Positions 1-64,000 of a DNA stretch of 64,000 nt are shown here, one piece after another (position 1 is the stretch's first letter; each line of letters starts with the position of its first letter). The stretch lies in the NCBI GenBank assembly GCA_002706765.1, contig PAJV01000016.1, forward strand, positions 250,148 to 314,147, in the 5' to 3' direction. Origin of the DNA: Gimesia sp. (lineage in GTDB: Bacteria; Planctomycetota; Planctomycetia; Planctomycetales; Planctomycetaceae). Below the pieces are notes generated by a model that did not search any database, was not told where the DNA came from, and was given only the letters and a program-made list of their open reading frames with translations. Both the position numbers and the translations under genes were made by a program.

Positions 1-142
1 ATGAAGAGCGACGGGCAGCCTCACGCGCCTGCTGCACGGCCGGCAATAATAAGGCGACTAATATGGCAATAATGGCAATCACCACCAGCAACTCAATCAG
101 AGTAAAGCCACGATTCCTACCTTGTTTTTTATGAGCAGACAT
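1..142 (-). CDS. DUF1559-type prepilin-like protein, N-terminal part (runs off the left edge)
   Basis: The minus strand reads from an ATG at 142 with a GGGAG ribosome site about 6 bases upstream. The peptide begins [19 protein letters not shown] and continues [19 protein letters not shown]. This is a type IV prepilin signal: basic leader, G-F-T-L-I-E cleavage/methylation site, then a hydrophobic helix. The following QQAREAARR is typical of the large planctomycete DUF1559 family. Only about 47 codons lie in the window. Proteins of this family are processed by a prepilin peptidase and are thought to be pseudopilin-like envelope proteins; their individual roles are mostly unknown. Confidence 0.9.
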
Positions 143-532
143 TTGCACTCCCGGAAAGATTAAAGATAAGTACACGAAAACAGCAACAGACCCAAAAACG
201 CATCCCTCTATATAATTAACACTTACGTAATATTTCTGTATTAAAGCCCTCACAGGCCAGCACACTGTTTCCTCAGCATACCTATTTAATTTCTAATAAC
301 AAGAAATAATTTTACTTATATAGAATTTTATATCAACTGATTTTATCAATTTCGATTTTCAGGCGGATCTTGTCGGTTCACATCACCGGGATTGAAATTC
401 GGAAACATGCCTTTGCATTGGGATCTGCTCGCCTCCCGGAGTTTCTCTTTGCAATGCCAAACTGCAATCGTGTATACTTCCTTCACACCCACAAATATAC
501 ATCTGCATCATCCATTGCTTCAGACATGAACA
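143..532. other. AT-rich intergenic region between divergent genes
   Basis: About 390 bases separate the divergent pilin and the first large exported-protein gene. The stretch is clearly AT-rich, especially 290-360, and should hold promoters for both directions. I see no convincing ORF, RNA gene or long inverted repeat in it. Confidence 0.5.
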
Positions 533-3500
533 ATGGAAGGAAAAGGAAGCGGGGGAATGGCGATGGTATGTGCCTGTGATTCGGTAACAGGGAATGACGA
601 GGGTTTATGGCACAGAGGGAGACTGCTTTCTCTCAGTGGATTTCTCCAGTTGAGTCTCTGCCTGATTCCCCTGACGGCAGCGGAACCAGAACAGCCAGAG
701 ACCAGTCGCCCCCCCGAAGTCATAACGCTGTATGAGCCGGGAAGGCTGGGCGGACATGGTGCCTCGCTGCATCGCGTCACGATTACAGGCACGGCGCGGA
801 ATACGGACGGTAAACCGCTCAAAGATGCTGACATTTATGTTGCCAGTCGAGGCTGGATTACCCCAGGCGATTTTGAACAGCTGCGCGGTCATACCCGCAG
901 CGATGCGAACGGACATTATGAACTCAAAGACGTTCAACTGTTTGTCATCAACAATCGCGATCCCCACTCGCGACCCGACGAGAGTGACTTCATCGTCTTC
1001 GGCACGAAAGAGAATTATGGCCTCACCTGGCATCCTGCCCGCAATTATCGCCCCGCCGCGCGTCCTGAAAAAATCGATGGTCGGGATCGAAACAGTCACG
1101 CCGCGAGAAATGCCTTCTATCAGAATGAACCCATTGTCATCGATCTGCAGTTTGATGCGCCGGCAAAACTGAGAGGCGTCATCACCGACAAGCAGGGACA
1201 TCCCCTGGCAAACGCGAAAGTGCAGTTGGGACACGTTGATCGCTCACTCACTCCCACTCCGAACAGAACAGGTTTCTGCCGATATCTCAAACAGGAAAAC
1301 CCTTATTTAAAACAGATCGATTCATTCCTCAACTTTTCCGTAGTCCCTTCCTCAGTGCGTGAAACCTATACCGACGCACAAGGACGCTACGAATTCACAC
1401 AACTCCGCCGCGACACCAGTTATGCAGCGAATATTGATCCGGGGCTTGAATTTGCTCCCTGGCAATTCACCCTGATGACGGCTGATCAATCTCGCACCTC
1501 CCCGGATACAGTCGCCACTGGTTATGATGGTGAATTGAACCATCAGTTTACTTCTCCCCGCGATGTCACTGTTCACGTTGTTCAAAGTGATTCAGGGCGA
1601 CCGCTTTCAAATGTCCTGGTAACAGCACATCATATCGGAGAAGTACTACGCAGTGGCATCCAGGCACGCACAGACAGCCAGGGAAACGCACAGCTCAGGC
1701 TCATCCCCGATGAATACAAACTGGTGGCCGAGCCCAATCCGGACCAGCCCTTTCTGTATTTGAGCCAGCAGTATTTTGTTCCGAAACGAGAAGCTTCTGG
1801 AGGGAAAGACACCCCCAACGTCACTATGAAACTCAACCCGGCGGCGATTGTCAAACTGAAAGCCATCAATGCCAAAACGGGTGCCCCCATTCCGGGAGTC
1901 CGCTTCAATTACGAGACTTATGACGCGGGAGAACAGACCCCGGTCTCCACACAGACCGTTTATGTCGATTATCCTTTTACAAACGCTGCCGGAGAAATCC
2001 AGGCTTTCATGGAACCGGGCATGCGACGTTTTGTTGTCACCGAACCGTTCTCGCTGGCACAGGCAGAAGGCAGTCGCTCTGAACGCGTCAAACTAACAGC
2101 GGGTCAGGTCACGGAAGTCACAGTCAAATTGACGCCAGCAGATTTTCTGCCCACACATCTGGTCGCCAGCGAGATACAGCCTCGTAAAAATTCGCTCTAC
2201 GCTCCCGAGATTCAGAAGAAGTGGCACATTCAGTCAGAACTGCTGCGGCTCACTCCCCTGCGGATCACCACACGCAAAGCCTCAATCTATCGAGGCTCCG
2301 TGGATACAGATAACCTGCTCAAAGATTTACGCGCACTGGATCCTTACGAAGTTCCCGATATCAAAGCGTTGCTTAACAGGTATTACTCTGGTGAAACAGC
2401 CTGGAACAAACAGGTGCTCACAGCCCATGGCACTCTCAAACATGAAGCCCGCTATACGAACACAGATTCAAAGCCCCCACATTACTTCAATCTGTCAGGT
2501 CAGCCGTTGCCCAGTATCACCAGCATGACCGACGGCTGGAAAACCATTCACCACCAGAGCATGAGTAATCAGGCACGGATTAACCCGATCAGAAAAGGAA
2601 AAATCCATTTCCATGTTGAATCTCCCTACGATATATGCGACTGGCCTTCCCTGCGCAATCGGATTCCTGCCCCGCCCAACAGCAAAAAACCCGAGGCCGA
2701 TATTCGCCGCGAAGGACAGAGAATCTTTTATAGTGGAGAAAGCGAGAAAACCGTTTACCGTCGCGTGCTGGATGAGGAAACCGGTTTTATTTTCGAAACG
2801 TTTCACGGGTCCCCGTCTCATCAGTTCGAACAAGTCAAACTGTCCTTCGCCCCGAAGACGCTGGCCAACGGCCTGATCCTGCCTGGAATGCATATCAACT
2901 GGAAGACGTATCAGGGAAAATTACAGCACCTGGATGCAACTCTGATCGAAAAGGCAGAAATCCTCTCGCCGGTTCCCGTCGACGCCTTTTCGATTGCCTT
3001 GCCCGCGGGAGTGGAGGTCGTTGATTCCCGCCACCTGCCTGACAATATCAGCTATATCGCAGGCAATCATGCTTCTAAGAAGATCTTGTATGGACCGGTC
3101 AGCGATTTCGCCGCTTACCTGCTACGGAATCCCTACTACAGCCACGAAATGGAAACGGAGCCGCAACTCGGCAGACACACCCCCACTCTGGAACCAGCAC
3201 TCTGGTTGACGGCGGAAGGAAAATCAGCAGCACCCATCTTAAATGGAAAAGTAGCTCTGATTCACTTCTGGGGAACCCGGAATGCCAACAGCCTGGACCA
3301 GTTGTCTGAAATGAAAACCGCATATAAAAAATATGTAGATCAACCTGTGGTTCTCATCGGCCTGCATGACTCCTTTACCTCAACCTCTCAACTGCAGGCT
3401 GTTGCGGAACAGCAGGACCTGAAATACATACTGGCCATTGATCAACGTCCTGAAGAAGCAGGCTGGTTCGGCAAAACCATGCAGCACTTTCGCATACGAG

Positions 3501-3604
3501 CCTTGCCCCAGGCTGCAGTCATTGATCAACAGGGGAATCTGACTTTCATCGGCGATCTTCCACAGGCTCTGCAGAAAGTAGAGCAGCTGCTGGAACGCGA
3601 TTGA
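533..3604 (+). CDS. Exported carboxypeptidase-regulatory-like protein with a degenerate thioredoxin domain
   Basis: The protein has up to 1,023 residues. Near the N-terminus is a hydrophobic stretch ending LIPLTAAEPEQ, a likely signal peptide. The start could be 533, 557 or 563; GGAAGCGGGGGA just before 557 favours a downstream start. The body has several CarboxypepD_reg-like beta-sandwich segments, for example TGTARNTDGKPLKDADIYV and TDKQGHPLANAKVQLG. The last ~120 residues are a TlpA/thioredoxin fold (FWGTR, then a conserved Pro in ALPQAAV). The redox CxxC is replaced by N-A-N-S at residues 917-920, so disulfide chemistry looks lost. The next gene is a tandem paralogue that keeps CGPC. Probably a periplasmic or surface protein; the substrate is unknown. 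Confidence 0.85.
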   Translation: MEGKGSGGMAMVCACDSVTGNDEGLWHRGRLLSLSGFLQLSLCLIPLTAAEPEQPETSRPPEVITLYEPGRLGGHGASLHRVTITGTARNTDGKPLKDADIYVASRGWITPGDFEQLRGHTRSDANGHYELKDVQLFVINNRDPHSRPDESDFIVFGTKENYGLTWHPARNYRPAARPEKIDGRDRNSHAARNAFYQNEPIVIDLQFDAPAKLRGVITDKQGHPLANAKVQLGHVDRSLTPTPNRTGFCRYLKQENPYLKQIDSFLNFSVVPSSVRETYTDAQGRYEFTQLRRDTSYAANIDPGLEFAPWQFTLMTADQSRTSPDTVATGYDGELNHQFTSPRDVTVHVVQSDSGRPLSNVLVTAHHIGEVLRSGIQARTDSQGNAQLRLIPDEYKLVAEPNPDQPFLYLSQQYFVPKREASGGKDTPNVTMKLNPAAIVKLKAINAKTGAPIPGVRFNYETYDAGEQTPVSTQTVYVDYPFTNAAGEIQAFMEPGMRRFVVTEPFSLAQAEGSRSERVKLTAGQVTEVTVKLTPADFLPTHLVASEIQPRKNSLYAPEIQKKWHIQSELLRLTPLRITTRKASIYRGSVDTDNLLKDLRALDPYEVPDIKALLNRYYSGETAWNKQVLTAHGTLKHEARYTNTDSKPPHYFNLSGQPLPSITSMTDGWKTIHHQSMSNQARINPIRKGKIHFHVESPYDICDWPSLRNRIPAPPNSKKPEADIRREGQRIFYSGESEKTVYRRVLDEETGFIFETFHGSPSHQFEQVKLSFAPKTLANGLILPGMHINWKTYQGKLQHLDATLIEKAEILSPVPVDAFSIALPAGVEVVDSRHLPDNISYIAGNHASKKILYGPVSDFAAYLLRNPYYSHEMETEPQLGRHTPTLEPALWLTAEGKSAAPILNGKVALIHFWGTRNANSLDQLSEMKTAYKKYVDQPVVLIGLHDSFTSTSQLQAVAEQQDLKYILAIDQRPEEAGWFGKTMQHFRIRALPQAAVIDQQGNLTFIGDLPQALQKVEQLLERD

Positions 3605-3620
3605 GCGCACTACCAGATTC

Positions 3621-3714
3621 TATAGCACATCACAATGAACCATAGCGTCTTTCAATTTATTATACCTGGTCCTGATGACCCTGGAGACGCTACAGTAAAA
3701 CTGCACAAAGTCTA
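3621..3714. repeat. MITE-like element, copy 1
   Basis: This 94-bp copy has TA at both ends and an inner perfect inverted repeat: TAGCGTCT at 3643-3650 and AGACGCTA at 3685-3692. The imperfect arms extend to about 31 bp. It matches four other copies in this window (28185, 45206, 45543, 49383). It sits 17 bp after the stop of the first paralogue and before the second. No transposase is encoded; it would have to be moved in trans. TA ends fit IS630/Tc1-mariner-type target duplication, which is an inference. Confidence 0.8.
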
Positions 3715-3741
3715 ATTGAAGTGACTTCGAGGAGATCTGGA

Positions 3742-6700
3742 ATGATTCAACTTTTCACCACTGGGATGGGATCGCTCATCAACTTTCAAAGAACAATATA
3801 CCTGCTGGCAGGACTGAATCTGGTTTTCTGCTTTTCCTCTCATCTTGCGGCTGCAGAGCAATATAACCCGAAGAAGATTTCCATAAATCAAGTGGCCCTG
3901 GCTCCTGAAAAAGTCAAAACAGAAAACTCCCGGCAGCAGCAGCCACCGGCTTCACGGCCACCAGAAGTCGAAATTCTAAGATCGTTAGAGGATGGAGCCG
4001 GGCACGGCACTGAATTACATCGAGTCACAATCACGGGAACCGCTCGAAATACGGCGGGAGAGCCAGTCAAAAACGCTGAGATTTATATAGGGACCTCTGC
4101 CAGCCACCACCCCAGTAATTTTGAATTATTGCGAGGTCAGACTCGCACAGATGAAACTGGATATTATGAACTGAAAGATATCCAGTTGCTCGTCAACCGA
4201 GAGCGGCCTAACCCGATCCCCAGGCAGGCGGAAGGAGGCTTTGTGGTGTTTGGTACCTGTAATGGATATGGCTTCACCTGGCACGCAACATGCCAGTATC
4301 GTCCCGACGTACGACCGCAGGGAACAGAACTGGGAGATAAAAACGCTAACGTGACGGACCAGGCGTTTTACAAGGGGGAACCAATTAAAGTGGATCTGCT
4401 GTTTGAACCTCCCGCTCAAATCAAAGGTCGCATCACAGACAAACAGGGGAATCCCCTGGCCAATACTAAAGTCCAACTGGGGCTGGTCGATAGCCTGCGC
4501 AACCCCAATAGCTCAGGAATCCGTTCCTGTCGTTTTCTCGGAAATGAAAATCAACCCGTCGGTAAACCTGTTACCTTTGCTGCAGTTCATATGCTCCCTG
4601 CAGAATTCCGGGAAACCAGGACCGATGCGGAAGGCTATTACGAATTAACCGGGCTTCGTCGTGATACCAGCTATCTGACAAACATTGACCCCGGTCCCAC
4701 TTTCACCCCCTGGCAGCTTCGACTGGCAACTACCGGGGAACAGAAGATCGATAACAGTAGAACAATCTACGTGGAATATGACGGTATTTTAAACAAAGAG
4801 TTCGATGCACCTCGACAGATCACAGTGCAGGTCGTTGAGGAAAAAACAGGAAGGCCTGTTGCGGATGTACTGGTGACAGCCTCTCCCCTTCGCCAGATTC
4901 GACGAGGCGGACTGCAGGCACGTTCGGACAGCCAGGGGAATGCCTTGCTGCAACTCGGAACAGGCGAATATACGCTCATCGCAGAGCCAACTCCGATTCA
5001 ACCTTTTTGCTTTCAGGAGCAGAAGATTTCAATCCCGGAAGATCCAGGTGAAGTACAGCTGACGCTCAAATTAAAATCCGCGGCGATTGTGAAACTCAAA
5101 ACCGTCAATGCAGAAACCGGGAAACCGATTTCCGGCATACGCTTTCTCTATGAAACCGATTCATCCAGCCAGCAGTTTCCGCTTTCCACCCAAACCGTTT
5201 TCATTGACTACCCTCAAACCAACTCAGCCGGTGAACTGCAGGCATTTGTTGCTCCCGGCAGGAAACGGTTTATTGTCGCGGAACCGCTCACGCTGGCACA
5301 GGCGGAAAACAGTCGTGGAGCGATTTTGGATCTTACCGGAGGCGAAGTTGTCGAAGTCGTGTTCAAGCTGACTCCACCTCAGTTTCTGCCTGACCACGTA
5401 TTTGCGGGTGAACCAGAGCCCGACCAGGACTCTATCTACACTCCAGACCTGCAACTTAAATGGCATCATCAATCTGAATTACTCCGAAATTCTAATCTGC
5501 AGATTGCCACGCAATATACTCTGATCGTTCGAAAACCGATCGACCCTGACTCGCTACTGAAAGATCTGCGTGCCCTGGATTCTTACCAGTTGCCTGAGAT
5601 TGAAAAACTGCTGAAGCAACACCAGGTGGAAAATGTGAACTGGTCTAAGAAACGGTTAACAGCCCAGGGAAAGATTTATCGGGAGGAAAACTATTATTCG
5701 CCTGAAGTCACTCCAACGATACTCTCCAGTCGAGACGGAACTCCATTGCCCCAATCCATCAACCTGACGGATGGCTGGAACACCCAGAGATATAATATCA
5801 ACAACAGTCAGGCAAACATCTCTCGCCATAGTATGATTCACATCGATTCGCCGTACGATCTCTGTAACTGGCCCGCTCTCCGGCGTCGGCATACTGAATC
5901 CGGTGAAACAGAAAAGCCTGAATTTAATATTCACCAGAAAGGCCAGCGGACCATTTATGAAATCAAGTCAGAGCGGTATTCCCAACGTCGTGTCTGCGAT
6001 CAGGAGACTGGCTTCATCTTTGAGGACTCCACTGATATTCGTTCATCCAACTATCAACGTGTCTCGCTATCTTTTGCACCTCAAAAATACGCAAACGGGC
6101 TGATACTACCACGCATGTTTCTCAGTTGGACCACTTCAAACGGTAAACTGCGTCTTCTGAGAATATTTAAAATTGAAAAAGTCGAAATCCCCCTTCAACT
6201 GGCTGCAGACGCTTTCTCCATTCCATTACTGCCGGGAACAATGATTGTCGATTCTCGTCACATTACACGTAATGCATCCCGATCAAGGCCCGTACGAAGA
6301 ATTCAGTCTGTCCTGAATGGACCTGTGAGTGACTTCGCTGCCTATATGCAACGTCATCCTCCCCGGATCCCCAAACAGGAAAGTATTATCGAATATGGAA
6401 AACCGGCCCCCGAGTTAAAAGTATCACGATGGTTCACTTCAAATGGGGAGACTGAAGCACCCGACTTAAAAGATAAAGTCGTACTCATCGAATTCTGGGG
6501 AACTCGCTGTGGCCCCTGCATTGCACAACTGCCTGAAGTCCGCACCGCTGCCCGCTACTATGCTGACGCCCCCCTTGTTCTCATCGGTATACATGACAGT
6601 TATGCTTCTGTTTCTGACTTACAGAAATTTGCAAAGAAAGAAAACATCAATTATCAACTCGCCATCGACCAGCCATCAACCGAGAAAGGCTGGTTTGGTC

Positions 6701-6840
6701 AGACCATGCTCAATTTCGGTGTCCGTGGCATCCCCCATGCTGCGGTCATCGACCAGCAGGGAAACCTCTCCTATGTAGGATATTTTTCAGAAGCGCTGCG
6801 CACCGTGGATCGTCTGCTCAAAAAGGGCGAACAGAAATAA
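3742..6840 (+). CDS. Exported carboxypeptidase-regulatory-like protein with active-type TlpA thioredoxin domain
   Basis: I chose the ATG at 3742 because GAGGAG lies 7-8 bases upstream; an in-frame GTG at 3721 is a weaker alternative. The 1,032-residue protein begins with a signal sequence (LLAGLNLVFCFSSHLAAAE). It has the same layout as the upstream paralogue: repeated CarboxypepD_reg-like segments such as TDKQGNPLANTKVQLGLVD, a long central region, then a C-terminal TlpA-like domain. That domain keeps FWGTRCGPC (Cys codons at 6508 and 6517) and the cis-Pro motif GIPHAAV. It should be an envelope thiol-disulfide protein tethered to sandwich domains. The pair clearly arose by tandem duplication. 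Confidence 0.88.
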   Translation: MIQLFTTGMGSLINFQRTIYLLAGLNLVFCFSSHLAAAEQYNPKKISINQVALAPEKVKTENSRQQQPPASRPPEVEILRSLEDGAGHGTELHRVTITGTARNTAGEPVKNAEIYIGTSASHHPSNFELLRGQTRTDETGYYELKDIQLLVNRERPNPIPRQAEGGFVVFGTCNGYGFTWHATCQYRPDVRPQGTELGDKNANVTDQAFYKGEPIKVDLLFEPPAQIKGRITDKQGNPLANTKVQLGLVDSLRNPNSSGIRSCRFLGNENQPVGKPVTFAAVHMLPAEFRETRTDAEGYYELTGLRRDTSYLTNIDPGPTFTPWQLRLATTGEQKIDNSRTIYVEYDGILNKEFDAPRQITVQVVEEKTGRPVADVLVTASPLRQIRRGGLQARSDSQGNALLQLGTGEYTLIAEPTPIQPFCFQEQKISIPEDPGEVQLTLKLKSAAIVKLKTVNAETGKPISGIRFLYETDSSSQQFPLSTQTVFIDYPQTNSAGELQAFVAPGRKRFIVAEPLTLAQAENSRGAILDLTGGEVVEVVFKLTPPQFLPDHVFAGEPEPDQDSIYTPDLQLKWHHQSELLRNSNLQIATQYTLIVRKPIDPDSLLKDLRALDSYQLPEIEKLLKQHQVENVNWSKKRLTAQGKIYREENYYSPEVTPTILSSRDGTPLPQSINLTDGWNTQRYNINNSQANISRHSMIHIDSPYDLCNWPALRRRHTESGETEKPEFNIHQKGQRTIYEIKSERYSQRRVCDQETGFIFEDSTDIRSSNYQRVSLSFAPQKYANGLILPRMFLSWTTSNGKLRLLRIFKIEKVEIPLQLAADAFSIPLLPGTMIVDSRHITRNASRSRPVRRIQSVLNGPVSDFAAYMQRHPPRIPKQESIIEYGKPAPELKVSRWFTSNGETEAPDLKDKVVLIEFWGTRCGPCIAQLPEVRTAARYYADAPLVLIGIHDSYASVSDLQKFAKKENINYQLAIDQPSTEKGWFGQTMLNFGVRGIPHAAVIDQQGNLSYVGYFSEALRTVDRLLKKGEQK

Positions 6841-7219
6841 TCTAACGGTGACATGACCTTACCCGGGAATCATGTGGCGTGATGTGCATGAAGCCGACAT
6901 ACAGGTCCGGTAGATTTCATGTAACCTTCAACTGATTTCGCAATTTCTCATCCCGATTCGAGTCGATACAGAGCCATTCTGTCGTTCTGGTTTTTTCTCG
7001 ATTGATCCCGGTTGACAATCCATTTCTGACGAATAAGATCGCACCGAAGGTAAGTGCTATGGCATGGATGCCTTTACAAATTATCTCACTGAGATCGAGT
7101 AAGCCGACAGGACGTCGCCACTTGCCTCGATATCTACCATCGGTGAACCAGGCTTCAATCGAAATCGGAATCGCGAGAGGATCGGATTCAGATTTCACAT
7201 TTGGGAAAGGAAACCCAGA
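6841..7219. other. Intergenic region before the csrA-receiver gene
   Basis: These 379 bases contain only short unconvincing ORFs. No terminator with a T-run follows the upstream gene. GGGAAAGGAAAC at about 7202-7213 serves as the ribosome site for the next gene. Nothing else is recognised. Confidence 0.45.
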
Positions 7220-7972
7220 ATGCTTGTGTTATCACGCCGCGCAGATCAGAAAATTGTGTTCCCCTCAATCGGTGTCACAGTCAAACTGCTCAAAATCAAT
7301 CGGGGAGTCGCTAAAGTCGGAATTGACGCCCCACGCGATCTTCAGATTCTTCGTGAAGAAATCCCTCACACCAAATTACCATCGCCGCATGCTGATGCCT
7401 CGGCTGGTTCGACCAGGGCTTCAGACCGCCATGAATTACGAAACCGTTTGAATGCAGCCAAACTGGGCGTGCATCTCGCACGTCGTCAACTTCATTCCGG
7501 CGATACTGAGAAAGCAGCTGATACACTCGACTTCGTGATCGACGGCTTTCGCAAAGCAGACGATCTGATGTACGCCATGCAGACCCGACGCCAATCAGCC
7601 CTGCTGGTAGATGACGACTGCAACGAACGAGAACTGCTGGCAGCATATCTGAAAACATTCGGCTTTCAGGTTGAGACAGTGGGCAATGGATCGGAAGCGT
7701 TAGCTTACCTGGAAAACCATGCATTACCTGATGTCGTCCTGATGGATATGGTGATGCCTGTCTGCGATGGTGCCACTGCGATCAAGTCGATTCGCGAGAC
7801 TCCTAAAATGCGGGAACTGAAAGTCTTTGGAGTCAGTGGCACAGAACCGAGAGACTCTGGTGTGTCAGTCGGTCCTGCAGGCGTGGATGGCTGGTTCATG
7901 AAACCCCTCGATCCGGAAGAACTGCTGGGCTGTATCCGGTCTGCCAATCTTTCCGCATCGGTCACACTCTAA
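7220..7972 (+). CDS. CsrA domain fused to a response-regulator receiver
   Basis: The 250-residue protein starts with a full CsrA/RsmA-like domain (residues 1-48: MLVLSRRADQKIVF ... APRD ... ILREEI), including the REEI end that contacts RNA in known CsrA proteins. Residues 71-120 form a helical linker starting HELRNRLNAAKL, which resembles the H-box of a HisKA dimerisation domain. Residues 126-245 are a CheY-like receiver with acidic cluster D131-D133, phosphoacceptor D176 (LMDMVMP), S206 and K228 (FMKPLD). Normal CsrA is only ~60-70 residues and stands alone, so this is a fusion that could make RNA binding phosphorylation-dependent. GGAAAGG lies upstream of the ATG. The neighbouring CheBR hybrid kinase is convergent and is a candidate partner. 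Confidence 0.9.
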   Translation: MLVLSRRADQKIVFPSIGVTVKLLKINRGVAKVGIDAPRDLQILREEIPHTKLPSPHADASAGSTRASDRHELRNRLNAAKLGVHLARRQLHSGDTEKAADTLDFVIDGFRKADDLMYAMQTRRQSALLVDDDCNERELLAAYLKTFGFQVETVGNGSEALAYLENHALPDVVLMDMVMPVCDGATAIKSIRETPKMRELKVFGVSGTEPRDSGVSVGPAGVDGWFMKPLDPEELLGCIRSANLSASVTL

Positions 7973-8174
7973 CCTGGTGGAGTGGCATTTTAAATTTTGG
8001 GTTGATAGCTATCACGAGCGTGCGACAACGGAGCACGTAAACAACAACCCCAACCCTCAACTTATATATAGGCAAAGCACTGGCAACGCTCTTGAAAGCG
8101 AGCCGGAAATCAACGCAGGGAACAGGGAACCTGCGTCTCAGGGATCCTGAAGTTGTGCGATAATCCGCGTGGAT

Positions 8175-11100
8175 TCAATCCTGATCGCTGTCTTTGTCTT
8201 CATCGTCTGGTGTCCCCTGCAGAAGACTTAGCAGTCGATCCAGATTGAGCGGTTTGACCAGGTACTCGTTGAAACCTGCCTGACAGGCCTCCTCGATGTC
8301 GTCGGTCTGACCATAGCCGGTGAGCGCAATCAGAAATATTTCCTCACCCAGTTTGCTCCTCACCTGACGGGCAATATCGTAGCCATGCATGATTGGCAAG
8401 CCGAGATCAATCACCGCGGCATCAGGGGGAGACTGCAATATCGCCCGCAAACCTGCTTCACCATCTTCGGCTGTCCTCACATCGTAGCCTTCTACCTTCA
8501 ACAGTGATTGTAACATCTCACGATTGTCCTGCTGATCTTCGATGACGACTACCTGCTCAATTTTTTTATACGGTTTCTGCTTGAGCGTTTTTGAACCGCC
8601 GGGAAGTTGGACCTCGGATTCGACTTCCTCATCCACCGTTTTTTTCGGACTACCGGAAAGTAAAGGGAGCCAGATAGTAAACTCACTCCCCTTTCCGATC
8701 CCCTCGCTTTTCACCTGAATCCGACCATCGTGGCCATCAATGATAAATTTGACCAGCGACAGCCCCACGCCCATGCCGCCATCATGATGGACCCGCGTTT
8801 GATGCGACTGTTTGAAGGGTTCGAAAATGGTTTTCATCATCTCCTCGGAAATCCCTTCCCCTTCATCAGATAACTGCAACAAGGCGGAATCACCTTCGGA
8901 CGAGACTTTCAACCTGATTTCTCCATTCGGATTCGAATACTTGATCGCATTGTCCAGCAGATTAATGATGACCTGTCGCAGGCGATCAGGATCTCCATAA
9001 ACGGGAAACGGCCCCTGATCCAGTTCCACGACCAGGTTCTGTCCCTGACGATCAATCAGAGGCTGCATGGATTCAATTGCTTCCTGTATGGAATTGCGCA
9101 GGTTCATTCTCTGTCGGCGCAGCTCCAGTTTGTCCTGCGTCATCCGTGAAACATCCAGCAAATCATCCAGCAGATGAGCCATGTGGGCAGCCTGCCTTAA
9201 GATCACCGAGATTGTCTTCTTGACGACCTCCGGATCATTCTGCTTTGTGCTCAGTAAATGCGATGCACTATAGACCGCGCTGATCGGGTTGCGCAATTCG
9301 TGCGACAACATGGCCAGGAACTGCTCTCGATTTTTCACCGCCTTTGAAAGGGAATGCTGGGCCTGCTTAATGACGTTGATGTCAATTAATGTCAGCACCA
9401 CCCCTTTCATTTCCCGCTTTGAGCGGTAGGGCAGGACACGCATATACATCCAGCGACCTGTATGATCCTGAACCTCTTCCTCCAGGACTTCTCCGGTCTT
9501 CAGCACACCACGGATGTCACGAATCAGCCCTGGCCGATCAATATGATGCGCAAAACTGTCAATACATCGCCCTGTATCCTGGGACATCAGTTTAAACACC
9601 TGACCGATTTGCGGCGTAAATTTACGAATACACAGCTCCTGGTCCAGAAAGATGGTCGCCACGTCGGTGCTCTCCATCAGGCTGTCCATATCCGAAGTCA
9701 TATCCGTCAGATCATTGATCTTATTCTGGTATTCTGCATTGACCGTGTATAACTCTTCATTGACGGAATGCAATTCCTCATTGGTACTTTGAAGTTCCTC
9801 GTTGGAGGCAATCAGCTCTTCATTAGCCGCCTGCAGTTCTTCATTGGACGTCTCCAGCTCTTCCACCGTGGCCTGAAGATTCTCCTTGCTGTGTTGCAGT
9901 TCGATTTCAAGAGTATTGATTCGATCCTGTGAAAGACGCTGCGAACCAATCTCTTCCGCCGAGACTTCCTGGACGGGCTGTTGTGTACTACTCGTAACAC
10001 CCATGCGTTGAAATGTCACCAGTAACTGCTGACTACTGGCATGTTTGTTTTCCACGGGCTCGACCGTGACGTTATAAATCCCCTCTGCACTTCCTGAATT
10101 GACTCGCAGACCTCGATAACGCACCGGGACCAGTTCATTTTTAGTGCTCTGAATGGCTCCCAGCAGGGCCGTCCGTAAATCATCTTCAAACAGATCCAGC
10201 ACATCATGGCTCGGGCGACCTTTGCGGATCTTCATGAACTGCTCGGCCTCACCAAAGACATGCAGTAATTCGTGTCGATCATTAAACAGGATCGCCGCCG
10301 GCATATGATTCGCCAGAACCCAGTCATAAGCCCCCATCAGACTGGCATCCGGCAGGTCTCGTGACTTCAGTGGATTGCCGTTTCCCTGCATGCCATCAAT
10401 TTTGGTGGAGGTCAGATGGGTGTGCGTCAAAGGACCTCGAATGTCCGCCGGCAAACGGATATCCCGCCGCTTATGATACAGCTTCCAGTGACCATCAATC
10501 ACATCGAATTCATCGATCAGTTCTCCCGGGGATTCACTGGGCCCCAGCAGCAGAATCCCCCCGGTTTTCAATCCAAAATGAAACAGCGACAATGCCCGTT
10601 TCTGTGCGCGGGGCTGAAAGTAGATCAGCAGGTTTCGGCAGGAAATCAGATCCAGTTTTGTAAAGGGGGCATCCCGCAACACGTTATGCGGGGCAAAGAC
10701 GATCATTTTACGCAGATCCGGATCCACGGCAAAACCGTTCCGGGTCCGCATGAAATAACGATTGAGACGCGACTCGGACACCTCTTTAAAAGACTCTTCC
10801 TTGTACTTCCCCGCTCCTGCCAGTTCTAATGATGCCTTATGCACATCCGTTGCAAAAATCTTGACATTCACCGGGCGATTCAACGCTTCCAGTTGCTCAT
10901 GAAACAGGATCGCCAGTGAATAAGCTTCTTCCCCGGTTGCACAGCCGGCGACCCAGATGCGAATTTCTTCATCCCGCCCCCGCTTGCTGATGATATCCGG
11001 GATGATTGTTTTCTCCAGCTTTTCGTAGGCTTCCGGGTCCCGAAAAAACCGTGTGACTCCGATCAGCAGATCCAGGTACAGCGAATTCAATTCCTGCGGA

Positions 11101-11930
11101 TCGCTGCGAAGATGTTCTGCGTATTCATTAATGGAATCGAACTGCTGCATCAGCAGTCGACGCTGAATCCGCCGGCCCACGGTACTCGCTTTATAGTGGG
11201 AAAAATCGATACCATATTCACTGTGCAACAAACCGAAGATCAGCTCCACGCCTTCATCAATCGGCTTCATCTTCGTGGAGTCTGAATTGCCACTTCCATC
11301 TTTAAACGTCACATGCTGCAGGATCGCATCGGAAATTTCACCGGGTTTCAGAATCAGATCCACCACTCCCGTTTCTCGCGCGGAAAGGGGCATTCCATCG
11401 AACTTCGCTGTTTCGGCACTTTCACAGATCACCAGGCCACCGGCTTCATGCACATTGCGAATTCCCCGCGATCCGTCGCTGCCACTGCCGGAGAGAACCA
11501 CCGCGATTGCCTGTGCTCCCGCTTCCTGTGCCAGGGAACGAAAAAAATGATCGATGGGTAACGTCAGCGTTTCTTTTGGCTCTTTATCACGCAAGCGGAA
11601 ACGACCATCGGCGAGAATCGCTTCTTTCTTCGGGGGGATCAGGTAAATCCGATCCGGCGAAATTGCCAGGCCATCTTCCGCCTGCTGAATGGGGATCTGC
11701 GTGCGGCGGGCCAGCAGTTCATCCATTACACTCTTGAAATCGGGAGACAGATGCTGCACTACCACAAAAGCCATCCCGCTGTCGACCGGGACTTTTGCAA
11801 ATAATTCTTCGAGCGACTCCAGACCGCCTGCCGAAGCGCCTACACCGACAATGGGAAATCCGAGAGTTTCATTGATTGGTTTCGCATCCCTGACACCCTC
11901 TTCCAGCCTGGAACTGTCTTCGATATCCAT
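8175..11930 (-). CDS. CheB-CheR-PAS hybrid sensor histidine kinase/response regulator
   Basis: This is a 1,251-residue multidomain signalling protein. The N-terminus is a CheB methylesterase ([10 protein letters not shown] with the Ser nucleophile, VVVQHLSPD His, [10 protein letters not shown] Asp) without its usual receiver. A CheR methyltransferase follows ([31 protein letters not shown]). Next come a Glu-rich coiled coil of EELxxxNEEL repeats, a PAS domain, HisKA with H-box [10 protein letters not shown], an HATPase ([21 protein letters not shown]) and a C-terminal receiver ([11 protein letters not shown]). Such CheBR-kinase fusions are known in many bacteria. They probably sense a signal through PAS and pass phosphate to another receiver. 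No chemoreceptor gene is visible nearby. Confidence 0.93.
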
Positions 11931-12633
11931 AACCTCTGTCCCATCTCTCTGAGTCGATGATATAAACCCGCTCTGTTATGATTGTTACACTGACTCCCCA
12001 AGCGTCAAGCCGACCATTTGTCATGTAAATATTCTGATTCATTCAGCAAATCAGATCATTTCCACATATAGCAGGCCAATCTGTCGGATCGTTATGCAGT
12101 TTTGTCGCACCCGTAGAGAGAAAGCCCCTTCGATTCAGTTTAGTCCCTGTATTCAGCACTGCACCGTATCCTGATTTTGCGAACAACCAGAGTCTGATCA
12201 CGACAATGAGACTGGCCGTTTTACGGGAATATGTCCAAAGCCATTTGGACCGAATACATTCGTTCGAGAAACACGAAGGTCAAATGCGATGCGTTCTAAG
12301 ATGTCACCGCGGAACTGATTTCTCTCTGTTCTCATACCTCACAGGTGCAACAACGCACTGAGATTTCATGCAAGTGCAACATTCCGCTGATCATGAAACA
12401 ACCGAACAGGAACTGGAATGCAACCGTTGACTTAACACGATTCTGTAACAGAATCCCGTTCCGCAGGATTTGTCGCTTCTACTTAAATAGTGTAGACTGC
12501 GTGCAGAATCCCGGGAGAGTGCCTCGTTTTTCACTCCGGGATGACAGCGAACACCAGACGAAATTAACTGTTTATCAGCCGGAAACAGATCCCCGCGCAT
12601 CTGAATTCCGTTGAATGGAATGGATACAATCAG
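11931..12633. other. Long divergent intergenic region upstream of the CheBR hybrid and mgtE
   Basis: About 700 bases lie between divergent genes. The only distinct structure I see is a 17-bp palindrome near 12439 (listed separately). The short ORFs here look like chance. No M-box or other magnesium riboswitch was recognised upstream of mgtE, though one cannot be excluded by eye. Confidence 0.45.
12439..12455. promoter_or_regulatory. 17-bp palindrome, candidate operator upstream of mgtE
   Basis: GATTCTGTAACAGAATC is a perfect 8-bp inverted repeat around one central base, of a size typical for a dimeric repressor site. A possible -35 (TTGACT, 12427-12432) begins 12 bases upstream, so the palindrome would cover the spacer and -10 zone. 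The pairing with mgtE is by position only; the start codon is about 180 bases downstream. Confidence 0.35.
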
Positions 12634-14025
12634 ATGAATCAGCCGGATGAACCAACAGAAAACCTGGCAGTCGAACAGCCTGATGCCTGGGAACAGCTGG
12701 AGCAGATCGTCGCCGCCGGAGACCCGGATGCCGCCCATACGTTTCTGAAGGAACTCCCTCCCGGCGAAGATGCGCGAATCATGGCGCAGCTGTCGGAGAC
12801 GGAGCAGCATGAGTTTATCGCTTTGCTGGATGATGAAAACGCCGCACGGCTGATGGAGTCGCTGCCGGAGATGCAGGCCGGTCAACTGCTTTCCAGCTTG
12901 CCTCCCGAACAGGCCGCTCACATCTTTGACGAGATGAACAGTGACGAGCAGGTCGACCTGCTGGATCAGCTCACCGAAGCCCAGTCGGAAGCCATCCTGG
13001 AAGAGATGGATCCGGAAGAAGCCGAGAACGTTCGTTTTCTGTCCAAGTACAATCGGCTTTGTGCCGGGGGCTTGATGATCACCGAACTGCTCTCCTTCCA
13101 GGAGACGGAAACGGTGGACGATGTCGTTTCCGATCTCCGTAAGAATGCCGAGAAGTACGCCGAGTACAACGTGCAATATATTTATGTCATCAACGCCGAT
13201 CTGCAACTGGTGGGCGTACTGCGACTCCGCGATCTGCTGATGGCACCGCCGGGCCGCAAGCTTTCCAGAATGATGATCGCCAATCCACACAGTTTTCCCG
13301 ATATGACCCCGCTTCAGGACCTGTTGCATTTTTTCGATGCCCACCCGCTGTTTGGTCTGCCTGTCGTCGATGAAAACAAGGTCCTGGTCGGCGTCGTCCG
13401 TCGCGAAGATGTCGAAGCCGCCAGCGAAGAACTGGCTGGAAAAACGTTCCTGCGATTCGCGGGGATTATGGGCGGGGAAGAACTCCGCAGTCTGCCTCTC
13501 AAAACGCGCAGCGCGCGGCGTCTGTCGTGGCTCAGTATTAATATCCTGTTGAATATCGTCGCCGCGAGTATCATCGCCATGTACGAAGAGACGCTCTCCA
13601 GCGTGATCGCGCTGGCGGTGTTCCTGCCCATCGTATCCGACATGAGTGGCTGCAGCGGTAACCAGGCCATCGCGGTCAGCACGCGCGAACTCGTGCTCGG
13701 CGTCATTCGCCCCAGCGACTGGCTGCACGTCTTCCGCAAGGAATTCGGACTGGGAATTGTCAACGGCCTCGCACTCGGCATTTTACTGGGAGGGGTCGCT
13801 TATATCTGGAAAGGCAATGCCTACCTGGGCCTGGTCATCGGCGGCGCGCTGGCGTTAAACACGCTGATGGCGGTCTGCCTGGGTGCGTTGATTCCCCTGC
13901 TGCTGAAAGGCTTCAAAATGGATCCCGCCCTCGCCTCCGGCCCGATCCTGACCACCCTCACCGACATGTGCGGCTTCTTCCTCGTCCTCTCCTTCGCCCA
14001 GGCCCTGCTCCCCTGGCTGATTTGA
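12634..14025 (+). CDS. mgtE: Magnesium transporter MgtE
   Basis: The 463-residue protein matches the MgtE layout. An acidic N-terminal superhelical domain is built of repeats such as LMESLPEMQAGQLLSSLPPE. Two CBS domains follow (around residues 140-265, ending VVDENKVLVGVVRRED). The C-terminal channel domain has about five membrane helices; SDMSGCSGNQAIAVSTREL holds the conserved region that lines the Mg2+ path in known MgtE. In this family the cytosolic domain closes the pore when Mg2+ is high. Length is normal (~450). A long antisense ORF overlaps it but is a codon-bias shadow. Confidence 0.95.
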   Translation: MNQPDEPTENLAVEQPDAWEQLEQIVAAGDPDAAHTFLKELPPGEDARIMAQLSETEQHEFIALLDDENAARLMESLPEMQAGQLLSSLPPEQAAHIFDEMNSDEQVDLLDQLTEAQSEAILEEMDPEEAENVRFLSKYNRLCAGGLMITELLSFQETETVDDVVSDLRKNAEKYAEYNVQYIYVINADLQLVGVLRLRDLLMAPPGRKLSRMMIANPHSFPDMTPLQDLLHFFDAHPLFGLPVVDENKVLVGVVRREDVEAASEELAGKTFLRFAGIMGGEELRSLPLKTRSARRLSWLSINILLNIVAASIIAMYEETLSSVIALAVFLPIVSDMSGCSGNQAIAVSTRELVLGVIRPSDWLHVFRKEFGLGIVNGLALGILLGGVAYIWKGNAYLGLVIGGALALNTLMAVCLGALIPLLLKGFKMDPALASGPILTTLTDMCGFFLVLSFAQALLPWLI

Positions 14026-14200
14026 GAAGCAGAAGAAAGGCTGAATACAAGCAAGTCGGAAGAAATCCCGATCACAATCTCAACATCCAGAAAGATTTGT
14101 TTTTCGTTCTGAGTCCAGATAAAATTTGTTCTGTTGTTCTGAATGTTCTCGAGAACATAACGAATCCAAAACATCGCGGTTTTAAATCTGGATCACCAGT

Positions 14201-14581
14201 GTGAACGAAGAAGTCCGGAAAGCCATTCAGGAATTGAACGATCGCAATCAGCGGATCACAGAAATCCTGGATCTGCTGGGAACCCGTTTCAGCAATTCCG
14301 AAGCTGAAGTTGATCACATCCGTAAGTTGACCAGGAGCCTGCTGATCGATCTGGAAATAGACGCCAAAGCAGGTAAAGCGGTTCGGCGTCCCAATGGCAT
14401 TCCCAATCCATGCCGGGAAGATTTTGTTCCTCCCGCCTACCAGGCATATTGGGTCCTGTATTTTCAACTCGATCTGGAAAAGCACCCTATTGAAAACAAC
14501 TGGCCCGAAGCCCTCTCCATGGCCCAAATTTTTCTTGAGAGCGAACTGATGTTCCTGGAGCACCGCAACCAGGGTTCATAA
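14201..14581 (+). CDS. Hypothetical protein
   Basis: A 126-residue ORF starts at GTG and reads into sequence with normal coding character (MNEEVRKAIQELNDRNQRI...). The first ~60 residues are charged and probably helical. The second half is rich in aromatics (PPAYQAYWVLYFQLDLEK). I do not recognise a family. No signal peptide or membrane segment is visible. It ends 8 bp before the tRNA-Thr 3'-fragment repeat, so it lies just outside the proposed island boundary. There is no strong ribosome site, and the start is uncertain. Confidence 0.6.
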   Translation: MNEEVRKAIQELNDRNQRITEILDLLGTRFSNSEAEVDHIRKLTRSLLIDLEIDAKAGKAVRRPNGIPNPCREDFVPPAYQAYWVLYFQLDLEKHPIENNWPEALSMAQIFLESELMFLEHRNQGS

Positions 14582-14588
14582 ACAGCAG

Positions 14589-14640
14589 AGAAAAAGAGCC
14601 GCCGAGGAGAGTCGAACTCCTGACCTGCGCATTACGAATG
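14589..14640 (-). repeat. Direct repeat of the tRNA-Thr 3' portion (attachment-site-like remnant)
   Basis: These 52 bases match 21561-21612 with one mismatch. On the minus strand they include the last 44 nt of tRNA-Thr(CGT), from the anticodon loop to the discriminator, plus 8 bases of downstream flank. The 5' half of the tRNA is missing, so this is not a functional tRNA. An intact tRNA at one end and a 3' fragment in the same orientation at the other is the pattern left by an integrase using a tRNA 3' end as attachment site. Confidence 0.85.
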
Positions 14641-14670
14641 GATGAAGACGCGCCAACTATAAACCAACCA

Positions 14671-14715
14671 GACACCAACCGCTAATTATACAGGCGTTTG
14701 GTGTCTTTTCTTTTT
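14671..14715 (+). terminator. Rho-independent terminator-like hairpin
   Basis: GACACCAACCGC (14671-14682) pairs with GGCGTTTGGTGTC (14693-14705) around a short AT-rich loop, with one mismatch. A T-rich tract (TTTTCTTTTT) follows on the plus strand. It would stop rightward transcription from the mgtE side before the convergent DUF3147 gene. Confidence 0.6.
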
Positions 14716-14809
14716 GTCCGGCTGACTGTTAATGAGTGGTTGATTGGCATTTGGATGCGGGTGCAGGTGACGTTTTTGGAGACACTCACTATTCACACAA
14801 CTATTTTAA

Positions 14810-15154
14810 TTATTGAATGCCGATTTTCTTCAGACAGAATATCATTCCCAGGTAAAATCCGACCATCACCACAGTCGAAATCCCGAAGCTCGCACTAAAG
14901 CCGACGCCTTTTTTCAATAGGATCGGCAGTAAAACAAAGAAGGAGAGCGAAGGCAGGACCAGCCAGAAGATATTTCGGGACAGTTCAGAGACTTTGTCAG
15001 TATTCCCCGTATCGATGTAGAGCCAGATCATGCCCAGGAAGGAGACCAGCGGCAGAGAAGCGAGGGCACCGCCTACTAGAGAACTGCGTTTGGAGATTTC
15101 GGATACCGCGACCACCAGTAACGCTGTTAAAGCAATCTTAAAAAAATAATACAT
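14810..15154 (-). CDS. DUF3147-like small membrane protein
   Basis: This 114-residue protein is almost entirely hydrophobic, with about four transmembrane helices. It begins MYYFFKIALTALLVVAVSEI followed by SKRSSLVGGALASLPLVSFL, the pattern I associate with DUF3147. The biochemical function of the family is not known. It is the distal gene on the same strand as the metal-efflux cassette, 125 bp after the small lipoprotein, and lies inside the proposed tRNA-bounded island. It may be part of the cassette or separate cargo. Confidence 0.8.
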   Translation of the reverse strand: MYYFFKIALTALLVVAVSEISKRSSLVGGALASLPLVSFLGMIWLYIDTGNTDKVSELSRNIFWLVLPSLSFFVLLPILLKKGVGFSASFGISTVVMVGFYLGMIFCLKKIGIQ

Positions 15155-15279
15155 GGCCTGCTATCCCCTTTCAGTTGTTGATGCGTGGCGCTCAAGTCCT
15201 TCTGTGCCCCCTCTGGCCACCGCTAGAGTGATTTACAAAAGCGATGACCAGCCAGGAGACCAGATACTTACGGGGCAAA

Positions 15280-15777
15280 TTATTCCTGGAACTCGCCCTG
15301 TGAGGGTTTACCATCAATTTCGCCCAGCACGGTTCCGGCAAAGTCAGCGACATTGCCAATCCCGGGGTCAGTTCCGACAAATTTGGCAGCTTTCCCATCT
15401 GTCGGATCCTGAGGGACCATTTTCACGGTCATCGCAGGCACTACTTTTCCTTCTGCGGTCTTTGTTTCCTTGATCGACAGTGTCAGCTCTTTCGCGGCAA
15501 CCGGTGCAGGAGATTTCTCATCTGCTCCCAGAAAGAGAATCGTACATTCATGCCTGGGGTGATCGACTGTGAATTCCGCATGGTACTTACCCAGATCAAA
15601 GACGACCCCGCCATTCGGGCCGGTCCCATGCGAATGAGCATCGGCATGGCTCTCTTCTGTCTGTGCTGCTGGCGGTGGAGTTGTCTCCTTCGAAGCAGAG
15701 TCTGTGCTGCCTTTATCTGCACAGCCTGTCACAAACAGAGCAGCAAACAGTAAGCCAGAGATTTTCAAGTTCTTCAT
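15280..15777 (-). CDS. Small lipoprotein of the metal-efflux operon
   Basis: I chose the ATG at 15777 (MKNLKISGLLFAALFVTGC) because AAGGAAAAC precedes it. The longer ORF start at 15813 overlaps the efflux pump gene. LFVTGC is a lipobox, so the mature protein should be lipid-anchored. Residues ~40-75 contain HADAHSHGTGPNGG and GKYHAEFTVDHPRHE, a His-rich metal-binding-like patch. The C-terminal half repeats secreted-domain motifs (FVGTDPGIGNVADFAGTV). Its place directly after cusA suggests a periplasmic metal-binding accessory. No enzyme motif is visible. Confidence 0.8.
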   Translation of the reverse strand: MKNLKISGLLFAALFVTGCADKGSTDSASKETTPPPAAQTEESHADAHSHGTGPNGGVVFDLGKYHAEFTVDHPRHECTILFLGADEKSPAPVAAKELTLSIKETKTAEGKVVPAMTVKMVPQDPTDGKAAKFVGTDPGIGNVADFAGTVLGEIDGKPSQGEFQE

Positions 15778-15809
15778 TTTGTTTTCCTTTTCTTCTTCAG
15801 AGAAATCAA

Positions 15810-18800
15810 TCAAGAGTTTTGTTGTGAAGCAGCCAGCAGCAGTTCTTCGTCAGAACATTCACTGCGGACCAGTCGTTCGGCGTCCTTGCCCGAGAATTTC
15901 CAGAACAGTCCGGGGTGGATAAAAAATTCACAGAAAGTAGAGGTCACCAGTCCTCCCAGGATGACGGTCGCTACCGGGTAGAGTATTTCCAGTCCCGGTT
16001 TATTGCCACCAACCACCAGCGGGATGAGTGCGATCCCGGCTGTCAATGCAGTCATCAGCACCGGAGCTAACCTCTCCAGGCTGCCCCGCAGTACCATTTC
16101 GGGTGAGAATGCTTCGCCTTCTGCTTCCATTAAATGGAAATAATGTGTTACCAGCAGAATACCGTTACGGACGGCAATGCCGCCCAGCGACACAAAGCCG
16201 ACCATGCTGGCAACCGTGAGAGTCTGGTCTGTTATGACCAGCGCGAAGACCCCTCCAATGAAAGCCGTGGGTATGGCATTCAGGATCTGAAACGTGATCC
16301 GGGCAGAGGGATAGAGCATCATCAGTACAATAAAGATACCGGCAACAGAGACGGCAGCCAGAATCGTAATCAGGAGTGTGGCAGAACGCTGTGCTTCAAA
16401 CTGCCCCCCGAACTCCACAAAATAGCCGGTGGGCAAGTTAACCTGTTCACGCACCTGTTTTTCAATCTCAACCACGGTGCTGGCCAGATCGCGTCCTGAT
16501 ACATTACAGCGGATTGTTTGTCGCCTGCGGACATTTTCGCGGTTGATCAGATTGGGTCCACTGGCGGAAGCAGGGAAGTCTGCCAGTTCCCGCAAACGGA
16601 TCTGTCCTCTGTTATCGGGAAGTTCGAGTCGCAACTCCCCCAGATTATACGGGTCAGATCGATACGGTTCGTCGAGTTTGATGACCAGGTCGAATCGCCG
16701 CTGTCCCTCCAGTACCTGCGAGACCGCTTCCCCCTTTAATGCGGTCTCCACAAAATCAGCAACATATTCGCGACTCAGCCCAAAGAAGGCCAGCTCGTCC
16801 GGCCTCAGAACGACATGCAGTTCATCGACCCGTTCCTGGGGATCGATAATGGGCGGTGTCACACCGGGAATGTCGGTGATCGCATCGCGGACGTCTCCTG
16901 CCAGATCGCGGAGTTTATCCAGATCGTCTCCATACAGCTTGATTCCGACCTGTGCTTTGACTCCGGACAGCATATGACTGATGAGGTGAGACAGCGGCTG
17001 TTCCGCTTCAATCCCCACTCCGGGGACATTCGTTTTCAGATCGGAGAGCAGCGTCTCCAGAAATTTGTCCCGCTGGTAATCTGCCTCCGGATTCATTGTC
17101 AGGATATATTCTCCGACGTTGACCGGTTGGGCATGCTCATCACGTTCAGCACGACCGGTGCGGCGGAAAAAGTGTAAAATCGGACCGCTGGGATTGTTCT
17201 TTGACTTCTGCATTTTCACCAGTTGGGCATCGATCAGTGAAGACGCTTCATTTGAAGCTTTCAACGAAGATCCTCCCGGCAGGGTAACGTTGATCTGCAC
17301 ACTGCCTTCATCGAATTTCGGAAGAAAGTCTGCTCCCAGTTTGGAGAGTTCCCAGACACTGACGCCAACCAGGGCCCAGGTCAGAATCAGTAAGACTCCT
17401 GCCCGCCGCATACTGAACCGGATCAGAAAACCGGCGCCCCATTTCAGTATTCGCAACAGACGCCCATCCTGATGATCGTGGGTAGCTTTGGCCTGGGGCA
17501 GCAGGTAATAGGACAGCACGGGTGTCACACTCAGCGAGACCAGCAGAGATGCCAGGATGGAAACAATATAGGCCACTCCCAAAGGGACAAACAGACGCCC
17601 TTCCACTCCCGATAAGGCAAACAGGGGCATGAAAGCGAGCACTACTACTGCGGTTCCAAAGATAATCGCAGAACGGATTTCCCGGCTGGCGTCAAAAACG
17701 ACAACAATGGCAGGTTTCGGATCAGGACTTAAGTTGTTTTCTCCCAGGCGGCGAAAAATATTTTCTACGTCTACAATCGCATCGTCGACGAGTTCACCAA
17801 TGGCGACCGCAATTCCTCCCAGAGTCATCACATTGATCGAGAGTTCGACGCCCGTGATCAGACCGACGATCCGGAAAACGAGAGTTGTGATAACCAGCGA
17901 TAAAGGGATGGCCGTCAGTGTGATGAACGTCGTACGCAGATTCAGCAGAAACAGGAACAGCACGATCACCACGAGCACAGCACCAATCACCAGGGCTTCT
18001 TCGACATAGTAAATGCCCCGGTCAATAAAGCTTTTGAGTTTGAACAGCTTCGTATTGATGACGATGTCAGCGGGCAGTGACACCTCCGCATCCTGTAACG
18101 CAGCCATCACGTCGTCAGTCAGTTTTCTGGTGTCTGCGTGGGGCTGTTTGACAATCGTAATGACGACTCCTGCCTGTCCATCAATACTCGCATCACCCCG
18201 TTTCGGAGCAGGTCCTTCTTCGATTCGCGCCACGTCATTCAGCAATACGGCACGATCCCCGTTCATTTTGACGGGAGCCTTGCGCAATTCTTCCAGCACA
18301 TCATTCGTCAGCGCCCCCAAGCGTCCAATGACCCTTACCGGACGTTCTGTCTGGCCGCTAAGGATAAATCCGCCACTGGTATTCAGATTGTTTGCCTGGA
18401 CCGCAGCCTCTACCTGCTGCAGCGAAACGTTATATTCCTGCAGCTTGATGGGGTCTACCAGAACCTGATACTGTTTTTCATCGCCTCCCATGACTATGAC
18501 TTCTGCAATGCCGCTCAATTTGAGTAATCGCGGTCTGATGAGCCAGTCTGCCGTGGTACGCAGGTCCATCCGTTCTTCCAGGGGAGTCGGGAACACGACG
18601 TCATAGGATCGTTTATTCCAGACAAATGAAACCTGCCTGCCGAGATCTGCCGGTTCCCAATCTGGATTCTGAACCTGCACTTTCTGCCACAAGTCGGGAT
18701 CGTTGCGATTCACTGGATTCCAGACAGTCAGGACAGGCTTTCCCTCTTTACCGGTACGTTCCGCCAATAAGCCTGTCTGTCCAATCGGCGTCAGCGTTCC

Positions 18801-19250
18801 TCCTTGCGGTCCTTTGCGACGATGAACTCCTACATGTAGAATCTGCCCCATAATGGAGGCCTGGGGAGTCATGATCGGGCGGATGCCCGGTGGCATGGGG
18901 ACGTTTGCCAGGCGTTCCGAGACAATCTGCCGGGCATAGCGTGGTTCAGTCTGCCAGCTGAACTCAATATAAATGACGTTCATGCCCTGGCTGGACTGGC
19001 TGCGAACATCTTCGACTCCGTTTGCTCCCAGGATGGCTGTTTCGATGGGATAAGTGATCAGGGTTTCGACCTCTTCCGACGACATGCCGGGGCACTCTGT
19101 CAGAATAACGACGCGCGGGCGATCAAGATCGGGAAAAACGTCGATGGGCAATGTGGTGGTCAGGTAACCGCCGTATGCCAGGATGACAATACAGGCAGCC
19201 AGCACCAGGCTGCGATGGGTCAACGAAAGTCGGATAATGGAATTAAGCAC
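15810..19250 (-). CDS. Heavy-metal efflux RND permease (CusA/CzcA family)
   Basis: The 1,146-residue inner-membrane pump starts MLNSIIRLSLTHRSLVLAA, as the family does. It has TTLPIDVFPDL and, in the fourth helix, GELVDDAIVDVENI, the acidic proton-relay signature of heavy-metal RND pumps. ISHMLSGVKAQVGIKLYG matches the periplasmic cleft region where CusA carries a metal-binding Met. It exports monovalent or divalent metal with an adaptor and an outer-membrane channel; no TolC-type gene is in the cassette. An insert of about 85 residues (roughly 143-228) in the first porter domain makes it longer than usual CusA/CzcA (~1,040-1,070). The upstream adaptor gene ends 9 bp before it. Confidence 0.94.
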   Translation of the reverse strand: MLNSIIRLSLTHRSLVLAACIVILAYGGYLTTTLPIDVFPDLDRPRVVILTECPGMSSEEVETLITYPIETAILGANGVEDVRSQSSQGMNVIYIEFSWQTEPRYARQIVSERLANVPMPPGIRPIMTPQASIMGQILHVGVHRRKGPQGGTLTPIGQTGLLAERTGKEGKPVLTVWNPVNRNDPDLWQKVQVQNPDWEPADLGRQVSFVWNKRSYDVVFPTPLEERMDLRTTADWLIRPRLLKLSGIAEVIVMGGDEKQYQVLVDPIKLQEYNVSLQQVEAAVQANNLNTSGGFILSGQTERPVRVIGRLGALTNDVLEELRKAPVKMNGDRAVLLNDVARIEEGPAPKRGDASIDGQAGVVITIVKQPHADTRKLTDDVMAALQDAEVSLPADIVINTKLFKLKSFIDRGIYYVEEALVIGAVLVVIVLFLFLLNLRTTFITLTAIPLSLVITTLVFRIVGLITGVELSINVMTLGGIAVAIGELVDDAIVDVENIFRRLGENNLSPDPKPAIVVVFDASREIRSAIIFGTAVVVLAFMPLFALSGVEGRLFVPLGVAYIVSILASLLVSLSVTPVLSYYLLPQAKATHDHQDGRLLRILKWGAGFLIRFSMRRAGVLLILTWALVGVSVWELSKLGADFLPKFDEGSVQINVTLPGGSSLKASNEASSLIDAQLVKMQKSKNNPSGPILHFFRRTGRAERDEHAQPVNVGEYILTMNPEADYQRDKFLETLLSDLKTNVPGVGIEAEQPLSHLISHMLSGVKAQVGIKLYGDDLDKLRDLAGDVRDAITDIPGVTPPIIDPQERVDELHVVLRPDELAFFGLSREYVADFVETALKGEAVSQVLEGQRRFDLVIKLDEPYRSDPYNLGELRLELPDNRGQIRLRELADFPASASGPNLINRENVRRRQTIRCNVSGRDLASTVVEIEKQVREQVNLPTGYFVEFGGQFEAQRSATLLITILAAVSVAGIFIVLMMLYPSARITFQILNAIPTAFIGGVFALVITDQTLTVASMVGFVSLGGIAVRNGILLVTHYFHLMEAEGEAFSPEMVLRGSLERLAPVLMTALTAGIALIPLVVGGNKPGLEILYPVATVILGGLVTSTFCEFFIHPGLFWKFSGKDAERLVRSECSDEELLLAASQQNS

Positions 19251-19259
19251 GGCGTTCCC

Positions 19260-20699
19260 CTATTTCCCTTCATCTTCGTTTTTATGAAGACTGCCGTCCG
19301 CGTGGATGTGGTAGCCTTCCGGCAGGTCATCCCCGGAAGATGATTTCAGCATGCGGTTCAACTGTTCGGCAGATCCCTGGACAACAAACGAACCGGGAGT
19401 GAGCGAGCCATCATTGGCAATAACGGTATGCCGTCGATCTCGCTCCAGCACCCGTACCGGTTTCCGATTGAAGGTGTTGACATTCTGGGTGAAGACATAG
19501 GCCTCTGCGCCTTCCCGGGCAACGGCGTCTGCCGGAAGAACGAATACGTTGTCCAGTTTTTCTATACGTATCAACAGACGGACTTTCTGACCGGGACGAA
19601 AACGCCAGAGAACCTGAGTCTGTCCATCCTGATTCACAACGCGGGACTGATTTTCCAATGGCATGCGGAATGAAAAAGTACGATTTACCGGATCGATCAC
19701 ATTCGAGAGGTATTGAATCGGAAACCGCTGATTGACGGCGGGCCAGTCAGAAGAAGCGTGTTCCTGGAAGTCGACTTCAACCAGCCATCCTTCTTCCACA
19801 CTTCGTTCCAGCAGTTGCGTTTCATCCCGAAATGCACGCCCTTCGATCGCTAACATCCGATGGTTTGCCAACAGACACAACATCTGGCCTGTTCTGACCT
19901 GCTGTCCCAGATCAACCTTGCACTCCTGGACCTCGAAGGTCAGAGACTCTTCCCGTTTGACTGTATCCCCTGTTGACTGCATCTCGACAGAAGCTTTCGG
20001 AGAGCCGGTTTTATCAGTTTGATCGGGAACAATAATATTTAGCTCTTTGACGAATTTTCCCGTCGCGATTTCGCTCAACTGCTGAGTTGTAAACCCCCGG
20101 CTCAGCAATTCCTGTCGATAGCCTTTGATGGCTGCATTCAGTCGCTTTATCTCATTGGCGACTTCAATAATCAACGAGCCGGGAACAGCCCCTGCGGAAG
20201 CTTCCAGCCGCTTCTTTTTGGCTTCCGCCAACGTGATGTTCTGAGTGTCTTTAAACAGATTGGTCTGAGTCTGCTGTAACGTTTCACTGAGAATACGGAT
20301 GGTATAAAGCACTTCTCCTGGGAGGACGGTATCACCCGGGTAATAATTCATTTTTTCCAGAACACCGTCGACGGGTGAAATGACTCCCCGATCACTGCGC
20401 CCGGGCCGATCCACAACCATTCCCGGAACCTGTAGTGTTTTCCAGTAGGTCTCGGGCAGAACAGATTTGACCTGCAGCCCCAGATTGGAAATCGCCTGAT
20501 CGGAGAGGACGATCTTTTCCTGATCTGGAGCTTTTTTATTATCGGCCTGTTTCGTAGCCGCTGCCTGACGGCGCGAATTATCAGACGGTTTTTGCATTAG
20601 CAGCGGCATCCAGTGATCGCGCAATAGAAATCCTGCTACGATCAACACAACGAGAGCGATCCCCAGAGTGGGCTTTATCGACTGACCAGATATCTTCAT
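19260..20699 (-). CDS. Metal-efflux RND periplasmic adaptor (CusB/CzcB family)
   Basis: The 479-residue membrane-fusion protein has an N-terminal membrane anchor (PTLGIALVVLIVAGFLL). A lipoyl-like half follows (GVISPVDGVLEKMNYYPGDTVLPGEVLYTI), then a coiled-coil hairpin (residues ~145-200). The second lipoyl half and beta-barrel include GQQVRTGQMLCLL. It links the RND pump to an outer-membrane channel. It lies 9 bp upstream of the pump gene on the same strand, so translation is probably coupled. CusB-like metal-binding Met residues cannot be assigned with confidence from reading alone. Confidence 0.92.
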   Translation of the reverse strand: MKISGQSIKPTLGIALVVLIVAGFLLRDHWMPLLMQKPSDNSRRQAAATKQADNKKAPDQEKIVLSDQAISNLGLQVKSVLPETYWKTLQVPGMVVDRPGRSDRGVISPVDGVLEKMNYYPGDTVLPGEVLYTIRILSETLQQTQTNLFKDTQNITLAEAKKKRLEASAGAVPGSLIIEVANEIKRLNAAIKGYRQELLSRGFTTQQLSEIATGKFVKELNIIVPDQTDKTGSPKASVEMQSTGDTVKREESLTFEVQECKVDLGQQVRTGQMLCLLANHRMLAIEGRAFRDETQLLERSVEEGWLVEVDFQEHASSDWPAVNQRFPIQYLSNVIDPVNRTFSFRMPLENQSRVVNQDGQTQVLWRFRPGQKVRLLIRIEKLDNVFVLPADAVAREGAEAYVFTQNVNTFNRKPVRVLERDRRHTVIANDGSLTPGSFVVQGSAEQLNRMLKSSSGDDLPEGYHIHADGSLHKNEDEGK

Positions 20700-20940
20700 G
20701 ACTGTCCTTAATGCGTTCGCGGCTCGGTACGGTTATTTTCCGTTTTCTCCGTGTCGCGAGATCAGCTGGCATCAGAAAATGAGATATTTTCCGACGACAG
20801 AGTGGACAATGGATTGTGAGAACTTTTCGCTGCTTTACGGGAAAAATGCCCCGGATAGCAGTGAAAAAGACTTGACGCCAGAAGCAGAGGCAGGACAACC
20901 AGTCTCTGGATTAAGACTGTTGCCGCCTGTTAAGTCATGC

Positions 20941-21423
20941 TTAGATCAGAATTGCATGATGGCGGAGAAAGAGTGGCGAATCGGGATCGGGAGGCGCGCA
21001 GTCCTGCCCAAGCCAATCCGGTCCGGAAGCGGGAAGCGTTTCTGAAAATAGATCGGTCCCGGTTTCGTTCCACTGGAACGGGACGATCATATCTATCCTG
21101 ATGTTGGATCGTGTTCCAGTCGTGAGATCCGAACTGTTCAGATAAACGGCAGAGGAATCGTGATGAAACGGGGATTCCAATTGATCGGAAGTTTGCCTGT
21201 CACGATTCTGCTGAGAGTGATTCTCATGTGCGTGGCAGTGACCTCCATGTGAATGAACATGCCCATGCTGTCCCTCAGCGGAAGGTGTATTAATATGAAT
21301 ATGAGGGCGTAAGTTGTGCCCTGCAGGTTCGTTACCAGCGTGCGAGTGCCCGAATGTAACTGACTGCGTCAGCAACACAAACGGCATCAGGAGCAGGGAC
21401 ACGATTCTACGATACATATTCAT
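20941..21423 (-). CDS. Exported histidine-rich protein of the metal cassette
   Basis: This 160-residue protein starts with a signal peptide (MYRRIVSLLLMPFVLLTQSV, cleavage near TFGHS). A dense His-rich segment follows (HGHVHSHGGHCHAHENHSQ, residues ~54-72). The rest has no recognised domain. It is the first gene of the leftward metal-efflux cassette, 240 bp before the adaptor gene. A periplasmic metal buffer or sensor is the simplest reading; this is inferred from composition and context. The preceding 145 bases separate it from tRNA-Thr. Confidence 0.8.
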   Translation of the reverse strand: MNMYRRIVSLLLMPFVLLTQSVTFGHSHAGNEPAGHNLRPHIHINTPSAEGQHGHVHSHGGHCHAHENHSQQNRDRQTSDQLESPFHHDSSAVYLNSSDLTTGTRSNIRIDMIVPFQWNETGTDLFSETLPASGPDWLGQDCAPPDPDSPLFLRHHAILI

Positions 21424-21568
21424 GGATTCCGAGAAAGACGAGACTTTACACTGATTCTAGCATTCAGATCAGTAAAGTCCAGATCCAGTCACAACAATCT
21501 AAACACACTTAAGCTGTGGCGGAATTGAAAAGAAGGGCTGACAGCAAACAATTCGGGGGAAGAAAAAG

Positions 21569-21641
21569 AGCCGCCGAGGAGAGTCGAACTCCTGACCTAC
21601 GCATTACGAATGCGTTGCTCTGCCAACTGAGCTACGGCGGC
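21569..21641 (-). tRNA. tRNA-Thr(CGT)
   Basis: The minus strand gives a 73-nt cloverleaf. Acceptor GCCGCCG pairs with CGGCGGC, the D-arm is GCTCAGTTGGCAGAGC, the anticodon stem ACGCA/TGCGT encloses loop TTCGTAA, and the T-arm is GGAGTTCGACTCTCC. The anticodon CGT reads ACG (Thr). The 3' CCA is not encoded. The gene borders the metal-efflux cassette on its 3' side, and its 3' portion is duplicated at 14589-14640. Confidence 0.95.
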
Positions 21642-22019
21642 GTTGAGATTCAGCTTGTCACTGATAGATTCCTCAGCCTCGGCAGAGGTTCGCCGGGCGG
21701 GAATCGTGGGGAGCCGGTTCCGGAAATGGGTTCCCGAACCGGGCTCTGGCGGTAGCATACCCCCTTTTTTCGGTTTACGAAAGGATTCGACCCGTTTTTC
21801 GTCTCCGAAAACCTGAATTCTCAGGCAGGTTTGACGCCTGTAATGACTGCCAGCCTGCTGTGAGAGCGACCGCAAAGTCTGTCAATGCTGTCAGCAACTG
21901 AAATCGGTTCAGGGACAAGACTTCAGATCGATGCGTGTTTATCCTTGCTGTCTGCGCGGGGGTTAGCCACAATCGAAGGAGAATGATTCCTACCCAGATT
22001 ATCCAGCCGGAGAAAACCC
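21642..22019. other. Intergenic region with one long hairpin
   Basis: About 380 bases lie between the divergent tRNA-Thr and a hydrolase gene. GAGCCGGTTC (21711-21720) can pair with GAACCGGGCTC (21736-21746) with one bulged base. A T-run follows only ~18 bases later, so this is a weak terminator candidate at best. GGAG lies 8 bases before the hydrolase ATG. No ORF is supported. Confidence 0.45.
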
Positions 22020-23684
22020 ATGCACAAACTGGCGACTGCCTGCCTGCTACTGACTGCACTGCTTCTGTCCCCTGCCCTCCTGTCAGCCGCCGATCCCCCG
22101 CTCGAATTTGAAGGCGTCACCGAAAAACATGTGATGATCCCCATGCGGGATGGCGTCAAGCTCTCAGCGTATCTGTATTTTCCCGACGGGAAAGGCCCCT
22201 GGCCGGTGTTGATGGAACAACGGTATGCCAGCCTGCGGAGTAAAGGGGGGCGGCTCTCTTTTGCTGAAATGGCCTCGCACGGTTATGTCGTGTGTGGCGT
22301 CAACTTCCGTGGCTCGCAGTTGTCTGAAGGAACCTGGGTCGGCTATCGCGATCTGCAGTGGGGCGAGAAACGGGACGGCTACGATGTCGTCGAGTGGCTG
22401 GCAGAACAGCCCTGGTCGACCGGTAAGATCGGCACCTTCGGCAGTTCGCAGGCCGGTTATGCACAGAATTATCTGGCGGTCACCCAGCCACCTCACCTGG
22501 TCTGTCAGTTCATGATCGATACCGGCCTCAGTCTGTACGATGAAGGTTATTTCATCGGCGGCGCTGCGAAACCGAATCGCTTCAAAGGGATGGATGCGGT
22601 CAGCCGCGTACCCGCCCACAACCGGGCGCTGATGAAAGAATGGTTCTCGCATCCCGACTACGATGACTACTGGAGAGCGGAAGATGCTTCTCTGCATTTC
22701 GACAAGATGAATGTTCCCTGCTTTACCGTCGGCAGCTGGTACGACTTTATGTGCGTCGGTTCGATTCAGAGCTTCATCGGTCGCCAGCACAAAGGGGGAC
22801 CGAACTCGCGGGGGCAGCAGAAGCTGTATATCGGCCCCTGGCTGCATGGTCGCTTCAACAAGGTCAACAAAGTCGGCGAGATGGAATACCCGGAGAATGC
22901 CAACTTTGACATGATGACGGAGATGATCCGCTGGTTTGATCATTACCTCAAAGGGGTCGACAACGGCATCGAGAAAGATCCCAACGTCCGTTATTACGCG
23001 ATGGGCGCGGTCGGCGAACCGGGTGCGCCGGGCAATGAATGGCGGGCCGTTGCAGACTGGCCCGTCAAGACCGTGGAAACACCATATTACCTGCAACCAG
23101 CGGGCAAGCTGGCGATAACGAAACCAGCAGGATCAGAGGCGTTTACCCAACTGACAGCCGACCCGCTGAACCCTGCGAAGATTGAAGCGCGCGGCTTCCC
23201 CGGTGCCCGCGATGCCCGCCAGGTTGAAGAACAGGAAAACGTGCTCACCTTCACCACCGATCCTTTAACAGAACCGGTTGAATGGACCGGCAATGTCAAA
23301 GCGGAACTGCTGGTCTCTTCCTCGGCGAAAGATACCGATTTCATCGTGCGCGTTTCGGACGTGTATCCAGACGGGCGATCCATTCTCATCATCGATATGA
23401 TCCGCCGGGCCCGCTATCGGGATGGTTATGAACAGCAGGTTTTCATGGAACCGGGAGAAGTTTACAAAGTCCCCTTCAATGTCGGCTGGTTGAGCCAGGT
23501 GTTCAACAAAGGGCATCGCATTCGCGTGACGGTGGCTTCGACGGGGGCGCCTTTCTATGAACCCAATCCGAATACCGGTGAGCCGATCACGATTGAATTT
23601 CCTGAAAAAGTGGTCGTGGCGAAAAACAAAATTCATCACAGCCCGCAAAACGCATCACGTATTCTGGCGCCCGTTAAAAAGTGA
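22020..23684 (+). CDS. Exported CocE/NonD-family (X-Pro dipeptidyl-peptidase S15-like) hydrolase
   Basis: The 554-residue protein has a signal peptide (CLLLTALLLSPALLSAAD). An alpha/beta-hydrolase domain of the S15/CocE type follows: MRDGVKLSAYLYFPDG, VNFRGSQLSEG, the nucleophile elbow GTFGSSQAGY (Ser in GxSxxG-like context), and YIGPWLHGRF. The C-terminal half is the beta-sandwich typical of the family (VRVSDVYPDGRSILI, RVTVASTGAPFYEPN). Members cleave acyl or peptide bonds; the real substrate cannot be told from sequence. Planctomycetes carry many paralogues. GGAG upstream supports the start. The NIPSNAP gene follows 63 bp downstream and may be co-transcribed. Confidence 0.88.
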   Translation: MHKLATACLLLTALLLSPALLSAADPPLEFEGVTEKHVMIPMRDGVKLSAYLYFPDGKGPWPVLMEQRYASLRSKGGRLSFAEMASHGYVVCGVNFRGSQLSEGTWVGYRDLQWGEKRDGYDVVEWLAEQPWSTGKIGTFGSSQAGYAQNYLAVTQPPHLVCQFMIDTGLSLYDEGYFIGGAAKPNRFKGMDAVSRVPAHNRALMKEWFSHPDYDDYWRAEDASLHFDKMNVPCFTVGSWYDFMCVGSIQSFIGRQHKGGPNSRGQQKLYIGPWLHGRFNKVNKVGEMEYPENANFDMMTEMIRWFDHYLKGVDNGIEKDPNVRYYAMGAVGEPGAPGNEWRAVADWPVKTVETPYYLQPAGKLAITKPAGSEAFTQLTADPLNPAKIEARGFPGARDARQVEEQENVLTFTTDPLTEPVEWTGNVKAELLVSSSAKDTDFIVRVSDVYPDGRSILIIDMIRRARYRDGYEQQVFMEPGEVYKVPFNVGWLSQVFNKGHRIRVTVASTGAPFYEPNPNTGEPITIEFPEKVVVAKNKIHHSPQNASRILAPVKK

Positions 23685-23747
23685 ATCTGGCGGGAGTCCG
23701 TTTGCGTACCTGACTGTTGCAATTGTTTCAATGAAAAGAGGATTACC

Positions 23748-24545
23748 ATGAATCAGAATAAAACCGACCGACGACAGTTTCTGGCAGGCACCATGGGTGC
23801 CGCCGTCGCGCTGGGGGTCACGCAGCGTGTGCAGTCTGCTGACTCAAAACCGAAACAGCAGTTTTACGAACTGCGGATCTATCGTACTCCTTCAGCCGAC
23901 AAACAGGCGATTATCAGTAATTACCTGGAGCAGGCTTTACTGCCGGCTCTGAAGCGGGCCGGGATCACCCAGGTCGGTGTGTTCAAACAGATCGACGTCG
24001 AAGATGATCACTCACTGTACGTGTTGATCCCCTTCAATTCACTGGAGCAGTTTTCCTCGTTGAATGATGTTCTGGAAACCGACGAGAAATATCACCAGGC
24101 AGCCGCCGAGTACTTCTCTTTTCCAAAAGAGTCTCCCGCTTTCACGCGGATTGAGAGCCGACTGATGAAAGCCTTCAAAGGAATGCCTCAATTAAAAACA
24201 CCGGAAGGCAAAGGTCCCCATGTATTCGAACTGCGGACCTACGAGAGCCACAATGAAAAGCTGGCGAAACTGAAAGTCGACATGTTCAACTCCGGTGAAA
24301 TTGAAATCATGGAAGACGTGCAACTCGCGCCCGTGTTCTTTGGAGAGATGCTCATCGGCGGCGATGTTCCCAACCTGACTTATATGTTGTCCGCCCCCAG
24401 CCGTGCGGCGCATGAGAAACACTGGGATGGATTTCGCGCGCATCCGAAATGGGAGAAAATGAAAACCATGGACAAATATAAAGGGACCGTCTCGAAAATC
24501 ACAAACTGGTATCTGGAGCCGCTCCCTTACTCGGCGATTCAGTAG
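23748..24545 (+). CDS. Tat-exported NIPSNAP-family protein
   Basis: The 265-residue protein begins with a twin-arginine signal (DRRQFLAGTMGAAVALGVTQ). Two NIPSNAP-type ferredoxin-like halves follow: YELRIYRTPSADKQAI near residue 40 and FELRTYESHNEKLAKLK near residue 160. Both start with the family's E-L-R-x-Y motif. AAHEKHWDGFRAHPKWEK is the typical C-terminal helix region. The biochemical role in bacteria is not established. The gene is preceded by GAAAAGAGG and follows a hydrolase gene on the same strand. Confidence 0.9.
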   Translation: MNQNKTDRRQFLAGTMGAAVALGVTQRVQSADSKPKQQFYELRIYRTPSADKQAIISNYLEQALLPALKRAGITQVGVFKQIDVEDDHSLYVLIPFNSLEQFSSLNDVLETDEKYHQAAAEYFSFPKESPAFTRIESRLMKAFKGMPQLKTPEGKGPHVFELRTYESHNEKLAKLKVDMFNSGEIEIMEDVQLAPVFFGEMLIGGDVPNLTYMLSAPSRAAHEKHWDGFRAHPKWEKMKTMDKYKGTVSKITNWYLEPLPYSAIQ

Positions 24546-24944
24546 CGGAAAACACATCAGGATTGGCTGGTGTATTCTATCAGATACCAACTGACATTCG
24601 GTGATTCTCACTTCCTTTTCCAGAACTTCAGCGAGATACCTGACTGTCAGCGACCTGTTATTCTCTACAGTCATACTGTTTCCATAAACAATTACTATTT
24701 AACAAGATACAGCCTGCCCCCTCTTACCGCCCCTCAACTGTGATGTTAAACAGTGGGGGCAGGGTGGGTTGGAATCTGTCGTGAAACCCGAAATATGCTG
24801 AATGGAGGTTAGATTCTGAGTGGGATACCGTCTATTCTAGTGCATGTGAGTTAGCGAGTGTTTTTTAAGCTGTCTGGTATGAAATCAGCAGTTAACACTC
24901 TCCAATGAACTTAGATTTCCCTCTTCTAACGTATTGGAATTTGC
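24546..24944. other. Intergenic region upstream of the ECF sigma operon
   Basis: About 400 bases. CCTGCCCCC (24713-24721) and GGGGGCAGG (24755-24763) form a perfect 9-bp inverted repeat. An inner ACTGT/ACAGT pair stacks directly on its 3' arm. No T-run follows, so it is not a standard terminator. The stretch around 24820-24870 should carry the sigma-operon promoter, but I cannot assign its motif. Confidence 0.4.
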
Positions 24945-25475
24945 ATGCCTGATAAGCAGGCCAATCGGTGGTCGGCAGAGATTGAGGCGGTATATTTGCG
25001 AGACGGTCGAGAAATTTGGGCCTTATTATATGCTCAATGCTCTGACTCGGATCGTGCATATGACGCACTCCAGGAAGCGTTCGTACGTTTACAATCACAA
25101 GAAATAGAGTCAATTCGAAATATCCGGGCCTGGGTTTTGACTGTTGCTCAAAACTGGCTGCGCGATTATGCCCGTCGGCAGAATCATGCAGCGAGGCCTG
25201 CAGATTATTTAGACAGTATTGTAGGTAAAAGTTCAGAGCCATCGGAGGCTCTGGAAAAGGAAGAGCGAAACGGCCAAATCCGGCAAGCACTTCAACAACT
25301 TCGAGCCGAGGACCGGGAGGTTCTCGTACTTCGTTATGCACTAGGATGGTCATCAAAACGAATGTCAATAGCGCTCAATACATCAACGTCTGCTATTGAT
25401 ATGAGGCTTTCTCGCTCGAGAAAGCGTCTGTGTGAAGAGTTGGAAAAAGTGGGGATAGATCATGAAACCGTATGA
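24945..25475 (+). CDS. ECF-type RNA polymerase sigma factor
   Basis: The 176-residue protein has sigma-70 region 2 (ALLYAQCSDSDRAYDALQEA, RNIRAWVLTVAQNWLRDYAR) and region 4 (LRAEDREVLVLRYALGWSSK, then NTSTSAIDMRLSRSRKRL, the -35-binding helix-turn-helix). Regions 1.1 and 3 are absent, as in ECF sigmas. The stop overlaps the next gene by 14 bp, so the two are translationally coupled. That gene has one membrane helix and is the likely anti-sigma factor. The start is ATG 24945, with GGA at 24936 upstream. Confidence 0.92.
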   Translation: MPDKQANRWSAEIEAVYLRDGREIWALLYAQCSDSDRAYDALQEAFVRLQSQEIESIRNIRAWVLTVAQNWLRDYARRQNHAARPADYLDSIVGKSSEPSEALEKEERNGQIRQALQQLRAEDREVLVLRYALGWSSKRMSIALNTSTSAIDMRLSRSRKRLCEELEKVGIDHETV

Positions 25476-26124
25476 CACTTCAGGAATGCTCGAGAATGAC
25501 GATGAGCTGGAGAGTGTTCTGCGCGAATATTTTCAGCAGGAGATGCCTCCCGAGCTCCAGGAACTTTCCGATGTCTCCGATGAAGAGTTTGAAAAACGAC
25601 TTCTGCAGAGACAGCCGGTGGGAAACGTCAACGCTGATCCGTTTACGTCCCGGCGACATCGCGCCTTCAAAATCGGTCTGTTGACGTCTGCTGTCTGTGC
25701 CTGTCTCGCACTGGGAATGGGACTGCTGCAGTTTCTACCTGAAGAAAATCCAGCGATCGTTGATCGAGTCGTACCGGTCAGTCCCGCCAATGACACCGCG
25801 CCGCCCGCCAGGGGGGAGACTGATGAGTCCGAAGAACTGGATTCCAATACGCTGGTTGTTGTTGATCATGGCAACAGCCCGATGGATTTGACTCCCAAAG
25901 TCGACAAAAATGTCAAAGAATCAATTGATATTACACTTTATAATACGGAACTGGGACCTGTTGAACAGCGAACAGAACTCTCATGGACGAACATTACGGT
26001 GGAGAATCCCCAAACGGGTTCCAACGTGAAAATGTCGATGCCGGAATTAACGATTGATTTTGTCCCCGTGGATAAAGGGGGACTGTCTCTGATCGGAGAC
26101 GAGAGCGGCGGGAACGGACAGTAA
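25462..26124 (+). CDS. Single-pass membrane protein, probable anti-sigma factor
   Basis: The 220-residue protein has an acidic cytoplasmic N-terminus (~65 residues), one transmembrane helix (KIGLLTSAVCACLALGMGLL) and an extracytoplasmic domain without recognised motifs. Its 14-bp overlap with the ECF sigma gene makes an anti-sigma role likely. The classical zinc anti-sigma motif (H-x3-C-x2-C) is absent, so if it binds the sigma factor it uses another interface. The stop TAA overlaps the ATG at 26124, but I prefer 26274 as the next gene's start. Confidence 0.75.
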   Translation: MKPYDTSGMLENDDELESVLREYFQQEMPPELQELSDVSDEEFEKRLLQRQPVGNVNADPFTSRRHRAFKIGLLTSAVCACLALGMGLLQFLPEENPAIVDRVVPVSPANDTAPPARGETDESEELDSNTLVVVDHGNSPMDLTPKVDKNVKESIDITLYNTELGPVEQRTELSWTNITVENPQTGSNVKMSMPELTIDFVPVDKGGLSLIGDESGGNGQ

Positions 26125-26273
26125 TGACCGTTCGCTGCGAAACGAATATTACAAACAAGCGGGTAAGCAGGAATCATGCTATCGGGCCACTTGAAGGATC
26201 GATCCTGAACGTAAGCGTCACGTTACCAGGTAAGGGAGCGGCGGTCTTTCTTGCAACATTTCAAGGCAGTACA

Positions 26274-27485
26274 ATGAAACAATGTCGACGGTTCTTAATG
26301 AGCGGTCTCATTTTGTCACTGCTGGCCGGTCAAACAGCTTTCGCGGATGACCAGCCGGTATCGGCGAAAAGACCAGACCAGGCAAATGTCAAACAAAACG
26401 AATCAGAGTCTGCGAAACAGGCAATGCCGGCGGAGTCTGATCAGACATCTGCCCAGGGCGCAAAAGCCCGTTTTCAAGTCACCAGCAGCCCCACCGGCGA
26501 AGCGCACCTGCGAAATTTTGTAGGGATCGTCACGGAACCCGTTCAAGCGGCACTGGCTGCTCAGTTGAATGATCTCATGAAAGAAGGTCAGGGAGTCAGC
26601 ATCAAGCTGGTTCTGCCGGATTCTCCCGCTCAGAAAGCCGGGCTCAAGATGTTCGACGTCCTCACGACGTTCAACGGCAAAACAATTACTTCCTCTGATA
26701 TACTGCGTAAATTCGTACTGGATTCAGAAAAAGGGAGTAAGGTCGAACTGGGTGTCATCCGTGCGTCCCGACAACAGACAATCGAAGTAACTTTGACGCA
26801 GAAACTGTATCGAAATTATAAATTCACCGTCAAACCGATGGGACAGGATTCCCCGGCAAAACAACCGGAGAATCCCGCCGCTCCCGCCCCTGAAACGCCC
26901 TCGAAACAGGATGGCATTATTGCCTCTCGGTCTGGCGAAAAAGAAACGAAAGGCCGCGAACTGCCGATCGGCTTCAGCCATGCTCCTGTGACGACCACGC
27001 ATAACCTCAGTCTGTTGTTTGTCGGCAGTGTGAAAGATGGTTATTCCGTAGAGATCAGTTACCAGGACGAAACCGATACCCTGCAGACGCATCGCTTCAC
27101 AGGCAGTATCGAGGAAATTACCGAACAGACGATCGATATGCCCGGTCATGTCCAGACAATGATCAGTGAGCGACTCAAAGAACTGAAAATCGCGTTACAG
27201 GGGAAAGCCAGTTTTCGACTGCAGATCAAACCACATATGCAGGGTAAAAACCGATTCACGCGTGTCTTTCTCAGTCGAACCACAAAAGAACGATCCGTCC
27301 GCATGGTAGAACTCGATCATCATCTGGGTAATCGTCCTACCTTGAACGTCAACCAGATACTCGGCAACCAGATTTTCACATCCGAACTCAAACAGCTGAC
27401 GCCTGCGATTCAGGAACAGATTCGCGCAGCCCTGCATCGCGTTCGAATACCGACCATCCAGATACATGCGGATAACCCGATTTAA
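26274..27485 (+). CDS. Exported PDZ-domain protein
   Basis: I chose the ATG at 26274 because it begins a clear signal peptide (MKQCRRFLMSGLILSLLAGQ, cleavage near AFADD) and AAGG lies 8 bases upstream. An in-frame ATG at 26124 would add 50 residues that look untranslated. The 403-residue protein has one PDZ domain around residues 90-175 (GVSIKLVLPDSPAQKAGLKM, GKTITSSDILRKFV). There is no protease domain. The C-terminal half is novel to me. As third gene of the sigma/anti-sigma operon it may sense misfolded envelope proteins or act on the anti-sigma; that is inference. Confidence 0.8.
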   Translation: MKQCRRFLMSGLILSLLAGQTAFADDQPVSAKRPDQANVKQNESESAKQAMPAESDQTSAQGAKARFQVTSSPTGEAHLRNFVGIVTEPVQAALAAQLNDLMKEGQGVSIKLVLPDSPAQKAGLKMFDVLTTFNGKTITSSDILRKFVLDSEKGSKVELGVIRASRQQTIEVTLTQKLYRNYKFTVKPMGQDSPAKQPENPAAPAPETPSKQDGIIASRSGEKETKGRELPIGFSHAPVTTTHNLSLLFVGSVKDGYSVEISYQDETDTLQTHRFTGSIEEITEQTIDMPGHVQTMISERLKELKIALQGKASFRLQIKPHMQGKNRFTRVFLSRTTKERSVRMVELDHHLGNRPTLNVNQILGNQIFTSELKQLTPAIQEQIRAALHRVRIPTIQIHADNPI

Positions 27486-27506
27486 GCGCACTTAACATAA
27501 GCCATA

Positions 27507-27551
27507 GAAAAAGCAGCTGTTTCTGAATCAGGAACAGCTGCTTTTTTATTT
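27507..27551. terminator. Bidirectional Rho-independent terminator
   Basis: AAAAAGCAGCTGTT pairs with AACAGCTGCTTTTTT around TCTGAATCAGG. An A-run precedes and a T-run follows, so it can end both the rightward PDZ gene and the leftward pyrophosphatase gene, which converge here. Confidence 0.88.
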
Positions 27552-27577
27552 GCATGATTGGAGACGTGGCTGACTTC

Positions 27578-28120
27578 TTATAGAAAGCCGCGACGTCGCT
27601 GACTGCTGTAGCGCTGTAACGAATCTTCAATGATGGGAAAGGCAGCAGAAGCAGACTGAAATTCTTCGACTTCGACCGTCTTGCCTTCCAGCATTTTGTA
27701 ATCCTGGAAAAACCGTCTGAGCATGGCCAGCCGATGCGGAGGCAGTTCAGACGCTTCTGTAAAGGGGTTATATTCCGGATCATTGACAGCAACGGCGAGG
27801 ATCTTATGGTCCGGCTTACCGCTGTCAATCATGGTCATCACGCCGATGGCCCGGGCATCCAGAATCGTCAGGGGATCAACGGGTTCCTGACAGAGTACCA
27901 GTACGTCCAGTGGATCATCATCTTCAGCCAGCGTCTGGGGAATAAATCCATAGTTGGCGGGATAATGGACTGCAGAATAAAGCATGCGGTCCAGCCTGAG
28001 CAGTCCCGTTGTTTTATCCAACTCATACTTCACTTTGGAAAAGGTCGGAATTTCAATCACGGCGGTGAAATCGCGAGGCAGGTTCTGCCCCGGAGTCACA
28101 TCATGCCAACAGTGGGTCAC
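27578..28120 (-). CDS. ppa: Inorganic pyrophosphatase (family I)
   Basis: The 180-residue cytosolic enzyme hydrolyses PPi to two phosphates. The family I features are present: [47 protein letters not shown] (acidic metal-binding residues), [13 protein letters not shown] and [10 protein letters not shown]. The length is typical for bacterial enzymes (~175). It converges on the PDZ gene with a shared terminator. A MITE copy lies 65 bp upstream of its start. Confidence 0.96.
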
Positions 28121-28184
28121 TGTTTCTCTCCTGAATTGTTTCGATAGATTGCAAAAAGATCAGTTGATGGTGCGCGTTATCAAC

Positions 28185-28276
28185 TGGAACGTATCTCATT
28201 TAACCAGCGCGTCTCATTCTATCATAATCTGCCCAGATAGCCCCGGAGACGCAGCAGTAAATCTGGATACAGGTTA
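28185..28276. repeat. MITE-like element, copy 2 (degenerate)
   Basis: This copy has diverged, but GTATCTCATTTAACC on the left, GCGTCTC (28209-28215) and GAGACGC (28246-28252) keep the family pattern. The right end TTA (28274-28276) is the reverse complement of the TAA stop codon of the FKBP gene, so element and gene abut exactly. It separates ppa from the FKBP lipoprotein gene. Confidence 0.7.
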
Positions 28277-28789
28277 ATTTACTTTAAACAGTTCAACCCG
28301 GAAGTGTAATGTCGCCCCGCCCGGAATGACTGGTGGCATTCCCCGGGCACCGTATCCCAGTTCGGAAGGAATAATCAGTTCGACTTCTCCCCCTTCACCG
28401 ATCAACTGCAGACCTTCTGTCCATCCCGGGATCACACCATTCAACGGAAACGAAATTGTCTGACCGCGACTGTAAGAGCTGTCGAATTCAGTACCGTCTT
28501 CCAGAGTGCCGCGGTAATGTACGGTCACTTGATCAGTCGGTCCTGGTTTTACATCGCTGCCTTCGCGAACAATTTTGTATTTCAAGCCACTTGCTGTAGA
28601 CAAGTAACCTGGCGTTGTTTCGTCACTCACGTAAACTTCCATTTCTTCTGATTTGGATCTTCTGTGTGCCCGGGGATCGGAACTGACCGATACCGAACCA
28701 GTCTCTTCCTGCTGTTGAAAGTAACCTTTGCAACCAGCAACAGTGAGACAGAATAAGCCACATAAAACTAAAAACTGAGATTTTTTCAT
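28274..28789 (-). CDS. FKBP-type peptidyl-prolyl isomerase lipoprotein
   Basis: The 171-residue protein has a lipoprotein signal (LCGLFCLTVAGC) and a linker. A C-terminal FKBP domain follows (residues ~75-171): VTVHYRGTLEDGTEFDSSYS, GVIPGWTEGLQLIGEGGE and PSELGYGARGMPPVIPGGAT, with the active-site Tyr, Asp, Trp and Tyr/Phe residues in place. It catalyses prolyl cis-trans isomerisation during folding in the envelope. The stop codon coincides with the end of MITE copy 2. Confidence 0.93.
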   Translation of the reverse strand: MKKSQFLVLCGLFCLTVAGCKGYFQQQEETGSVSVSSDPRAHRRSKSEEMEVYVSDETTPGYLSTASGLKYKIVREGSDVKPGPTDQVTVHYRGTLEDGTEFDSSYSRGQTISFPLNGVIPGWTEGLQLIGEGGEVELIIPSELGYGARGMPPVIPGGATLHFRVELFKVN

Positions 28790-29020
28790 AGACTCATTAC
28801 CTTATCTACCGGCAATCAATTATACTGCGGCCGTGACATCAGTAATGGTCTAAAACGATACCATAACTAATAGGCCTTCGAGTTGCATCTCCAGAGTGTC
28901 TGCCTTTTCCCGACTTCAGAAAAAGAGTCGTCACTCCGGTTTATGATGAACTGCGATGTTCACACTTCACAACGAGTGTGCACAAATCAAATTTTACTTA
29001 TATAACAAAGCTCTGCTTAA

Positions 29021-29452
29021 ATGATTGAGAATATCCACATCCGAACTGCAAAACATGAGGATATCAGCAAACTGGCTGAATTTATCGTCCCCTTTGTGGA
29101 ACAGGAAAAGATCTTACCTCGCACAGCAGAAGAATTGAATGTATTAGTGGAAACCGGCTTTGTCGCGGTGGAACAGGTTGAAGAAAACGAGGAAATCGTC
29201 GGATTTGCTTCCCTGGAGATCTATTCCAGAAAACTGGCAGAAATCCGCAGTCTGGTGGTCGCCGATCATCGGCAGGGGATTGGTGTCGGTAAAAAACTGG
29301 TCTCCGTCTGTGTCGATCGGGCGCGTGAGAGAAACATTCTGGAAGTGATGGTGGTAACATCCTCGGACGTCTTTTTTCAAAACTGTGGCTTTGACTTCAC
29401 CTTGCCCGGGGAAAAAAAGGCGCTCTTTATTCAACCCCATCTCAATGACTGA
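29021..29452 (+). CDS. GNAT N-acetyltransferase, ArgA-like short type
   Basis: The 143-residue protein fits the GNAT fold. LAEIRSLVVADHRQGIGVGKKLV contains beta-4 and the Q/R-x-x-G-x-G/A acetyl-CoA loop; FFQNCGF is the C-terminal motif. KILPRTAEELNVL near the N-terminus resembles short N-acetylglutamate synthases of the arginine pathway. No arginine gene is nearby, so the substrate is unproven. The 230 bases upstream are AT-rich and hold no gene. Confidence 0.82.
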   Translation: MIENIHIRTAKHEDISKLAEFIVPFVEQEKILPRTAEELNVLVETGFVAVEQVEENEEIVGFASLEIYSRKLAEIRSLVVADHRQGIGVGKKLVSVCVDRARERNILEVMVVTSSDVFFQNCGFDFTLPGEKKALFIQPHLND

Positions 29453-29529
29453 ATGCCAGTGCAACAGGAATCGTTCAAGCAAATATCAACGGCATTCTGA
29501 AATTGTTTTTTTACAGGTCAGCAGGTATT

Positions 29530-30183
29530 TCACCTGTCGACAACAGTCGCTTTGGTAATGTAATCCAGGCGGGGAAACTCCCGTTTCAGATAGTGATTCC
29601 CCTCGTATTGCAATCTTGCCTGTGTTGGTCCGCGGCCTGCTGGAGAAGCTTCACCATAGCCGGCATACAGCGCCTCCACAATTTTCATGTCGGCTTGAGA
29701 TACGAATCCGAACGGGGCAAATCCATAGCTGTCGAGCCGGCGATTATCATCATAGTTAATGAAGATTTGTGTCGATCTTGAATGCGGCGCCCCCGTCTTG
29801 GCAAACGAGACGTACCCCTTGAGATTGGGTTTGACGACCGGGTCATCCTGGATCGTCCGGTCTCGCCACTTTTTCTGTATTTCGGGATCGCCGTTAATAC
29901 CAAACTGCGCCATGAAGCCATCAATGACGCGAAAAAAAGCACAGTCATTGTAAAATCCGGATTGAACCAGTTTGTAAAACTGATCTGCCCCGTTGGGAGA
30001 CCAGCTGCGGGTCACATCAATATGAAAAGTACCCCGCGTGGTTTCCAGTTTGACACGATAGGTTTCCGGTGCCTGTGCCTGAAGCAGGCTTTGATTTCCC
30101 ATCCAGACAGATGAGAACAGTGTCGCTGCAACTACCAGGAAATGCTTTCTTGATATCACGTTTTTCATTCCTTCTAAAAACAC
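29530..30183 (-). CDS. Exported cyclophilin-type peptidyl-prolyl isomerase
   Basis: The 217-residue protein has an N-terminal signal (FLVVAATLFSSVWM) and a cyclophilin domain: LETTRGTFHIDVTRSWSPNG, FYNDCAFFRVIDGFMAQFG (catalytic Arg in FFRVI), and GYVSFAKTGAPHSRSTQIFI. The start is GTG 30183 or ATG 30168; AGAAGGA touches that ATG too closely, so I keep the longer form. It should help fold envelope proteins. It lies downstream of the secretin gene on the same strand, after a strong terminator. Confidence 0.9.
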   Translation of the reverse strand: MFLEGMKNVISRKHFLVVAATLFSSVWMGNQSLLQAQAPETYRVKLETTRGTFHIDVTRSWSPNGADQFYKLVQSGFYNDCAFFRVIDGFMAQFGINGDPEIQKKWRDRTIQDDPVVKPNLKGYVSFAKTGAPHSRSTQIFINYDDNRRLDSYGFAPFGFVSQADMKIVEALYAGYGEASPAGRGPTQARLQYEGNHYLKREFPRLDYITKATVVDR

Positions 30184-30290
30184 TCAATGAAAATTTATAT
30201 CGGCGAAAGTTTAGTTGAAATCAGGTTTTTATCACAAGGTCGATTCAGAGGCTCTGCCTGAACAGCAGCGTGAATCGGCAGCCGTAAGAA

Positions 30291-30334
30291 TAAAAAAAGC
30301 CGCCGCGAATCAGGGGGGGAGAATTCGCGACGGC
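30291..30334 (-). terminator. Rho-independent terminator of the secretin gene
   Basis: On the minus strand GCCGTCGCGAAT pairs with ATTCGCGGCGGC (one mismatch) around a C-rich loop, then TTTTTTTATT follows. It lies ~95 bases after the secretin stop. Confidence 0.88.
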
Positions 30335-30342
30335 CAGAGCCC

Positions 30343-30420
30343 GGGGCTGCTGACGATCAGCCCCTCTGCAGATCCCGCGATCTGCAACTTCTGGGAGTTG
30401 CCCACGATGGGGACAACTCC
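30343..30420. repeat. Three further stem-loops stacked before the secretin terminator
   Basis: Three perfect hairpins fill the gap between the secretin stop and its terminator. They are GGGGCTG/CAGCCCC (30343-30364), TGCAGATC/GATCTGCA (30367-30386) and GGAGTTG/CAACTCC (30394-30420). With the terminator they make a run of four stems in 130 bases, which could protect the 3' end of the very long mRNA. Confidence 0.6.
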
Positions 30421-30427
30421 GTTTTTC

Positions 30428-35506
<5,079 letters not shown>

Positions 35507-35854
35507 GACTTCCAACTCGCTATCTATTATGGGTAGGATTTTAGTCCGAATTCTGAATTTAGTGCCATACGAGTTTTGCAGGACCAACCAGGATTCCAGA
35601 AAAACGAAACGCTATTGAATGTTTGCCATCGGGCAAAATTTAACAAACGATTGTCAGAGAAATGATAGTGTGATTTGATTTTTTGAGAGTAGAGAGAAGT
35701 GTGTGCGGGTAATAATCGATTTGTCGTTTTCAGGTCAATATGATTTTGACAAATTTTTCAATTTAGTTTGCATGGTTTTCAAAATACTTTTTCAATCTGT
35801 ATTTCACGCAGCAAATCTTAATCTGAGCTTCATATCTGCTCTTTACCGAGCCGC
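35507..35854. other. AT-rich gap between the secretin and parvulin genes
   Basis: These 348 bases are very AT-rich (for example 35690-35780) and should hold the secretin promoter. A 72-codon plus-strand ORF crosses into the parvulin gene and looks spurious. No hairpin with a T-run stands out. Confidence 0.45.
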
Positions 35855-37114
35855 TTACTTTGTAATATTTTCATCTTCCGTTTTATATTCGAACATCGAT
35901 TCGATGATCGCTTTCTCGTAGAGTTTTTCCAGGGTTTCCCTGGAGGCTTTGATACGGGATTCATTCACCATGCTTTGTTCCAGCTTTGACTGGACATCAG
36001 CAAACGGTGTATGCCCGGCTTCTTTACGATCAATGACTTTTACGATCTGAAACGAATCATCCGTTTCGAAGACCTGGCTGGTCTGTCCGATTGGCAGTTG
36101 AAACAGGGCTTCTTCCACTTCCGTTTCAGCCAGGCTGCCTCGACCGGTCCAGCCCCATTGCCCTTTTTTCTCGGCCCGTGGTCCATCAGAATATTTTTCT
36201 GCCAGGGCACCAAAATCTTCGCCTGCCTGCAGTTTATGAATGACTTCATCCAAAACACCGACGGCTTTTTCTTTACCGCCATGCTGGGAATAGCTGATCC
36301 GAATTCGCTGCCAGCGTGCTTTCGCTGGATAGGCATAATCCTCGATATTGGATTTGTAACGTGCCAGAACTTCTTCACGGCTGAAACTGTTTTTCGCTTT
36401 TGCTTTGACAGACATGAACTGAAGCGCGGACTGCTGCTTCATGAACAGTTCTTTCTCCATGTACAGCGAACGCCCCTGCTGGTTCAGTTTTGCTTCCAGT
36501 TCCTGGGGAGAGCCGGCTCCGACACTCTTTTGCAGCTCGGGGATTCTTTCTTCTTCAAATGCTTTGACCAGATGCTCCTGGAGCATATCGAGCTGCTCTT
36601 TTTTGAGAGTGGTTTTCATTTCATGGATGAGCAACTGGCGTTCAATGTGACTTTTCAAATCCCGTTTTACCAGGGCTGTCCGTAATTTCTGATATTCTTC
36701 GGGCGGCATTCTCTGCTCGGCCTGCTTCAATTGAAAATCATAAATGCCGATAATGTCAGAAACAAAAAGAGGAGTCCCGTTGACCATGGCCACCACGGTG
36801 CTGTCTTTTAATTCCTCAACGGAATCATCGATCACACTGGCTGTGGAAGTAGGCGAATCGGAAGTGGATGAGGCAGTGATCACCGGCGTCTCAAACGGAT
36901 TGTCTGATTCCTCGAAATCTCCCTCGATAATATTTTTTCTGTCTTCAGAGCGACTCGCCATCTGCGTGTGTTGCAGCTTCTGCTGTTTGAGCGCAGACTC
37001 CAGACGCGGAGGGGGTGGCCCCAGCACCGGGTTATCGACCTTGGGAGTCGTTTCGCACCCAGAAATGCTGAGAAAAGCCATCATCAATAAATATATTTGC
37101 GCGTAGCGCATCAA
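35855..37114 (-). CDS. SurA/PrsA-like parvulin-type peptidyl-prolyl isomerase lipoprotein
   Basis: The 419-residue protein has a lipoprotein signal (LLMMAFLSISGC) and a disordered linker. A SurA-like chaperone part follows (VVAMVNGTPLFVSDI ...), then a parvulin domain around residues 275-385: ARWQRIRISY, AGEDFGALAEKYSDGPRAEK, GQWGWTGRGSLAETEVEEAL and FQIVKVIDRKEAG. Such proteins escort outer-membrane proteins. Its place next to the secretin gene suggests the secretin may be a client, which is inference. The start is the first ATG of MMRYAQ. Confidence 0.9.
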   Translation of the reverse strand: MMRYAQIYLLMMAFLSISGCETTPKVDNPVLGPPPPRLESALKQQKLQHTQMASRSEDRKNIIEGDFEESDNPFETPVITASSTSDSPTSTASVIDDSVEELKDSTVVAMVNGTPLFVSDIIGIYDFQLKQAEQRMPPEEYQKLRTALVKRDLKSHIERQLLIHEMKTTLKKEQLDMLQEHLVKAFEEERIPELQKSVGAGSPQELEAKLNQQGRSLYMEKELFMKQQSALQFMSVKAKAKNSFSREEVLARYKSNIEDYAYPAKARWQRIRISYSQHGGKEKAVGVLDEVIHKLQAGEDFGALAEKYSDGPRAEKKGQWGWTGRGSLAETEVEEALFQLPIGQTSQVFETDDSFQIVKVIDRKEAGHTPFADVQSKLEQSMVNESRIKASRETLEKLYEKAIIESMFEYKTEDENITK

Positions 37115-37294
37115 GATGCATCCTGCATGATGAACGAATTATTTACCGGGAGTTTGAGAGACAATCTGTAGTCAGGATTTTGAATTCAGCCCGATTTACA
37201 AGGGAGGTGTAAGGATGGGATACTGACTGAATTTTGATCCGCATCATCCTGTTCAGCAGGCAAAACACCTTTCCAAGGCGATCTGATGAACCGA

Positions 37295-40200
37295 TCAGAC
37301 TGATGTGGCAGGATTATAAGCCGGATCAAAAGTTTGTTGCAATACCGTTTTGAGTTCCTGCATCACCTCTTCGGTATTCTCCGCAGATACGGGCAGTGGG
37401 ATGTAGGCGGATTTCTGATCTACAATCCGGACGGGAATCCGGCCCTGATTGCTTTTTGCCAAAGCCAGTATGTGATTTTTGTCCCGATAACCCAGCACAG
37501 CGAAGTTATTTTCCAGGCGAATACTGTCGACCTGCCACCGCTGTGACAGGATTTGTAATTCTTTCAAAATCAATAATTGTCTCGCAGGATGCGGAATGGA
37601 GCCAAATCGATCTTCCATTTCTTCCTCAAGGGCAGTCAGTTCCTCAAGCGAACGCACCGCGGACAGTTTTCGATAGATTTCAATTTTGATGCGGCCGGGG
37701 GGAATGTAATCCGAAGGCAAATACGCTGTGCAAGGCAGGTCAATCGCCACATGATGGTGTTCGCGAATGGGTTCATTTTTCAGCTTCCTGCAGGCATTTT
37801 CCAGTAACTGACAATACAGCTCATAACCGACGGCTGCGATGTGTCCGCTCTGTTCGGTTCCCAGGATATTTCCGGCTCCGCGAATCTCCAGATCGCGCAT
37901 GGCAATTTTGAACCCGGCCCCCAGCTCACTGTATTCTTCAATCGCCTTTAAGCGTTTGGCAGCAATCGAGGTCAGAATCTGCCCGTCGCGGAGCAGCAGA
38001 TAGCAGTAGGCCCGATGATGCGACCGCCCGACCCGACCCCGCAACTGGTGCAGATCGGATAAGCCATGGTTACCGGCATCATGAATAAAAATTGTATTGG
38101 CATTGGGAATATCCAGACCGCTTTCAATAATCGTGGTGCAGACAAAAATGTCTACCTTGCCGGAAACGAAATTCAACATCGCCGCTTCCAGTTCCGACTC
38201 TTTCATCTGCCCGTGTCCAATCCCGATACTCGCTTCCGGTACGATTTGCTGGATTCGATCGGCGTATTTCTGCAGATCATGCACGCGATTATGCACAAAA
38301 TAAACCTGGCCATTGCGGTTCAGTTCCCGGACCATCGCATGTCGAATCAATTCGGGATCAAAGCGGGTGATTCTGGTTTCAATGGGAACACGATCGCGGG
38401 GCGCTGTCGTCAGGTTGGAAATATCACGAATGCCCAGCAGCGACATATGCAATGTGCGCGGAACCGGTGTGGCGCTCAACGTGAGCACGTCGATCTGCAG
38501 CCTGAGATGTTTCAGCCTCTCTTTGGCTTCCACACCGAACCGCTGCTCTTCATCAATGATCAACAGACCCAGATCTTTAAATTTGATATCCTTCTGAATC
38601 AGCCGATGTGTGCCAATCACCAGGTCCACGCTGCCCGCGGCCATGCCCTCCAGAATCGCCCGCTGTTCTTTTTTTGATTTGAAACGGGACAGCCCTTCAA
38701 TGGTAATGGGGTAATCAGCCATTCGCTCACTGAAAGTCCGGGTATGCTGTTCTGCGAGCACCGTGGTCGGCACGAGGACGGCCACCTGTTTACCGGCATC
38801 AATGGCTTTGAAAGCAGCGCGAATGGCGACTTCCGTTTTTCCATAGCCGACATCGCCACAGATCAGTCGATCCATGGGCTGTGCCCGTTCCATGTCATGC
38901 CGTACATCGCTGATGGCGTGCAACTGGTCGGAAGTCTCGGTATAGGGAAACGACGCTTCAAACTCTTTCTGCCAGTGGCTGTCAGGAGGATAGGAAATAC
39001 CGGGTTGACCCGAGCGCTGCGCCTGCAGACGCAGCATGTCGCTGGCCATATCCCGAACCGCTTCTGCCGCTTTTGCTTTTTTGCTGGCCCAGCTTTTCGT
39101 ACCCAGCTTTGACAACTGCGGTACATGTTTGCCTCCGCCAATATATTTCTGAACCAGATGGACCAGTGAAACGGGCACGTACATCTGCACTTTATCACGA
39201 AACTCCAGGGAGAGATGTTCTTCCCGATACCCTTCCTTATCCAGCAGTTCCAGGCCTCGGAAGCGGGCAATCCCATGTGATAGATGAACAACGAAATCAC
39301 CGACGTTCAAATCCAGGAAACTGTCAATCGCCCGACTCTCAACTTTGCGTTTCCGGGGCTTATGCCTGATATCAGCCCGGCCAAACAGTTCGTGATCACT
39401 CAGCACCACCAGGTGCTCGGGGACGATACGAAATCCCAGCGCCAGGTTTCCAATACAGGTTTTCACGCGGCGGGATAAATCCAGTTCAGACTCATCCAGA
39501 AGTTCCTGCAGACGATCCTGCTCTCCCTGGTTGTGACAGCAGACCAGCACGGTATCCTGCGGCCCCGTAATCGACGCCAGTTCTTCCAGCATTTCTGATT
39601 TGGCGCGGGTAAACCGTTCTACTGATTCGATCTGCAGATGGCAGGAGATTTCGGTCGATCCTGCAGAAATCGGAGCAATCGTCACCGAGGGAAAATCAGT
39701 GCAGCGCGACATGGTCGAAGGCACACTGAACAGTCCGCGCGGATTTTCCAGACGATCCAGATAACGCTTACCTTCATCAATCAACTCGGGCAGTTCAACC
39801 AATGCAATACACGCATCAGGGGGCAGGTTATCCAGCAGACTTTCCGATGCGGTGCCGTCTTCATCGCGCGCAGGAGTATGAGGCTGCCTGTCGGAGCGGT
39901 CTGCGGGGACAGGCGAAATCAGCGTGAGGTCAACCTGTTGACAGGTCTCAAGTGTACGCTGTGTTTCCGTATCAAACTGCCTGATCGATTCCACTTCATC
40001 CCCGAAGAATTCAATGCGAATCGGTAAAGCGGAATCCGGCGAATAAATATCCAGGATGCCGCCATGCATACTGAATTCGCCGGGAAGCTCGATCGCCGTG
40101 GTCCGTTCAAAGCCACGCTCCAGCAACCATTTCATGAAGGAATCAGTATCGATTTCATCACCAACCTGAATGCGGCGCGTCGCTTCCTTCCGCTGTTGCC

Positions 40201-40732
40201 GGCTGGGCACAGGCTGCAGCAGAGCCGGAAATGATGTGACGATGACTAGAGGAGTCGAGGCAGATTCTCCCGACTGCTGCAACTGACTGAGTACCCGCAG
40301 ACGCCCTCCGAAAACCGCATCGGCTACATCATGTTCGTCCGGGAGTGTCTCCCAGGCAGGAAAGATCTCGGGAATCGTTCCCATAAAGCTGGCCAGGTCC
40401 CCGGAAAATTCGTCGATTTCCGAGAGACGTGGAAGCACAATCAGCAGCACGGAATCCAGGGCGGCAGCAACACAGGCTGCCGTCAGCGCGCATGATCCTC
40501 CCCAGGCTCCGTCAATCGTCCCACTCTGTCCGGATCGTAAAGCCGCTGTCACTGCGGCAAAACCATCGCTGCGACTGAGGACGGGAACCAGATCCTGCAT
40601 CGACTCAATCTGACTGTCGCCGTGTGTTATCATATGCGAGAATATTTTAGCAGGCGGTACTGAATTGTCACGTGCCTGCTGCCGAAAAACTGTTTCTGCT
40701 GTTCGATTTGGGTCAATTCGGCGTGACTTCAT
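37295..40732 (-). CDS. mfd: Transcription-repair coupling factor Mfd
   Basis: Up to 1,145 residues, the normal length for Mfd. It removes RNA polymerase stalled at lesions and recruits UvrA. It has a UvrB-homology N-terminus, the RNAP-interacting CarD-like domain (LNVGDFVVHLSHGIARFRGL), and the SF2 translocase (GDVGYGKTEVAIRAAF Walker A, IIDEEQRFGV Walker B, TLSATPVPRTL, HQLRGRVGRS). The C-terminal TRCF domain is present. Start choice is open: ATG 40732 or ATG 40633 (MITHGDSQIE); neither has a good ribosome site. It is divergent from aroB. Confidence 0.96.
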   Translation of the reverse strand: MKSRRIDPNRTAETVFRQQARDNSVPPAKIFSHMITHGDSQIESMQDLVPVLSRSDGFAAVTAALRSGQSGTIDGAWGGSCALTAACVAAALDSVLLIVLPRLSEIDEFSGDLASFMGTIPEIFPAWETLPDEHDVADAVFGGRLRVLSQLQQSGESASTPLVIVTSFPALLQPVPSRQQRKEATRRIQVGDEIDTDSFMKWLLERGFERTTAIELPGEFSMHGGILDIYSPDSALPIRIEFFGDEVESIRQFDTETQRTLETCQQVDLTLISPVPADRSDRQPHTPARDEDGTASESLLDNLPPDACIALVELPELIDEGKRYLDRLENPRGLFSVPSTMSRCTDFPSVTIAPISAGSTEISCHLQIESVERFTRAKSEMLEELASITGPQDTVLVCCHNQGEQDRLQELLDESELDLSRRVKTCIGNLALGFRIVPEHLVVLSDHELFGRADIRHKPRKRKVESRAIDSFLDLNVGDFVVHLSHGIARFRGLELLDKEGYREEHLSLEFRDKVQMYVPVSLVHLVQKYIGGGKHVPQLSKLGTKSWASKKAKAAEAVRDMASDMLRLQAQRSGQPGISYPPDSHWQKEFEASFPYTETSDQLHAISDVRHDMERAQPMDRLICGDVGYGKTEVAIRAAFKAIDAGKQVAVLVPTTVLAEQHTRTFSERMADYPITIEGLSRFKSKKEQRAILEGMAAGSVDLVIGTHRLIQKDIKFKDLGLLIIDEEQRFGVEAKERLKHLRLQIDVLTLSATPVPRTLHMSLLGIRDISNLTTAPRDRVPIETRITRFDPELIRHAMVRELNRNGQVYFVHNRVHDLQKYADRIQQIVPEASIGIGHGQMKESELEAAMLNFVSGKVDIFVCTTIIESGLDIPNANTIFIHDAGNHGLSDLHQLRGRVGRSHHRAYCYLLLRDGQILTSIAAKRLKAIEEYSELGAGFKIAMRDLEIRGAGNILGTEQSGHIAAVGYELYCQLLENACRKLKNEPIREHHHVAIDLPCTAYLPSDYIPPGRIKIEIYRKLSAVRSLEELTALEEEMEDRFGSIPHPARQLLILKELQILSQRWQVDSIRLENNFAVLGYRDKNHILALAKSNQGRIPVRIVDQKSAYIPLPVSAENTEEVMQELKTVLQQTFDPAYNPATSV

Positions 40733-40840
40733 CCTGCCGCAGAGTTACGATAGACGTCTGTTGAATCAGTTGGCTGTGTCCCTGTTCAAAATGGTTTTCA
40801 GTCGGCTGCTTACCCGATTTTCCAGTACGAAGGATGTAAA

Positions 40841-42013
40841 GTGTCTGAAAGTTTAGATGTCAATGTCGCCCTGGGTCCACGCAGTTACCATATTTCGGTG
40901 GTCAGCAATCAGTTTGCTCAGTTTGCTGATACACTGGAAACCTGGATGAATCAGAATCCCGCCTACCGGAATGCGCTGGCGGAGGGCAGTAAGACCGCAT
41001 TGATCATCACAGACCGGAATCTGTCAACACTGCACACACCCCACATCGAAACCAGCCTGCAAGCAAAGGGCTGGAAATTTGAAACCGCGATCATTGAACC
41101 GGGTGAAAAATCAAAATCTCTGGAAGTGATTTCCAGCCTGTATGACAAACTGGTCGCGATGAAGGCAGATCGACAGACCGTCGTGATCGCCGTGGGTGGC
41201 GGCGTGACAGGTGATGCCGCCGGTTTTGTGGCAGCAACTTATGTCCGTGGTCTCCCCTTTGTCCAGGTTCCGACCTCACTGCTGGCACATGTCGACAGCT
41301 CCGTGGGAGGCAAAGTCGGGGTCAACCATCCCCAGGCTAAAAACCTGATCGGCGCGTTCTATCAGCCGCTGGGTGTCTTCATTGATACTTCGACTCTGGA
41401 AACACTGCCTCCGAGGGATTACCGCAGTGGCCTGGCAGAAGTGGTGAAGTATGGCGTGATTCTGGATTCCCGCTTCTTTCAATATCTCGAACAGAACATC
41501 GAAGCGCTGAACAAGCGCGATCCCGAGGTCCTGCGTCACGTAATCGCCCGTAGCTGTGAACTCAAGGCAGAAGTGGTGGAACAGGATGAGCATGAACGTT
41601 CCGGATTGCGTGCCATTTTGAATTATGGACACACCTTTGCGCATGCTTTTGAAGCGCTTTGCGGATACGGGGAACTGATGCATGGCGAAGCGGTTTCCAT
41701 AGGCATGATCTATGCCAGCTATCTCGCTGAGAAACTGGAACTGATTTCCCACCAGGATACGGAGCGTCAAATCAAATTGCTGGAAGCCCTGGGTTTACCG
41801 GTACTTCTTCCCAAGGGGACCCGGTTGGATGCAGACCAGATTATTGACCGGATGAAACTCGATAAAAAAACCGTGGGGGGCAAACTGCGATTTGTACTGC
41901 CTACCAGTCTGGGCCGCGTGGAAGTCTTCAAAGAAATCCCGGAAAGTCTGGTCCGGGAAGTTCTGGAAGAACTGGCTCATCCTGCCGCTGCCGAAGATGA
42001 TTTTCAAATCTGA
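40841..42013 (+). CDS. aroB: 3-dehydroquinate synthase
   Basis: This 390-residue enzyme makes 3-dehydroquinate from DAHP in the shikimate pathway, using NAD and a metal. Visible motifs are EPGEKSKSLE, AVGGGVTGDAAGFVAATYVR (NAD loop), VPTSLLAHVDSSVGGKVGVN (metal/substrate region), and GLRAILNYGHTFAHAFEAL with the zinc His. It starts at GTG 40841, supported by GAAGGA about 7 bases upstream. Divergent from mfd with ~110 bp between. No other aro gene is in the window. Confidence 0.96.
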   Translation: MSESLDVNVALGPRSYHISVVSNQFAQFADTLETWMNQNPAYRNALAEGSKTALIITDRNLSTLHTPHIETSLQAKGWKFETAIIEPGEKSKSLEVISSLYDKLVAMKADRQTVVIAVGGGVTGDAAGFVAATYVRGLPFVQVPTSLLAHVDSSVGGKVGVNHPQAKNLIGAFYQPLGVFIDTSTLETLPPRDYRSGLAEVVKYGVILDSRFFQYLEQNIEALNKRDPEVLRHVIARSCELKAEVVEQDEHERSGLRAILNYGHTFAHAFEALCGYGELMHGEAVSIGMIYASYLAEKLELISHQDTERQIKLLEALGLPVLLPKGTRLDADQIIDRMKLDKKTVGGKLRFVLPTSLGRVEVFKEIPESLVREVLEELAHPAAAEDDFQI

Positions 42014-42426
42014 CGGTTGATCTCTGCAAAAACCCTGCGGGGCACATCTCATTTCCCACGGTTTTTCCCGTCGCAACAGCAGTTGAGGCCTGTTGGTTTT
42101 GAGGAATCGCTTCAACGTTTTCGCTGCACCTTAAGGGAAATCCCTCAAATTGCATGCATCATAAACCGAACCAAAACGGACTGATTTATCCAAAACCGTG
42201 AATTTGCTGGCGATTTTACTCTCCCAAACGATACAGGTTGCAGAGTCCCTAAAAAAACAAAATCGTCTTGCCGCTGTTTCCGATGATCTTTGATCATTTC
42301 TGAAAATGGAAACTAACCTTAGCTGTAGGCCTGCTGACAATTTCTCTGAATCGCTGCGCCACAGTAGAGCTGCCTGTGCCGCGACACCAGTTTGCGCTGC
42401 GCGATTTCCCGCTAAGGAAAAATTAA
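42014..42426. other. Intergenic region before the HPt gene
   Basis: These 413 bases contain only short shadow ORFs. There is no clear terminator after aroB and no recognised regulatory motif. GCTAAGGAAAAATTAA just before 42427 provides a weak AAGGA ribosome site. Confidence 0.45.
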
Positions 42427-42810
42427 ATGATGAATACAAACACAACAAGCAACACAGGACAGTGGCGACTGATTGACGGCGACCGGATTCTGGATATGGC
42501 AATGGGAGATACGGAGTTTCTTGCGGAATTAATCGAGCTGTTTATGAGTACGGTTCCCGAGCAGATGTGTGAGATCGGTCTGGCCATCGAACGGAAACAG
42601 GCAGAGACCCTGGCGATCACGGCACATGGTTTCAAAGGAACCGTCGCAAACTACACCAGAGAAGAGCCCTTTCGGCTGTTACAGACATTAGAAGACGATG
42701 GAAAGTCAAATCAACTACAGGATGCTTCTATCAGTTATGCAGCTCTGGAAAACGAAATGCAGGAACTGATTAGTGAACTGAATATGCTGATGGCACAGGT
42801 GTGCCGTTAA
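42427..42810 (+). CDS. Stand-alone HPt (histidine phosphotransfer) protein
   Basis: The 127-residue all-helical protein has the HPt core AITAHGFKGTVANY with phospho-His H67 followed by the usual Lys-Gly. Upstream helix residues (GDTEFLAELIELFM) also fit. It should shuttle phosphate between a hybrid kinase and a receiver. The next gene, 48 bp away, is a receiver protein, an obvious partner. No kinase is adjacent. Confidence 0.88.
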   Translation: MMNTNTTSNTGQWRLIDGDRILDMAMGDTEFLAELIELFMSTVPEQMCEIGLAIERKQAETLAITAHGFKGTVANYTREEPFRLLQTLEDDGKSNQLQDASISYAALENEMQELISELNMLMAQVCR

Positions 42811-42858
42811 AAAAGTTTTATACCCGCTAAACCTGGTTTTAAACCAAAGGCTGATGTA

Positions 42859-43452
42859 ATGAAAATTTTAGTTGTCGATGATGTCGGCTATACCTGCCAC
42901 TTTCATGCTCGACTTATTGAAAAATTCGGTTATCGATGTTGTTCAGCGACTTCAGGCTTTGAGGCCCTGAACCTTCTGAAAACAGATAATGATATTAATA
43001 TTGTCATTACAGACCTGATGATGCGCGGCATGGATGGCGTCGATTTATACAAAGAAGCCCAGCACCTGGAACGCTTCACGGACGACGGACAACTGGATCC
43101 GCCCCAGTTCATTCTCATGACCGCATTGCGCCTGGAAAAAAATTCCAACGACAAAGATGTACAACGGCTCAAACTGGCGAAGGAACTGGGAATTGACAAA
43201 ATCATGTTTAAGCCACTGGATCAGGATGAACTGCGGGAAACATTGAAAGATATGTTGATGGGCGCTCCGGAAGGTTCCATTACGTCGCAAACCGTCGATT
43301 TATATACGCCAGCGCAAAAGATTAAAGACGCGGTCAATGATATTATCGAATCAGGAAATTCCACGGCCGCAGAGCAGTTTATTGAATGCCTGAATGGTGA
43401 AGTCCATCATCTTCAGGAATTTCTGTCAAAGCTGGAAACGGTTCAGAATTAA
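42859..43452 (+). CDS. Response-regulator receiver protein with extra C-terminal helical domain
   Basis: The 197-residue protein starts with a complete receiver: VVDDVG (D7, D8), phosphoacceptor D52 in VITDLMMRG, T88 in LMTAL, and K118 in FKPLD. Residues ~140-197 form a helical tail (LYTPAQKIKDAVNDIIESG) with no DNA-binding domain, so output is probably by protein contact. It follows the HPt gene and precedes a PilZ gene. A close paralogue at 57140 has Glu at position 52. Confidence 0.9.
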   Translation: MKILVVDDVGYTCHFHARLIEKFGYRCCSATSGFEALNLLKTDNDINIVITDLMMRGMDGVDLYKEAQHLERFTDDGQLDPPQFILMTALRLEKNSNDKDVQRLKLAKELGIDKIMFKPLDQDELRETLKDMLMGAPEGSITSQTVDLYTPAQKIKDAVNDIIESGNSTAAEQFIECLNGEVHHLQEFLSKLETVQN

Positions 43453-43627
43453 ATACTTGATTTACACCATTCCATGACAGTACATCAAATTTTATTGATT
43501 CATTACAGGAGGGATTTGACTGCACCAATTCCAGACCTATAGTTGTGATAGTCCTATACAAACCTGACCGTTTTTAAGAATTATTGGGCAACAACTAAAT
43601 ATTCAAATCTTTAAATGGGCCTCTCCC

Positions 43628-44035
43628 ATGAGTCTAATTAATCTGGAACAATACTCTGTCAAACAGAACCGGGCCATCTCACGTGTTCTGGATACACTGG
43701 ATCGTATCGATCAACGCACTGGTGTGCACTATTCCAACAAAAGGTCGCATGAGCGTAAAGACTTCCGGGGAGTTGTGTGGATTTCACTGCCGGACAGCGA
43801 TGCTGCCGATGACCAGGAATCCACAACCATCAAAGTCTGGGCACGCTCCATCTCCCAGTCGGGGCTCTCCTTCATTTATCCCTTCCCCATCTATCGGAAC
43901 AATATTCTGGTAGGAGTTCCCGTTCAGGGTTCACAGGTCACCTGGTTTCGTTCAGAAATTGTCAGGCAAAAAGAGATTGAAGAAGAACAGTTCTTTGAAT
44001 TCGGAGTTCGCTTTCTGGGTAAAGTGACTGCCTGA
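43628..44035 (+). CDS. PilZ-domain protein
   Basis: The 135-residue protein has a short helical start and a PilZ-like barrel. ERKDFRG gives the R-x3-R arginine motif that binds c-di-GMP in the family. ARSISQSGLSF stands where D/N-x-S-x2-G is expected; the first position is Ser, so binding may be weaker. SLPDSDAADDQE looks like an inserted loop. It sits after the HPt and receiver genes, which suggests a c-di-GMP-responsive output of the same circuit. Confidence 0.8.
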   Translation: MSLINLEQYSVKQNRAISRVLDTLDRIDQRTGVHYSNKRSHERKDFRGVVWISLPDSDAADDQESTTIKVWARSISQSGLSFIYPFPIYRNNILVGVPVQGSQVTWFRSEIVRQKEIEEEQFFEFGVRFLGKVTA

Positions 44036-44167
44036 ATCGATTTCAAAGGTGGTCTCCGGTTGGATTTCAAGTGCCGGGGAAGATATGATTCTCAACAGAT
44101 CATCAGCAGCAGACAGAGCTGTCGCCAATCATTGAATCGACTGAAATAAACGGGAAACATACCGGTA

Positions 44168-44884
44168 ATGGAAGACCTCGCTGGCCTCCTGCACAAGAAT
44201 TTAACGGGAATACAAGCGCGAATCCGCGCTGCCTGCACCCGGGCACACCGCGCCCCTGAATCGGTCACGCTCATCGGCGTGACCAAATATGCCCGCCTGG
44301 AATGGGTCTCGGAACTGATCCGTCTGGGTTGCCGGGATCTGGCTGAAAGCCGCACTCCCCAGCTCACCGAACGGGCGGAATCCCTTTCACCGAATGTCCA
44401 CTGGCACTTCATCGGACCTCTGCAACGTAATAAAGTCAGACGGACCATCCAGTACAGCCACCTGATTCACTCGGTCGATTCAGAAAAATTACTGAATACC
44501 ATCGATCGAGTCGCCGCGGAATCCGACCTCAGGCCCCGGGTTCTGATCGAGGTTAATCTTTCAGGCGAAGCAAATAAAAAAGGATTTCAGAAAACAGAAC
44601 TGCTGCAAACATGGCACACACTCTGCCAGAACAGGCACGTTCAAATCGCGGGGCTGATGACGATGGCACCGCATGTGGATGACCCTGAAGCGGCCCGTCC
44701 TGTCTTTCGTGAACTGGCCGCACTGCGTGATATTCTGCAGGCCGTGTCTCCAGTACAGATCAGACTTCAGGAACTGTCGATGGGCATGAGTGGCGATTTC
44801 GAAGTGGGTATTGAAGAAGGAGCCACCCTCGTGCGTGTCGGCAGCGCGCTGTTTGAAGGTCTGGCAGACTTGTCTTTGAATTGA
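44168..44884 (+). CDS. YggS-family PLP-binding protein
   Basis: The 238-residue protein matches YggS/PROSC (single TIM-barrel alanine-racemase fold without racemase activity). Landmarks are TLIGVTKYARLEW with the PLP-linked Lys, WHFIGPLQRNKVR, SVDSEKLL, LIEVNLSGEANKKGF, LSMGMSGDFEVGIEEGAT and VRVGSALF. The family controls PLP homeostasis. The YggU-like gene follows 9 bp downstream; the yggS-yggU pairing is common in bacteria. Confidence 0.94.
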   Translation: MEDLAGLLHKNLTGIQARIRAACTRAHRAPESVTLIGVTKYARLEWVSELIRLGCRDLAESRTPQLTERAESLSPNVHWHFIGPLQRNKVRRTIQYSHLIHSVDSEKLLNTIDRVAAESDLRPRVLIEVNLSGEANKKGFQKTELLQTWHTLCQNRHVQIAGLMTMAPHVDDPEAARPVFRELAALRDILQAVSPVQIRLQELSMGMSGDFEVGIEEGATLVRVGSALFEGLADLSLN

Positions 44885-44893
44885 GAATTCATC

Positions 44894-45208
44894 GTGAATC
44901 TACCATTAAATCTGGAAATGGATGGCACGGCGATACTCCTTCCGGTGCGTGCGCAACCACGATCCAGTAAAAACGGAATCGAGGGAGTACATGCTGGCAG
45001 ACTCAAAGTCTGCGTCACACAAGTTCCTGAAAAAGGAAAAGCCAACAAAGCCCTGCTCAAAGTGATTCAGTCAGGCCTGAAGCTGAAACGATCACAAATT
45101 GAACTCTATAAGGGAGAAACGGCGTCTTTAAAGATCTTTCGCATTCGGGAAATCTCCCGAGAAGAATTGTACACACGAATTTCTGCTGCCATCAATCCGT
45201 CCCGTTAG
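44894..45208 (+). CDS. DUF167/YggU-family protein
   Basis: The 104-residue protein has the family core: LPVRAQPRSSKNGIEGVHAG, LKVCVTQVPEKGKANKALLK and SQIELYKGETASLKIFRI. Function is not established; the fold is a small alpha/beta domain. It starts at GTG 44894. Its TAG stop (45206-45208) overlaps the left TA end of MITE copy 3, so the present C-terminus ends exactly at the element. Confidence 0.92.
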   Translation: MNLPLNLEMDGTAILLPVRAQPRSSKNGIEGVHAGRLKVCVTQVPEKGKANKALLKVIQSGLKLKRSQIELYKGETASLKIFRIREISREELYTRISAAINPSR

Positions 45209-45299
45209 AGCGTATCACATTTAACCATAGCGTCTCTCAATCTATTATACTCGGTTCAAATGCCCCTGGAGACGCTACAGTAAAACGGGACACAGTCTA
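45206..45299. repeat. MITE-like element, copy 3 (best preserved)
   Basis: This 94-bp copy has TA at both ends, and 31-bp terminal arms that match at about 23 of 31 positions. The innermost TAGCGTCTC/GAGACGCTA is perfect. The left TAG is the stop of the YggU gene. The right CTA (45297-45299) is the TAG stop of a possible minus-strand small gene. It is the reference copy for the family. Confidence 0.88.
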
Positions 45300-45497
45300 G
45301 CTACTGTCCTGCATTGGCATCTGCTCTGTGGTGCCGGTCCCGTCAGCACTTTTACCGTTCAGTCTCTGGCCAGTTTCTGGAATTGAAAATTGGCTCTCCG
45401 CTGGACAGGAATCGGTCAACATAGATTGCAGCCACTCTGAGCGGGGCATATAATCACGAGTGCGTCCGTGTCTTACCTCAAGAGGCATTCGCTGCAT
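45297..45497 (-). CDS. Small hypothetical protein (uncertain)
   Basis: A 66-codon minus-strand ORF lies between MITE copies 3 and 4 and starts MQRMPLEVRHGRTRDYMPR. No signal peptide, membrane segment or known domain is visible, and no clear ribosome site precedes it. Its stop codon lies in the right end of MITE copy 3. It could be a real small gene or a chance ORF in a gene-free gap. Confidence 0.3.
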   Translation of the reverse strand: MQRMPLEVRHGRTRDYMPRSEWLQSMLTDSCPAESQFSIPETGQRLNGKSADGTGTTEQMPMQDSS

Positions 45498-45542
45498 TTT
45501 ATGAATCAGCCTGAACCGGAATACAGCAGCGATCTCTCAAAT

Positions 45543-45651
45543 GAATGTGCACTCCATTTAACCACAGCGTTTCTCACCCATTGTTGCCCGGCTCCGATTG
45601 CCCTGGAGACACTACAGAGCAGACGCTACAAAAAAACTGGATACCGGCTGG
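45543..45651. repeat. MITE-like element, copy 4 (degenerate, with extra bases)
   Basis: CATTTAACCACAGCG and CCCTGGAGAC-ACTACAG align to the other copies. The right arm carries an added segment that repeats AGACGCTAC (45621-45629). TA ends are no longer clear. It lies just upstream of the PQQ beta-propeller gene, so it may contribute to its leader. Confidence 0.65.
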
Positions 45652-45693
45652 ATTCCCTCCTCGCCTGAAAATCTCAAAAAGGACTATTTGATT

Positions 45694-46998
45694 ATGAGCA
45701 ACTCGATGCCTGTTCGCCTGCTGCTGGGCGCCCTACTGGTTTGCGGACTCTCCCTGTCAGCGAAAGCAAACGAACCTGCAAAACTGTCTGACTCGTGGGA
45801 ACAGTGGAGAGGCCCCGATCGTCTGAATCATTCAGCGGATACCGGCCTGCTCGATGACTGGAATGCAACTCCTCCCAAACTGCTCTGGACTGCCAGTGGC
45901 ATGGGTAAAGGATATGCCAGTGTCTCGATCAAGGATAATCGACTGTTCACAACAGGAAATCTGCCGGAAGGCCAGGCCGTGATCGCCGTCAATACCGACG
46001 ATGGCAAGATCCTCTGGAAAACCAACCTGCTGGAACTCAACCCCGAACACGGATACCCGGGAGCACGCTGCACACCTTCAATCGATGGAGACCGCCTGTA
46101 TGCGATTGCCTCCAATGGCGCGATATTCTGCCTGAGTGTCGCCGATGGGGAAATCATCTGGCAGAAAAATTTTGAAGACGAGTGGGATGGAAAAATGATG
46201 TCCAAATGGGGCTTTTCAGAATCCCCGCTGATCGATGGCGATCTCGTCTTATGCACCCCCGGTGGCAAAGATGCCATGATGGTGGCCCTGGATAAAACAA
46301 CGGGTAAGGAAGTCTGGAAAACCTCGGTCAAAGACCTGGGGGAACAGGGCAAGGATGGTGCCGGGTATTCTTCCATCGTCATTTCCAATGCAGCCGGCGT
46401 GAAACAGTATGTTCAGCTCACAGGACGCGGCGTGATTGGTGTCCGTGCCAGTGATGGCAAACTCTTATGGAACTACAACGACGTGGCCAACAAAGTGGCC
46501 AATATTCCGACTCCCATCGTTTCCGGTGACTATGTCTTCTGCTCCACCGGATATGGAACCGGAAGCGCGCTCCTGAAAATCACCAAAGACGGCGACAACG
46601 TGAATGCGGAAGAAGTGTATTTCCTCGACGCCAAAACCATGCAGAACCACCATGGAGGCATGGTCCTGTATAAAGACCACATCTATTGCGGCCATGGTCA
46701 TAACAACGGCTTCCCGCTCTGCCTGAACCTCAAGACAGGCAAAGTCGTCTGGGGTGGAAAAATTCGCGGTGAAGGCTCCGGTTCTGCAGCAGTCTTATTC
46801 GCAGATGGAAACCTGATTTTCCGCTATGAAAATGGTGAGATCGCGCTGGTGGAAGCGACCACAGAAGATTACAAGCTGAAAGGTTCGTTCCGCCCTGATC
46901 AGGTCCTCGGCAAAGCCTGGGCGCATCCGGTCGTGTGTGGCGGAAAGCTCTACCTGCGGGAGCAGGACGTGCTGATGTGTTACGACCTGCGAAAGTAA
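45694..46998 (+). CDS. Exported PQQ-like beta-propeller protein
   Basis: I chose the ATG at 45694: it begins a signal peptide (VRLLLGALLVCGLSLSAKA) and AAAAAGGA lies upstream; the upstream in-frame ATG falls in MITE copy 4. The 434-residue protein has WEQWRGPDRLNHS and repeated propeller blades such as AVNTDDGKILWKTN, CLSVADGEIIWQKN, ALDKTTGKEVWKTS and NLKTGKVVWGGK. Similar planctomycete proteins are outer-membrane or periplasmic scaffolds without proven PQQ binding. No dehydrogenase active-site residues were identified. Confidence 0.9.
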   Translation: MSNSMPVRLLLGALLVCGLSLSAKANEPAKLSDSWEQWRGPDRLNHSADTGLLDDWNATPPKLLWTASGMGKGYASVSIKDNRLFTTGNLPEGQAVIAVNTDDGKILWKTNLLELNPEHGYPGARCTPSIDGDRLYAIASNGAIFCLSVADGEIIWQKNFEDEWDGKMMSKWGFSESPLIDGDLVLCTPGGKDAMMVALDKTTGKEVWKTSVKDLGEQGKDGAGYSSIVISNAAGVKQYVQLTGRGVIGVRASDGKLLWNYNDVANKVANIPTPIVSGDYVFCSTGYGTGSALLKITKDGDNVNAEEVYFLDAKTMQNHHGGMVLYKDHIYCGHGHNNGFPLCLNLKTGKVVWGGKIRGEGSGSAAVLFADGNLIFRYENGEIALVEATTEDYKLKGSFRPDQVLGKAWAHPVVCGGKLYLREQDVLMCYDLRK

Positions 46999-47020
46999 GG
47001 TCCTCAACAGATATCACTGA

Positions 47021-47061
47021 AAAAAGCTCTGTCGAATTGATCGGCAGAGCTTTTATTTTTT
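47021..47061. terminator. Bidirectional Rho-independent terminator
   Basis: AAAAAGCTCTGTCG pairs with CGGCAGAGCTTTT around AATTGAT, with a following TATTTTTT. It lies between the convergent PQQ and ExbD-like genes and can serve both. Confidence 0.85.
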
Positions 47062-47071
47062 ATACCCCGAC

Positions 47072-47866
47072 TTATCCGGCCGCGTTTTTAAAACGACTCA
47101 GGTCGATTTTCCCATTGCCTTCCACAGGCAGCTTGCCGTTGGGGCAATAACGGGAACGGGCCACGCTGGAAGCAATGTTATAGGTATACACGGCATCTTC
47201 CCGGATCAGGAAGATAACAGTCCCCTTGTTCTGGGCGCCAATCTGATCGAGCAGTTCTACGAAAGGCAGGCTTTTCCGCAGATCGTCACGGCGGACGTGT
47301 AAATCTTTGGCAGGCCCATCCAGAACAACGATTCCATTTTTGGTACACTCAATAAACGTGGGATTCAGATCCACACCAGACCCTCCCGGCTGAATTCGCA
47401 CTTCCGCGGCCACCGGGTTTTCCCGTTTATTCAATTCGATTTTGAGCTTGTCGATTTCCTTCTGCAGCGTCATGGGTTCGTCTTTGATTTCGTTAATCCG
47501 TTTTTCAAGACGATTCGCTTCTGCCAGCAGTTTGACTTTTTCTTCCGGGCTGATATCCGTCGGAATTTTATTTTTTTCCTGCTTCAGCTTTTTGAGTTCC
47601 TCCAGCGCCAGGATCAGGTCGCGATTCAGCTTGGATAAATCTTCCACCTGGCTTTGAATCTGCTCCAGTTCCTGCTGTTTTTCGGTAATCTGCTCTTGGT
47701 CTTTCTCGAATTCTTCCACGCGTTTCCAGGCATCATCCTGCTGATCCATCTGACTGAGCGCCATGGCCGTGATCATCAGCGTCAGAACGCCAATGACACA
47801 CGCCAGAATACTCAGAAACGGAAACAGGGAAACCGTCTCTTCACTATCCTTCTTCTTTCTACCCAC
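47072..47866 (-). CDS. ExbD/TolR/MotB-like stator protein lacking the membrane Asp
   Basis: The 264-residue protein has a short cytoplasmic start, one N-terminal membrane helix (LFPFLSILACVIGVLTLMI, ~15-33), a long coiled coil (~45-150) and a C-terminal ExbD-like periplasmic domain. In ExbD and TolR the sequence PF-I-D carries the proton-binding Asp; here it reads P-F-L-S, with Ser19 at that place and no other acid in the helix. It pairs with the TolQ-like gene 1 bp upstream. It may be a stator-like pair with a different ion path or a non-conducting structural role. Confidence 0.82.
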   Translation of the reverse strand: MGRKKKDSEETVSLFPFLSILACVIGVLTLMITAMALSQMDQQDDAWKRVEEFEKDQEQITEKQQELEQIQSQVEDLSKLNRDLILALEELKKLKQEKNKIPTDISPEEKVKLLAEANRLEKRINEIKDEPMTLQKEIDKLKIELNKRENPVAAEVRIQPGGSGVDLNPTFIECTKNGIVVLDGPAKDLHVRRDDLRKSLPFVELLDQIGAQNKGTVIFLIREDAVYTYNIASSVARSRYCPNGKLPVEGNGKIDLSRFKNAAG

Positions 47867-47867
47867 G

Positions 47868-49334
47868 TTATCTTACTCTCTTCGAATTCCCGAATAATCC
47901 CCAACGCTTGCGAGGTGCTTCGACCTGTTGAATCAGAACCTGCTTTTCACCCAGGTTCATCAATACCGTGTTCAAGCCGTTTAACCCCTGCTGTACGCCA
48001 TTGAAGGACTGGGACAGCACGCCGGCGGCCTCGGCCATTTCCGTCGCTTCGCCGTTCATTTTTTCCAGATGGGATGTGTGCGCGGACTGGAGCGCGGTCA
48101 TTTTTTCTTCCACGCTTTCCAGATGCCTGATGACTTCTTTCACTTCAGCCAGCTGCGCTTCCTGCTGCTCGCGAATTTTATCATCGATTTTACCCCAGGA
48201 TTTCACAACCTGCTGTGACAGTGTACTGCCGATGCCTTCCAGTTTTTCGATCCAGGTCTGTAACTCGGCATGGTGATTTGCCATCGCTTTATCGATGGTT
48301 CGCTGGATCAGGCGGCGGTGATCTTTTTCATCACCACTACTGCCAGCCTGGTCGCTCTCTTTCAGCCGTTTTAACAGGTTTTCATTACAGTATTCATCAA
48401 CCCAGTTCAGCAGATCTTCTTCCGATTTCTGCATGGAACTGCTGGGAAACATCACCAGCATACTCATCACCAGCGCGACCAGAGTCGTATCGAAGGCAGT
48501 CGAAAGCCCCCCTGTCACACTCCCCAGGGATTCCTTCAGAGCAGAGATGTCGGCAGCTTTGTCCATCCCCCCGGAGAAGCCCCCCACGGCGGCACTGATC
48601 CCGATCACAGTACCGATGAACCCCAGAATCGGGATCGCCCAGATGAAGACTTTGAGAATGGTGTAACTGGAATCAACGGCAGTCGCATCGATTTCTGATT
48701 GTGACTGCAGGCGGCTGGAAACTTCGGCACTGCTTTTCAAAACGCTGAAATGCTCCAGCCCTCGCAATACCCGATTCACCAGAAAGCTTTCCCGCGGATC
48801 AACGGGCAGGTTCTTGACGTGCTCGATAAATCGGGAAACTGTCTTCTCGGAAATCTCTTCAGAAATATCGATCGGCAGTGTATCGAACAGCATCGAATCT
48901 TTCTGTTTTCCCAGCTTAAAGTATTTTAAAACCAGAATCGTGGCAGACCAGCTCATCAAAAAGACCAGCGCAAATGGAACCCAGCCCCGGTCCAGAAACA
49001 ATTCTCCCAGGTAATAGTTCCGGATAGGGAACATCAGCGCGATGAATGCGACAGAGGCCCCGACCGCGATCATGCCACTTTTCGAGAGGCTGACCTCGGT
49101 ACCATCGGCCCAGCCACTGGAGACGTGCTTGTTTCCACCGCGGCTGCTGGAAGTTCTGCTGGCGCTGGTAGAACCGGAAGCGCTGACATCGATTGTCGTA
49201 TCGATCACCGGTGACTCAGGTTTTTTGACCAGCATCGTATGATGACAGTAGGGACAACGAACTTTTTTACCCACGTTTTCATCGCGGACTTTGAGCTTTT
49301 TGGAACATTTTTCACAGGGAAACTGGAAATACAT
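47868..49334 (-). CDS. TolQ/ExbB/MotA-like channel protein with N-terminal zinc ribbon
   Basis: The 488-residue protein starts with a zinc ribbon: CEKC at residues 7-10 and CPYC at 28-31 (C-x2-C, 17 residues, C-x2-C). Two membrane helices follow (MIAVGASVAFIALMFPI; WVPFALVFLMSWSATIL). The TolQ/ExbB pair of helices comes next (IWAIPILGFIGTVIGISAAV and TTLVALVMSMLVMF), then a long C-terminal coiled coil. The core fits a proton-channel subunit. The zinc ribbon suggests a cytoplasmic docking partner. Its partner gene overlaps almost directly (1-bp gap). Confidence 0.87.
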   Translation of the reverse strand: MYFQFPCEKCSKKLKVRDENVGKKVRCPYCHHTMLVKKPESPVIDTTIDVSASGSTSASRTSSSRGGNKHVSSGWADGTEVSLSKSGMIAVGASVAFIALMFPIRNYYLGELFLDRGWVPFALVFLMSWSATILVLKYFKLGKQKDSMLFDTLPIDISEEISEKTVSRFIEHVKNLPVDPRESFLVNRVLRGLEHFSVLKSSAEVSSRLQSQSEIDATAVDSSYTILKVFIWAIPILGFIGTVIGISAAVGGFSGGMDKAADISALKESLGSVTGGLSTAFDTTLVALVMSMLVMFPSSSMQKSEEDLLNWVDEYCNENLLKRLKESDQAGSSGDEKDHRRLIQRTIDKAMANHHAELQTWIEKLEGIGSTLSQQVVKSWGKIDDKIREQQEAQLAEVKEVIRHLESVEEKMTALQSAHTSHLEKMNGEATEMAEAAGVLSQSFNGVQQGLNGLNTVLMNLGEKQVLIQQVEAPRKRWGLFGNSKRVR

Positions 49335-49382
49335 TGAGGAAACCCCAGGAGGTAGTAGACTTTAGTGTAGCACTGAGCCTCT

Positions 49383-49475
49383 TAAAGCGTACGCAATAAA
49401 CCATAGTGTCTTTGTATCGATGATACCCGGCCCAAATGGTCCTGGAGACGCTACAGTGAAACGGAACACAGTCAA
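49383..49475. repeat. MITE-like element, copy 5
   Basis: This 93-bp copy keeps the left TA (49383-49384), ACCATAGTGTC, GGAGACGCTACAG and ACACAGTC. The right TA has changed to AA. It lies 50 bp upstream of the TolQ-like gene start, in the leader or promoter zone. Confidence 0.78.
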
Positions 49476-49833
49476 ATGAAGAACTCAGCAGTAATTTAGA
49501 TAGAAATATAGTTTAGCCAAGCTACGTCGGTCCCAAAAGTCAACAGCCTGTCGCAATCATCTAAACACGGCAAACAATGCCCTTTTCAGCTGGTTTTTCC
49601 AGAAATCGCTCCCGTAAGCCAGGTAGGCCCCCCGTTTCCCTGGAATTTTCTCCGGAAACAGAAATCTTAGACTGTCTCTTGTTTATCGAGTTCTAAACAG
49701 GTCAGAATACACGAGATAAGAACTTTTCGTTATAATGTCGGTGCGTAGAATACCATCGAGAGAAAACAGTTTAAACTTTCCGTTGACCGCTTTTGAGCGG
49801 AGAGTCAATCCTTAAGCTATAGAAATCAAATTC
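49476..49833. other. Intergenic region before the polyphosphate operon
   Basis: About 360 bases without a supported ORF. It should hold the promoter of the ROK-ppx-ppk operon. A stretch such as TTCGTTATAATGTCG (49727-49741) includes a perfect -10-like TATAAT, but no matching -35 is certain. No riboswitch-like fold was recognised. Confidence 0.45.
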
Positions 49834-50856
49834 ATGTCTGCAGATTCCGTTGAAACCACCAGCCGCTACTGGGCCGGGTTCGACCTGGGTGGCACCAAAA
49901 TGCTGGCCAAAATATTTGACTCGCAATATAAAACCCTGGGAAGAAAACGCAGAAAGACCAAAGGCCATGCGGGCATGGAGCTGGGGCTGGAACGCATTGC
50001 CCAGACGATTCATCAGGCACTGGAAGAAGCCGGTCTGACTCCCAATGAACTGGCGGGCATTGGCGTCGGTTGCCCGGGCCCTCTCGATCTGGAAGCGGGC
50101 GTCATCTTTGAAGCGCCCAACCTGGGCTGGTACAATGCTCCCGTGAAAGAAGTGCTGGAAAAAGAGTTCGGTTGTCCGGTCGTGATCTGCAATGATGTCG
50201 ATGCGGGCGTCTACGGCGAATACCGTTTCGGCGCGGCCCGGGGAGCCCGCTCTGCCCTGGGCATTTTCCCGGGAACCGGTATTGGCGGCGGTGCCGTCTA
50301 CCGCGGACAGTTGATCCAGGGAAGTAAAAGCTCCTGTATGGAGATCGGCCACATCAAAATATTGCCGGAAGGCCCCGAATGCGGTTGTGGTCAGCACGGA
50401 TGCCTGGAAGTTCTGGCGAGCCGACTGGCGATCTCTGCCGCGGCAGCACAGGCTGCTTACCGCGGAGATGCCCCCGTCCTGCGTTCCATGGTCGGCACCG
50501 ACCTCTCGGATATTCGCAGTGGTATTCTCGCCTCTGCGATCAAGGGGGGTGATGAGAGTGTGAAAAAGATCGTCCTGCGGGCTGCGGAGTATATTGGGAT
50601 TGCAGCCGGAAACCTGATCCATACTTTTTCACCGGAAATTATCGTTCTGGGAGGAGGGCTGGTGGAAGCCATGCCCGAACTGATCGTACCAGCTGTAACG
50701 GAAGCAACCCGACGCAATGTCATGCCTACGTTCAAAGATTCATTCAAAGTGGTTGCCGCTCAATTGGGGGATGACTCGTCAGTGATGGGAGTTGCCGCCT
50801 GGGCGCAAAATGTTATTCAGCAAAACTCTTCGGTGAGAATTGAAACGCAGGTATGA
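49834..50856 (+). CDS. ROK-family sugar kinase, candidate polyphosphate or ATP glucokinase
   Basis: The 340-residue protein has the ROK layout: FDLGGTKMLAKIFDSQ phosphate loop, GVGCPGPLDLEAGV, CNDVDAGVYGEYRFGA with catalytic Asp, FPGTGIGGGAVYRGQL, and the zinc motif around CGCGQHGCLE. EIGHIKI gives the ROK Glu-x-Gly-His. It phosphorylates a hexose, most likely glucose. Its stop overlaps ppx by 4 bp, so all three genes form a polyphosphate operon. A polyphosphate donor is therefore possible, as in actinobacterial ROK enzymes; that is inference. Confidence 0.88.
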   Translation: MSADSVETTSRYWAGFDLGGTKMLAKIFDSQYKTLGRKRRKTKGHAGMELGLERIAQTIHQALEEAGLTPNELAGIGVGCPGPLDLEAGVIFEAPNLGWYNAPVKEVLEKEFGCPVVICNDVDAGVYGEYRFGAARGARSALGIFPGTGIGGGAVYRGQLIQGSKSSCMEIGHIKILPEGPECGCGQHGCLEVLASRLAISAAAAQAAYRGDAPVLRSMVGTDLSDIRSGILASAIKGGDESVKKIVLRAAEYIGIAAGNLIHTFSPEIIVLGGGLVEAMPELIVPAVTEATRRNVMPTFKDSFKVVAAQLGDDSSVMGVAAWAQNVIQQNSSVRIETQV

Positions 50857-52472
50857 ACACAAAAGATTCACTGCCGGCTGAGGCATCCCCGGGTTCCAGT
50901 CGACTGGAGTCTGGCTCGAATCAGTTGATCGCTGTCATCGATATCGGCACAGGCGCTATCCGTATGGCCATCGCTGAGATTAAAGAAGACCGTTCTGTTT
51001 ACGCCCTGGAACGTCTCTCCCAGGCCGTCACGTTGGGGAAAGACACCTTCCAGACACGGAATATTCAGAAAGCCACGATGGAAGAGTGTGTACGGATCCT
51101 CAAAAGCTACCGTCGACGGCTGGATGAATACCAGATCACCCGCGATGAGCAGATTCGGGTTGCTGCCACCAGCGCGGTCCGGGAAGCAGACAATCGCCTG
51201 GCGTTCACAGACCGTATTTTCATCGCCACCGGGTTTGAGGTTTCCCCACTGGATGAAGCCGAAGTCAATCGTATCACCTACCAGGGGATCCGTCCCTACC
51301 TCGCAGCCAAACCCAATCTGGATGAAGCCCAGACCATTGTGACGGAAATTGGGGGAGGCACCACCGAACTGCTGCTCGTACAAAAGGGAAATGTGCTGTT
51401 CTCCGGAAACTATCGACTGGGAGCGTTGCGGCTGCGGGAAATGCTCAAAGGCTACCGTGTGCCCTTATCCAAGGAACGCACGATCATGGAGAATCAGATC
51501 GAACGGGTGATCCAGCAGATCGTCCACGAAGTTCCCGGCGATAAATCCGTCAAACTGGTTGTCCTGGGAGGCGATGTCCGCTTTGCCCTGGCGCAACTTC
51601 GTCCCGATGATGAAATCCCCGACCCGGGTAATTCTCCCGATGAACTGGATCGGCTCAAGGTTTCGGAACTCAGCAAGTTTACCGATAAAATCCTGCAGAA
51701 GAACGAAGACGAACTGGTACAGGAATACCACCTGTCATTCACCGATGCAGAAACGCTCGGCCCGGCGCTGCTGGCGTATACCAAGCTGGCGGAAGCCTAT
51801 CAGCAGAAACACATCTACGTCACCAAGGCCAACTTTCGTGATGGACTGTTGAAAGAAATTGCCGACCAGAGTAACTGGTCTGACGAGTTCAACCAGCAGG
51901 TCCTGCGTTCCACAATTGACTTTGGTAAACGCTTCGATTTTGATGAGACGCATGCCGGCCATGTTGCCTTTCTGGCGGATAAGCTGTTTCAGTCATTACA
52001 GAATGAACACAAGCTCGACGCGCGAAATCGATTCTTACTGTATATTGCCGCCTACCTGCATGAGATCGGGATTTACGTGAATCAACGCGGTTATCACAAG
52101 CATTCGATGTACCTGATCAGCAATGGCAACCTGTTTGGGCTGGGACAGACCGACCTGCTGCTGGTCGCTTTGATTGCCCGTTACCATCGTCGGGCGTCCC
52201 CCAAAGCCACGCACCCGGGATATTCCACACTCGATCGTGTCAGCCGCATCGCCATTGCCAAAATGTCTGCCATCCTGCGGGTCGCAGACGCACTGGATTA
52301 TTCCTACAGCCAGCGGGTTAAGGAAATTGAATGCGAAATCGATCAGGGACAGTTAATCATTTCAATCCCCCATGTGGAAGACGTCTCGCTGGAACAAATC
52401 GCGCTCGTCGAAAAAGGCCCTCTGTTTGAAGAAGTCTTCGGGTTGAAAGTTCACTTGAGGAAAAAACAGTAA
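50853..52472 (+). CDS. ppx: Exopolyphosphatase / pppGpp phosphohydrolase (Ppx/GppA)
   Basis: The 539-residue protein has an N-terminal Ppx/GppA actin-like domain (IAVIDIGTGAIRMAIAEI, VAATSAVREADN, VTEIGGGTTELLLV). The C-terminal HD-type helical domain includes HAGHVAFLADKLF, YIAAYLHEIGIYV and RRASPKATHPGYS. It removes terminal phosphate from polyphosphate or pppGpp. The start ATG lies inside the ATGA overlap with the ROK gene, so translation is coupled. ppk follows 74 bp later. Confidence 0.93.
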   Translation: MNTKDSLPAEASPGSSRLESGSNQLIAVIDIGTGAIRMAIAEIKEDRSVYALERLSQAVTLGKDTFQTRNIQKATMEECVRILKSYRRRLDEYQITRDEQIRVAATSAVREADNRLAFTDRIFIATGFEVSPLDEAEVNRITYQGIRPYLAAKPNLDEAQTIVTEIGGGTTELLLVQKGNVLFSGNYRLGALRLREMLKGYRVPLSKERTIMENQIERVIQQIVHEVPGDKSVKLVVLGGDVRFALAQLRPDDEIPDPGNSPDELDRLKVSELSKFTDKILQKNEDELVQEYHLSFTDAETLGPALLAYTKLAEAYQQKHIYVTKANFRDGLLKEIADQSNWSDEFNQQVLRSTIDFGKRFDFDETHAGHVAFLADKLFQSLQNEHKLDARNRFLLYIAAYLHEIGIYVNQRGYHKHSMYLISNGNLFGLGQTDLLLVALIARYHRRASPKATHPGYSTLDRVSRIAIAKMSAILRVADALDYSYSQRVKEIECEIDQGQLIISIPHVEDVSLEQIALVEKGPLFEEVFGLKVHLRKKQ

Positions 52473-52546
52473 GCCGTCCGGATGATTTTCAATCAACCGT
52501 TGCGTTCCATTTTATCTATACGACAGACTGAAATAACAGGTTGACC

Positions 52547-54676
<2,130 letters not shown>

Positions 54677-54917
54677 CAGCCGCGAACCTGTCTCCAGAAT
54701 TGTGTGTCACTACACAGGCAGCCAGTCAATACATCAGACGATCGACTTTCGTCTGACTGCACTGATCTGGAATTCGCAGGAATCGTTAAATTCTTATCCT
54801 CTTTTATAAGAATATGTTACCGTTTTCGGCATTTCCCGTTCATGAGAATTTCGGCAAGATCTTTGAAAATCGGTCTTGCCACAAATGAGGGATCTGCAAG
54901 AATAGTTATAGCTAATG

Positions 54918-54940
54918 TATCGCACCCACGCAGTGCGATA
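54918..54940 (+). ncRNA. 5' stem-loop of a possible structured transcript
   Basis: TATCGCAC (54918-54925) pairs perfectly with GTGCGATA (54933-54940) around CCACGCA. It lies upstream of the micro-ORF at 55020 and may form the first stem of a ~250-nt transcript ending at the terminator near 55170. The span 54677-54917 holds no supported gene. Confidence 0.4.
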
Positions 54941-55019
54941 GGACTAAAGCCTGTATTCAAGTTGGAGCTACAAACCGATGAAGAAACAGGGAGTTTATCC
55001 AAGAAAAGGAGGTGATTGA

Positions 55020-55061
55020 GTGGACAGTTATTGTTGTAGCCAGAAAGGTGGTTGTTCTTAG
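55020..55061 (+). CDS. Candidate 13-residue Cys-containing micropeptide
   Basis: A GTG at 55020 follows AAGGAGGTGAT (55006-55016) at ideal spacing, the best Shine-Dalgarno in the window. It reads MDSYCCSQKGGCS and stops at TAG. Three of 13 residues are Cys. An overlapping 103-codon ORF in another frame (54704-55015) lacks support. The SD bases GAGGTGAT (55009-55016) are perfectly complementary to ATCACCTC at 55104-55111, so the start could be hidden by pairing. Function is unknown: a leader peptide, a modified peptide precursor or a small functional peptide are all possible. Confidence 0.4.
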   Translation: MDSYCCSQKGGCS

Positions 55062-55111
55062 CGACTACTGGCGGGTTGTCAAAGACAACCACCACTCGTG
55101 AGGATCACCTC
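55047..55111 (+). promoter_or_regulatory. Alternative hairpins and anti-Shine-Dalgarno after the micro-ORF
   Basis: GGTGGTTGT (55047-55055) can pair with ACAACCACC (55085-55093). The competing tighter hairpin GGTTGTC/GACAACC (55074-55090) uses part of the same 3' strand. Further on, ATCACCTC (55104-55111) can pair back with the micro-ORF ribosome site. Mutually exclusive folds over a short ORF look like an attenuator or RNA switch, but no gene follows on this strand before the terminator. Confidence 0.4.
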
Positions 55112-55132
55112 GATCCAAACGAACATTAACAG

Positions 55133-55172
55133 GAGGCTGATCCGCGCCAGCGTGGATCAGCCTCTCTTTTTT
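55133..55172 (+). terminator. Strong Rho-independent terminator
   Basis: GAGGCTGATCC (55133-55143) pairs perfectly with GGATCAGCCTC (55154-55164) around ten bases, then TCTTTTTTT follows. It ends rightward transcription from ppk or from the micropeptide transcript, before the convergent oxidoreductase gene. Confidence 0.92.
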
Positions 55173-55265
55173 TCGGAACAGGTCCGGAACAGACATGAAA
55201 AAAACAGCACCAGAGCCTGGCTCCGATGCTGTTTTTATTTTTTCCGCGATGGGAAATCACAAAGA

Positions 55266-56564
55266 TCAGACTTCGTTGGGAACCACGAATGGTTCGCGGT
55301 ACTCACGTGTCAGATATTGATCGGCTTCCGCATCGTTTACAAACTGCTCCGTCTTGGGGTCAAAGTTTAACTGACGTCCCAGCCGGAAAGCGATGTTACC
55401 GAGATGGGCAATACCGGAACTGGTATGTGCTGTCTCCACGGGACCATTCAACGTCTCTGCCTTTCGTGAACGAACCGCGTTCAGGAAGTTGGTGAAGTGG
55501 GGAACGACGGGATCACCGCCGCTGTTTTTCGGCCCCGGTTCTCCCTTGCGTCCCAGGAAGATTTCATAGGAGTTATAGCCTTTGACGACCATGTACCCTT
55601 CTGATCCATAGAAGATATTACCCACAGACGCGCCCCCTTCTTCATTCGTTATCCAGGGACGGACTTCAAACTGGATCATTTTATTTTCTTCAGGATAGAA
55701 ATAGTTGGTGGAAAGCACCTCGGGAGTCACCTTGTCGTCATCCCACAGGAACTTGCCGCCCATGGCGGTGATCTGCGAGGGGAGTTTCACATCCAGCCCC
55801 CACAGGCACATATCCGTTTCATGGACACCCTGGTTACCGACATCTCCGTTGCCGTAATCCCACGTCCAGTGCCAGTTGTAATGCACGTAACGCTGTGAGA
55901 AATTGGTTTCCTGCGCCGGCCCCTGCCAGAGGTTCCAGTCGAGGTATGCAGGAGCCTTTTCATCCGGTTTATGACCGATGGAAGGACGCCAGCGAAAGAC
56001 CAGTCCGCGTGCCATGTAAACATCGCCGATCGTCCCTTTGCGAAGATGTTCTACGCCTTCCTGGATGGCGGGCTGACTGCGAAGCTGAACGCCGTGCTGG
56101 ACGATGCGTTTGTATTTCTTTGCCGCTTCAATCATTTTGCGGCCTTCGAACAGATTATGAGAACCCGGCTTTTCGACATAAACGTCTTTACCGGCCTGAC
56201 AGGCCCAGATGGTCGCCAGTGAATGCCAGTGGTTCGGCGTGGCTACCGTTACGACATCAATATCATCGCGGTCGAATACTTTGCGCATATCGGTTTCGGT
56301 TTCGACTTTGCGGCCGTATTTCTTTTCGAACTCTGCGGCCCGTTTGGCGAGAACCTGTTCATCAGGATCACACAACAGCACAACATCAGCGCCTTCGATT
56401 TCCCCAATCGCGTTAATGTGTGTTTTACCGCGACCGTTTACCCCCAGCACAGCGATCCGGATTTTACTGTTGACATCTGCTCGCGCGGCACCAGTCAGCA
56501 ATGTAGTAGCTGCAACCGCTCCTGCACTCGTCTGGAGAAAGCTGCGCCGTGTGACCTCACTCAT
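55266..56564 (-). CDS. Tat-exported Gfo/Idh/MocA-family oxidoreductase
   Basis: The 432-residue protein starts with a twin-arginine signal (TRRSFLQTSAGAVAATTLLT). A Rossmann domain follows (IAVLGVNGRGKTHINAI, VVLLCDPDEQ, VTVATPNHWHSLATIWACQ, GKDVYVEKPGSHNLFEGRK with the catalytic-type EKP). The C-terminal domain has WNLWQGPAQETNF and GDVGNQGVHETDMCLWGL, typical of the many exported planctomycete members. It probably acts on a sugar or sugar derivative with NAD(P); the substrate is unknown. It is convergent with the strong terminator at 55133. Confidence 0.93.
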   Translation of the reverse strand: MSEVTRRSFLQTSAGAVAATTLLTGAARADVNSKIRIAVLGVNGRGKTHINAIGEIEGADVVLLCDPDEQVLAKRAAEFEKKYGRKVETETDMRKVFDRDDIDVVTVATPNHWHSLATIWACQAGKDVYVEKPGSHNLFEGRKMIEAAKKYKRIVQHGVQLRSQPAIQEGVEHLRKGTIGDVYMARGLVFRWRPSIGHKPDEKAPAYLDWNLWQGPAQETNFSQRYVHYNWHWTWDYGNGDVGNQGVHETDMCLWGLDVKLPSQITAMGGKFLWDDDKVTPEVLSTNYFYPEENKMIQFEVRPWITNEEGGASVGNIFYGSEGYMVVKGYNSYEIFLGRKGEPGPKNSGGDPVVPHFTNFLNAVRSRKAETLNGPVETAHTSSGIAHLGNIAFRLGRQLNFDPKTEQFVNDAEADQYLTREYREPFVVPNEV

Positions 56565-57139
56565 AATTCACCCTTTATGTTTTGAATAATAAAAACGTCA
56601 ACCCGCTTCAGGCTGAACGAAAAGAACCCCCTGAATCAATACTTTATCGTAAGCAGCCTGCCCGCCAAAGTCCAGACTTTTGACAGCCGAAGCGGAGGGA
56701 TGAGAGCGGGAATTTTCCAGAAATAATTGTACGAGCGCTGACTGAATGTTGTTTATTTTAAGCAACAACTGCCTGTCCGCCGGGACAATCGGGTTTTACA
56801 GGGTTTCGAAAGATTTCTGCGATCAGGAAAAAGAAACGACGTTGCCTTCCGGGAACATCGTTGAAAATTCTGTTCAGGAAATGCCGGCTTTACCCGGGCA
56901 GGTCCCTGCGAATCACAATCAAATTCAATTCGACTCAAGTCATTTGTGTGTTATATTTTTAGCGGATCAACCATGAATCAAATGCAACATACATCTTGTC
57001 TCTTCATCTCAATCTGTGATCGTTTTATTGCTGCAGACACAGTACACCTGAATGAAAGACATTTCGCAACGCTCTCTCCACCGCTGGAGAGAGCGGTTTC
57101 ATTTACCAGCCACCGCCCCTGTTCTGAGAGAAACCGCCT
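56565..57139. other. Intergenic region before the pseudo-receiver gene
   Basis: These 575 bases lie between divergent genes. Short ORFs here (for example one starting at 56746) have no ribosome site or recognisable motif. AT-rich stretches at 56740-56770 and 56920-56970 may be promoter zones. I see no RNA gene. Confidence 0.45.
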
Positions 57140-57739
57140 ATGAAAGTACTTGTCGTCGATGAAGTGGGATATACCTGTTACGTGCATACCAGACTGCTCG
57201 AGGAACTGGGGTATGAAGTCGTCTGTGCCTCCTCCGGTTTTGAAGCACTCTCCATTCTGGAGATGGACAGTGAAATCAAAATCATGTTCGCTGAACTCGT
57301 GATGCGGGAACTCGACGGGCTGGACCTGTTCCTCAAGGTTCAGAAACAGGAACGGTATAATGACGACGGTCAGCTTCAGGCTCCGATGTTCTTTCTGCTC
57401 ACATCGCTTCAGCCCGGGAACCAGTCGCAAAGCCGTCAGCTGGAACGCCTGGAACTGGCCAAAAAACTGGGCATCACGGGAGTCATCTATAAAACCCGCG
57501 ACCGGGAAGAACTGAAGCAGGCCTTTGGAGACAATTTGAAAAATGCGATGGGTTTACTCTCCGAGTCGGCTCCGCTTGACATCTATACCCCGGCACAAAG
57601 CCTGTGCGAAATCATCAAGGACATTATTGAATCCAAAAATCTGGAAGCAGCAGAAGAGTTTTTTGATCTGATCAAATCGCAGACAGATTACCTGGAATAC
57701 TTTATCGAGAGTTCTCAGAAACAGGTTGAGACCGCATAA
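57140..57739 (+). CDS. Receiver-like protein with phosphoacceptor Asp changed to Glu
   Basis: The 199-residue protein aligns without gaps to the receiver protein at 42859, including the C-terminal helical tail (IYTPAQSLCEIIKDIIESKN). The acidic pair is D7-E8 instead of D7-D8. Phosphoacceptor 52 is Glu in MFAELVMRE, whereas the paralogue has VITDLMMRG. T88 and K118 remain. Glu at this site often mimics the phosphorylated state, so it may be a permanently active or phosphate-independent version. It stands alone, with no kinase nearby. Confidence 0.88.
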   Translation: MKVLVVDEVGYTCYVHTRLLEELGYEVVCASSGFEALSILEMDSEIKIMFAELVMRELDGLDLFLKVQKQERYNDDGQLQAPMFFLLTSLQPGNQSQSRQLERLELAKKLGITGVIYKTRDREELKQAFGDNLKNAMGLLSESAPLDIYTPAQSLCEIIKDIIESKNLEAAEEFFDLIKSQTDYLEYFIESSQKQVETA

Positions 57740-57962
57740 CAGTATAACGTACAACCACACCTCCGCCGACAGTTCGACAGTCGGCACTCACAGCCCTGCC
57801 CCACAATCCTGCCCCAATCCCGCCCGCGCCACACGCGCAATTCAATTCCGTGAAATTCATGGCAACCTGACAGCCAACCGGGTAACATGCAGAACAGTGA
57901 CGCGCGGAGCACTGTTCCCTGATGACTTCCCCGAAACCTCTTATTGCACGAAATCAGAACTC

Positions 57963-58658
57963 ATGGCCGATCAGAAAACGCTGCTGGCAATTGGTGCCCA
58001 CTACGATGACTGTGTGTACGGTGTCCCCGGGATCATGCTGCAGGCGGTCGCAAAAAACTATCGTGTCGTGCAGCTGATTCTCATTGGTGACTACAGTAAC
58101 TGGCCTCCCACCAAAGGACGTGAAAAAGAATTCCGCAACTCTATCACGAAGATTGCCAGCGAATATGGCGTCGAAACCCGGTATCTCGACTTTGCCTCTC
58201 ATCAGTATGACACCAACGCAGAAACCAAACAGAAAGTCGCTGCCGCCGTTTATGAGATCAAGCCGGATATCGCCCTGCAGCTCTGGGAGTATGATCACCA
58301 CCACGACCACACGGTCGCGTCACAATTAAGTAAAATCGCATTGAATCATGGCGGACGCGTACTGAACGAAGATCGGTTCCGCGGGCCGCGCACCATTTAT
58401 CATTACGATAATGGCCCCGGACATACCATCGGCTTCGAACCGGATACCTTCGTGGATGTCACCGAATACTGGCAGAAATCCATGGAGTGGCTGGGGCGAT
58501 ATATGGCGGTGCAGAGAAACGTGAAATACGATCCGTCCCAGACAACTGGTGCCCTGCAGGGCAAAGAGACCCTGGCCCGCTATCGAGGACAAACGTGCCG
58601 TGTGAAATACGCAGAAGCACTCTGGGCGCCCCGCAAGCAGCCCGTCAACATTCTTTAA
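57963..58658 (+). CDS. PIG-L-family deacetylase
   Basis: I chose ATG 57963 (MADQKTLLAIGAHYDD), because the upstream 79 codons look non-coding. The 231-residue protein has the PIG-L zinc motif AHYDD (usually AHPDD) and the later WEYDHHHDHTVAS His cluster. Members deacetylate N-acetylglucosamine-type groups in LPS, GPI, mycothiol and bacillithiol pathways. A DinB-family gene follows 54 bp later; in some bacteria such pairs serve low-molecular-weight thiols. The substrate here is not determined. Confidence 0.87.
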   Translation: MADQKTLLAIGAHYDDCVYGVPGIMLQAVAKNYRVVQLILIGDYSNWPPTKGREKEFRNSITKIASEYGVETRYLDFASHQYDTNAETKQKVAAAVYEIKPDIALQLWEYDHHHDHTVASQLSKIALNHGGRVLNEDRFRGPRTIYHYDNGPGHTIGFEPDTFVDVTEYWQKSMEWLGRYMAVQRNVKYDPSQTTGALQGKETLARYRGQTCRVKYAEALWAPRKQPVNIL

Positions 58659-58712
58659 TAATCACAGACAGCCATTCCAACTTTAAACTCTTCGAACAGG
58701 AAACGCATTCCC

Positions 58713-59204
58713 ATGAGTCTCGCTGAACATATCAAATCCTCTCTGCAGCTCCCCACCTTTGTGGTCAACGGGTATCTCGAAGACCTGACCGATGCCGACC
58801 TGCTGGTGCGCCCCGCAGAAAAGTCCAACCACATCAACTGGCAGTTAGGACATCTGATTCAAAGCGAACACTTTCATGCGTCCCAGGTCTGCACCGATCC
58901 CCTGCCGGAACTACCCGCTGGCTTCAAAGAACGCTACTCCAGGGAGGCTGCGGCCAGCGATAATCCCGCCGACTTCCTCGGCAAAGCAGAACTGGTAGAA
59001 CTGATGCACAAACAACGTGAAGTCACCCTCAATGCGCTGTCGAAGTTCAGTGATGAAGCGCTGATGCAACCCGCTCCAGAATCGGTAAGCTATCTCGGCC
59101 CTACAGTGGGATGTGTTTTTGCAGGCGAAGCCACGCACTGGATGATGCACGCCGGCCAATGGTCGGTTATCAGACGCATTATCGGAAAGCAACCGCTGTT
59201 TTAA
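58713..59204 (+). CDS. DinB-family putative metal-dependent hydrolase/transferase
   Basis: The 163-residue four-helix protein has the DinB metal His triad: INWQLGHLIQSEHFH with the first His and EATHWMMHAGQWSVIRRIIG with two more. Residues 1-30 (SLAEHIKSSLQLPTFVVNGY) form the first helix. Family members include bacillithiol and mycothiol S-transferases and maleylpyruvate isomerase. It is 54 bp downstream of the PIG-L deacetylase and probably co-transcribed. The reaction is unknown. Confidence 0.88.
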   Translation: MSLAEHIKSSLQLPTFVVNGYLEDLTDADLLVRPAEKSNHINWQLGHLIQSEHFHASQVCTDPLPELPAGFKERYSREAAASDNPADFLGKAELVELMHKQREVTLNALSKFSDEALMQPAPESVSYLGPTVGCVFAGEATHWMMHAGQWSVIRRIIGKQPLF

Positions 59205-59253
59205 ACTTCATTTTTCAGATCAGTGCGAGAAAGTACTCAGGAGTGGAACCGGT

Positions 59254-59868
59254 ATGCAAGATCCTTTTTCCTATGCTTCAACAGAGCCTGAATTTGTTCA
59301 ACCCGATTATCGACAATGGGAAACAGCCCAGATCGGAATGAGTCGAGAGGAAGTTGTTGCCTTGCTCGGCCCTCCGCTCAAGGATCCTTATCGGGCTGAT
59401 GCAAATTGTTCCTATGGGCATTTACAAATGCCGATGCTTCCCCAGCGGCGCACTTATGTGTTTTTGATTGGGTATGATGAAAACGAGAGAGTCTTTAGGA
59501 AAACAGATCCTTTCATGGGAAAACTGTCACTTGACGGTACTCCTTCGAAACCGGAAATCATCATTCCTGTTTCAGGAACGGCCTTTACTCACTATCCCCG
59601 GGTTCTGGACTGTCGCTGGTATCCCAGTTCGGGTGAATACCCCATCACTTATACTATTGAAGAAAGTTGTGCCAGCCCCCTGGAACCGGAGATCTTTTAT
59701 AATCCTGTAGAACTGGATACTGAAATCCCGATTCCTTTTTATATGTTTAATTTTGGAGGATCACAACCAGGAAGAATTAGGGTCAAGGCCAGAAACAGAC
59801 TTGGTGAAAGTGAATGGTCAGACTATTGTTATTTCGATTTTTCAATACGAGAAACAAAACCGGGTTAA
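59254..59868 (+). CDS. BamE/SmpA-like motif protein with C-terminal fibronectin-like domain
   Basis: The 204-residue protein begins with IGMSREEVVALLGPPLKDP, which resembles the small BamE/SmpA-type fold motif. GTAFTHYPRVLDCRWYPSSG starts a C-terminal half that reads like an Fn3 beta-sandwich (ITYTIEESC ... RIRVKARNRLGESEWSDYCY). There is no signal peptide, so it is probably cytoplasmic. AGGAG lies about 10 bases before the ATG. The combination is unusual; I do not know a named family for the full length. Confidence 0.65.
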   Translation: MQDPFSYASTEPEFVQPDYRQWETAQIGMSREEVVALLGPPLKDPYRADANCSYGHLQMPMLPQRRTYVFLIGYDENERVFRKTDPFMGKLSLDGTPSKPEIIIPVSGTAFTHYPRVLDCRWYPSSGEYPITYTIEESCASPLEPEIFYNPVELDTEIPIPFYMFNFGGSQPGRIRVKARNRLGESEWSDYCYFDFSIRETKPG

Positions 59869-59881
59869 CACAACACGCTTC

Positions 59882-60919
59882 TCAGGGAGACGCTTCCTGC
59901 TCTGACATCGTAAATGGCTCCGGTTGAATCCACCGTGTATAACTGCGAGGTGGGCCCGGCAGCTTCTCCTGTGCTTCAGGTGTATTCACCGTGACCCCAT
60001 ACAGATATCCGTTCATTTCTCCCACCACCTGTGTATGCAGGATCTGATTCTCAGGATTCTGATGGACCACTAACCGGAGGCGCCCCTCCAGGGCGGTCGC
60101 TGTCTTAAAATCACCGGCACCGGATTCTTGGAATGCGACCTCTTTTTCAAACTCATCCCGCATGCGCTGTGTTGCCCGAAAAGTGCCTCCCGTGGGACTG
60201 ACGACTTTTTTGCCTCGGAACAGAACATTCCGATCATCGTAGGCCAGCACGATCAGACTGCGGCGTTTGTCACCCTGCAGCCAGTCGGAAAACTTTTTCC
60301 CATGTCCGTCGGCGGCGCTGAAGGAATAGTTCGCATCGAGAAACACAAAGCGGTCCACCTCAGACGGAATCGTATCAGAGCCGTTCAGGAACCCCCATAG
60401 AAAACTTCCCCCGCCACTGTGACAGGCCAGCGTCAGCCGTGGATCTTTGAGCGGAATCTGTTTCAGAATCGCAGCGATGACATCGCGAATCAAACGGGGA
60501 TGATCCGCATGACGGGATCTCCACGCCGGCCAGCTCAATCCTTTTGCTTCCAGACAGACCAGGATCAGATTCTCACGCTCATTCAACGACTGCCACTGTC
60601 GATGCTGCGCTGCAATGTGCTGGATAGCATAATGCCAGTCACGCCCCGCTTTCTGCGCACAACCCAGTGTCTGCTCAATGCTGCTTCCATTGGGCGTGGT
60701 GAACAGCACGACCCGATTAAGATGCTCCGGTTTTATTTTTTCAGGACGAGGCGCAATGATCATCGCGCGTACTTCCGGCACCGGTTGCAGATACTGATAC
60801 TGTTCTTCAAACCAGGGACTTTGCACGAAGCCGGTCCAGAGTGGCTCGGCAGCAGAGAGCGAGGCACTGAGGACAACATGCACAGTAATCATGAGCAACA
60901 TGAGCAGGTAACGCCGCAT
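59882..60919 (-). CDS. Exported alpha/beta-hydrolase-fold protein
   Basis: The 345-residue protein has a signal peptide (LLMITVHVVLSASLSAAE). LTLACHSGGGSFLWGFLNGS gives a G/C-x-S-x-G-type nucleophile elbow; RFVFLDANYSF could carry the acid, and QILHTQVVGEMNGYLYG a C-terminal His. This supports a serine hydrolase. No close named family is recognised, and the substrate is unknown. It converges on the preceding gene with only 13 bp between stops. Confidence 0.75.
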   Translation of the reverse strand: MRRYLLMLLMITVHVVLSASLSAAEPLWTGFVQSPWFEEQYQYLQPVPEVRAMIIAPRPEKIKPEHLNRVVLFTTPNGSSIEQTLGCAQKAGRDWHYAIQHIAAQHRQWQSLNERENLILVCLEAKGLSWPAWRSRHADHPRLIRDVIAAILKQIPLKDPRLTLACHSGGGSFLWGFLNGSDTIPSEVDRFVFLDANYSFSAADGHGKKFSDWLQGDKRRSLIVLAYDDRNVLFRGKKVVSPTGGTFRATQRMRDEFEKEVAFQESGAGDFKTATALEGRLRLVVHQNPENQILHTQVVGEMNGYLYGVTVNTPEAQEKLPGPPRSYTRWIQPEPFTMSEQEASP

Positions 60920-61073
60920 TTTGAATTCCTCAAAGCTGACACATCCGTTGAGTAGGAATCTTTCCTGTCAGCTCCTAAGATACCATACACAACGGAAAAT
61001 TCAGCCACACAACAGATGGCTTTCTAAAACAATCCATCCATTTTACTTATGAGTACAGGACACTCAGAATCAC

Positions 61074-61454
61074 ATGAGCCCGCTTTCGGTAGAAGAACTG
61101 TTTGACCACCTGGGAGAAACACAACTGGAACAACTGGTCGCCGCATTTTATCGGGGAGTCCGCACTGATGAGATCCTCAGTCCCATGTATCCCGCTGAGG
61201 ACCTGGCGGGGGCAGAATATCGGCTGAAGGAATTTCTGGTATATCGCCTGGGCGGGCCTCAACGATACCTGGCAGAACGAGGGAACCCGGCATTGCGAAT
61301 GCGACACGCACCGTTTGCCATTGACCAGAGTGCCCGTGACCGCTGGATGGAACTGATGACTGCCGCCCTGCAGGAAGTCGAAGTCTCTGATGAGATCAGA
61401 CAGACACTGGAACCGTTCTTTGATCAGATGGCAACCTTTCTGATCAATCGATAA
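61074..61454 (+). CDS. Group II truncated haemoglobin
   Basis: The 126-residue globin has F25-Y26 (VAAFYRGV; Tyr B10), GGPQRYLAERGNP, the proximal His H78 in LRMRHAPFAID, and W91 in RDRWMELM (Trp G8), which marks group II (TrbO type). It binds oxygen or NO and may detoxify reactive species. The length is normal. The HIT-family gene follows 34 bp downstream on the same strand. Confidence 0.92.
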   Translation: MSPLSVEELFDHLGETQLEQLVAAFYRGVRTDEILSPMYPAEDLAGAEYRLKEFLVYRLGGPQRYLAERGNPALRMRHAPFAIDQSARDRWMELMTAALQEVEVSDEIRQTLEPFFDQMATFLINR

Positions 61455-61488
61455 TGCGTCTTACTCGTACATGGAAAGAGTTGAATAC

Positions 61489-61905
61489 ATGAATCTGGAC
61501 GAACGACTCAAAGCGGACTGCCACATTGTATGTGAACTCGAACAATCGACCTTGTTGCTGATGAACAATGCGCTGGTCGACTGGTTGATCCTGGTTCCGC
61601 ATTGTGAAGAGATCGAACTGACCAACCTGCCGTTTCAACAGCAGACAGCCGTTCTCGGCGAAGTCAATCTGGTGGCACGTTTCATTCAGCAGACCTGTGC
61701 ACCAGACAAAATGAATATCGCGGCACTGGGCAATGTCGTCAGCCAGTTGCATATCCATGTCATTGGCAGAAAGCATAGCGACCCCTACTGGCCTGCCCCG
61801 GTCTGGGGACAGTCACAAACTGAGCCTTACACTGAAAAACAGGTGCAGCAGATCAAAGATCAGTTTACTGCCTTTCTGAACTCCGCAAATCACCAGGTCA
61901 GTTAA
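61489..61905 (+). CDS. HIT-like nucleotide-binding protein
   Basis: I chose ATG 61489 (MNLDERLKADC); an in-frame ATG at 61471 adds six residues. The 138-residue protein has the HIT-type core: LVDWLILVPHC, IAALGNVVSQLHIHVIGRK and HSDPYWPAPVWG. The first His of H-x-H-x-H is Gln, which is usual in this HIT subgroup with a WPxPVWG tail. Members hydrolyse or transfer nucleotidyl groups. It follows the truncated globin and may be co-transcribed. Confidence 0.85.
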   Translation: MNLDERLKADCHIVCELEQSTLLLMNNALVDWLILVPHCEEIELTNLPFQQQTAVLGEVNLVARFIQQTCAPDKMNIAALGNVVSQLHIHVIGRKHSDPYWPAPVWGQSQTEPYTEKQVQQIKDQFTAFLNSANHQVS

Positions 61906-61951
61906 TTCCTGCAGCCCTCGCGGTCATCCCTTTTTTTCACAGAGTACAACC

Positions 61952-62959
61952 ATGACAACACAGCCACTGCGAATCGGCATTCTGGGTCTGATCCACGATC
62001 ATGTCTGGGACCACCTGCCTCAACTGCAACATTCACAGAACGCGGAACTGGTTGCCGCCTTCGATACAAATCAGCCCCTGCGAGAGCGGGTCGAGTCTGA
62101 ATATGGCTGTCCCACGTATGCCTCTGTCAAGGAACTGTTTGCCAGTCACGAACTGGATGGCGTCTATATTTTCAGCAGCAATCAGGAAGGTGCCGATCTG
62201 GCACTCCAGGCGTTAAACCATGGTCTGCCGGTCATGATTGAAAAGCCGATGGCAGCCAGCCTCGCGCAGGCGGAACAGATGCTGGAAACCGCCCGCGCAC
62301 AGGAACTCTGCCTGATGGTGAACTGGCCTTTTGCCTGGTGGCCGCAGATGCAGCACGCCGTCAATGCTGCCCTGGCGGGTGAACTCGGAACTCTCTGGCA
62401 GGTCAAGTACCGCGCCGCGCATGCGGGTCCGAAAGAACTGGGTTGCAGTGATTATTTTTGTGAATGGTTATTCGATCCGGATCGCAATGGCGGCGGTGCA
62501 ATGATGGATTACTGCTGTTATGGTTGTGTGCTGGCGAGTTGCCTGATGGGAGCCCCCGCCTCCATCCTGGCAAGCGGAGGCGCGTACCGGGCTGAACCCC
62601 TGGGAGTGGAAGACAACGCCATCATCGTCATGAATTACCCGGATGGGATGGCGACCGCTGAAGGTTCCTGGTCGCAGGTCGGCAAACTGACGGCCTACGC
62701 CACCGCCATCTATGGCTCTCAGGGAACCTATATTGTGGAACCGCAGAAAAAAGGGCGATTGATGCTGGCCACCGCAGATCAGTCGGAAGGAGTGGAAGTT
62801 AAAGTTCAATGTCCGGTACTGTCATTACAGACCGCCACCGAACACTTTGCCCATTGCGTGCGGACAGGAGAAACTCCGTGGGCTTTGTGCGCACCGGAAA
62901 CGAGTCTGGAGGCCCAACGAATTCTGGAAGCAGGTATGCAGCAGTTGCATCGCAGATAA
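61952..62959 (+). CDS. Cytosolic Gfo/Idh/MocA-family oxidoreductase
   Basis: The 335-residue protein has no signal peptide. It starts with a Rossmann fold (LRIGILGLIHDHVWDHL, LVAAFDTNQPLRERV, YIFSSNQEGADLALQAL, GLPVMIEKPMAASLAQAEQM with the EKP motif). The C-terminal sheet includes GGGAMMDYCCYGCVLASCLM and VEDNAIIVMNYPDGMATAEG. The GGGAxxD-x-x-x-H/Y pattern has Tyr/Cys in the usual catalytic His area. It likely uses NAD(P) on a sugar derivative; the substrate is unknown. Confidence 0.92.
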   Translation: MTTQPLRIGILGLIHDHVWDHLPQLQHSQNAELVAAFDTNQPLRERVESEYGCPTYASVKELFASHELDGVYIFSSNQEGADLALQALNHGLPVMIEKPMAASLAQAEQMLETARAQELCLMVNWPFAWWPQMQHAVNAALAGELGTLWQVKYRAAHAGPKELGCSDYFCEWLFDPDRNGGGAMMDYCCYGCVLASCLMGAPASILASGGAYRAEPLGVEDNAIIVMNYPDGMATAEGSWSQVGKLTAYATAIYGSQGTYIVEPQKKGRLMLATADQSEGVEVKVQCPVLSLQTATEHFAHCVRTGETPWALCAPETSLEAQRILEAGMQQLHRR

Positions 62960-63138
62960 CTTCAACTGGGAACTGTTTTTAGAAACAGAGGCTTTCATTG
63001 CTCCTTCCAGCTTCATAGAATGGAAATAGACAATGAGCCGAAATCCGGATTGAGTGCCGCGTTTTCTAAAGCCGTCGAGCCTCAGCGGTGGAGGTTCTAT
63101 AGAATTACGCACCAGACACTTAACATAAGGATAATATC

Positions 63139-63561
63139 ATGTCACCATCGCACGCGAAACCGGGAGAAGTGCTTACCGTTGCCCCGCTGGGAGCTGATCT
63201 GGAGTCAACCAAAACGAAAATTCTGGTTAAGACCGACGATCTGGAGATCGTTCGCATGATCATTAAAGCGGGAAATTCCCTGCCCAGTCATTCCGCACAA
63301 GGTGTCTTAACGGTCCAATGCCTGGAAGGTCATGTCCGTTTTAAATGTATGGGAAATGATCACGACCTCAAAGCCGGTCAGATGATTTATCTACCCCATG
63401 CGGAAACACACAGCGTCGAGTGCGTGGAGTCAGCTGCACTGTTGTTGACGATTGTTCCTTCCCAGTCCAAAAAACCGCCGATGAATACAATCGACGAAGC
63501 CTCCGATGAATCATTCCCCGCCAGCGATCCACCCGCCTGGACCGGTGTGAAAGGTTCCTGA
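63139..63561 (+). CDS. Cupin-like protein
   Basis: The 140-residue protein has a single small cupin barrel: VRMIIKAGNSLPSHSAQGVL, TVQCLEGHVRFKCMGNDHDL, LKAGQMIYLPHAETHSVECV. Metal ligands could be H-S-A-Q (first motif) and H in LPHAETH. The C-terminal 30 residues (TIDEASDESFPASDPPAWTG) are a short tail common in planctomycete small proteins. AAGGA lies 8 bases upstream of the ATG. The role is not determined. Confidence 0.85.
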   Translation: MSPSHAKPGEVLTVAPLGADLESTKTKILVKTDDLEIVRMIIKAGNSLPSHSAQGVLTVQCLEGHVRFKCMGNDHDLKAGQMIYLPHAETHSVECVESAALLLTIVPSQSKKPPMNTIDEASDESFPASDPPAWTGVKGS

Positions 63562-64000
63562 TGCATCATGGAGGGACGGGCACTTCTTTTAGAGTGCTTT
63601 GTGAATTGGGTCAGGGGACGTTAATACCAGCACTGTTGGCAAGCCAACAGTGGCACGCGCACGTCTGATTTTGTAGGACACATTGCAATTAATATAGGGG
63701 TTTCCGTGTGCCACCGCTCGGCTTGTCCGACGGTGCCGAATGGGGGTGTAAGCTCTGGCCCCGGATAGTAGGTGGTAGCTGCGACATCCTGCTCGCTCCG
63801 CTCGGCCCGAATTGCATTCGGGCTCACCCATTTTTTCTTATGGGTGGTTTCGGGGTTTTCGTAGTTGAAAATATAGATTGGAATGTTTTATCTGTTGCCA
63901 TTGTGATGTGAAACAGGTTGATACTCGCCAGGCGGGTCGACACATGGGACGACCCCTACGATGAACAGGTTGGCTTTATTGTTCTGGATTGTGCGTTTGC
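63562..64000. repeat. Hairpin-rich, gene-free right edge
   Basis: No supported gene follows the cupin. Perfect stem-loops are CACTGTTGGC/GCCAACAGTG (63631-63652), GCCCGAAT/ATTCGGGC (63805-63823) and CACCCAT/ATGGGTG (63825-63846). An imperfect one, CACCG...CGGTG, lies at 63712-63735. Short overlapping ORFs on both strands arise from these palindromes. The block looks like dispersed repeat sequence rather than a promoter region. Confidence 0.55.

Follow-up and report, generated by a model that had tools for sequence, protein, structure and literature searches.

A candidate phosphorelay ending on a CsrA-receiver fusion protein in planctomycetes

A protein in which CsrA is joined to a receiver through a linker with a conserved histidine, here called CsrA-REC, was found to recur across a class of planctomycetes. 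We propose that a phosphorelay of this class ends on CsrA and would set its binding to mRNA without a CsrB-type sRNA or FliW, that the protein would be self-controlled through a hairpin with a GGA loop in its own leader, and that one clade may have shortened the relay to a direct His-Asp transfer in which the kinase lost its receiver and the CsrA protein lost the histidine H71. For this proposal in full, the odds appear to us to be even. The gene was noticed in a 64,000-nucleotide stretch of DNA from Gimesia sp., referred to as the window, and the features discussed are collected in Table 1. The partner kinase and the leader hairpin, both absent from the original prediction, give the idea much of its weight.

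Table 1. Positions in the window of the CsrA-REC gene, its parts and its neighbours
Feature	Position	Strand	Basis or description
CsrA-REC gene	7220-7972	+	open frame, ATG start, 250 aa
Leader hairpin just 5' of the start codon	7200..7219	+	stem TTTGGG/CCCAGA (one U-G pair), loop AAAGGAAA
CsrA domain, residues 1-48	7220..7363	+	Pfam PF02599, 47.9 bits, cut-off 27
Variable tether, residues 49-68	7364..7423	+	alignment columns gappy and unconserved
DHp/HisKA-like helical hairpin, about residues 69-118	7424..7573	+	profile-profile match to HisKA; conservation
H71	codon 7430-7432	+	in the DHp-like hairpin
Receiver (REC), about residues 127-241	7598..7942	+	Pfam PF00072, 70.5 bits, cut-off 30.2
D176, receiver phosphoacceptor	codon 7745-7747	+	in the REC domain
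Convergent neighbour, CheB-CheR-PAS-HisKA-HATPase-REC hybrid kinase, 1251 aa	8175..11930	-	Pfam domains

The CsrA domain and the receiver named in the original prediction were both recovered above the Pfam cut-offs, and the numbers that it gave to H71 and D176 agree with the codons listed. The Response_reg match spans residues 128-238 and, as had been claimed, the catalytic set of the receiver is complete (D131, D132, D176, S206 and K228). RNA-contact residues in the CsrA part are L4, R6, R7 and R45, the last of which corresponds to R44 of E. coli with an offset of one residue. The protein has a CsrA domain yet is not an equivalog of CsrA by NCBIfam TIGR00202, where it scores 39.2 bits (cut-off 70.1). 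No family for a CsrA-REC fusion was observed among the best 25 of 90 NCBIfam matches, and the best 60 of 196 matches to solved structures fall around the receiver with none in the CsrA part. Pfam found no HATPase domain within the 250 residues, so the protein is not classed as a histidine kinase. Furthermore, the gap between hairpin and receiver is about 10 residues, which is too short for a degenerate ATPase-like domain and places the protein outside the Spo0B/ChpT type. The genome holds 11 CsrA matches; apart from the one in CsrA-REC, they are all found in short frames (66 to 134 codons from stop to stop). Elsewhere in the window, positions 533-3604 and 3721-6840 encode tandem, similar proteins of 1023 and 1039 residues which, judged by eye, end in what looks like a thioredoxin-like domain. 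A 445-residue open frame at 12391-13728 on the minus strand is antisense to a gene at 12634-14025 and is probably spurious.

Four genomes of the genus contain full-length homologues with 58-59% identity, and outside the genus there are more distant ones. A search of the class gave matches at E up to 1e-35 in 100 of 397 genomes (63 of 185 genera), two of which (G618 and G695) match only outside the CsrA part. In an evenly drawn sample of the phylum, searched with a narrower query, 16 of 392 genomes were matched, all of them from the same class or closer. At least 80 loci were returned by a scan of named genomes; thirteen among those listed (L029-L040 and L042) encode CsrA-linker-REC, twelve being titled as planctomycetes (for example Lacipirellula limnantheis, Gemmata sp. 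and Isosphaera sp.) and one only as 'bacterium'. Among 288 genomes of the phylum of an Opitutae record and 297 of the phylum of a deltaproteobacterial record, where 8 or 9 candidates per genome were scored, and among 13 other genomes, none of the matches listed extended into the CsrA part. Partial matches in these three sets came from one, one and three genomes respectively and covered the query only from position 82 onward. The collected neighbourhoods and the named-genome loci together gave a family set of 125 CsrA-REC frames, 123 of them distinct, and this recurrence across the class rules out the isolated assembly error that the original prediction had allowed for, as it does a chance fusion.

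Highly conserved residues were observed in all three parts of the 123 proteins. In the CsrA part R6 is present in 122, R45 in 121 and L4 in 102, and in the receiver D132 and D176 are each present in 122 and K228 in 120. Most of the linker varies; its conservation peaks at three positions, L77 (113), H71 (107) and N75 (106). The position after H71 is D or E in 48 of the 123 only and, as this acid is unconserved, H71 may differ chemically from a kinase histidine. The catalytic set of the receiver is intact in 119 proteins overall, which include all 107 of the H71 carriers and 12 of the 16 members that lack H71. Four members (L144:5950-6819, L266, L267 and L269) have lost both H71 and receiver catalytic residues and look like cases of decay.

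The linker is related to the HisKA (DHp) hairpin, as the original prediction had suspected from its resemblance to a kinase dimerisation H-box. Compared with Pfam HisKA (PF00512), the window linker scored 13.6 and 14.2 bits, below the cut-off of 26.9, and among ten family linkers SPOB_a was matched in two and HisKA in four, all below cut-off, so Pfam alone cannot settle the DHp class. When a profile of 107 family linkers was aligned with one of 91 HisKA segments taken from the kinases in the loci of the family, hhalign gave a score of 46.5 and set HELRNRL over HELRNPL, with H71 on the catalytic histidine of HisKA. The best of 100 column shuffles reached 14.2 and the reversed profile 10.4; circularly shifted profiles, which keep long stretches intact, scored up to 45.7, near the original, and are useless as a control. 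By this match, with H71 in the catalytic place, the linker is a hairpin of the DHp type without an ATPase domain. A canonical HPt domain was rejected, no Pfam HPt match being found in the window linker or in the ten family linkers. TPR and SPOB_a were likewise rejected as the identity of the linker because their matches, in some of the ten, were scattered, weak and all below cut-off.

The hybrid kinase that converges on the CsrA-REC gene is proposed as the donor of the relay. In 88 of the 123 cases a kinase frame was found no further than 1 kb from the CsrA-REC gene, on either side and in all relative orientations. CheB/CheR domains are present in 63 of these 88 kinases and the full CheB-CheR-PAS-HisKA-HATPase-REC set in 54. 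The other 35 genes have no kinase within 1 kb, which counts against a relay; 11 of them have one at 1 to 3 kb, and for 26 of them at least 3 kb of sequence is available on both sides. Three places in the window genome match the partner kinase at E up to 1e-60, one of them being the convergent neighbour. In a comparison of 40 relatives, a kinase 71-72% identical to this neighbour and a CsrA-REC at 58-59% were found in the same four. Genome G018 has a kinase at 49% identity and no match reaching the CsrA part, and is therefore a case of a similar kinase without the fusion, while in G026 the best kinase lies on a different contig from the CsrA-REC gene. By motif scan alone, a simple phosphoacceptor motif was observed in 81 of 99 C-terminal kinase receivers.

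The phosphate of a hybrid kinase finishes up on the receiver within that same kinase, and onward transfer calls for another histidine. We observed that the presence of H71 goes with the presence of such a receiver. Of the H71 carriers, 79 have a near kinase: the receiver is fused to it in 75, is encoded by a separate frame no more than 300 bp away from it in four and is missing in none. For the nine H71-less members with a near kinase, the nearest kinase has no receiver in seven cases, a separate one in one and a fused one in one. H71 against a fused receiver gives a Fisher p of 6.6e-8, a value uncorrected for kinship. Both forms occur together in eight loci. In seven of these (L140, L229, L252, L253, L254, L257 and L260) the kinase closest to the H71 copy carries a receiver, and that closest to the H71-less copy does not. 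In the eighth (L232) neither copy has a kinase within 1 kb, and the single HisKA-HATPase frame observed there has a receiver. Pairing with the nearest kinase is an assumption here, since additional kinases and receivers are present in the arrays that contain both forms. Together with its conservation in the family, this association lends comparative support to the suggestion in the original prediction that H71 is a phosphotransfer residue.

Several loci show other arrangements of these parts. Of the four H71 carriers whose near kinase has a separate receiver frame, three (L221, L222 and L224) have that frame between the kinase and CsrA-REC, and the fourth is in L207. In L221, L222, L224 and L141 a kinase, an unfused receiver gene (two in L141) and the gene for CsrA-DHp-REC stand in a row, which is like a split version of the relay with an unfused first receiver. 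The kinase and receiver of L207 lie in two overlapping frames, probably owing to a frameshift. In L140, L253 and L254, and similarly in L252, two CsrA-REC genes stand around three CheB-CheR-PAS proteins. Kinase domains were not found in one of the three proteins of the L140, L253 and L254 arrays, which look like duplicated signalling modules.

The kinship of the H71-less proteins was followed on a quick tree from which the linker was left out. Of the 16, ten fall in one group with a support of 86 (not a starred branch), which contains all seven cases nearest receiver-less kinases. Position 71 in this group is S, R, L, N, A or T, and two members, L257 and L260, no longer have the hairpin. The H71-less proteins require at least six changes on the tree, three of them forced by starred branches. 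For the link between kinase receiver and H71, two independent pairs are supported (three if all branches are used), which are too few for significance; of the supported pairs, on average one was as expected, none was opposite and one did not differ. In this comparison the correlation is carried mainly by one clade and does not reach significance once corrected for kinship.

The model that we consider best, with a probability of about 0.6, is a His-Asp-His-Asp relay which ends on D176 and would retune CsrA. The neighbouring CheB-CheR-PAS hybrid kinase would autophosphorylate on its HisKA histidine and pass the phosphate to its own C-terminal receiver, from where it would move to H71 in the DHp-like hairpin and on to D176. 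Having no ATPase domain, the hairpin would act as a phosphotransferase in the manner of Spo0B or ChpT and would also help to dimerise the chain, which fits because CsrA itself is a dimer (PMC7652899, excerpt). Phosphorylation of D176 is expected to alter the packing of the receivers on the CsrA dimer, and this in turn may change, in either direction, how tightly CsrA holds GGA-loop hairpins at Shine-Dalgarno sites, including the one in its own leader. The domains, their conservation, the kinase linkage, the kinship of the hairpin with HisKA and the covariation of the leader arms are shown here, and from them we infer each phosphotransfer step, the RNA binding and the effect of phosphorylation.

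The kinase might instead phosphorylate D176 directly, as in an ordinary two-component pair, with the hairpin kept as a dimerisation spacer from a kinase ancestor. Direct His-Asp transfer is plausible for the H71-less members nearest receiver-less kinases, which keep intact receiver residues, and the unconserved acid after H71 would also agree with it. A spacer, however, would have no need to keep H71 and N75 in more than 100 of 123 proteins when the linker is variable over most of its length, and the H71-less clade displays what relaxed constraint looks like. For each of the 79 H71 carriers with a near kinase there is also a receiver from which H71 could take phosphate. We regard the direct pair as unlikely. 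A reverse role for H71, in which the hairpin drains phosphate from D176 or an N75-based phosphatase resets the CsrA receiver, seems quite improbable. Phosphorelays are generally reversible, and N75, kept in most of the family, is at H+4, the phosphatase position of HisKA proteins; by itself, however, such a role leaves the association of H71 with the receiver of the neighbouring kinase unexplained.

It is very improbable that the CsrA domain no longer binds RNA and is only a dimerisation cap for a signalling receiver, as its score below the NCBIfam equivalog cut-off might suggest. The strong conservation of L4, R6 and R45 and the covariation of the leader hairpin described below stand against this, and L4 and R44 have been named particularly critical RNA contacts of CsrA (PMC7652899, excerpt).

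The loop of the leader hairpin holds both the Shine-Dalgarno sequence and a GGA, and the window leader folds at -6.5 kcal/mol over 29 nt; some leaders in the family fold weakly, one at only -0.8 kcal/mol. In one gene of the family, L140:4870, the leader was taken from CTC, an unusual start codon. Among 94 family representatives under 70% identity, a GGA occurs at the right place in 88. A stem of at least three Watson-Crick pairs can form around it in 52 of these 88, compared with 61 of 277 other genes of the same loci, and the pattern GG-N2-5-GGA-N0-4-CC was observed in 53 of the 94 leaders and in 12 of the 277 controls, which are the longest non-overlapping frames with an ATG picked for having a GGA before it. 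When the arms were re-paired between genes, a mean of 36.0 was obtained against the observed 52 of 88, with none of 2000 draws as high. The same was seen at the 55% level (33 of 60 against 23.8 expected; 7 of 2000 as high) and at the 45% level (24 of 37 against 14.3 expected; 0 of 2000 as high). As real pairing exceeds that of re-paired arms, the arms of the leader match each other within genes, that is, they covary.

These features suggest that the leader hairpin is a candidate CsrA-type autoregulatory site, and csrA of E. coli is autoregulated by translational inhibition (PMC7652899, excerpt). With 11 CsrA matches in the genome, the hairpin could also be read by another CsrA copy. Five of eight leaders of stand-alone csrA genes in the same genome allow a stem of 3 or 4 pairs around a GGA, and the GG-GGA-CC pattern of the family is absent from all eight. 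A genome-wide search with the strict motif as a fixed pattern found two places, the CsrA-REC gene itself and one coiled-coil gene. The latter (L276; G000:C4:98743-98762, minus strand) has the hairpin GGGAAAGGAATCCC, whose loop contains GGA and which immediately precedes a long coiled-coil gene that by eye sits downstream of a thioredoxin-like gene. In a comparison of 14 genomes of the genus, with two further loci starting at a contig edge left out, this hairpin is identical in 13, including that of the window, and differs at a single base in the remaining one, whereas the flanking sequence diverges. It is likely to be a conserved CsrA target. Its retention also in genomes that yielded no CsrA-REC means that it is uninformative about CsrA-REC in particular. 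Leaders of kinase and CheB frames gave the pattern before some possible start in 13 of 130 frames; as these include starts far inside the frame, no signal is claimed.

CsrA is known to be controlled by FliW. It has also been described as a global regulator controlled by sRNAs that compete for it (PMC7652899, excerpt). The stand-alone CsrA/RsmA proteins (PF02599, TIGR00202) resemble CsrA-REC in the N-terminal 48 residues, in the contacts L4, R6 and R45 and in the leader, where the GGA-loop hairpin suggests autoregulation as for csrA; CsrA-REC differs from them in carrying 200 further residues with phosphotransfer and receiver domains. Spo0B is a DHp phosphotransferase that works between receivers and keeps a degenerate ATPase-like domain. 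ChpT is a pseudo-kinase phosphotransferase with a degenerate ATPase-like domain (PMC9981736, excerpt), and its phosphotransferase role is also given in PMC3433190 (excerpt). Both share with CsrA-REC a DHp-like hairpin with a phosphoacceptor histidine placed between the receiver of a hybrid kinase and a final receiver. They are separate proteins, whereas the hairpin of CsrA-REC has no ATPase-like domain and is fused to CsrA and to the final receiver. CsrA-REC may thus work like ChpT and its target receiver in one chain without belonging to the ChpT family.

ANTAR is an unrelated antitermination domain and has no DHp hairpin, and E. coli CsrA has no receiver. The ANTAR response regulators PdtaR, AmiR and NasR are like CsrA-REC in having an RNA-binding output in two-component signalling (PMC12471899, excerpt). 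E. coli CsrA is named an orphan response regulator in the same excerpt (PMC12471899), an entry that for the reason just given looks like an error. In the BarA-UvrY-CsrB/C-CsrA cascade a two-component kinase also ultimately controls CsrA (PMC7652899, excerpt); control there is indirect, via sRNA transcription, whereas here the receiver lies within the CsrA chain. No CsrA-receiver protein was described in the titles and abstract openings among the papers listed in our literature searches, and surveys of output domains may mention the bare architecture. The word CsrA is absent from the main text of a survey of two-component domains that includes 20 Planctomycetes (PMC4558063), and the main text of a review of the CsrA family in Pseudomonas has none of 'fusion', 'fused', 'receiver' or 'Planctomycet' (PMC7366521).

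If the relay to D176 is correct, control of translation would be a direct output of two-component signalling in these bacteria, one reached through a relay rather than in a single step. The relay and direct forms found side by side in seven loci would then make up a natural series for the shortening of a phosphorelay. Furthermore, the arrangement suggests how a genome with as many CsrA matches as this one could address one copy to one sensor.
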